Part shown: one piece after another, positions 1 to 35,521 of the stretch
How the letters are laid out: each line of letters starts with the position of its first letter
Position numbering within the stretch: the first letter of the stretch is position 1
DNA from: an uncultured Prochlorococcus sp.
Lineage (GTDB): Bacteria; Cyanobacteriota; Cyanobacteriia; PCC-6307; Cyanobiaceae
DNA: 35,521 nucleotides
Assembly: GCA_902587615.1 (NCBI GenBank)
Contig: CACILY010000011.1
Coordinates: 1-35,521, forward strand
Direction: 5' to 3'
The notes under the pieces: model-generated
What the model saw: only the letters and a program-made list of their open reading frames with translations
What the model was told of the DNA's origin: nothing
Databases searched by the model: none
Program-made: the position numbers and the translations under genes

Positions 1-2
1 GT

Positions 3-176
3 GGTGGAAAAAGGAATGGTTCATCTATGAAGAATGGAAATGCTCAAGCTAATAGAAAGGAAGTGAAGAAAGTTGTTCATAGTGATGCTCCTAATTTAGA
101 AGCCCCAGATCCTAGATGGGCAGGTGAATTGGCTAAGTTAAAGGATCTACTAGCTAATCAAAAAACAGCTGTTTAA
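3..176 (+). CDS. 3' end of an unidentified gene (partial)
   Basis: An open frame runs in from the left edge and stops at TAA 174-176. It gives about 57 residues, hydrophilic and Lys/Asn-rich at first, ending in a short helix-like tail (…PRWAGELAKLKDLL…). There is an in-frame ATG at 27, so a 49-residue small protein is possible, but the frame is also open upstream and a longer truncated gene is more likely. It converges on crtB with only 23 bases between the stops. I do not recognise the family and assign no function. Confidence 0.5.
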   Translation, partial: GGKRNGSSMKNGNAQANRKEVKKVVHSDAPNLEAPDPRWAGELAKLKDLLANQKTAV

Positions 177-199
177 CTGACTACATATATAGGTTTAAA

Positions 200-1141
200 T
201 TAATTTTTCAAAATCTGTTCTATTTTATATCTCTCGTCACCTATCGCTAAGAAATAAGATAGAGGTAGATTAATAAATTTTATGAAGTTATTCACATAGG
301 CGCGGTTATTGAAAACGTCATAATCGAGCTTTTCAATTGAATCTAGAATCCCTCTATATAGTCTTAAAGATGTCCAAATTGGCCAACGAGAATCTATTGA
401 GAGCAAGCGAATACCTTCTTCTGACCGAGAAAACCACTCTCTAGCTCGATCTAATTGAAAACGCATTAATGATTTCCAAGCATTATTAATACGACCAGCC
501 ATTAAATCATCTTCTGAATATCCAAAACGATTGAGATCTTCTAATGGAAGATATATACGTCCTCTTCCTCGATCTTCTCCAACATCTCTAAGTATATTGG
601 TTAATTGATTTGCAATTCCTAATGCAATTGCTGCATCTGAAGTGTCAGGTATTTCCCCACCTTTTTTGGATAAATATGCATTATCAATTCCTATAACTCC
701 TTGGGTCATTAGACCTACAGTTCCTGCTACTCGGTAGCAATAAACTTCAAGATCTTTAAAAGTTTCATATCTTTTGCAATTGAGATCCATTCTTTGACCC
801 TCAATCATATCTAGATAGGGAGTTATTGATTGTGGAAATTGTTCTAATGTATCGGCCATAACAGCATCAAGATCATCAACTATTTTCCCTGTAAATAATG
901 CTTTAGTTTTTTCTTCCCATCTATCCAATCGATCAGATAATTCAGTTAATTCACATAATTGAGCTTCAGGGCTATCCATTAACTCGTCAGTTCTTCTACA
1001 CCAAACATAAATTGCCCATATTGCTTTACGTTTCTTAGGAGGAAGCAACATAGTTCCTAAGTAGAAAGTTTTAGCCCAATGGGCTGTCTCCTTCCTGCAG
1101 GATTCATAAGCTTTTTCTAGGTTGAAATTAAGCTGGGTCAA
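200..1141 (-). CDS. crtB: Phytoene synthase
   Basis: Condenses two geranylgeranyl diphosphates head-to-head to phytoene, the first committed step of carotenoid synthesis. At 313 residues it has the usual family length. Both Asp-rich prenyl-diphosphate/Mg2+ motifs are visible: DELMD at residues 52-56 and DVGED at 186-190, with the flanking TNILR and GRIYLP segments typical of squalene/phytoene synthases. The start is TTG at 1139-1141. An in-frame TAA lies two codons upstream and the next ATG is residue 31, too far inside the fold, so TTG is the best start. It follows crtP on the same strand with a 98-base gap, so the two are probably co-transcribed. Confidence 0.95.
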   Translation of the reverse strand: MTQLNFNLEKAYESCRKETAHWAKTFYLGTMLLPPKKRKAIWAIYVWCRRTDELMDSPEAQLCELTELSDRLDRWEEKTKALFTGKIVDDLDAVMADTLEQFPQSITPYLDMIEGQRMDLNCKRYETFKDLEVYCYRVAGTVGLMTQGVIGIDNAYLSKKGGEIPDTSDAAIALGIANQLTNILRDVGEDRGRGRIYLPLEDLNRFGYSEDDLMAGRINNAWKSLMRFQLDRAREWFSRSEEGIRLLSIDSRWPIWTSLRLYRGILDSIEKLDYDVFNNRAYVNNFIKFINLPLSYFLAIGDERYKIEQILKN

Positions 1142-1176
1142 GGCTTAATAGTGGGGTAATTGTTGATGGTTGTCAT
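1138..1176 (-). other. Possible 12-codon leader ORF overlapping the crtB start
   Basis: On the minus strand an ATG at 1174-1176 opens a 12-residue frame (MTTINNYPTIKP) whose TGA (1138-1140) overlaps the crtB TTG as TTGA. This resembles the ATGA overlaps used for translational coupling. No clear Shine-Dalgarno precedes the ATG. It may be chance in an AT-rich spacer. Confidence 0.25.
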
Positions 1177-1239
1177 TGAGTTAGAGATCAATAGCGTCAA
1201 TGAAAATAGCTTTTTTCCAGATTAAGGCTGTGTAAGCAC

Positions 1240-2697
<1,458 letters not shown>

Positions 2698-2722
2698 TTA
2701 CCAACCTAACCATTGAATCGTA

Positions 2723-3070
2723 ATGCCTGATACGTTTTTAAAATCAACTACGCGTCATGTTCGATTGTTTACAGCTAAAGTTGAGGAGGATAATTTGATT
2801 TTTGATGAGGATCACCTCACATTAGATCTTGATCCAGATAATGAATTTGTTTGGACTGAGGAAGTTGTTGAAAAAGTTCAAAAACGTTTCAAGGAATTAG
2901 TCGAATCTCAATCAGGGCAAGAACTTAATGATTACTCCCTAAGAAAAATTGGTTCAGAGTTAGAAGGAACTATTAGAAAACTTCTTCAAGCAGGTGAATT
3001 AAGTTATAACCCAGATTGCAGAGTCTTAAATTATTCAATGGGTCTTCCAAGAACCCCTGATTTGTTGTGA
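2723..3070 (+). CDS. ndhM: NDH-1 subunit M
   Basis: A 115-residue soluble subunit specific to the photosynthetic NDH-1 complex of cyanobacteria and plastids, placed by structural work in the peripheral (hydrophilic) arm. The sequence has no membrane segment, an acidic centre, and the family's C-terminal [17 protein letters not shown] start. Its TGA (3068-3070) overlaps the GTG start of the next gene by four bases (GTGA), suggesting translational coupling. It lies next to crtP, crtB and rbcR, an order I recall from other Prochlorococcus genomes. Confidence 0.93.
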
Positions 3071-3729
3071 GCCGCTCTCCTTATAACAGATTCCCCCCCT
3101 CCGGACGTCGAGGTCCTGCCCGCTCAGATGGTAGACAGAGAAATTATTCAGAACGACTAGGAGGACCTTCTCAGAGTCGAAGAGGTTATGGCCCACCTTC
3201 TGGCCCAGGAGGTCCTTCTAATCCTTCTCAAGGTGGTAGTGGTATCAAACTTAATACTGGAACTATTGCAATACTGGCTGGTGTTTTGATTTTAGGAGTA
3301 GGTATTGGTAGCGCGGTGACTAGTACAACCCAAGGAGGGCAGGGCAATATAGCCAGTCAGCAACAATTAGATATGGCAGTTCCTGATCCTGAGTTTTGTA
3401 GGCAATGGGGTGCAAGTGCTTTTGTAATTGACGTTGAAATGTATACAACATTAAATCCATCAACTAGTTTTGTTACTCAACCTGCGTTACAGCCTGGATG
3501 TGTCATTAGAAGAGAGAATTGGACGGTTCTCCAAAAGCAAGGAGCAATCACGAATGAAGATGTTAGAGAATGCAAGCAAAGAATGAATACTTTCGCTTAT
3601 ATAGGCTCGATTAGAGATAATCCTATTGTTCGCTGTGTTTATCAAGCAGATGTGAATGAGAATAAATTTATAATTAAAGGAGCTTCAGAAGATGCCGTTG
3701 GAATCAATCAAGAAGCAATTAACTTTTAA
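3067..3729 (+). CDS. DUF3172-like membrane-anchored protein of unknown function
   Basis: A 220-residue protein with three visible parts. Residues 1-62 are a disordered, positively charged Pro/Gly/Arg/Ser-rich tail. Residues about 64-84 form one hydrophobic segment ([16 protein letters not shown]). Residues about 100-210 form a globular domain with several Cys (for example in [15 protein letters not shown] and VRECKQR). This matches my memory of DUF3172, a cyanobacteria-restricted family. The GTG start overlaps the ndhM stop. Translational coupling to ndhM suggests, but does not show, a role near NDH-1 or the thylakoid membrane. The Cys-containing domain after the anchor could be lumenal or periplasmic. 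Confidence 0.8.
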
Positions 3730-3733
3730 TTAT

Positions 3734-4687
3734 TTAGGCTTTATCTTTGCTTTTGAGTGGTGAATCTTGACTGCAAAAGATAGGTAATATATTTTCCATA
3801 AATGCATTTGCAGCTCGGGAACTGTATCTGTTGGGATTTGTAATTAACTTCAATTCTCGTTGCACTACTAAATCTGCAATAACTGGTTTGTGAATTGATC
3901 CAGAAGAAAGTTCTTTTTCTATTGAGATAACTGGTAAGAAAGCGGCACCAAGACCTGATTGAACAGCATTTTTTATTGCCTCAAATGAATTTAATTCCAT
4001 TTCTATTATGAGTCTTTGAGTATCTAATCCAGAATTTATAAGTAGTTGATCTACTACTTTTCTAGTAGTTGCCTTGGCATCTAAACTAACAAAAGATAAT
4101 TTATAAAGATCTTCTTTAGTTAATTCGGAAAGTTTCGATAAAGGATGTTTTGAAGGTAGAACGAGCGCAAGTTCATCACTGGCATATGGAATTACTTCTA
4201 ATAATTCATTTAGCTCTAATGGAAGTTGACCTCCAACAATGGCAAGATCAAGTTGACCATTGGCGACACTCCAACTAGTTCTTCTTGTGCTATGTATTTG
4301 AAGTTGTACTGAAACTTGAGGATACTTTTGTCTAAACAGTCCAATCATTCGAGGCATTAGGTATGTCCCTGTTGTTTGACTAGCTCCAACTATTAAAGAC
4401 CCTCCTTGTAAATTGTTTAGGTCTTCAATTGCCTTGCAAGTTTCTTGACATTGTCCAAGAATTCTTTCGCAATAATTTACTAATAATTTCCCTGCTTCTG
4501 TTAATTGCGCTTTTCTGCCACCTCTATCAAAAATTGTAATTTCTAATTGCTTTTCAAGATTTTGAATTTGAAGGCTTACTGCAGGTTGAGTCACATACAA
4601 ACTTTCAGCAGCTTTTTTAAAGCTCCCCTCGCTAACTATAGCCTTGAGGATTCTTAATTGATCTAGTGTGAAAGGCAGTTCGGACAT
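3734..4687 (-). CDS. rbcR: LysR-type regulator RbcR (Ycf30)
   Basis: A 317-residue LysR-family transcription factor. The N-terminal winged helix-turn-helix covers residues about 6-65 ([20 protein letters not shown], then [17 protein letters not shown]), followed by the linker helix and a periplasmic-binding-like effector domain (about 90-300). The closeness to ndhM/crtP and the sequence character point to RbcR, the regulator of Rubisco and carbon-concentrating genes, rather than other cyanobacterial LysR proteins; this is family knowledge plus context. ATG start at 4687. A GC-rich hairpin lies 4 bases upstream. It is transcribed divergently from the Z-ISO gene and ends 4 bases from the DUF3172 gene. 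Confidence 0.9.
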
Positions 4688-4691
4688 GAGG

Positions 4692-4707
4692 GCTGCCAGA
4701 TGGCAGC
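4692..4707 (-). promoter_or_regulatory. Perfect hairpin/inverted repeat immediately upstream of rbcR
   Basis: GCTGCC (4692-4697) and GGCAGC (4702-4707) form a perfect 6-bp GC-rich stem around a 4-base loop, four bases before the rbcR ATG in otherwise AT-rich DNA. It could be an autoregulatory operator or an mRNA hairpin limiting ribosome access. No U-tract follows on either strand, so it is not a typical terminator. Confidence 0.5.
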
Positions 4708-4784
4708 AATAAGAGTAAAAACTTTACTGCCTAAATGCCTAGACCAGAGAATTTAATAATAATTAAGCAGGTATATCGAGCTAA

Positions 4785-5531
4785 ATGCCCCTAGAAGGAA
4801 TTCATCAATCAAGCTATGTGATGCTTTTGTTATTAGTGGTTTTTGCAGTTATTCATAGTGGAGGGGCGGCGCTAAGAAATAAAGCAGAGAATTTGATTGG
4901 CGCTAGGGCCTGGAGGATTATTTTTGCTCTTGTTAGTATCCCTTCTGCAACTATTGTGATTGGATATTTTTTAGCCCATCGTTATGACGGAATTCGTCTT
5001 TGGAACCTTCAAGGAACTCCAGGCATAATCCCAATAATTTGGATCATTACAGCTGTTAGTTTTTTGTTTTTATACCCAGCTACTTATAACCTTTTAGAGA
5101 TACCAGCAGTAGTGAAACCCCAAGTAAGACTTTATGCGACTGGGATTATAAGGATTAGCAGGCATCCTCAAGCTATTGGTCAGATACTTTGGTGTTTTGC
5201 TCATAGTCTTTGGATTGGTACAAGTTTTATGATGTTTACTTGCTTAGGCTTAATTGGTCATCATCTTTTTGCTATTTGGCATGGAGATAGGCGCTTAAGG
5301 GCAAGGTTTGGGAATGAATTTGAGGAATTGAAAAGAAATACATCTGTAATTCCTTTCCTTGCTCTTATGGATGGAAGACAAAAGTTTGTTTGGCAGGAAT
5401 TTGCAAAGCCCTCACAGATAGGGATTTGCGTCGCAATTGCAATTATTTGGTGGTCGCATCGTTTTATTTCTTTAGGAAGTGAAGCGTTTTTATCTGTCGA
5501 TTTAACAGAACTTCTGAGATTAAATGCTTAA
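4785..5531 (+). CDS. Z-ISO: NnrU-family membrane protein, probable 15-cis-zeta-carotene isomerase (Z-ISO)
   Basis: A 248-residue integral membrane protein with about six hydrophobic segments. It belongs to the NnrU family, which includes plant Z-ISO, a heme-dependent enzyme that isomerises the 15-cis bond of tri-cis zeta-carotene between phytoene desaturase and zeta-carotene desaturase. The segments RHPQAIGQILWCFAHSLWIG (126-145), GHHLF (158-162), HGDRRL (166-171) and TSVIPF (186-191) match my memory of plant Z-ISO closely. Candidate heme ligands are among His24, His127, His140, His159/160 and His166. It lies 2.2 kb from crtP, which supports the role. The common label 'NnrU' (denitrification) would be misleading here. 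ATG start; followed by ndhF 23 bases downstream. Confidence 0.85.
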   Translation: MPLEGIHQSSYVMLLLLVVFAVIHSGGAALRNKAENLIGARAWRIIFALVSIPSATIVIGYFLAHRYDGIRLWNLQGTPGIIPIIWIITAVSFLFLYPATYNLLEIPAVVKPQVRLYATGIIRISRHPQAIGQILWCFAHSLWIGTSFMMFTCLGLIGHHLFAIWHGDRRLRARFGNEFEELKRNTSVIPFLALMDGRQKFVWQEFAKPSQIGICVAIAIIWWSHRFISLGSEAFLSVDLTELLRLNA

Positions 5532-5554
5532 ACTTTAGAAAAATAAGCTGCGGA

Positions 5555-7567
5555 ATGTATTCAGCTGCTGAACTCGCTTGGTTAATCCCGGTACTTCCCC
5601 TAATTGGAGGAGTCCTTGCTGGCATGGGACTTATAAGTTTTAACAAAGAAATTAATAAATTAAGAAAACCTATTGCAATAGCTCTTGTTTCGCTAGTTGG
5701 TTTCGCTGCATTTTTGAGTTATGCAGTTTTAATTGAACAATTAGCGGGCGCTGCTCCAGTTGAACATTTATTTGTTTGGGCAAGTGCAGGAGATTTCACT
5801 CTGCCTATGGGATATGTAATTGATCCTCTAGCTGCAGTAATGCTTGCTTTGGTTACCACCATAGCTTTTTTGGTGATGATCTATTCGCATGGATATATGG
5901 CACACGATAAAGGCTATGTTCGTTTTTTTACTTATCTAGCTTTATTTAGTAGTTCCATGTTGGGCTTAATTGTTAGTCCAAATCTTTTGGAGATTTATGT
6001 TTTCTGGGAATTAGTGGGGATGTGTTCTTATCTGCTAGTTGGTTTTTGGTATGACAGAGATGGAGCTGCGCATGCTGCTCAGAAAGCATTTGTTGTAAAT
6101 AGAGTTGGCGATTTTGGACTGTTGTTGGGAATTTTGGGTTTGTTTTGGGCTACAGGAAGTTTTGACTTTCAAGGTATTGCTTCTGGACTTGCAGATGCAC
6201 TTCAGGCAGGCACTGTTCCGAATTGGGCAGCATTAACTATATGTCTTTTGGTCTTTATGGGCCCAATGGCTAAATCAGCTCAATTTCCTTTACATGTTTG
6301 GCTTCCAGATGCGATGGAAGGTCCTACACCGATATCAGCCTTAATACATGCAGCCACAATGGTTGCGGCTGGTGTTTTTCTGGTCGCAAGATTAGAACCT
6401 CTCTATTCTCAATTTCCATTAGTGGGATTAGTCATTGCCATTGTTGGAACAATTACTTGTTTTCTCGGTGCTTCAATTGCTTTAACACAAATGGACCTTA
6501 AAAAAGGTCTTGCTTATAGCACTGTTTCTCAACTTGGATACATGATGCTTGCCATGGGATGTGGAGCTCCTGTTGCAGGAATGTTTCATCTAGTTACCCA
6601 TGCTTTTTTTAAAGCAATGCTGTTCTTGGGTTCTGGATCGGTTATTCATTCAATGGAGGATGTGGTTGGTCATGAACCAATTCTTGCGCAAGATATGAGA
6701 TTAATGGGTGGATTGAGGAAGAAGATGCCAATAACTGCAGTGACTTTTTTAATTGGCTGTATTGCAATAAGTGGAATTCCGCCTTTGGCAGGATTTTGGA
6801 GTAAAGATGAAATTCTTGGACAAGCCTTTATTAGTTTTCCTGTTCTTTGGTTTATCGGGTTTTTAACAGCAGGTATGACAGCGTTTTATATGTTCAGGCT
6901 TTATTTTCTAACTTTTGAAGGTGAATTTCGTGGAGAGAATAAAGAATTGCAAAGTCAGTTGCTTTTGATGGCGGGTAAAGAAACTGATGAGACTGATGAA
7001 TTTCATGCTGGTGAATTACATGAATCTCCTTGGTCAATGACACTTCCATTGAGAATTCTAGCAGTTCCATCAATTTTTATTGGTTTATTAGGAGCACCTT
7101 GGAATAGTGTCTTTGCAAGATTACTTAACCCTAGTGAGGCGATTGAGATGGCAGAGAGTTTTAGATGGAGTGAATTCTTACCACTTGCATTTGGATCTGT
7201 TTTGATTTCAATTTCAGGGATTACTTTAGCTGTTTTTGCTTATTATTTAAAGAGAATTGATTTGGGTAAGCTTGTAGCCTCAAGATATAAACTGATTAAT
7301 AATTTTTTAATTAATAAATGGTACCTTGATGATATAAATGAAAAAATATTTATTAGAGGTAGCAGAAAACTTGCTAGAGAAGTTTTAGAAGTTGATGCCA
7401 AAGTAGTTGATGGCATTGTTAACTTAACTGGATTGTTAACACTAGGAAGTGGAGAAGGGCTTAAATATTTTGAGACTGGTCGTGCTCAGTTCTATGCCTT
7501 GATTGTGTTTGGAGGAGTTATTGCCTTGGTTGCACTTTTCTCAGTTTTAGGACCTTCTCCTATTTAG
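5555..7567 (+). CDS. ndhF: NDH-1 subunit 5 (NdhF1)
   Basis: A 670-residue antiporter-like subunit at the distal end of the NDH-1 membrane arm, contributing to proton pumping in respiration and cyclic electron flow. Many hydrophobic segments are visible. Signature stretches are FWELVGMCSYLLVGFW (TM5 Glu), the segment MEGPTPISALIHAATMV (about 254-270) and KKGLAYSTVSQLGYMM. The C-terminal part has a long amphipathic stretch and a final membrane helix, as in NuoL/NdhF. ATG start. It precedes ndhD1, the pairing seen for the NDH-1L type as opposed to the CO2-uptake NdhF3/D3 type; subtype inferred from context. Confidence 0.95.
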   Translation: MYSAAELAWLIPVLPLIGGVLAGMGLISFNKEINKLRKPIAIALVSLVGFAAFLSYAVLIEQLAGAAPVEHLFVWASAGDFTLPMGYVIDPLAAVMLALVTTIAFLVMIYSHGYMAHDKGYVRFFTYLALFSSSMLGLIVSPNLLEIYVFWELVGMCSYLLVGFWYDRDGAAHAAQKAFVVNRVGDFGLLLGILGLFWATGSFDFQGIASGLADALQAGTVPNWAALTICLLVFMGPMAKSAQFPLHVWLPDAMEGPTPISALIHAATMVAAGVFLVARLEPLYSQFPLVGLVIAIVGTITCFLGASIALTQMDLKKGLAYSTVSQLGYMMLAMGCGAPVAGMFHLVTHAFFKAMLFLGSGSVIHSMEDVVGHEPILAQDMRLMGGLRKKMPITAVTFLIGCIAISGIPPLAGFWSKDEILGQAFISFPVLWFIGFLTAGMTAFYMFRLYFLTFEGEFRGENKELQSQLLLMAGKETDETDEFHAGELHESPWSMTLPLRILAVPSIFIGLLGAPWNSVFARLLNPSEAIEMAESFRWSEFLPLAFGSVLISISGITLAVFAYYLKRIDLGKLVASRYKLINNFLINKWYLDDINEKIFIRGSRKLAREVLEVDAKVVDGIVNLTGLLTLGSGEGLKYFETGRAQFYALIVFGGVIALVALFSVLGPSPI

Positions 7568-7667
7568 ATCATGCAGAGTTTTGTGTGTGTCATCCCCTAT
7601 CTAATAGATGTAATAACTGCCAGGATTTCTACACTCCAACAAGCAGCGATTCGAGTTTTAGGTGTTG

Positions 7668-9332
7668 ATGCTGGCTAGTAATGCAACTTTTTTAACGAGT
7701 TCAGTTATTGACTCGACTATTTACCCTATGGATTTTCCTTGGTTAAGTCTTTCTATTCTTTTCCCTATTGTTGGGTCTTTAATTGTTCCGTTCATTCCTG
7801 ACGAGGGAGATGGGAAAAAAGTGAGATGGTTCGCTTTGGCTATCTCTTTAGTCACTTTTTTGATCACTGTCGCTGCTTATTTAACTGGATATGACCCTGC
7901 TGAAGAAGGATTGCAACTTGCAGAAAGAGTTAGTTGGTTGCCTGCTTTAGGACTGACATGGTCTGTAGGTGCTGATGGCCTATCAATGCCTTTGATATTG
8001 CTTAGTAGCTTTATCACTGCTTTAGCCGTATTAGCTGCATGGCCAGTCACTTTTAAACCTAAGTTGTTTTTCTTTTTAATCCTGGCAATGGATGGTGGGC
8101 AAATAGCTGTATTTGCTGTTCAGGATATGCTTCTTTTCTTCTTGGCTTGGGAGCTGGAATTGCTTCCAGTTTATTTATTATTAGCTATTTGGGGAGGAAA
8201 GAAGCGTCAATATGCAGCTACAAAATTCATTATTTATACAGCAGGTAGCTCATTATTTATTCTTTTAGCTGCTCTTGGCATGGGATTTTTTGGAGGAGGA
8301 ACTCCAAATTTTGAATATACTCAACTAGCACAACAGGATTTCAGTAAAGGATTTCAATTACTTTGTTATGGCGGTCTATTAATTGCCTTTGGAGTAAAGC
8401 TTCCGATAGTTCCTTTGCATACATGGCTTCCTGATGCTCATGGAGAGGCTACGGCTCCTGTTCATATGCTTTTAGCTGGAATACTTTTGAAGATGGGAGG
8501 TTATGCACTTTTAAGATTTAATGCTCAATTATTACCTGAAGCACATGTTCAGTTTGCTCCTTTATTAATAGTCCTTGGAGTAGTCAATATTATTTATGCA
8601 GCATTAACTTCTTTTGCGCAAAGAAACCTAAAACGCAAGATTGCATATAGCTCTATAAGTCATATGGGTTTTGTTTTAATTGGAATAGGTAGCTTTAGTT
8701 CTTTAGGGACCAGCGGTGCCATGTTGCAAATGATTAGTCATGGATTAATAGGTGCAAGTTTATTCTTTTTAGTTGGTGCAACATATGACCGTACGCATAC
8801 TTTGCAACTTGAAGAGATGGGGGGTGTAGGGCAAAAAATGAGAATTATGTTTGCTCTATGGACTGTTTGTTCCTTAGCTTCTTTAGCTTTGCCAGGTATG
8901 AGTGGTTTTGTTTCGGAATTGATGGTTTTTGCAGGATTTGTTACCGATGAGGTTTATACCCTTCCATTTAGAGTTGTTATGGCTTGTTTTGCCGCATTTG
9001 GTGTGATTCTTACGCCAATTTATTTGTTATCTATGCTGAGAGAAATTTTCTTTGGCAAAGAGAATTCAGGCTTAGTTTCTAGTACTAAACTTGTAGATGC
9101 CGAACCTAGAGAAATTTATATAATTGGATCTTTATTGGTTCCAATTATTGGTATAGGACTTTATCCAAGAATTATTACTGATACTTATATCGCTTCCATT
9201 GATGATCTAGTTAAGAGAGATTTGGCACCTATTGAGAGGATAGATCAATCGCCAAGATCTAAATTATCTAATCAAAGAATTCAACCTGCATTTATCTCTG
9301 CTCCTCGATTGGGATTTATAAAAAGAATCTAA
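7668..9332 (+). CDS. ndhD: NDH-1 subunit 4 (NdhD1)
   Basis: About 554 residues; an antiporter-like proton-channel subunit of the NDH-1 membrane arm. Typical NuoM/NdhD motifs are present: [21 protein letters not shown] with its membrane Glu, [18 protein letters not shown], and [19 protein letters not shown] choose ATG 7668 because an AGG (7660-7662) lies five bases upstream. An in-frame GTG at 7662 overlaps that site, and an ATG at 7728 (MDFPWLSL) would trim a poorly conserved N-terminus. The spacer from ndhF is about 100 bases, so ndhD may have its own promoter. Confidence 0.93.
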
Positions 9333-9410
9333 ATTTTTTAATTATTAGAACTTTTTAATTCATAACTGGCATTGTTATTAATAGCTAGATAAATTGCCAA
9401 TAGCTTCTTA

Positions 9411-10307
9411 ATGGCTTTGCATGATAATTGTTTGAAAACTGGGTCCGAATCAGGTGCAAGATTTGCTATACGTCTTTTACGAGATGCTGCTGAAAGAGGT
9501 GAGATCGATCCTTGGGATGTGGACGTCATCCCAGTTGTAGATGGATTCTTGGATCAATTACGTCAAAGAATGGATATACCTAAGAAGATTTCATCAGAGT
9601 CCAAAATAACTGGTGGGAGTTATGAAAATGATTTAGCGGAAAGTAGTGAGGCTTTCCTCGCAGCATCTGTTTTAGTGTCTTTGAAGGCTGAAGTACTTGA
9701 AGCTGAAACATTCTCTGTAGATTCAGAAGTTGTTGATGATTTTGATTTAGATCTTGCGGAGCAAGGGTGGTTAGATGAGAGTTTTAATTTACCTGTGAGG
9801 CCAGAAAAGCATTTGGCTAGAAGATCAGTTGCCTTGCCTCCTTTTAGAAGATCCGTAACTTTGGGAGAATTAATAGAACAACTTGAATCAATTGCCGAGT
9901 CATTGGAATCTGATGAATTAAATAGTCGAAGAAGGAAAAGACAAAAGAGATTTAGTGATAGAGAGGTTATTGCTCAAGTTACCTCTTTAGCGCATAGAGA
10001 AAAATTACCTGAAACAACAGCTGCTTTAGGGGTTTATTTAAACAATTGGGAACAAGCATTGTATTGGATTGATTTTGAGTTCCTAGTAATTAATTGGGCA
10101 GAAAATGCCCCTAATGATTTAGATACTGATCGCATTGGAGTTTTTTGGGCGCTGCTTTTTTTATCTTCTCAAGGGAAAATAGAGCTTTCTCAAGAGGGCG
10201 CTCTTTATTCTCAATTGAAATTAAAACGAATACTTGAACCAGGAATGGTTGCACAACTTCCTTTAAATTCTCTTGAGGTGCCTCATATTGCGCCGGTGGC
10301 AGCTTAA
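9411..10307 (+). CDS. scpA: Segregation and condensation protein A (ScpA)
   Basis: A 298-residue kleisin-like subunit expected to bridge SMC heads in chromosome condensation. The N-terminal part matches the ScpA core: RFAIRLLRDAAERGEIDPWD followed by a helix ending near DFDLD, with the ALF-ASVLVSLKAEVL helix (about 83-97). A basic, variable linker (RRRKRQKR, about 165-175) follows. The C-terminus is winged-helix-like (VFWALLFLSSQGKIELSQEG, about 242-261), matching kleisin C-terminal domains. ATG start. It lies between ndhD and cugP on the same strand. The linker is longer and more acidic than in Bacillus ScpA, usual for cyanobacterial forms. Confidence 0.85.
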   Translation: MALHDNCLKTGSESGARFAIRLLRDAAERGEIDPWDVDVIPVVDGFLDQLRQRMDIPKKISSESKITGGSYENDLAESSEAFLAASVLVSLKAEVLEAETFSVDSEVVDDFDLDLAEQGWLDESFNLPVRPEKHLARRSVALPPFRRSVTLGELIEQLESIAESLESDELNSRRRKRQKRFSDREVIAQVTSLAHREKLPETTAALGVYLNNWEQALYWIDFEFLVINWAENAPNDLDTDRIGVFWALLFLSSQGKIELSQEGALYSQLKLKRILEPGMVAQLPLNSLEVPHIAPVAA

Positions 10308-10361
10308 ACTCCTTTTGATGTTTATTTAGGTTGGTTTAATTAGCCAAGGCCTAGAACGCCT

Positions 10362-11540
10362 ATGAAGGCGATGATCCTTGCAGCAGGTAAGGGAACTCGA
10401 ATCCAGCCGATCACTCATGTGATCCCCAAGCCGATGATTCCAATCCTTCAGAAACCAGTGATGGAGTTTCTGTTGGAACTTCTTAAGGAGCATGGATTTA
10501 CTGAGGTAATGGTTAATGTTTCTCATTTGGCAGAAGAAATTGAGAATTATTTTCGTGATGGGCAAAGGTTTGGTGTTGAAATTGCTTATAGCTTTGAAGG
10601 TCGGATAGAAGAAGGGGAGTTAATTGGAGATGCTCTTGGTTCAGCTGGTGGATTGAAAAAAATTCAGGATTTCCAAGAATTTTTTGATGATACTTTTGTG
10701 GTTTTATGTGGAGATGCGTTGATTGATTTAGACCTTACTGAAGCAGTTAGACAACATAAAAATAAGAAATCATTAGCAAGTTTGATTACCAAGAAAGTGC
10801 CTAAAGACCAAGTCAGTAGCTATGGTGTTGTACTAACTGATGATAATAATCGGGTTAAAGCATTCCAAGAAAAGCCGTCTATAGATTCGGCTCTTGGGGA
10901 TACAATTAATACTGGAATTTATTTATTTGAGCCTGAGATATTTGAATATATTCCTTCTAATAAACCTTTTGATATTGGTTCTGATCTCTTCCCTAAACTA
11001 GTTGAAATCAATGCTCCCTTCTATGCGATCCCAATGGATTTTGAATGGATTGATATTGGGAAAGTGCCTGATTACTGGAGAGCAATTCGTAATATTCTTT
11101 TAGGTGATGTTCGTCAAGTTGAAATACCAGGTAAAGAGGTCAGACCTGGTATCTTTACAGGATTAAATGTTGCAGCTAATTGGGAAAAGATTAATGTACA
11201 AGGACCTATTTATGTGGGCGGTATGACATGTATTGAAGATGGTGCAACAATCATTGGTCCTTCAATGATTGGTCCAAGTTGTTGTATATGCGAAGGAGCA
11301 ACTATTGATAATTCGATTATTTTTGATTATTCGAGGATAGGACCAGGGGTACAACTTGTGGAGAAATTAGTGTTTGGTAGATACTGTGTTGGAAAAAATG
11401 GAAATCATTTTGATCTTCAGGAGGCTGCTTTAGATTGGTTAATCACTGATTCAAGAAGGCAAGATTTAGGAGAACCTTCTCCGCAGCAAAAGGCAATGGC
11501 GGAATTACTGGGAACAGATCTTATAAATACAATCAATTGA
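10362..11540 (+). CDS. cugP: Sugar-phosphate nucleotidyltransferase, CugP-type UDP-glucose pyrophosphorylase
   Basis: A 392-residue two-domain enzyme. Residues 1-240 form the nucleotidyltransferase fold, with the nucleotide loop MILAAGKGTRIQPIT (3-17), KPMIPI (21-26), and acidic metal/sugar sites in VVLCGDALIDLD and EWIDIG. Residues about 260-345 carry left-handed beta-helix hexapeptide repeats (GPIYVGG, GATIIGPS, GATIDNSIIF). Many pipelines call it mannose-1-phosphate guanylyltransferase; the cyanobacterial family studied as CugP in Synechocystis is a non-GalF UDP-glucose pyrophosphorylase, and length and N-terminus fit that. UDP-glucose would feed glycolipid, sulfolipid and polysaccharide synthesis. 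Its 3' end overlaps metF by 8 bases. Confidence 0.88.
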   Translation: MKAMILAAGKGTRIQPITHVIPKPMIPILQKPVMEFLLELLKEHGFTEVMVNVSHLAEEIENYFRDGQRFGVEIAYSFEGRIEEGELIGDALGSAGGLKKIQDFQEFFDDTFVVLCGDALIDLDLTEAVRQHKNKKSLASLITKKVPKDQVSSYGVVLTDDNNRVKAFQEKPSIDSALGDTINTGIYLFEPEIFEYIPSNKPFDIGSDLFPKLVEINAPFYAIPMDFEWIDIGKVPDYWRAIRNILLGDVRQVEIPGKEVRPGIFTGLNVAANWEKINVQGPIYVGGMTCIEDGATIIGPSMIGPSCCICEGATIDNSIIFDYSRIGPGVQLVEKLVFGRYCVGKNGNHFDLQEAALDWLITDSRRQDLGEPSPQQKAMAELLGTDLINTIN

Positions 11541-12414
11541 TATTGGCCCTCTGAAGAATCTCTGGAATATGGTCCTCTGCTTTGACTGCCATAATATGAA
11601 CTCCTTGGGCTATCTCAAGAAAGCTTTTTACTTGTTCAGAAGCTATTAATATCCCTTCTTGAAAAGGGTTTGATGAATTATCTAATCTTGAAATAATTGA
11701 TTCTGGTATACATGCTCCAGGAACAACTCTATTTATAAAACTGGCATTTTTCGCAGACTTGAGAAGAAAAACTCCTGCTAGAACATTCATTTGCAGTGGA
11801 TCAGCAATTTCTTTACAGAATTTTTCTAAAATCTTTGGATCCATAACCATTTGTGTCTGGAGAAAACGTGCGCCTGCATTTTTTTTCCTTTCAATTCTCC
11901 GTCTTAGTCCATCAAAACCTCGACAATTTGGGTCTGCAGCAGCTCCACAAAACAATTCAGTTGGACCATCATCTAATTTTCCAGATACAGGGTCTTCTCC
12001 CTCGTTAAGCGAAGAAATTTGTTGAAGAAGTCTTATTGAGTCATATTCGTTTACAGGTTTGGCATCTTGTTGGTCACCAATTCTTACTGGATCGCCAGTA
12101 AGACAAAGCACATTTCTAATGCCAAGAGCATTTGCTCCTAGTAGGTCTGCTTGTAAAGCAATTCTATTTCTATCTCTACAAGACAATTGGAGTACAGGCT
12201 CGAGGTTGTTTTCTAGGAGAAGTTTGCATAATGCAAGACTGCTCATTCTTATCATTGCTCTGCTGCAATCTGTAACGTTTATTCCGTGAACATATTTTGC
12301 TAATGCTTTTGCCTTGGTAATTGCTCCCGATGTGTCAGTCCCTCTAGGGGGAGTGATCTCAGCGGTAATCGTGACGCTTCCTGATTGAAGTTGGCTTTGA
12401 AGGGTTGTTTTCAA
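11533..12414 (-). CDS. metF: Methylenetetrahydrofolate reductase
   Basis: A 293-residue TIM-barrel flavoenzyme that reduces 5,10-methylene-THF to 5-methyl-THF for methionine synthesis. Visible landmarks are ITAEITPPRG (15-24, catalytic Glu region), the NVTDCSRAMIRMS segment (46-58), CLTGDP (104-109) for FAD/folate contacts, and the ARFLQTQMV strand near residue 180. Length matches bacterial MetF. ATG start at 12412-12414. Its last codons overlap the 3' end of cugP convergently, and its 5' end is 85 bases from divergent pedR. Confidence 0.9.
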   Translation of the reverse strand: MKTTLQSQLQSGSVTITAEITPPRGTDTSGAITKAKALAKYVHGINVTDCSRAMIRMSSLALCKLLLENNLEPVLQLSCRDRNRIALQADLLGANALGIRNVLCLTGDPVRIGDQQDAKPVNEYDSIRLLQQISSLNEGEDPVSGKLDDGPTELFCGAAADPNCRGFDGLRRRIERKKNAGARFLQTQMVMDPKILEKFCKEIADPLQMNVLAGVFLLKSAKNASFINRVVPGACIPESIISRLDNSSNPFQEGILIASEQVKSFLEIAQGVHIMAVKAEDHIPEILQRANIN

Positions 12415-12490
12415 CTTTTTTTTTCCATTAGTTAATTACTATCCATGATGAAACGCTCGAGTTTGCTTAATATGAATTGAAAGAGTTGAT

Positions 12491-12496
12491 AAGGAG
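12491..12496 (+). promoter_or_regulatory. Strong Shine-Dalgarno (AAGGAG) of the PedR-like gene
   Basis: AAGGAG lies three bases before the ATG at 12500. The spacing is short, but the match is much stronger than at most genes in this window, which lack a clear site. Confidence 0.5.
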
Positions 12497-12499
12497 TAC

Positions 12500-12784
12500 A
12501 TGTTCTCAGGGGAAGTCTCTAATGCGGCTCATTTGGCCCTCTCTGCAAGGGAAATGGAAATCATTGGACTCGTGGCTGATGGCCTCACAAATCAAGAGAT
12601 TGCTGAGAAACTCACAATCAGTAAAAGGACTGTAGATAATCATGTGAGCAATATGTTTACCAAAACTGGTTCAAAAAATAGAGTAGCTCTTTTGAATTGG
12701 GCTATGGACAATGGAAAAATATGCCGTGATGGCTTTAATTGCTGTTCATTGCCTGATGATGACGATTCGAACGAAAAGACTTGA
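12500..12784 (+). CDS. pedR: Small LuxR-type regulator, PedR-like
   Basis: A 94-residue stand-alone GerE/LuxR helix-turn-helix (residues about 13-70: LSAREMEIIGLVADGLTNQE, IAEKLTISKRTVDNHVSNMF) with no receiver domain. This is the build of Synechocystis PedR (Ssl0564), a small regulator that responds to photosynthetic electron transport through cysteine redox chemistry. The tail here has Cys75, Cys81 and Cys82, consistent with that mechanism; PedR's reported dimerising cysteine lies in the same region. ATG start with a strong AAGGAG. The last 50 bases overlap the convergent 67-residue gene. Assignment rests on size, architecture and tail cysteines, not on an alignment. Confidence 0.85.
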   Translation: MFSGEVSNAAHLALSAREMEIIGLVADGLTNQEIAEKLTISKRTVDNHVSNMFTKTGSKNRVALLNWAMDNGKICRDGFNCCSLPDDDDSNEKT

Positions 12785-12938
12785 TTTTGGTTTCCTTGTA
12801 ATTTTTTAAGGGTTCGGATATTGATAAAACGGAATATTCAACCTCTCTAAGTTCAAAAAGCTCTGCATATGCAATACATGCTTCTCTGTCTGAACAGATT
12901 AGTCGGAGGATTCCGTCAGTGTCGTATAACCCATACAA
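12735..12938 (-). CDS. Small conserved picocyanobacterial hypothetical protein
   Basis: A 67-residue protein. Residues 1-40 look folded (MYGLYDTDGILRLICSD, then an amphipathic helix with ACIAYAELF), and the tail is basic and polar. The start is TTG at 12936-12938, supported by a GGAG about nine bases upstream. I recall proteins with the same MYGLYDTDG opening in other marine picocyanobacteria, so I consider it real; function is unknown. It is the last gene of the leftward gltA-ndh-nadK run and overlaps the 3' end of the PedR-like gene by 50 bases. Confidence 0.65.
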   Translation of the reverse strand: MYGLYDTDGILRLICSDREACIAYAELFELREVEYSVLSISEPLKNYKETKIKSFRSNRHHQAMNSN

Positions 12939-12973
12939 GCAGGGAATCTCCAGTCAATGTGGCAATTTAGAGT

Positions 12974-12986
12974 CAGCGCACCGCTG
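12974..12986. other. Short GC-rich hairpin between the CYTH gene and the small hypothetical
   Basis: CAGCG (12974-12978) and CGCTG (12982-12986) form a perfect 5-bp stem with a 3-base loop in an AT-rich spacer. No T-run follows on either strand, so it is not a standard terminator; it could limit read-through or processing between the two minus-strand genes. Confidence 0.3.
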
Positions 12987-13005
12987 CACTAAATATAAAG
13001 AGAAT

Positions 13006-13500
13006 CTAAAGGATCAAGCGCCTTTTATCCATAGTCCATTCTGAAATTGGAGATTTAGCAAGAGATGCATTGCTGAATTCGTGTAAACCAGTGACTTCTT
13101 GATGGCACCAATTTGGTGGATCTATAATTTGCTCTGTTGAGTTGAGCTCGACTTCAGCTAAGACAAGGGGTGCGTTTTTTGCGTGAAAACAGTCCACTAT
13201 CCAAGAACCTTCCTTTAGAGCTAGTTCGAATCGAGTTTTAGTAACTGTATTTGTTGCCAGTTCCATTAAGGAGTGGGAATCATCTATAGGAATTAAATAT
13301 TCGAATTCATGCCTTGAAAGTTCATTATGAGGGTATTTGAGAGTTAACCAGGATTCTTTTTGATTAATAATTCTTACTCTTATTGTCCACTCATCAATTT
13401 CACTGATTAAGTAACCTTGTTTTATTTCTTTTATCTTATCAATATAACTTTTCCATTCATTCCCTTGGACAATAAACCTTCTCTCAATTTCTAAACCCAT
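13006..13500 (-). CDS. CYTH-domain protein (triphosphate tunnel metalloenzyme family)
   Basis: A 164-residue single-domain protein of the CYTH/TTM fold, whose members bind triphosphates with Mg2+ or Mn2+; many bacterial single-domain forms are inorganic triphosphatases or of unknown role. The N-terminal signature is EIERRF (4-9), where the usual ExExK ends in Lys; here Arg takes that place. Further tunnel-type residues are RVRI (about 41-44), LTLK, the TKTRFEL stretch and LAEVEL (about 113-118). ATG start, 9 bases after nadK on the same strand, so it is probably in the ndhAIGE-nadK operon. Substrate cannot be told from sequence. Confidence 0.85.
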   Translation of the reverse strand: MGLEIERRFIVQGNEWKSYIDKIKEIKQGYLISEIDEWTIRVRIINQKESWLTLKYPHNELSRHEFEYLIPIDDSHSLMELATNTVTKTRFELALKEGSWIVDCFHAKNAPLVLAEVELNSTEQIIDPPNWCHQEVTGLHEFSNASLAKSPISEWTMDKRRLIL

Positions 13501-13509
13501 TTTGATGAC

Positions 13510-14421
13510 TTATTTTTTTTGGATTTTTTGAATTACATTTCCTGCCCAATGTAATTTTTGTGTGAGCGTGGTGTAATAAGAAGGGCTATCTTCTAGCACT
13601 ATCATAAGAGCATTATGTTTTGCTTTTTCTATTAAACATTTATCACCAGGTTTTATTAATGCTCCACTGGCACCATCTTGCCAGAGCTTTACTCTTCTTG
13701 TTTGATTACCTAAGGCTTTGATAATTAATTTTGATTCTCCTGGAATAACTATTGGTCTGCTTGAAAGGCTCATGGGACAAATTGCACTAACAATAATAGC
13801 TTCAATACTTGGGTGAAGAATTGGTCCTCCTGTTGCCATTGCATAGGCTGTAGAGCCTGTAGGTGTAGATACAATTAAGCCATCACCGCGATATTCATCA
13901 ACTGTTTCTCCATCAATTTCAAGCTCTAAATTACAAGTCGGTGAGATTTCATCTCTATAAGATCTAAAATAAAAATCATTCAGTGCCCAGAATGATTTTT
14001 TCTGTGATTTATTAATATTTTCGGATTCTATTTGTAACTTTGCTTCAATCATCATTCTTGGATCTATTATGAATTTATTGCTATATAATTTTTCCCATAT
14101 ATCGTTATTTTGTAAGAGAAATTTATCGTGAGTTAAAAATCCAAGAGTTCCCCCTACATTGAAACTTAATATGGGTACCTTATGCATTGCTAACTCTCTA
14201 GCTGCACTTAATACAGTGCCATCCCCTCCAAGAACTATTGCCAAATCAGGTAATTTACTTTTAGCATTTATGAGTTTTGTAAGAAGACCTTTCTCGGTAC
14301 CAATTAAAGAATTAATAACTTTAATACCAAGAGATTTTAATTTATTTGTGCAATTAATAGACTCTTCTTTAGCAACTTGACTATCTGATCGGTATATAAC
14401 CCATACAAGATCTAAATTCAT
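13510..14421 (-). CDS. nadK: NAD kinase
   Basis: Phosphorylates NAD to NADP using ATP. The 303-residue protein has the diagnostic GGDGT motif (65-69) and the second signature [20 protein letters not shown] in the middle of the chain. Length is typical of bacterial NadK. ATG start at 14421, 13 bases after the ndhE stop and 9 bases before the CYTH gene, so it is almost certainly co-transcribed with NDH-1 genes. Many cyanobacteria carry two NAD kinases; I cannot tell which paralogue this is. Confidence 0.93.
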
Positions 14422-14434
14422 TTAAAATAATTGA

Positions 14435-14764
14435 TTACCATTTGAGAAGATTGAAACTTTCCATATCAACAGTAACTCTATTTCTATAAAGTGATAATAG
14501 TATTGCTAAACCTACTGCAGCTTCTGCTGCTGCAACGGTTATCACAAAAACGGTAAAAACCTGACCTCTGATTAGCGAACCATCTAAGTAGGATGAGAAT
14601 GCCATGAGATTAATATTGACTGCATTAAGCATTAATTCAATACTCATAAGAACTCTTACCGCATTTCGACTATTAATTAGTCCCCATACACCTATGCAAA
14701 ACAAAAGTGATGCGAGAATTAGATATGCCTGAAGAGGAATTAAACCTTGAGAAGTTTCTATCAT
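14435..14764 (-). CDS. ndhE: NDH-1 subunit 4L (NdhE)
   Basis: A 109-residue NuoK-like subunit with three hydrophobic helices. The membrane glutamate motif is clear in [19 protein letters not shown], and a second acidic site is in [12 protein letters not shown]. It sits in the proton-translocating part of the membrane arm. ATG start. It follows ndhG by 36 bases in the conserved ndhA-I-G-E order. Confidence 0.94.
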
Positions 14765-14800
14765 TTGATTGAATCGCTAGGATTTAAGTTCATGATTTTT

Positions 14801-15400
14801 TTAACTTGATTGATCTATTAATAAAGGTTGTTTCTTTTCCTCGATTATCTCTTGGTTGATTTTTTCTTGAGTTTCTTCATCAGTATTCAAAACATCTCTT
14901 CTAGCTAAAACAATAGCTCCAATCATTGCCATTAATAAAAGAACTGATGCTAATTCAAATGGTAATAGATAATCTGTGAATAAATGTTCTCCAATTCTTA
15001 CAGTTGAACCTTCTCCTATAGATGCAGGTCCTGGCATATTCCACTTAGTAGTTAAATTAACTCTTATTAATAAGCCTAGTAGGCAAGCGCAAACTCCACC
15101 TGAAATAAATCTCCTTAATTTAAGACCTTTAATTGGACTCAGTTCTTCACGCTTATTTACAAGCATAATTGCAAATATAATTAAAACATTAACGGCACCA
15201 ACATAAACAAGAACTTGTGCAGCAGCCACAAAACTAGCATTAAGTAAAAGGTATAATCCTGCTATAGACATAAATACACCACCTAATAAAAATGCAGAAT
15301 AAACAATATTATTTAGTAGCACAACTCCAAGGCTACCAATTATAATCACTGCTCCAAGTATTATAAAACAAATTAATTCAGTGTATTGAGCAATATGCAT
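14801..15400 (-). CDS. ndhG: NDH-1 subunit 6 (NdhG)
   Basis: A 199-residue NuoJ-like membrane subunit with five hydrophobic segments. The conserved helix with QVLVYVGAVNVLIIFAIML (about 62-80) is present, and the C-terminal tail is hydrophilic and Glu/Lys-rich (after ARRDVLNTDEE). The ATG shares its A with the ndhI stop (TAATG), so translation is likely coupled to ndhI. Confidence 0.94.
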   Translation of the reverse strand: MHIAQYTELICFIILGAVIIIGSLGVVLLNNIVYSAFLLGGVFMSIAGLYLLLNASFVAAAQVLVYVGAVNVLIIFAIMLVNKREELSPIKGLKLRRFISGGVCACLLGLLIRVNLTTKWNMPGPASIGEGSTVRIGEHLFTDYLLPFELASVLLLMAMIGAIVLARRDVLNTDEETQEKINQEIIEEKKQPLLIDQSS

Positions 15401-16047
15401 TAATCTAGGTGCGTATCTTTTACTTCATTTGAATTAACTTGTTGGGATTGATTATTTAGCGCATCTGTTTTCATCCAGTCCATTACTTCAGCAGGCAGCT
15501 TCCCGACTCTTAAATCGTCAGGTGATACTTCATGTGGATCCATTTTCCCTTTAGGTAAATAAGCCAACTCTCTCAAGGGTTGTACAGATGGATCTGTTGT
15601 AACACTGGTTGGGAGTCTTCCAAGGGCAACATTGTCATAATTCAGGCTATGTCTATCGAATGCTGCGAGTTCATATTCTTCAGTCATTGATAGGCAATTA
15701 GTTGGGCAGTATTCCACGCAATTTCCACAAAAAATGCATGCACCGAAGTCTATTGAGTAGTTCCTTAATTCTTTTTTCTTGGTTTCTTTATTCATGACCC
15801 AGTCAACTACTGGGAGATTGATAGGGCATACTCTGACACAGACCTCACATGCAATACATTTATCGAATTCATAATGAATTCTTCCTCTATAACGTTCTGA
15901 AGGTATTAACTTTTCATATGGGTACTGAACTGTAACTGGTCTTCTTCTCATGTGGTCAAAAGTTACTGCCAAGCCTTGCGTTAAGTAGCTCGCAGCATTG
16001 ATTGCATCTTTGGTGTAATCAATAATTTTTTGGAAGAAACCCATCAT
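15400..16047 (-). CDS. ndhI: NDH-1 iron-sulfur subunit I (NdhI)
   Basis: A NuoI-like ferredoxin-fold subunit passing electrons through two 4Fe-4S clusters in the peripheral arm. Both cluster motifs are intact: Cys64/67/70/74 ([12 protein letters not shown]) and Cys104/107/110/114 ([12 protein letters not shown]), with the conserved [13 protein letters not shown] before them. I start it at ATG 16047 (215 residues; ATG 16044 is equally possible). The open frame runs on to 16236, overlapping ndhA, but those residues lack NdhI features. A 101-base gap separates it from ndhA. Confidence 0.93.
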
Positions 16048-16148
16048 TAGGTCAAATTGGATTTCTGAAATTCTTATATTCACATTAATCCAGTTATCAT
16101 TTTTTTTCAATGATTTGTGAGTAAAATTACTTATAATAAATAATTCTT

Positions 16149-17270
16149 TTATCCCCCAAAGGCTAAGGGGAATGCCAGTTTTAAGGAAGCTGTAACTAGA
16201 AGGTTTACTAAAGAAATAGGTAATAAAAACTTCCACCCAAGATCAAGAAGTTGATCTATGCGAACCCTAGGAGTTGTCCATCTAAGCAGTATTGCAAAGA
16301 AAACTAGAAGATAAGCTTTTAAGATTGTCATTATTATTCCTATTGAACCGGTCAATATTTCAATTATTGGAGAATGAATTGGTTGATGTAACCAACTTGC
16401 CAGCCATTCCACAGGTATAGGAAATCCCCATCCTCCTAGATAGAGAACAGAAACCAAAAGAGCTGAAAGGACCAGATTGATATAACTTCCCAGATAAAAA
16501 AGAGCGAATTTCATTCCTGCATATTCTGTTTGATATCCTGCGACTAGCTCCTCTTCTGCTTCCGGGAGATCGAAAGGCAATCTTTCGCATTCAGCTAGAG
16601 CGCAGATCCAAAAGATTAAAAAACCTACTGGTTGTCTCCAGATATTCCAACTAATTACACCTAGTCCATTTTGTTGTTGAACAATATCAACAGTACTAAG
16701 TGAATTGGTCATTAGGACTATTGCTAGTACTGATAAGGCAAGAGGTATTTCGTAACTAATTGATTGAGCTGCTGCTCGTAGACCTCCTAAAAGGGAATAT
16801 TTATTATTTGATGCATATCCACTCATTAATAGTCCAATTGGTTGAATACTGCTAAGAGCTATCCAAAGGAAAATACCTATGCCAACATTGCTAATAAGCA
16901 AATTCTGACCGAAAGGAACAATTAACCAAGAAAGTATTACAGGTACTAAAACTAATATTGGACCTAGAGTGAATAGGAGGCTATCTGCTCTTGCAGGAAT
17001 AATATCTTCTTTAACAAGTAACTTTAAGCCATCTGCCATAGGTTGAAGAATTCCTAAAGCACCTGCATATTCGGGACCTATGCGCTGTTGTGCAGCTGCT
17101 GAAACTTTTCTCTCTAACCAAACAGTTACAAGAACACCAATTACTGCTGCTATTAGTACAAGCAGCATTGGAAGGGGTAACCATAAAAGATGAGCTATTT
17201 CAGGCGAGATACCAAAACCTTTCATGGCCTGGTTAAAGCTCAACTCGATATCTAGCCCTGAATTCACCAT
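16149..17270 (-). CDS. ndhA: NDH-1 subunit 1 (NdhA)
   Basis: A 373-residue NuoH-like subunit forming the quinone-binding junction between the arms. About eight membrane helices are visible. Signature stretches are [20 protein letters not shown] (about 51-70) with the quinone-channel loop after it, [10 protein letters not shown], and [20 protein letters not shown] with its cluster of conserved acids. ATG at 17268-17270. First ndh gene of the leftward ndhA-I-G-E set, 68 bases after gltA. Confidence 0.95.
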
Positions 17271-17338
17271 TGTCGGTAAAGCTGTTAGTAGATTAGCGAG
17301 AATTTCTGCGTACTAAGATTTAATTATTCCTAATGTTC

Positions 17339-18535
17339 TCATCTGCCTTCTAAAGGTTCCCATTCTCTAATCTTCTTGCCTGTATAAATTTGTGTGGGTC
17401 TGAAAATTCTATTTGCACTAAGTTGTTCCCTCCAATGAGCGAGCCAGCCCGCCACTCTTGAAATTGCAAAAATAGGAGTAAAAAGATCTCGTGAAATGCC
17501 AAGCTTCCTATAAACAAGTCCTGAATAAAAATCAACATTCGGATAAATTCCTTTTGGCCCTAGACGGTTTATGGCTTCCTCTTCAAGCCTTTTGGCTATC
17601 TCATACATTTCATCTTTCCCAAATTTTGCAAAAAGTTCTTCGGCAAACTTTTGTAATACACATGCACGAGGATCTTTAACCCTATATTCTCGATGTCCAA
17701 ATCCCATTATCTTGCTTTTTCTTTTGATCGCATTGTCTAAATAATTTCCAGCATTTTCTGGAGTACCTATCTCTTCAAGCATTGCAATTACATCTTCATT
17801 TGCTCCTCCATGAAGAGGACCTCCAAGCGTACCTACGGCAGAGGCAATAACTGCATATGGATCTGTAAGAGTACTGGCTGTAACTCTCGCACTGAAAGTA
17901 CTTGCATTCAGACTGTGCTCAGCATGCAAAATTAAACACTTATCAAAAACTCTTGCTGCCAGAGGATCGGGCTCTTTTTCTGTCAACATATAAAGGAAAT
18001 TTGAAGCATATTCCAGATCATCTCTAGGTCGAATTGGATCATGTCCTTTTCTAATAAGCTCAAAGGCGGCAACCATTGTGGGGATTTTGGCAATCAGCCT
18101 TATTACTGAATCGTAAATGTATTGAGGGTTATCAATAACTCTTTTTGAGTAAAACAAACCCAGTGATGCCGCACTTGATTGCAATGCATCCATTGGATGC
18201 CCTGATTCTGGGAAACATTTCAACATATCTATTATTCGAAAACTTAATCTGCGATGCATTTGAACTTCTTCTTGGAAATCGTGAAGTTGTTGTGAATTTG
18301 GTAATTCACCCCAAATGAGTAGATAGGTTGTTTCTAGGAAGCTGCTATTGGCTGATAGTTCGGATATTGGGTAGCCGCGATATTGCAAAATTCCTTTGTT
18401 CCCATCTATATCGCATATAGAAGATTGAGTAACTGGTACTCCCTCAAGACCTGGCCTCAAAGGAATATTCTCAACTTGTTTGGAGTTTTCTATTTTTTCT
18501 CCTCCTTCATTCGTTTCTACAGATATAGCTTCCAT
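17339..18535 (-). CDS. gltA: Citrate synthase
   Basis: Condenses oxaloacetate and acetyl-CoA to citrate, feeding 2-oxoglutarate synthesis for nitrogen assimilation in the cyanobacterial TCA branch. The 398-residue protein has the active-site segments HAEHSLNASTF, GTLGGPLHGGANEDV and GFGHREYRVKDPRA, and the C-terminal RPTQIYTG. The first 35 residues are a polar extension. ATG at 18533-18535 with AGGA five bases upstream. It heads the run that includes ndhA-I-G-E and nadK; whether they share a transcript across the 68-base gap is unknown. Confidence 0.94.
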   Translation of the reverse strand: MEAISVETNEGGEKIENSKQVENIPLRPGLEGVPVTQSSICDIDGNKGILQYRGYPISELSANSSFLETTYLLIWGELPNSQQLHDFQEEVQMHRRLSFRIIDMLKCFPESGHPMDALQSSAASLGLFYSKRVIDNPQYIYDSVIRLIAKIPTMVAAFELIRKGHDPIRPRDDLEYASNFLYMLTEKEPDPLAARVFDKCLILHAEHSLNASTFSARVTASTLTDPYAVIASAVGTLGGPLHGGANEDVIAMLEEIGTPENAGNYLDNAIKRKSKIMGFGHREYRVKDPRACVLQKFAEELFAKFGKDEMYEIAKRLEEEAINRLGPKGIYPNVDFYSGLVYRKLGISRDLFTPIFAISRVAGWLAHWREQLSANRIFRPTQIYTGKKIREWEPLEGR

Positions 18536-18786
18536 TGTATTCCTGGTTGTATAAAAAAATGAGTCTAGTTTCGTAAGATAATTAGCTTACCTTTTGAATC
18601 TTTGTCTCAAATCCAATTTTTTAGATAGTCTATATAGCTTAATTCTCTTTGAAGCTGTTTTGCCGCAAAATAAAGCTTGATCACCTTAGGCAATTAGTCA
18701 AAAATCAAAATTCTTTTATTAATTTTGTTTGTGCACATTAGATTAGATTCTAATAACATCCATTCAGCATGATTTTACCTGATATA

Positions 18787-18822
18787 GATTCTTAATGACA
18801 TAAGAACTATTCTATGAATCTC
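18787..18822. repeat. Nested inverted repeat in the gltA/rhodanese spacer
   Basis: TTCTTA (18789-18794) pairs with TAAGAA (18801-18806) around a 6-base loop, and an outer AGATTC/GAATCT pair encloses it. It could be an operator or part of a structured transcript; AT-rich DNA makes chance formation plausible. Confidence 0.3.
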
Positions 18823-18873
18823 CATCATGATAAATTATTTATAGTGTTGACCTTTTAATTCTTATTCTCGCTC

Positions 18874-18879
18874 TATATT
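18874..18879 (+). promoter_or_regulatory. Candidate -10 box for the rhodanese gene
   Basis: TATATT lies 22 bases before the ATG at 18901. A TTGACC at 18847-18852 resembles a -35 box, but the spacing (21 bases) is too long for a standard pair; picocyanobacterial promoters often lack a clear -35. Confidence 0.3.
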
Positions 18880-18900
18880 ACTTATTTTCTTAGCTCATCA

Positions 18901-19254
18901 ATGAATAAAATTCTACCATTACAATTATCTGCTAATGAATTAGATGAATGGCTTCATGATGATTCTATCAGTACTTTATTAATTGATGTTAGGGAGGATC
19001 AGGAATTAGAAATAGCATCTTTTCCTTTTGAGGTCCTCCATTTGCCTTTAAGTAAATCTATTGAATGGATCGATACTTTGGATAGTAAATTATCTCAGGC
19101 CAATAATGTAGTAGTCATATGTCATTCTGGAATTAGAAGTTGGAATTTTGGTATTTGGTTATTGGAACAATCTATTGTAAAGGAAGTATGGAATCTTTCT
19201 GGAGGTATTGATGCATGGAGTGTCAAAATTGATCCTTCTATTGCAAGATATTGA
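18901..19254 (+). CDS. Single-domain rhodanese-like protein
   Basis: A 117-residue rhodanese fold. The motif LLIDVREDQELE (31-42) is the standard opening. The active-site loop is VVICHSGIRSWNFG, with catalytic Cys75 in CHSGIRS, and LSGGIDAW closes the domain near residue 100. Such proteins carry a sulfane sulfur as a persulfide; the partner cannot be named from sequence. ATG start with no Shine-Dalgarno. It converges on trpB with 16 bases between the stops. A cysteine desulfurase gene lies 5 kb away, a possible but unproven partner. Confidence 0.88.
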   Translation: MNKILPLQLSANELDEWLHDDSISTLLIDVREDQELEIASFPFEVLHLPLSKSIEWIDTLDSKLSQANNVVVICHSGIRSWNFGIWLLEQSIVKEVWNLSGGIDAWSVKIDPSIARY

Positions 19255-19270
19255 CTCTTAAATAAATCTT

Positions 19271-20530
19271 TTATGAAGATAATTCATTACTTAATTTTTC
19301 AGCAACAGTATTTACATCTTTATCACCTCTTCCTGAGCAATTAATAACTATTTCTGTGTCCGATTTCAGACTAGGGCAAAGAGTCTCAAGATAAGCAAAA
19401 GCATGTGCTGTTTCTAAGGCAGGAATAATTCCTTCTAATTCACTAACTAATTTAAGAGCTTTTAAAGCCTCATGATCTGTAACTGCAGCATATTCAGCAC
19501 GACCTAGTTCTGCTAGGTAACTATGTTCTGGTCCTACGCCAGGATAATCAAGTCCTGCACTAATGGAATGAGCTTCTTGAACTTGTCCTTCTTGATCTTG
19601 TAGTAAAAGACTCATGGCTCCATGCAATACTCCAATACGACCTTCGGTAATTGTTGCTGCATGACGCCCTGTGGCTATACCATCGCCAGCTGCTTCTACT
19701 CCAATCATTCTTACTGAAGTATCTTCAACAAAGGGATGAAATAAACCCATTGCATTAGATCCTCCTCCAACACATGCAAGTAGAACGTCTGGTAAGTGAC
19801 CAAATGCATTCATGCATTGTTTCTTTGCTTCGTTCCCAATGACTGCATGAAAATCTCTTACCAACATTGGATAAGGGTGAGGTCCTGCTACGGACCCAAG
19901 AATGTAATGAGTATTTTCCACATTGGTAACCCAATCTCTAATGGCTTCGCTTGTAGCGTCTTTTAATGTGGCTGTTCCACTGGTGACAGGTTCGACTTTT
20001 GCACCAAGTAACTTCATTCTAAATACATTTAAAGATTGTCTGCGCATATCTTCTTGTCCCATATAGATCACACATTCAATCCCAAAGCGCGCACAAACTG
20101 TTGCTGTGGCAACACCGTGTTGACCAGCCCCAGTTTCGGCAATAATCCTTTTTTTTCCCATTCTTCTAGCTAATAGAGCTTGACCTAGTGCATTATTGAT
20201 TTTGTGTGCTCCAGTGTGATTTAGATCTTCCCGTTTAAGCCAGATTCTTACCTCTCTCTGCGAATTTTGATAATGCTTGGATAAGCGCTCAGCTTCATAC
20301 AAGGGTGTTTCTCTTCCGACGTAAGAATGTAATAAATGATTTAACTCATTAATGAAGTTGTCGTCTTTCCAGGCTGCTTCAGCTGCCTTTTCTAGTTCAG
20401 CCAAAGCAGGCATAAGGGTTTCAGGTACATATTGGCCTCCATACTTTCCAAAACGCCCTTTATTTGAGGGCCTCGAAGTTAGTGCGAGGCTAATATCTTT
20501 TTGAGGAGATGGGGTGTTAGTGCCTTTCAA
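19271..20530 (-). CDS. trpB: Tryptophan synthase beta subunit
   Basis: PLP enzyme making tryptophan from indole and serine, normally in an alpha2-beta2 complex with TrpA (not in this window). The 419-residue protein shows [19 protein letters not shown], the PLP lysine Lys110 in [24 protein letters not shown], the glycine phosphate loop [10 protein letters not shown], and a C-terminal CSGRGDKD. The start is TTG at 20528-20530: an in-frame TAG lies 14 codons upstream with no ATG or GTG between, and the first internal ATG would remove the conserved N-terminus. The divergent SUI1-like gene starts 47 bases away. Confidence 0.95.
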
Positions 20531-20577
20531 CTGAAATTCAATGAAGGAAGATATATACCAGATTAAGAACTATTTGA

Positions 20578-20901
20578 ATGCCTAAAGGAAGTTGGCGTGA
20601 ATTTGATGATTCTTCATCACAACTTGAATCTGTTCATTTATCAAATACTCCTCCTAAACACTTACAAAAAGTTCTTGTCTGCAGAACAAAGAATGGGAAA
20701 GCAGGGAAAATAGTGACAATTATTACTGGAGTAAAAATACCTGTTAATGATTCTCGGCAATTTTTGAAAAATCTTAAAATGCATTGTGGGTCTGGTGGAA
20801 CTACCAAACAAGGGATTTTTGAGATTCAGGGAGATCATGTCCAGACTATTTTGAAATTTTTAGAAAATAAAGGTTATAGACCAAAGCAATCTGGAGGATG
20901 A
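20578..20901 (+). CDS. SUI1/eIF1-family translation factor (YciH-like)
   Basis: A 107-residue protein. The SUI1 domain fills residues about 35-107: KNGKAGKIVTIITGV, then LKMHCGSGGTTKQGIFEIQG and the C-terminal GYRPKQSGG. This family is related to eukaryotic eIF1; bacterial YciH has been linked to start-site fidelity in vitro, though its physiological role is unclear. ATG start. It is followed by cysC 44 bases downstream. The N-terminal 30 residues are polar and probably unstructured. Confidence 0.9.
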   Translation: MPKGSWREFDDSSSQLESVHLSNTPPKHLQKVLVCRTKNGKAGKIVTIITGVKIPVNDSRQFLKNLKMHCGSGGTTKQGIFEIQGDHVQTILKFLENKGYRPKQSGG

Positions 20902-20945
20902 GGTGCTTTGAGATGGACAATGGTTAATAGATCAAATTTGAATTA

Positions 20946-21596
20946 ATGCCAGAAACTCCTAAAAGTAACAACTTTTCTAAAGAAAAAAATATTGTTTGGC
21001 ATGAAGCTTCTGTAAATCGCGCAAGCAGATCAAACCAAAGAGGACATCGAAGTGCAATTATTTGGTTTACAGGGTTATCTGGTTCAGGTAAAAGTACCTT
21101 AGCTAATGCAGTAAATAATGTTTTATTTAGAAAAGGGCTATCAACATATCTTTTAGATGGAGATAATATTCGTCATGGATTATGTAAAGACTTAGGTTTT
21201 TCAGATGATGATCGAGAAGAAAATATTCGTCGTATAAGTGAAGTCGCTAAACTTTTTTTAGATGCAGGAATAATTGTCTTAACGGCTTTTGTTTCTCCAT
21301 TTAGAGCTGATAGAAATAAGGCAAGAGAATTGGTGGAAGAGGGAGATTTTTTAGAAGTTTATTGTGCTGCAGATTTAAAGATTTGTGAAGAGCGTGATAC
21401 GAAAGGCCTTTATGCAAAGGCTAGGGAAGGAGCTATTAAAGATTTTACAGGCATATCTAGTCCATATGAAGAACCTTTATCTCCTGAGCTTAAGGTTGAG
21501 ACTGGAATGGAAAATTTAGAAGAATCAGTGCACAAAGTTATATCTAAACTTATCGAACTAAAATTAATCCCTTCTGATGTAGAAGGATCCTTGTAA
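20946..21596 (+). CDS. cysC: Adenylylsulfate kinase (APS kinase)
   Basis: Phosphorylates APS to PAPS with ATP in assimilatory sulfate activation. The 216-residue protein has the P-loop GLSGSGKS (43-50), DGDNIRHGL (72-80) and the APS lid region VSPFRADR with DRNKARE, then CEERDTKGLYAKAREG. The N-terminal 30 residues are a polar extension before the usual core. ATG start. Its TAA at 21594-21596 abuts the stop of convergent purE with no spacer. Confidence 0.94.
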   Translation: MPETPKSNNFSKEKNIVWHEASVNRASRSNQRGHRSAIIWFTGLSGSGKSTLANAVNNVLFRKGLSTYLLDGDNIRHGLCKDLGFSDDDREENIRRISEVAKLFLDAGIIVLTAFVSPFRADRNKARELVEEGDFLEVYCAADLKICEERDTKGLYAKAREGAIKDFTGISSPYEEPLSPELKVETGMENLEESVHKVISKLIELKLIPSDVEGSL

Positions 21597-22133
21597 CTAC
21601 ATTCTATTTAGATAGACTTCAGTTCCTATTTGTTTTAATAGATTATCTTTTTTAATTACTTCTTTATGAATTTGACTACGATAGTTTGATATTTCTTCCT
21701 TTATCTTGGCATCAGATATTCCTATTATTTGCGCTGCTAATAACCCTGCATTAAGTCCTCCATCTATAGCAACAGTTGCAACTGGAATACCCGAAGGCAT
21801 TTGTAAAATTGAGTGCATTGAGTCCACTCCAGATAAAGCTTTACTTTTTATTGGGACTCCAATTACTGGAATTGTTGTCAGAGATGCAATCATCCCTGGG
21901 AGATGAGCAGCCCCTCCTGCTCCTGCAATGATTACATCTATGCCCTTTTTTTCTGCACCTTCCGCAAAGTTGATCATTTCTAATGGTGTTCTATGCGCTG
22001 AAAGGATCCGAACTTCTAATTGAATATTAAATTCTTCCAAAATTTTGATTCCTGGTTGCAGGATTGCCAAGTCTGAGTCGCTCCCCATTACCACTGCTAT
22101 TACTGGCGACTGATCAACAACTTTTAAAGACAC
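21597..22133 (-). CDS. purE: N5-carboxyaminoimidazole ribonucleotide mutase (PurE)
   Basis: Class I PurE converts N5-CAIR to CAIR in purine synthesis, working with PurK. The 178-residue protein has VVMGSDSDL (14-22), the SAHRTP segment with the catalytic His (about 45-50), AGGAAHLPGM (about 72-81) and IPVIGVP. The start is GTG at 22131-22133; an in-frame TAA lies three codons upstream and the next ATG is inside the first strand. Divergent from chlM. Confidence 0.94.
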   Translation of the reverse strand: MSLKVVDQSPVIAVVMGSDSDLAILQPGIKILEEFNIQLEVRILSAHRTPLEMINFAEGAEKKGIDVIIAGAGGAAHLPGMIASLTTIPVIGVPIKSKALSGVDSMHSILQMPSGIPVATVAIDGGLNAGLLAAQIIGISDAKIKEEISNYRSQIHKEVIKKDNLLKQIGTEVYLNRM

Positions 22134-22258
22134 GTTTATTTATAAGAAGGTCTGTATTAATAATGATGACACTCTTTTATTTCTGCACTAGTTACCAGAT
22201 GAGGTTATTTGACCGATAACTGTTTAAGATCCGTTTCCAGTAATTGATTTTCGATCCA

Positions 22259-22981
22259 ATGACTATTGATCAGCTCCATGAAGAGAAGCAGGCTGAGAAG
22301 GAAGAAGTAGCTAGTTATTTCAATGGTATGGGGTTTGAAAGATGGAATCGTATTTATAGTGAGAGTAATGAAGTTAATCAAGTACAACGCAATATTCGAA
22401 TTGGTCATCAAAGGACAGTCAATGATGTTTTGAATTGGATTAAAGAATCAGGGGATCTTAATGAAATAAGTTTTTGTGATGCAGGCTGTGGAGTTGGAAG
22501 TTTTTCCTTGCCATTAGCCTCATATGGAGTGAAATCTATTTTTGCAAGTGATATTTCAGAATCAATGATTAAAGAAACTCAAAGGAGGGCAACGGATGCA
22601 GGATTTGATCTGAACAAATTTAAATTTAATGTTTCTGACTTGGAAAGTTTGAATGGATCTTTTCATACCGTTGTTTGTTTAGATGTCTTTATTCATTACC
22701 CACAAAAAGCTGCTGAAGAAATGGTTAGCCATCTATGTGGTTTGACGGAAGAGAGGTTGATAGTTAGTTTCGCTCCATATACTCCATTTTTAGCTTTATT
22801 GAAAAAAATAGGTCAATTATTTCCTGGCCCAAGTAAAACTACAAGGGCTTATACCTTGCGGGAAAAAGGCATTGTCATGGCTGCTAAAAAATGTGGTTTT
22901 GAAATTGTCAGGAGTAAGTTAAACCAAGCTCCATTCTATTTTTCAAAATTGATTGAATTTAGAAAAGTTAGTTATGATTAA
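22259..22981 (+). CDS. chlM: Magnesium-protoporphyrin IX O-methyltransferase
   Basis: SAM-dependent enzyme methylating Mg-protoporphyrin IX in chlorophyll synthesis. The N-terminal SYFNGMGFERWNRIYSE stretch is characteristic of ChlM/BchM, followed by the SAM motif CDAGCGVGSFSL (about 77-88), the acidic DISESM and the motif-II strand VVCLDVFIHYP. I use ATG 22259 (240 residues); the frame extends to TTG 22244, but the first five residues have no support. ATG fits the usual length. Its stop lies 20 bases from the convergent rre1 stop. Confidence 0.93.
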   Translation: MTIDQLHEEKQAEKEEVASYFNGMGFERWNRIYSESNEVNQVQRNIRIGHQRTVNDVLNWIKESGDLNEISFCDAGCGVGSFSLPLASYGVKSIFASDISESMIKETQRRATDAGFDLNKFKFNVSDLESLNGSFHTVVCLDVFIHYPQKAAEEMVSHLCGLTEERLIVSFAPYTPFLALLKKIGQLFPGPSKTTRAYTLREKGIVMAAKKCGFEIVRSKLNQAPFYFSKLIEFRKVSYD

Positions 22982-22990
22982 TTTGATTTA

Positions 22991-23008
22991 TTATTTAAAA
23001 TTAAATAA
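22991..23008. terminator. AT-only perfect palindrome between chlM and rre1
   Basis: TTATTTAA (22991-22998) and TTAAATAA (23001-23008) form a perfect 8-bp inverted repeat with a 2-base loop between two convergent genes, covering the rre1 stop. It may act as a weak bidirectional terminator, but lacks GC pairs and could be chance. Confidence 0.25.
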
Positions 23009-23729
23009 CTAGATTATTCTCTAATGCATAGCGAACTAATTCAGTTCTACTAGATGTACCTGTTTTAATAAATAATCTACTTACATATTTTTCGACATTT
23101 CTAATGGAAGTTTCTAATTTTCTTGCAATTTCTTTATTCATTAACCCTTCTGCTACTAGCTGAAGAACACTAGCTTCCCTTGGTGTGAAATTAGGGAGTA
23201 ATGCATCTTTATTTCCTTGATTTGCATCTCCTTGAGTAAGCATTGATTTGATCTCTGTGATTTGTCTTGCCATTTGTCCAACATCAGTATCTGCAAATCT
23301 TGCGGCCTCTTTTAATAATCTTTCTTGTCGTTGTAATACATTCTTCACTCGAGCAACTAACTCATCAGGATCAAATGGTTTAGGAATATAATCATCTACC
23401 CCTGCTAAATATCCTTGAGTACGGTCTATTGTCATACCTTTAGCAGTTAGGAATATTACAGGTGTTCCACCTAGTCGCTCGTCCTCACGGACGCGTTTAA
23501 GCAGTGCATAGCCATCACATCTAGGCATCATCACATCACTGATGATTAAATCTGGCATTATTTGTTGAGCTTTTTCCCATCCTTCTTCTCCATCAACGGC
23601 AGTAATGACATCAAAACCTTCATCTTTGAGATAGGTTTGGATTGCTGTTCTAAGACCTGGCTCATCATCAACAAGTAAAACCTTTTGGGTGGGAACCATT
23701 TCAGTTTTTGATGGATTAGTTTCAATCAT
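23001..23729 (-). CDS. rre1: NarL-type response regulator Rre1 (Ycf29 homologue)
   Basis: A 242-residue two-domain protein. The receiver domain (residues about 16-130) has the acidic pair DD (21-22), phospho-acceptor Asp65 in LIISDVMMP, and Lys117 in YIPKPF. A linker (about 135-175) leads to a LuxR-type helix-turn-helix (about 178-238: LTPREASVLQLVAEGLMNKE, ETSIRNVEKYVSRLF). Domain order, the FTPRE…MNKEIARKLETS core and its presence in a marine cyanobacterium fit Rre1, the conserved NarL-family regulator (Ycf29 in plastids), which partners with histidine kinase Hik2/Hik34 types in studied species; that identification is from memory. ATG 23729; ATG at residue 11 is an alternative. Divergent from the cysteine desulfurase gene. 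Confidence 0.85.
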   Translation of the reverse strand: MIETNPSKTEMVPTQKVLLVDDEPGLRTAIQTYLKDEGFDVITAVDGEEGWEKAQQIMPDLIISDVMMPRCDGYALLKRVREDERLGGTPVIFLTAKGMTIDRTQGYLAGVDDYIPKPFDPDELVARVKNVLQRQERLLKEAARFADTDVGQMARQITEIKSMLTQGDANQGNKDALLPNFTPREASVLQLVAEGLMNKEIARKLETSIRNVEKYVSRLFIKTGTSSRTELVRYALENNLVI

Positions 23730-23763
23730 AAAAATGGAATGAGAGTTTTAAAAATCTTCGATC

Positions 23764-23781
23764 AATATCCCTCAGGATATT
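23764..23781. promoter_or_regulatory. Perfect inverted repeat between rre1 and the cysteine desulfurase gene
   Basis: AATATCC (23764-23770) and GGATATT (23775-23781) form a 7-bp perfect inverted repeat around CTCA, in the 82-base divergent spacer, 30 bases before the desulfurase ATG and 35 bases before the rre1 ATG. It could be an operator read by either promoter, perhaps by Rre1 itself, which is untested inference. Confidence 0.4.
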
Positions 23782-23811
23782 CAAGGTCTAATCAATTTTC
23801 CGAGTAATTCA

Positions 23812-24960
23812 ATGCAGGATTTACCTTTGGTTTTTGATTATCAGTCCACTTCACCATGTGCGACGGAAGTGATTGATGCCATGATTCCTTATTGGAGTGA
23901 CTTTTGGGGTAATCCATCAAGCCGTCAAAATCGTTTTGGATTAAATGCTTCTGCTGCAGTAAATCTAGCAAGAGAAAATTTTGCATCATGTTTGAAAATT
24001 AACCCACAAAGAATCATTTTCACTAGTGGTGCAACTGAAGCAAATAACCTAGCTTTAATTGGTTGCGCAAGGGCTCATTTAATTAAGAATAGATCTCCTG
24101 GGCATTTAATTACTTTAAAAACTGAACATCATTCGGTAATTGATCCATGTAGACAATTGGTCAATGAAGGATTCAGACTTACAGAATTAACAACAGATTC
24201 AGAAGGAATAATTTCAATTGAGAGTGTGAAAGATTCTATTCAAGCTGATACTTTTCTAATTAGTATCATGATGGCTAATAATGAGATTGGTGTAATTCAG
24301 CCGTTAGAAGAGATTGCATCTTTATGCAAAGAACATGGAATAATTTTCCATAGCGATGCCTCTCAAGGGTTTGGTTATATGCCAATTGACATTGATAAAT
24401 TAGGGATACATTTATTAAGCTTAAGCTCACATAAAATCTATGGACCTAAAGGTGTTGGTGCGTTAATCCTTTCAGAACATGTGCCTATTACTCCTTTGCA
24501 ATGGGGAGGAGGTCAAGAGAATGGACTTAGGCCAGGAACTCTTCCAGTACCTTTAATTATTGGTTTTTCTAAAGCCTCGGAAATTGCAAATCAAGATATA
24601 AATATTCGTAATATAAAAATAAAAGCTTTGAGAGATAGTCTTCTAAGTGGTCTTCAAGAACAGATACCTAATATATTAATTAATGGATCTATGCAAAAAC
24701 GTCTTCCTAATAATTTAAATATAACTATTAAAGGTGTTCAAGGAAATCAATTACATAGATCTTTACGTTCTTCTTTAATTTGCAGTAGTGGTTCTGCGTG
24801 TAGCAATGGTTCTCCATCTCATGTTTTAATTGCTATTGGTAGAACATTTAAGGAAGCAGAGGCTTCCTTAAGATTAAGTATTGGAAGACAAACTAATATA
24901 AATGAGGTTATACAAGCAATTGATATAATTGCTCGAGTTGTTGAGACATTAAGACGATAA
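23812..24960 (+). CDS. Cysteine desulfurase (NifS/IscS type)
   Basis: PLP enzyme that removes sulfur from cysteine as a persulfide for Fe-S clusters and thio-cofactors. The 382-residue protein shows TSGATEANNLAL, KTEHHSV, the PLP Lys208 in SSHKIYGPKG, and the active-site loop CSSGSACSNG with Cys330 aligned to the persulfide Cys of IscS. ATG start. The genome probably also has SufS; this copy is closest to the IscS/NifS class by the SSGSAC loop. It converges on rsmH with only 2 bases between the stops. Confidence 0.93.
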   Translation: MQDLPLVFDYQSTSPCATEVIDAMIPYWSDFWGNPSSRQNRFGLNASAAVNLARENFASCLKINPQRIIFTSGATEANNLALIGCARAHLIKNRSPGHLITLKTEHHSVIDPCRQLVNEGFRLTELTTDSEGIISIESVKDSIQADTFLISIMMANNEIGVIQPLEEIASLCKEHGIIFHSDASQGFGYMPIDIDKLGIHLLSLSSHKIYGPKGVGALILSEHVPITPLQWGGGQENGLRPGTLPVPLIIGFSKASEIANQDINIRNIKIKALRDSLLSGLQEQIPNILINGSMQKRLPNNLNITIKGVQGNQLHRSLRSSLICSSGSACSNGSPSHVLIAIGRTFKEAEASLRLSIGRQTNINEVIQAIDIIARVVETLRR

Positions 24961-24962
24961 CT

Positions 24963-25868
24963 TTATAAGCGTTTAGCTATACGTAATTTTGCACTTCGAC
25001 TTCTAGGATTATTTAATACTTCTTCTGTATTAGCTTGTATTGGCTTCTTAGTGACTCGTATCAGACGCCCATCTGATGAAAAGGCTTGCTTAACTTTTCT
25101 ATCTTCAAGAGAGTGAAAACTAATAATGCAAAATATACCGCTACTGTGTAACCAATCTGGAGCCTTCTCGAGAAGTTTATCCAAGACCTCTAATTCATTA
25201 TTGACAGCGATTCTAAGAGCCTGAAATGTTCTCGTGGCAGGGTGAATACGACTGTACCTTAGTTTTGGTGGATAACATCCTGATATAGCAAATGCTAAAT
25301 CTTTTGTACTCGAATATGGACCTTTCTCTGATAGATCGGTTTTAATTCTGTGTGCTATTTTCCTGGAAAGCCTTTCTTCTCCATACTGATAAATCATATC
25401 TGCAAGCTCTTTTTCATTTAGTTGAATAATTAAATCTGAAGCCTTTGTTATTTGGTTTGGATTCATTCTCATATCTATTGGACCATCTGTTTTGAAACTA
25501 AAACCTCTAGACGCTTCTTCTAATTGATGACTGCTAACACCTAGATCTGCTAATACCATGATTACTTTTTTTTCAGGAATGAAGTCAGCAAAGTTTTTAT
25601 CAATAATTTTTACTCTTTTCTCGTATTTACAGAGATTTTTAGATGCTGCTTTTCTTGCATTTGGATCTTGATCTATTCCAATAATTTGCAATTTTGGATA
25701 TTTTTTAAGTACCAACGCTGCATGGCCACCACCACCGATAGTTGCATCAATCATTAAGCCTTCTTCTAAAAGGTTTTTTGGTACCTCATCTAGAGAAGCC
25801 AATATATCTTGACTAAGCACAGGTATGTGCTTGAAGTTGAAAGCGTGAAGAGGATGTCCGTCTTGCAT
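24963..25868 (-). CDS. rsmH: 16S rRNA (cytosine-1402-N4)-methyltransferase
   Basis: Methylates C1402 of 16S rRNA (formerly MraW). The 301-residue protein begins with HIPVLSQDILASL, has the SAM loop DATIGGGGHAALVL (41-54), GIDQDPNA, LGVSSHQL with the FKTDGPIDMRM lid, and the C-terminal ISFHSLEDRKVK followed by NPRSRSAKLRIA. ATG at 25866-25868, divergent from ndhH with 44 bases between. Confidence 0.96.
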   Translation of the reverse strand: MQDGHPLHAFNFKHIPVLSQDILASLDEVPKNLLEEGLMIDATIGGGGHAALVLKKYPKLQIIGIDQDPNARKAASKNLCKYEKRVKIIDKNFADFIPEKKVIMVLADLGVSSHQLEEASRGFSFKTDGPIDMRMNPNQITKASDLIIQLNEKELADMIYQYGEERLSRKIAHRIKTDLSEKGPYSSTKDLAFAISGCYPPKLRYSRIHPATRTFQALRIAVNNELEVLDKLLEKAPDWLHSSGIFCIISFHSLEDRKVKQAFSSDGRLIRVTKKPIQANTEEVLNNPRSRSAKLRIAKRL

Positions 25869-25912
25869 AACTAATGACTAAAATTTCATCATTGCCCTGA
25901 ACTTATGGCCCA

Positions 25913-27097
25913 ATGACGCAATTGGAAACGCGTACGGAGCCTATGGTGGTCAACTTTGGCCCTCATCATCCTTCGATGCATGGTGTGTTGCGTTTAGTAG
26001 TAACACTTGATGGTGAAGATGTGGTGGACTGTGAGCCAGTAATTGGTTATTTACACCGTGGGATGGAAAAAATCGCTGAGAATCGAACAAATGTGATGTT
26101 TGTTCCTTACGTCAGTCGGATGGATTATGCCGCCGGAATGTTTTATGAAGCGATAGTTGTAAATGCTCCAGAGAAATTAGCAAATATTTCTGTTCCAAAG
26201 AGGGCTAGCTATATAAGGGTATTGATGCTTGAACTAAATCGTATCGCTAATCATCTTCTATGGTTGGGGCCCTTTTTAGCAGATGTGGGAGCTCAAACGC
26301 CTTTTTTCTATATTTTTAGAGAGAGAGAAATGATATATGACCTTTGGGAAGCTGCAACAGGTCAAAGACTTATAAATAATAATTATTTTCGAATAGGTGG
26401 TGTTGCTTGCGATTTGCCATGGGGATGGCTGGAAAAATGTCAGGATTTTTGTGATTGGTTTGGCCCTAAAATTGATGAATATGAAAAATTAATCACTAAG
26501 AACCCTATCTTTCTGCGTCGTATAGAAGGTTTAGGTGCAATTACACGAGATCAAGCTATTAATTGGAGTCTTTCAGGACCTATGTTGAGAGCTGCTGGAG
26601 TTGAATGGGATTTACGTAAAGTTGATCATTATGAGTGTTATGACGACTTTGAGTGGAATGTGGCCTGGGAAAAAGAAGGTGATTGCTATGCACGTTACCG
26701 TGTTCGAATAGAAGAGATGAGACAATCTTTGAAAATTCTGCGCCAAGCTTGTGAAATGATCCCTGGGGGACCTACAGAGAATCTTGAAGCAAAACGCATG
26801 GTTGATGGTAAAGGAAGTCCATATACAGGCTTTGACTATCAGTATGTAGCTAAAAAAGTTGCGCCAACATTCAAAATTCCAAATGGAGAGCTTTATACGA
26901 GATTAGAGTCAGGTAAAGGAGAGATAGGAGTCTTTATTCAAGGCAACAATGATGTCACACCTTGGCGATTTAAGATAAGAGCAGCTGATTCGAATAATTT
27001 GCAAATTCTCCCACATATTCTTAAGGGGACAAAGGTTGCGGATATTATGGCCATATTAGGGTCTATAGACGTCATCATGGGTTCAGTAGATCGTTAA
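25913..27097 (+). CDS. ndhH: NDH-1 subunit H (NdhH)
   Basis: A 394-residue NuoD-like (49 kDa) subunit of the peripheral arm near the quinone site, related to [NiFe]-hydrogenase large subunits. Signatures are [16 protein letters not shown] (13-28), [16 protein letters not shown] and [14 protein letters not shown], and the C-terminal [12 protein letters not shown]. The family's metal-site cysteines are absent, as expected for NdhH. ATG start. The DHNA-CoA thioesterase gene begins 5 bases after its stop, so both are probably on one transcript. Confidence 0.96.
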
Positions 27098-27102
27098 CTC
27101 TC

Positions 27103-27573
27103 TTGACGCCTATAAATTCCGAGTCTTGGCTTCTCTTAAAACGAACAGCACGTTTTGGTGATACGGATGCGGCGGGTGTAATGCATTTTTATCAGTTGTT
27201 TAGATGGTCACATGAGGCGTGGGAACAAAGTCTTGAATCATATGGAATACCAGCTAAAAATATTTTCCCTGTTTACTCTGCTAATAACCAAGAACAAATT
27301 TCAGTTGCCTTGCCAATAGTTCATTGTGAAGCAAATTTCTTCCTACCCATAGAAACAGGTGATGAATTAATTGTTCAACTATTCCCTAAAAAAATTGATC
27401 TAGGGAGTTTTGAGATAGAGATAAGGTTTAAACGACAAAATACTGATGTAGCTAGATGCTTACTTCGACATTTAGCTATTAATGCTGATTCAAGATCTCG
27501 TTGTGTTTTGCCAGAACAAATTGATCTTTGGTTAGAAGCTTCTTCTGTGAAATTAGGAATTAAACCTGTTTAG
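27103..27573 (+). CDS. 1,4-dihydroxy-2-naphthoyl-CoA thioesterase (hotdog fold)
   Basis: Hydrolyses DHNA-CoA to DHNA in phylloquinone synthesis; the cyanobacterial enzyme was described as Slr0204 in Synechocystis. The 156-residue hotdog protein has the 4HBT-type active site ARFGDTDAAGVMHFYQLFRW with candidate catalytic Asp20/Asp22 and the HEAWE helix. TTG start at 27103-27105, 5 bases after ndhH; no better start fits. The stop overlaps convergent menE by 4 bases. The men genes around it support the function over other thioesterases. Confidence 0.88.
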   Translation: MTPINSESWLLLKRTARFGDTDAAGVMHFYQLFRWSHEAWEQSLESYGIPAKNIFPVYSANNQEQISVALPIVHCEANFFLPIETGDELIVQLFPKKIDLGSFEIEIRFKRQNTDVARCLLRHLAINADSRSRCVLPEQIDLWLEASSVKLGIKPV

Positions 27574-28814
27574 AGGATTGGTTTTTGCCCTTTTAACCAT
27601 AAACCCCATTTCTTATTCTCCCATTTTCCATTGTTGTTCATGGCAAGTTCTTTGCATTCATACCAAGAAAAAGGTTTTTCAGCTTTATTCCATGACTTTG
27701 TGAGGTCGCTTAAGTCCAGAAAGATTTTTTTAACCCTCTCTTTTTTTAAGTATTTTGGTAATCGAACGAGCACGACTATTCTTTTCCCCCACTCTGCATC
27801 TGAGACCGGAAGTACTAAAATTAATTGGATTGGAATATGGGCTATTTTAGCGGATTGTATTAATCTCTCTTGTATCCTTTCTGGGAAAATCGTTTCTCCA
27901 CCTGAGTGAATTGCTGTATCAACTCGACCATTTATTTTTAGGCGTGATCGCCCATCTTTTTTAGGTGTTAATTCTGCTAAGTCTGAACTGCTCCACCACC
28001 CTTCTTTTTGCTCTAGCACGTTTAGGTTTTTTTCATCCCAAATGGCAACAGCCAACCTAGGAGTACGTATCTCTAAAATGTTGTTTGTCTTGACTCTGAT
28101 CTCAACATCCATCAAAGGATAGCCACAATTTGCTTCCCCTCTCAGAAAATCACTGGGCATTAATGCTGTAACCATAGCCATTGTTTCACTTGATCCATAA
28201 CAGGGCGCTAAAGGTATTTCTTTTTTTCTTGCGATAGTTGCTAATTCTTCAGATAGAGGAGCTCCTCCTATCCAAATTAAGGTCATTGATTGTAGCCATC
28301 TAATTCCAGCAGAATGATTAAGCAAACGTTTTAGTTGCGTTGGAACTAATGAAGTGATGAATTGATATTTATTTTTTGTGAGTAATGGTTCACAAAATTT
28401 TTCTAAGTCAGGTGGATTACGCATTAGCTCTGGATGTAGCCATTGGTGCTTTGCATTCCAATCTCTACTTCGCCACCATCCCATTAATCCACTAACATGA
28501 TTAATAGGAAGACTATTGAAAATAAAACAGTTTTTAGGATTTATACCTTCTTCATTTAATAAGATTGCAGTAGCTAATGCTGATTGTTTAAGATTTTCAC
28601 ATGGTTGTAGACATTGATGAGACCTACCTGTACTGCCTCCACTTGAGATAATTATACCTGGTCCTTTTGGAAGAAGGTTTTCAGGGATTTGTACTCTGTC
28701 TCCTGAATGAGGTAATAATTCGACCCAACGGTTTTTTTCTATTGCATTGACAAGTCTTTGAGAACATTCAAGAACATTAGATGAATTGCACTCTAGTGAT
28801 ATCAGTTTATTCAT
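27570..28814 (-). CDS. menE: o-Succinylbenzoate-CoA ligase
   Basis: Activates o-succinylbenzoate to its CoA thioester through an acyl-AMP. A 414-residue ANL-family enzyme, short for MenE. Motifs are the P-loop ISSGGSTGRSHQ (56-67), which lacks the usual terminal Pro-Lys, CYGSSETMAMVT, the hinge region NGRVDTAIHSGGETIFPE, and NNNGKWENKKW, which may hold the adenylating Lys. I start at ATG 28812-28814: it overlaps the menC stop as ATGA and has GGAAG upstream. ATG 28826 would add four residues and lengthen the overlap. Confidence 0.9.
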   Translation of the reverse strand: MNKLISLECNSSNVLECSQRLVNAIEKNRWVELLPHSGDRVQIPENLLPKGPGIIISSGGSTGRSHQCLQPCENLKQSALATAILLNEEGINPKNCFIFNSLPINHVSGLMGWWRSRDWNAKHQWLHPELMRNPPDLEKFCEPLLTKNKYQFITSLVPTQLKRLLNHSAGIRWLQSMTLIWIGGAPLSEELATIARKKEIPLAPCYGSSETMAMVTALMPSDFLRGEANCGYPLMDVEIRVKTNNILEIRTPRLAVAIWDEKNLNVLEQKEGWWSSSDLAELTPKKDGRSRLKINGRVDTAIHSGGETIFPERIQERLIQSAKIAHIPIQLILVLPVSDAEWGKRIVVLVRLPKYLKKERVKKIFLDLSDLTKSWNKAEKPFSWYECKELAMNNNGKWENKKWGLWLKGQKPIL

Positions 28815-29779
28815 GCAGCTTCCCATACTACTTCAGGTTTATTACTGAACAGAGAACTCTTAGGACACCATCCTGGAGCCAGTCCAGGTGCAGTGGGTGT
28901 AGGACTTTTTTGTTGCAATGCTGCAAAATGATGAATCCATCGCAAACCAATGCCAGTTTCAAAAGCTGTGCTTATGGCTATAAAGCTTTTGCCATTTTGA
29001 AATTCTTGTAGCAATGCCCTGGGATCACCCTCTAAACTCGGATGCCTAACTTGCCAGCTTAGCCATTTATCTTTTAATGACGGATCAATCATTAAAGATT
29101 CATCAAGTGCAATTGGGGCATGTTTTGATAATTGAACTAAACCGTCAATATCTTCTATTGCTAGTGGTTGCTCAAACCATTCTAACCGTGGATCTTGACC
29201 TAAAAATTGAATCCAATCTTGAGCTTCTCGGCGACCCCAACCAGCATTTGCATCAATTCTAAGATGAGAATTAATTGGTAATTTCTCAAGAATTTTTTCT
29301 AGTAGTTTTTGTTCGACAAGATGCGGTTCTACGGCGACTTTCCATTTTACTGTAAGCTCTTCGTTCTTCTGTATTGAGTTTTCTATGTAGAGATCTAATT
29401 GATCTAGCAAAGAGTTGTTATTCGGTAATAGAACAGCAGATAAAGGAGATTTTAGCCACTTTCCTTCTCCGTTTATTCCAATTAAGTTGTCTAACTCAGC
29501 TAGTGCGCACCCAATCCCAAAACTTAATGAACCAGGACCCATTATTGTTTTCTTTTCTAATGTTTCTCGACTTGTTTTGGTTGCTATAGTTTTTAAGATA
29601 TTGTCACAACGTTTCATTTCATCAGGGTCAATAGGAGCAATTTCTCCCCATCCACAAGCACCTTCACTATCGCTAACTTTAATTAGCCATCCTTTCTTTT
29701 CTTTTAAAAGATCTTTTGAAGTTTTTAATGACTTAAGTAATTGAAAGGAAAATGACTTTCTTTCTAGTTTTAGAGACAT
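28811..29779 (-). CDS. menC: o-Succinylbenzoate synthase
   Basis: Enolase-superfamily enzyme dehydrating SHCHC to o-succinylbenzoate. The 322-residue protein has the KxK pair Lys145/Lys147 (VKWKVA) and metal ligands Asp176 (RIDANAGW), Glu203 (WFEQPL) and Asp226 (ALDESL). At the position of the second catalytic lysine (IKPTLTG in E. coli) it reads VRHPSLEG, with Arg245 instead of Lys. ATG at 29777-29779. Overlaps menE by 4 bases and follows menA by 10 bases, in an apparent menA-menC-menE operon. Confidence 0.92.
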   Translation of the reverse strand: MSLKLERKSFSFQLLKSLKTSKDLLKEKKGWLIKVSDSEGACGWGEIAPIDPDEMKRCDNILKTIATKTSRETLEKKTIMGPGSLSFGIGCALAELDNLIGINGEGKWLKSPLSAVLLPNNNSLLDQLDLYIENSIQKNEELTVKWKVAVEPHLVEQKLLEKILEKLPINSHLRIDANAGWGRREAQDWIQFLGQDPRLEWFEQPLAIEDIDGLVQLSKHAPIALDESLMIDPSLKDKWLSWQVRHPSLEGDPRALLQEFQNGKSFIAISTAFETGIGLRWIHHFAALQQKSPTPTAPGLAPGWCPKSSLFSNKPEVVWEAA

Positions 29780-29789
29780 TTATATCTTA

Positions 29790-30794
29790 TTAATATGGAG
29801 TATGAATTCCTAAACCAGGTGCAATCGCTAGGCCTATACTTAGTCCTAAGCCATTGAGAGTTTGAAAACGTAATGCTAAAAATTTGCACTCACTAATCAG
29901 CTCAGGTTGATTGTGGTGTTTTTTTAGTAAACGAATTAAAGAAATTGCTGAAGGGATTCCAATAGCTCCGAATAAAGCACTAATGGGTAAGTCTCTTCTG
30001 ATTACAGGCCCCCATTCCAAAAGTAGTATTAGAGTGATTATCCATGGGACAAGATTAGAGGCTCTAAGAGTTCCTAAGCGCACTAATGGTGTCTTTTTGC
30101 CATGAAAAGCATCTTGAACAACTTGGTGAAAATGAGAACAAAATAATACTAAAGTTGTTGCAAGTGCTGGCCCAGATCCAATAAGCATTGCAGTTGACCA
30201 CGGAATCTCTTGATTAAGTTCACTAGTTACTGAAATCACCAAAATTGCAGCTGTAGTGCCTAAAGGTCCAAAAGCTAGCCAGCATAGAGGCTCTCCAAGC
30301 CCGTTATACCCTAAACGGAAAGGAGGCCCTTGATAGAGATATCCAAGAGAACAACTACCTAAAACTATTAAAAACACTGCAGGGTGGCTTCTTGATGCCA
30401 GTAAGAAGATGAGTAATAAGCCAAGAGATAGTGAAATATACGCTAAGTTTTTTACAATTTTTCTTTCACCAAGCAAAGTAACAACAGAATGGAATTTGAA
30501 TTCATCTACGCCGGTTTCGGAATCAAAAAGATCATTAGTCAGATTTTCCCAGATTAAAAGCAATATTGAAGCGAGAAGGAAGCCAATTAGTTGGTCCCAG
30601 CGCACCATGCTTCCTATTGATATATTCCATCCTGCAGCTAACAAAACGGGCATAATTGCTACCGAGTAAAGAGGCCATTTAATGGCTGCTTTCCACAATT
30701 TCTTGCGGTGAGCATCTTGACGCTTTATTGAATTAATAATTTCTTTGTTTTGCATGAAATCAGTTTCCTTTATCCTTGGTGACGGTTTATACAT
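29790..30794 (-). CDS. menA: 1,4-dihydroxy-2-naphthoate phytyltransferase
   Basis: UbiA-family membrane prenyltransferase attaching the phytyl chain to DHNA, making demethylphylloquinone. The 334-residue protein has about eight hydrophobic segments, the first Asp motif NDLFDSETGVDE (about 105-116) and the second region near GYLYQGPPFRLGY and HQVVQDAFHGKKT. ATG 30794; ATG at residue 14 (30755) is an alternative start. First gene of the leftward menA-menC-menE run; menF starts divergently only 34 bases away, so the two promoters must overlap each other or the coding ends. Confidence 0.93.
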   Translation of the reverse strand: MYKPSPRIKETDFMQNKEIINSIKRQDAHRKKLWKAAIKWPLYSVAIMPVLLAAGWNISIGSMVRWDQLIGFLLASILLLIWENLTNDLFDSETGVDEFKFHSVVTLLGERKIVKNLAYISLSLGLLLIFLLASRSHPAVFLIVLGSCSLGYLYQGPPFRLGYNGLGEPLCWLAFGPLGTTAAILVISVTSELNQEIPWSTAMLIGSGPALATTLVLFCSHFHQVVQDAFHGKKTPLVRLGTLRASNLVPWIITLILLLEWGPVIRRDLPISALFGAIGIPSAISLIRLLKKHHNQPELISECKFLALRFQTLNGLGLSIGLAIAPGLGIHTPY

Positions 30795-30828
30795 TTGATC
30801 AGGCTTTGTAATTATCGCCTAATTTCTT

Positions 30829-32265
30829 ATGAATGATGGTGGCTCAATTTTTAGTCAGATTTTGGCTGCATCAAGAAGATGCTGGCGTCAGAGGACGGCG
30901 GATGAATTTGTCTTGAGTATGGCCATCCCTCTAAAAGATGTTGATCCTTTAAGTCAATTACCTCTACTGATTCAGAATCAACAATTTAGCTTCCTTTGGG
31001 ATCGGAAACCTAGTATTTGTTTTGCAGCGGCAGGGCAATGTCAGCATCTTGATTTAGTTGGATCTCAACGATTTGATGTGGCACAAAGATTTTGCGATGA
31101 GACTTTTGGGCAGTTAATTGATGCAACTCCAGAAGCTCCAATTCATTCTTTCCCAAAAATATTGCTCGCATTTTCATTCTTTGAGCAAATAACTCAAAGA
31201 GATGCAGCATTAGGCGAACAGCCAGCTGTACAAGCTGTTTTACCAAGATGGCAATTATCAAATCAAAAATCGGAGACTTGGCTTCGATTAAATGGTGTGA
31301 TTAATAATGAATCAGATGCAAGAGAGATAGCAGAGCAGTTGTGGTTGATGAATGAAAAACTAATTAAAGCTTTAGCTCAAGAAAAAATAATAGATTATTC
31401 ATCTATTGATCAATTATCTATTATTTCTACATCTCAGAGTTCGCAGGATTGCTATAAATCAGCTCTGTCAAAAGGTATAGAACTTGTGAATAGTGGTGAA
31501 CTTAATAAGTTAGTTCTTGCAGTTAAACAGCCAATAGTTCTAAATAAAAGCTTGGATCCTGTTTTAATTCTTTCTCGCTTAAGATATCAACAAGCATCTA
31601 GTTGCCGCTTCCTTTGGCAAACAAATAAACATGAAGCATTTTTTGGTGCTTCTCCTGAAAGACTTTTAAGTTTTAAGGGTCAGAATATTCGAGTTGATGC
31701 ACTTGCTGGTACTGCCAATAAAGATGAAGATGGAGAGGATTTATTAAGGTCGGATAAGAATTTAAGAGAGCATGACCTTGTTGTTTCTGCAATTGTTACT
31801 CAATTAGTTGCTCAAGGTTTAGAACCTACTTTTAATAAAAGACCTCAAATAGCTAAACAAGGACATTTATTGCATTTACATACCTCAATCTCTGCAGTTG
31901 CTCGAAATCAATTGCCTATGAGTTTAATCGAGGGCTTGCATCCCACCCCTGCTGTATCTGGTCACCCTCAAAGAAAAGCTTTGAATTGGTTAAGAGCTTT
32001 AGAACCTTTTGATCGTGGTGGATACGCCGCACCTATTGGTTGGATAGATAACTTTGGTAATGCAGAGTTTCGTGTGGCGATTAGATGTGGTTATACAAAG
32101 GGAAATAAACTTGACTTAATTGCAGGAGCAGGCTTGGTAAGAGGTTCTACTATCGAAGGAGAGTTAGAAGAAGTAAATTTAAAATTAGCCATACTTGCAG
32201 ATCAATTGACTTTAGGTCAATTCAATTCTCAATCAAAGGTTTTTAATAGACGTTCTATTACTTGA
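30829..32265 (+). CDS. menF: Isochorismate synthase
   Basis: Converts chorismate to isochorismate, the entry to phylloquinone synthesis. The 478-residue protein has the chorismate-binding fold in its C-terminal half: [12 protein letters not shown], the [17 protein letters not shown] segment with metal-site acids, [10 protein letters not shown], and [18 protein letters not shown] with the [11 protein letters not shown] end, typical of ICS rather than anthranilate synthase. The N-terminal 200 residues are the less conserved half of the fold. ATG start. Its 3' end overlaps gshB convergently by 37 bases. Confidence 0.93.
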
Positions 32266-33155
32266 TCAGCTAAGGGAATAGACATTAGGCTTTCTACCTC
32301 CCGTATTCCTGTAGGACTGGTTACATTTATTTCACTTAACATGCCACCAATTACATCTATTCCAACAAAAAATAGGCCTTCTTTCTGTAAAGAAGGCTCT
32401 AGTTCGTTGCATATCTCTTTTTCACGCGGTGTTAGATGAGTAACCTCTGCTTGTCCTCCTAAAGCAAGATTACTTCTAAAGTCTCCGGCTTTAGGACGAC
32501 GATTTATAGCTCCCAATGGTTGCCCATGAACTAACAAGATGCGCTTATCTCCATCTATTACTTCAGGAAGAAACTTTTGCATCATTACAGGCATTTGTTC
32601 TTGAGAGGTTATTAATTCGAGTAAAGCTTCTAATCCAGGAGCAGCTTTAGCAATGCGAATAACACCTTGCCCTCCTTTACCTCCTAGCGGTTTTAATACA
32701 ACTTCACCTTGTTCTCTGGCAAATGATGTGAGTTCTGAAACTCTGCTAGCTACAAGAGTTGGAGCCATTAAGTTACTAAAACGAAGTGCTCCAAGCTTTT
32801 CATTCCAAGCTCTTAAAGAAGCAGGTTTGTTTAGGACTAAGACACCATCTCGTTCAGCTACTTCGAGTAAATGTGTGGCATATAAAAAGGCTTCGTCAAC
32901 AGGAGGATCCTTGCGCATCCAAATGCAATTAAATTTCGATAATGGAAGACTGATAGATTGTTGTATGTTTAGCCAAGGATCTGGGTTAATACGCCTTGAA
33001 ACAACCCATGCAGTATCTCCTCTTGCTTGCAAGTCCGATGGTGTACATATCCATACTTCTATGGAAGCTCTATCAGCTGCTTGGATCAACGCAGCTGATG
33101 AATCTTTGGCTGGGTTGATTTGATTGATGGGATCTAAAACGAAAAGATGTTTCAT
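32229..33155 (-). CDS. gshB: Glutathione synthetase
   Basis: ATP-grasp enzyme joining gamma-glutamylcysteine and glycine. The 308-residue protein has [16 protein letters not shown] near the start, [12 protein letters not shown], the ATP-grasp loop [12 protein letters not shown] (about 154-165), [16 protein letters not shown], and the Mg2+ site [15 protein letters not shown] at 33153-33155. It follows grxC by 4 bases, so the two are likely co-transcribed. Its final 37 bases overlap the 3' end of menF on the other strand. Confidence 0.95.
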
Positions 33156-33159
33156 TGGC

Positions 33160-33423
33160 TTAGTCCGATGTATTTAGTAATGGATCTAATTGTTGAGATT
33201 GCTCCAATGCATAAAGCTCATCACAACCTCCTATACCTCTATTATCAATGAAAATTTGAGGCACAGTTGTTCTGCCATTGGCTCTTTCAGTCATGGATGA
33301 TCGCGCTTCTTGATTCCCATCAATTTGATACTCCATATAGTCCACACCTTTCTTTTTCAAAAGGCTTTTAGCCCGAATACAGAACGGGCAGTATTGCCAA
33401 GTGTAGATTTCAACTTTTGCCAT
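33160..33423 (-). CDS. grxC: Glutaredoxin (dithiol class I type)
   Basis: An 87-residue thioredoxin-fold protein reducing disulfides with glutathione. The dithiol active site is CPFC (Cys12, Cys15), followed by the TVPQIFI cis-Pro region and GGCDEL, which binds glutathione in GrxC-type proteins. ATG start. It lies directly upstream of gshB, pairing a glutathione user with its synthesis. Confidence 0.95.
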
Positions 33424-33503
33424 TAGGTTGTGTTCAATTAATGATGATTTTATTCAGGTATGCTCCCCTGATAGCTTTGAATATATGCAGTCCATTATCT
33501 CTC

Positions 33504-34632
33504 TTGCTAGATCTAACTGAATTCAAACGAGATCTTTCTCTACTTACTAAGCGCCTGGGCAATGCTCAGGACTGTCTTTGACGTTCCGGCTCTCCAAGCA
33601 ACCCAGAAAAACCTTGAAGCACTAGTAGCTCAACCTGATTTTTGGAATGACCAGCAGCATGCTCAAAAAAAAATGCGAGCGCTTGATGAAGTAAAGGCAG
33701 AATTAAGGCAATTAGAAGAATGGGGTATAGCCATAGAAGATGCAAAGGCTTCTATAGAACTGTGTGAGATTGAACCAGATGAGGAGATGATGTTTGAGGC
33801 AAAGCTTGGTCTGGATAAACTGAAATTAGAACTTGATCGCTGGGAGCTGGAGCGTTTATTAAGTGGTTCCTATGACAAAGAAGGTGCAGTCTTGTCAATT
33901 AACGCTGGAGCAGGAGGCACTGATGCGCAGGATTGGGCTCAAATGCTTTTAAGAATGTATACAAGATGGGCCGATGATCAAGGAATGAAAGTGACAGTAA
34001 GTGAACTCTCAGAAGGTGAAGAGGCTGGTATAAAAAGCGCTACGATTGAGATTGAAGGTAGATATGCTTATGGATATCTTCAAAATGAAAAGGGGACACA
34101 TCGATTAGTTAGGATTTCACCTTTTAATGCGAATGGAAAAAGGCAAACTAGTTTTGCAGGAGTTGAGGTTATGCCCAAACTTGATGAAGAAGTTGAATTA
34201 GATTTACCTGAGAAAGACTTGGAAATCACCACAAGTCGATCAGGTGGGGCTGGGGGACAAAATGTTAATAAGGTAGAGACTGCTGTACGTATTGTTCATA
34301 TACCGACTGGTTTAGCAGTCCGTTGTACTCAAGAGCGCTCACAATTACAAAATAAAGAAAAAGCAATGATACTTTTGAAATCAAAATTAATGGTCATCGC
34401 TCAAGAACAACGGGCTGCTGAGATAGCTGATATTCGTGGTGACATCGTGGAAGCAGCTTGGGGAAATCAAATAAGAAATTATGTTTTCCATCCATATCAA
34501 ATGGTTAAAGACTTGCGAACCTCGCAAGAAACTACAGATGTAGAAGGGGTAATGAATGGGAAAATAGATCAATTCATCCAGGCTTTATTGAGAGACGCTT
34601 TAGAGCAATCTAGGGAACATCCTCAGGGGTAA
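33504..34632 (+). CDS. prfB: Peptide chain release factor 2, with programmed +1 frameshift
   Basis: Releases nascent chains at UGA and UAA. The gene is in two frames. Frame one starts at TTG 33504 and gives 25 residues ([20 protein letters not shown] near its start), ending at CTT TGA C (33576-33582). After a +1 shift, translation continues from GAC 33580 for 350 residues, total 375. With that numbering the SPF stop-codon motif is at 205-207 and GGQ at 250-252, as in E. coli RF2. The ATG at 33562 in the main frame would lose the conserved N-terminus and is not the true start. Upstream ATGs at 33441/33444 are in frame but unlikely. Confidence 0.93.
33568..33582 (+). promoter_or_regulatory. prfB: prfB +1 recoding site
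   Basis: AGGA (33568-33571) lies four bases before the slippery codon CTT (33576-33578), which precedes TGA and C (33579-33582). This matches the E. coli prfB element: an internal Shine-Dalgarno, then CUU UGA C. When RF2 is low, ribosomes pause at the UGA and slip +1, so RF2 regulates its own synthesis. The internal SD is weaker than AGGGGG. Confidence 0.9.
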
Positions 34633-34638
34633 TAATTA

Positions 34639-34830
34639 ATGGTTAAAGAAACTATGCCTGAAAAAACTTTGAATAAGTCAGCCCCCCCAGCTAGTTTTGT
34701 AAAACTTGCTATGAGAAATATGGTACGCAAAGGGAGCCAAAGTTTGGTGCATTTTGGATTGACAGCATTTGGATTTTTAGGATTTATTGTTTTGATTGCG
34801 TGGTCTCTTAGACCGAACCTGCCACAATAA
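34639..34830 (+). CDS. Small single-pass membrane protein (DUF3285-like)
   Basis: A 63-residue protein with a polar N-terminus, a conserved-looking basic stretch FVKLAMRNMVRKGSQSLVHF (20-39) and one hydrophobic helix (about 38-57: TAFGFLGFIVLIAW). This fits my memory of DUF3285, a small cyanobacteria-restricted family of unknown function; the Arg/Lys before the helix predicts a cytoplasmic N-terminus. ATG start, 6 bases after prfB and 1 base before ybeY, so it is in a prfB-DUF3285-ybeY operon. Function unknown. Confidence 0.75.
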   Translation: MVKETMPEKTLNKSAPPASFVKLAMRNMVRKGSQSLVHFGLTAFGFLGFIVLIAWSLRPNLPQ

Positions 34831-34831
34831 A

Positions 34832-35392
34832 ATGAGTATGAATAAACTAACTTTAGGCCCTATAGAGCTTCATATAGACCTTTCCTTTTCAGGTTTTTTA
34901 ATTACAGATCTAGAGAAAAATATTCATATGAATGAAGCTGATTATTTAAATAATGATGAGCTTTGGACTAAGGATCTAGCTTCTTGGTTATCATTTATAA
35001 AAGGAGACTTCACTTTGAATTGCCCTCCAATTGTGCGCCAAAGCTCTTGTTTTAGCATAGGTTTGAACTTCACAAATGATTTAACCCTTAGAGGACTAAA
35101 TAAGAAGTGGCGTCAGAAGAATGAACAAACAGATGTACTTTCTTTCCCTGTATGCCATGAAATTATGCCTGCCCTTCAAGATGATTGTGTTGAATTAGGT
35201 GATGTCGTTATATCTGTTGCTATGGCTCAAAGGCAAGCTAGAGAACAGAATCATTCCTTACAATATGAACTTCGTTGGTTAGTGACTCATGGGTTATTGC
35301 ATTTATTAGGTTGGGATCACCCTGATTCTCAAAGCCTTACTAAAATGTTGACTTTTCAAGAGCAACTTATACTGATCAGCGGTAATGTTTGA
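34832..35392 (+). CDS. ybeY: Endoribonuclease YbeY (rRNA maturation factor)
   Basis: Zinc-dependent endoribonuclease involved in 16S rRNA 3'-end maturation and ribosome quality control. The metal motif is THGLLHLLGWDH with His153, His157 and His163 (186-residue version). Upstream are the LNKKWRQKNEQTDVLSFP and LGDVVIS segments typical of the family. ATG 34832 is chosen because it directly follows the upstream stop; the frame extends to TTG 34796, overlapping the previous gene. ATG 34838 is also possible. The first 70 residues are longer and more variable than in E. coli YbeY. Confidence 0.93.
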   Translation: MSMNKLTLGPIELHIDLSFSGFLITDLEKNIHMNEADYLNNDELWTKDLASWLSFIKGDFTLNCPPIVRQSSCFSIGLNFTNDLTLRGLNKKWRQKNEQTDVLSFPVCHEIMPALQDDCVELGDVVISVAMAQRQAREQNHSLQYELRWLVTHGLLHLLGWDHPDSQSLTKMLTFQEQLILISGNV

Positions 35393-35521
35393 GGGACAGG
35401 GTTTTTACGAAAGATTATTTATGAATCCTGAAAGATTGAAATCATTAGAAGCAAAAGTTACAGCGATTTCTGAGCATGCTGCTAAACCTCGGAGAAGAAA
35501 GGCCTGGCAAATTTCCAAGGA
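35385..35521 (+). CDS. Probable diacylglycerol kinase, 5' end (partial)
   Basis: An open frame runs to the right edge. ATG 35385 overlaps the ybeY stop by 8 bases and gives a 45-residue N-terminus; ATG 35421 (MNPERLKSLEAK) is an alternative. The visible part is polar, with RRRKAWQIS at the end. A DgkA-family gene usually follows ybeY in cyanobacteria (and many other bacteria), and the KPRRRKAWQ segment could precede its first membrane helix; the diagnostic helices are outside the window, so the product is inferred from context only. Confidence 0.5.
   Translation, partial: MFEGQGFYERLFMNPERLKSLEAKVTAISEHAAKPRRRKAWQISK

Follow-up and report, generated by a model that had tools for sequence, protein, structure and literature searches.

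Release factor 2 (RF2) is autoregulated in many bacteria by a programmed +1 frameshift in its gene, prfB, that has been reported in 64–87% of bacteria (PMC12421855, PMC5009743, PMC3711429). In the form known from E. coli, the shift site CTT TGA C has its TGA at codon 26, follows a weak E-site codon (UAU/UGU) and leads into a product encoded in the +1 frame, and a hyper-conserved AGGGGG or AGGAGG lies 3 nt from the CTT as an internal Shine–Dalgarno (SD) sequence. A 2025 survey of 12,753 genomes described the SD-like element of prfB as "almost universally conserved" (PMC12421855), and Flavobacterium johnsoniae, in which SDs are hardly used, nevertheless carries a perfect AGGAGG in prfB (PMC8710568). 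The question of whether a hairpin in cis could replace the internal SD on 70S ribosomes was raised in 2013 (PMC3639245). An artificial hairpin placed just 5' of the E site at CUUUGA mimics the internal SD on 70S ribosomes: with E. coli 70S ribosomes, and solely in the absence of RF2, it gave about 60% of the +1 stimulation of the internal SD, and its effect increases with stem stability (Huang, Cho and Chang 2018, PMC6321510). Such an effect is proposed to arise either because the closing stem pulls the mRNA in the 5' direction or because back-slipping is blocked (PMC3639245). Bypassing in T4 gene 60 is also proposed to be powered by a 5' stem-loop that re-zips at the mRNA exit and draws the mRNA 5'-ward (PMC5009743), and the attenuator hairpin of SARS coronavirus likewise lies upstream, refolds near the E site and acts on frame, although it lowers −1 shifting and does so on eukaryotic ribosomes (PMC3639245).

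We examined prfB in a window of 35,521 nt (the whole stretch of DNA analysed) from an uncultured Prochlorococcus sp., whose small, incomplete genome comprises 1.1 Mb in 59 contigs and is about 60% complete; RF1 is encoded elsewhere in this genome, where it was named from a weaker 35% match. On the forward strand, a zero-frame segment of 25 codons beginning with TTG (33504..33578, supported by its translation and by the frame shared with relatives) runs into the shifty stop CTT TGA C (33576..33582), so that the in-frame TGA at 33579–33581 is codon 26. The +1 frame is open as far as 34632 and encodes the rest of RF2 (33580..34632, 350 codons plus stop, from the ORF list and alignment), including the domains with the SPF and GGQ motifs. 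The fused two-frame product has 375 aa, aligns with E. coli K-12 RF2 at 42% identity over 366 aa, and has SPF at 205 and GGQ at 250, the same positions as in the E. coli protein. An earlier note on this DNA had proposed both the frameshift at codon 26 and this shared numbering, and both hold. It had also warned that automatic calling would begin at ATG 33562, and the ORF list bears this out, with 25 residues lost and six wrong ones (MLRTVF) gained. The prfB start should thus be annotated at the TTG, from which the first residue would be formyl-Met, and not at the ATG (33562–33564), which overlaps the loop of the hairpin described below.

The relatives of this prfB belong to Prochlorococcus, Synechococcus and Cyanobium. 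The earlier note had considered that the upstream frame might prove unconserved in related genomes, and we found it kept in every relative read, with CTT TGA C and the same 25-codon zero frame in 79 of 79 picocyanobacterial loci. Codon 1 is TTG or GTG at all of these loci except one with CTG (L051), and a weak, non-ATG start is accordingly conserved in almost all picocyanobacteria (the window and L005–L084). At two loci (L012 and L014) an in-frame stop immediately precedes the TTG and rules out a start further upstream.

The frameshift as such is of the textbook autoregulatory kind and already known: the early in-frame TGA with the remainder of RF2 in the +1 frame, the CTTT slippery sequence and the C after the stop are all present. 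The strong AGGGGG or AGGAGG 3 nt before the CTT is not, since the window reads CAGGAC, and we therefore class this prfB as a variant whose stimulator is different. The AGGA at 33568..33571 (forward strand) forms a duplex of only −4.2 kcal/mol with the intact anti-SD of the same genome (GGATCACCTCCTAA), compared with −12.5 kcal/mol for AGGGGG in E. coli. The earlier note was right to call this internal SD weak, and its frameshift and coordinates stand, but it overlooked a class-wide hairpin that holds the AGG in its 3' arm. Because the SD gave way to this hairpin, the question becomes whether the hairpin now does the job, and not how a weak SD copes.

The hairpin is a 7-bp inverted repeat on the forward strand (CCTGGGC-AAT-GCTCAGG, 33554–33570) that ends exactly 5 nt before the CTT. 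Its 5' arm CCTGGGC (33554..33560) is supported by a covariance-model match, by the fold and by covariation, its 3-nt loop AAT (33561..33563) by the fold and the ORF list, and its 3' arm GCTCAGG (33564..33570), which makes one G-U pair with the 5' arm and contains most of the AGGA remnant, by the fold, the reading of loci and the covariance-model match. The 5-nt spacer ACTGT (33571..33575) contains TGT as the E-site codon. The local fold in the window is −10.4 kcal/mol, and our covariance model R1 matches at 33551–33583 with 52.3 bits. With CTT as the P-site codon, the 3' arm occupies the bases 12 to 6 upstream of it with two bases left before the E-site codon, approximately where an SD duplex would lie in the mRNA exit region; a stable stem a few nucleotides 5' of the E-site codon, as expected of a refolding hairpin, is thus present as 7 bp ending 2 nt before it. 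The fold of the whole region 33504–33600 was no better than shuffles in the window alone (z = −0.32), so the hairpin signal is local and comparative. Rfam gave no gathering-level match in the window and, at E up to 5 within 33480–33660, only two sub-threshold matches to unrelated families, and we rejected a known Rfam element for want of a family match. A terminator reading was likewise rejected, as the U-run is absent from the right place.

We read the prfB site at 189 Cyanobacteriia loci, representing 118 distinct sequences, and found CTT TGA in all of them. The next base is C throughout except at L186, the sole locus read with an A after the TGA (CTT TGA A). All seven pairs are kept in the same ungapped register at 163 loci and six at another 20 (at least six in 183 of 189), with the remaining loci retaining five pairs (two loci), four (one) or three (three). 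The consensus is CG CCTGRGY AAA RCYCAGG ACTAT CTT TGA C, in which the spacer reads ACTAT or ACTGT, and the distance from stem to CTT is fixed at 5 nt at every locus that has the stem. R1 detected the element in 380 of 390 Cyanobacteriia genomes, covering every family sampled, though a handful of these matches are weak, such as those in G012 and G349 (E 0.03 and 0.09), where no prfB site was reached. Three of the ten genomes lacking a match (G036, G058 and G184) gave no RF2 match either, and the remainder are mostly fragmented or incomplete assemblies.

The hairpin is selected at the RNA level. Across the 189 loci, sliding the register by one to three bases lowered pairing from 95.8% to 14–56%, and in an alignment of 57 distinct sequences (A2) 93.2% of cells pair, a value reached by none of 500 shuffles. 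Both sides have changed in four of the seven pairs in A2, and RNAalifold on the same alignment calls only five of the seven. Pair 5 occurs as G-C at 70 distinct sites, A-U at 20 and G-U at 24; A-C never occurs, against 13.3 expected from a simulation of independent evolution on the RF2 tree (p = 0.001), and the same simulation gave 15.9 expected mismatches at pair 7 against two observed (p = 0.07). The simulation was used because a more conservative independent-pairs sign test on the tree had too few supported branches; that test was non-significant, with no wrong-way pair at pair 5. The two pairs link a Gly/Ser codon to an Ala/Thr codon, base 1 to base 3 in pair 5 and base 3 to base 1 in pair 7, and protein constraint by itself would hardly produce such covariation. 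In AT-rich genes, the element also contains codons far in excess of the same genes' usage (CTG in 61 of 65 genes, 1.9 expected; CGC in 57 of 65, 5.7 expected; CAG in 60 of 62, 14.8 expected), though these loci are related and their z-scores are not independent tests. Synonymous resampling of the window gave a mean fold of −3.0 kcal/mol against the −10.4 kcal/mol of the actual sequence (p = 0.01), and among 69 genes 64–75% per GC class differed at p < 0.05. The covariation, the slid and shuffled controls and the synonymous null agree that the stem, and not only its sequence, is under selection.

Our comparison beyond Cyanobacteriia covered E. coli, the non-photosynthetic sister classes of the same phylum, and published work. 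Sister-class SDs are strong (AAGGAG TGT CTT TGA, GGGAGG TCT CTT TGA, AGGAGG CAT CTT TGA), and occupy the position of the cyanobacterial AGGA, and neither these classes nor E. coli have a comparable conserved hairpin. Median local fold and SD:anti-SD energies in 24 genes from these classes and E. coli are −3.35 and −8.85 kcal/mol, whereas those of the 189 Cyanobacteriia loci are −11.7 and −4.2 kcal/mol. Cyanobacteriia have thus reciprocally lost the strong SD relative to their sister classes, and the stabilising energy has moved from an mRNA:rRNA duplex to an mRNA:mRNA duplex. What the class shares with E. coli is the shift site, the position of the stop, the weak E-site codon and the +1 product; in place of the hyper-conserved SD it has an AGGA remnant and a conserved hairpin. 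Most loci retain the AGGA in the register of the sister-class SD AAGGAGTGT, and it may still contribute to shifting. At three sister-class loci (L202, L212 and L223), partial inverted repeats rich in A-U (CGTTTT..AAAATAAAGG) accompany a strong SD and share the register of the cyanobacterial stem; these are possibly a precursor and possibly chance.

Since the 3' arm lies about where the SD duplex would sit, and given the precedents of the artificial hairpin and gene 60, we consider it likely, with a probability of roughly 75%, that the hairpin, and not chiefly an SD:anti-SD duplex, is the natural stimulator of the +1 shift in Cyanobacteriia prfB. We infer its action on the ribosome, the direction of the effect and the pulling mechanism from position and analogy. 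When RF2 is low, the ribosome would pause once TGA has entered the A site, and the tRNA-Leu could slip from CUU to UUU. The 7-bp hairpin, melted by the passing ribosome, would re-form behind it, and while CUU occupied the P site the 3' arm would lie in the mRNA exit region in the place of an SD duplex. Re-zipping of the stem may then pull the mRNA 5'-ward, favouring the +1 move, or the stem may instead block back-slipping and disturb the E site, again favouring +1. Compared with the artificial hairpin, a designed 12-bp stem used only in vitro (PMC6321510), the cyanobacterial stem is natural, shorter at 7 bp, 5 nt from the CTT and class-wide. Gene 60 differs too: there ribosomes hop a long way from one matched codon to the other and a nascent-peptide signal takes part, whereas prfB makes a +1 move at a shifty stop.

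A more conventional explanation is that the weak AGGA is the real stimulator and that the 5' arm is kept for the N-terminal helix of RF2 or for keeping competing SDs away. The intact anti-SD and the presence of AGGA at most loci, in the sister-class register, are consistent with this, but a duplex of −4.2 kcal/mol offers little energy, and both the covariation at pairs 5 and 7 and the excess of CGC and CTG in the 5' arm fall outside the AGGA. Additionally, the stem is kept where the AGG has gone: at L235 pair 1 has swapped from C-G to G-C, destroying the AGG, and L180 and L232 have AGC in its place. We therefore reject a plain weak SD as the whole story and regard this explanation as unlikely. 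The stem might otherwise act as a brake or switch that hides the AGGA from the anti-SD and keeps shifting low unless temperature, ions or a factor opens it. The AGG lies within the stem, so that stem and SD duplex are mutually exclusive, and such control would fit as an extra layer on RF2 feedback; however, it needs a strong SD worth hiding and the one present is weak, it does not explain the intact stem of L235, and the stem is in any case melted by the ribosome ahead of every decision, all of which make it quite doubtful.

It is improbable that the inverted repeat works at another level, in transcription pausing, mRNA cleavage or protein binding. It is a stem-loop located early in the coding region, and the lack of an Rfam match means that no known role is assigned or excluded, but the 5-nt spacing to the CTT is fixed across the class, a proper U-run is missing after the stem, and elements of that kind would not be expected to go together with SD loss. 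Pairing could also be a by-product of coding constraint, as the amino acids of the hairpin region are themselves conserved (peptide RLGKTQDYL). Synonymous resampling weakens the fold both in the window and in most genes of each GC class, however, and compensation ties silent positions to amino-acid-changing ones, leading us to reject coding constraint alone as highly improbable.

The reading of the hairpin as a stimulator extends to its origin. It is fairly probable that in the ancestor of photosynthetic cyanobacteria the SD:anti-SD stimulator was replaced by a hairpin doing the same mechanical work, which has since been kept throughout the class, except that a few Prochlorococcus lineages have lost it again, in part with an SD-like sequence taking its place. 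Five Prochlorococcus loci have lost the hairpin (L067, L069, L070, L080 and L226) and two have nearly done so (L014 and L236), while the shift site remains. Four of these (L069, L070, L080 and L226) carry GTAGAGGA (GAGGA, −5.8 kcal/mol) in place of the hairpin, which is suggestive of an exchange of hairpin for SD; L067, L014 and L236 have no clear SD, so we do not claim the exchange as strict.

Our literature search found no prior description of a cyanobacterial prfB hairpin; the 2002 survey of RF2 sites was outside this search, and an earlier remark may exist there. The text of the 2025 survey mentions neither cyanobacteria nor hairpins (PMC12421855), and the section on 5' stimulators in a 2016 review, which shares authors with earlier RF2 surveys, does not include the element (PMC5009743). 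If the hairpin does stimulate the shift, it would be a natural cis hairpin driving +1 movement on bacterial ribosomes, and nature would already have run the experiment posed in 2013 (PMC3639245), and hundreds of variant sequences, as well as a few natural losses, would be available for tests. This suggests that ribosomes can be driven into a new frame by a second, natural route, and the prfB hairpin would be a small, convenient system in which to study how force applied at the mRNA exit shifts the frame. Cyanobacterial prfB also matters for programs that look for frameshifts on the condition that an SD is present.

We also observed several irregular prfB loci. At L234 (G409), the 5' arm has lost one base, so that prfB can be read from ATGATGGAAGTG with no frameshift, which is possibly a natural loss of autoregulation, or else an assembly error in a draft genome. 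In two genomes (G193 and G291), prfB adjoins a second RF2 match that contains one in-frame TGA. L239 (G295:C7), about 1 kb upstream of prfB, is a second copy of the gene in tandem that carries a CTTTGAC of its own, and there the hairpin is degraded and the frame broken.
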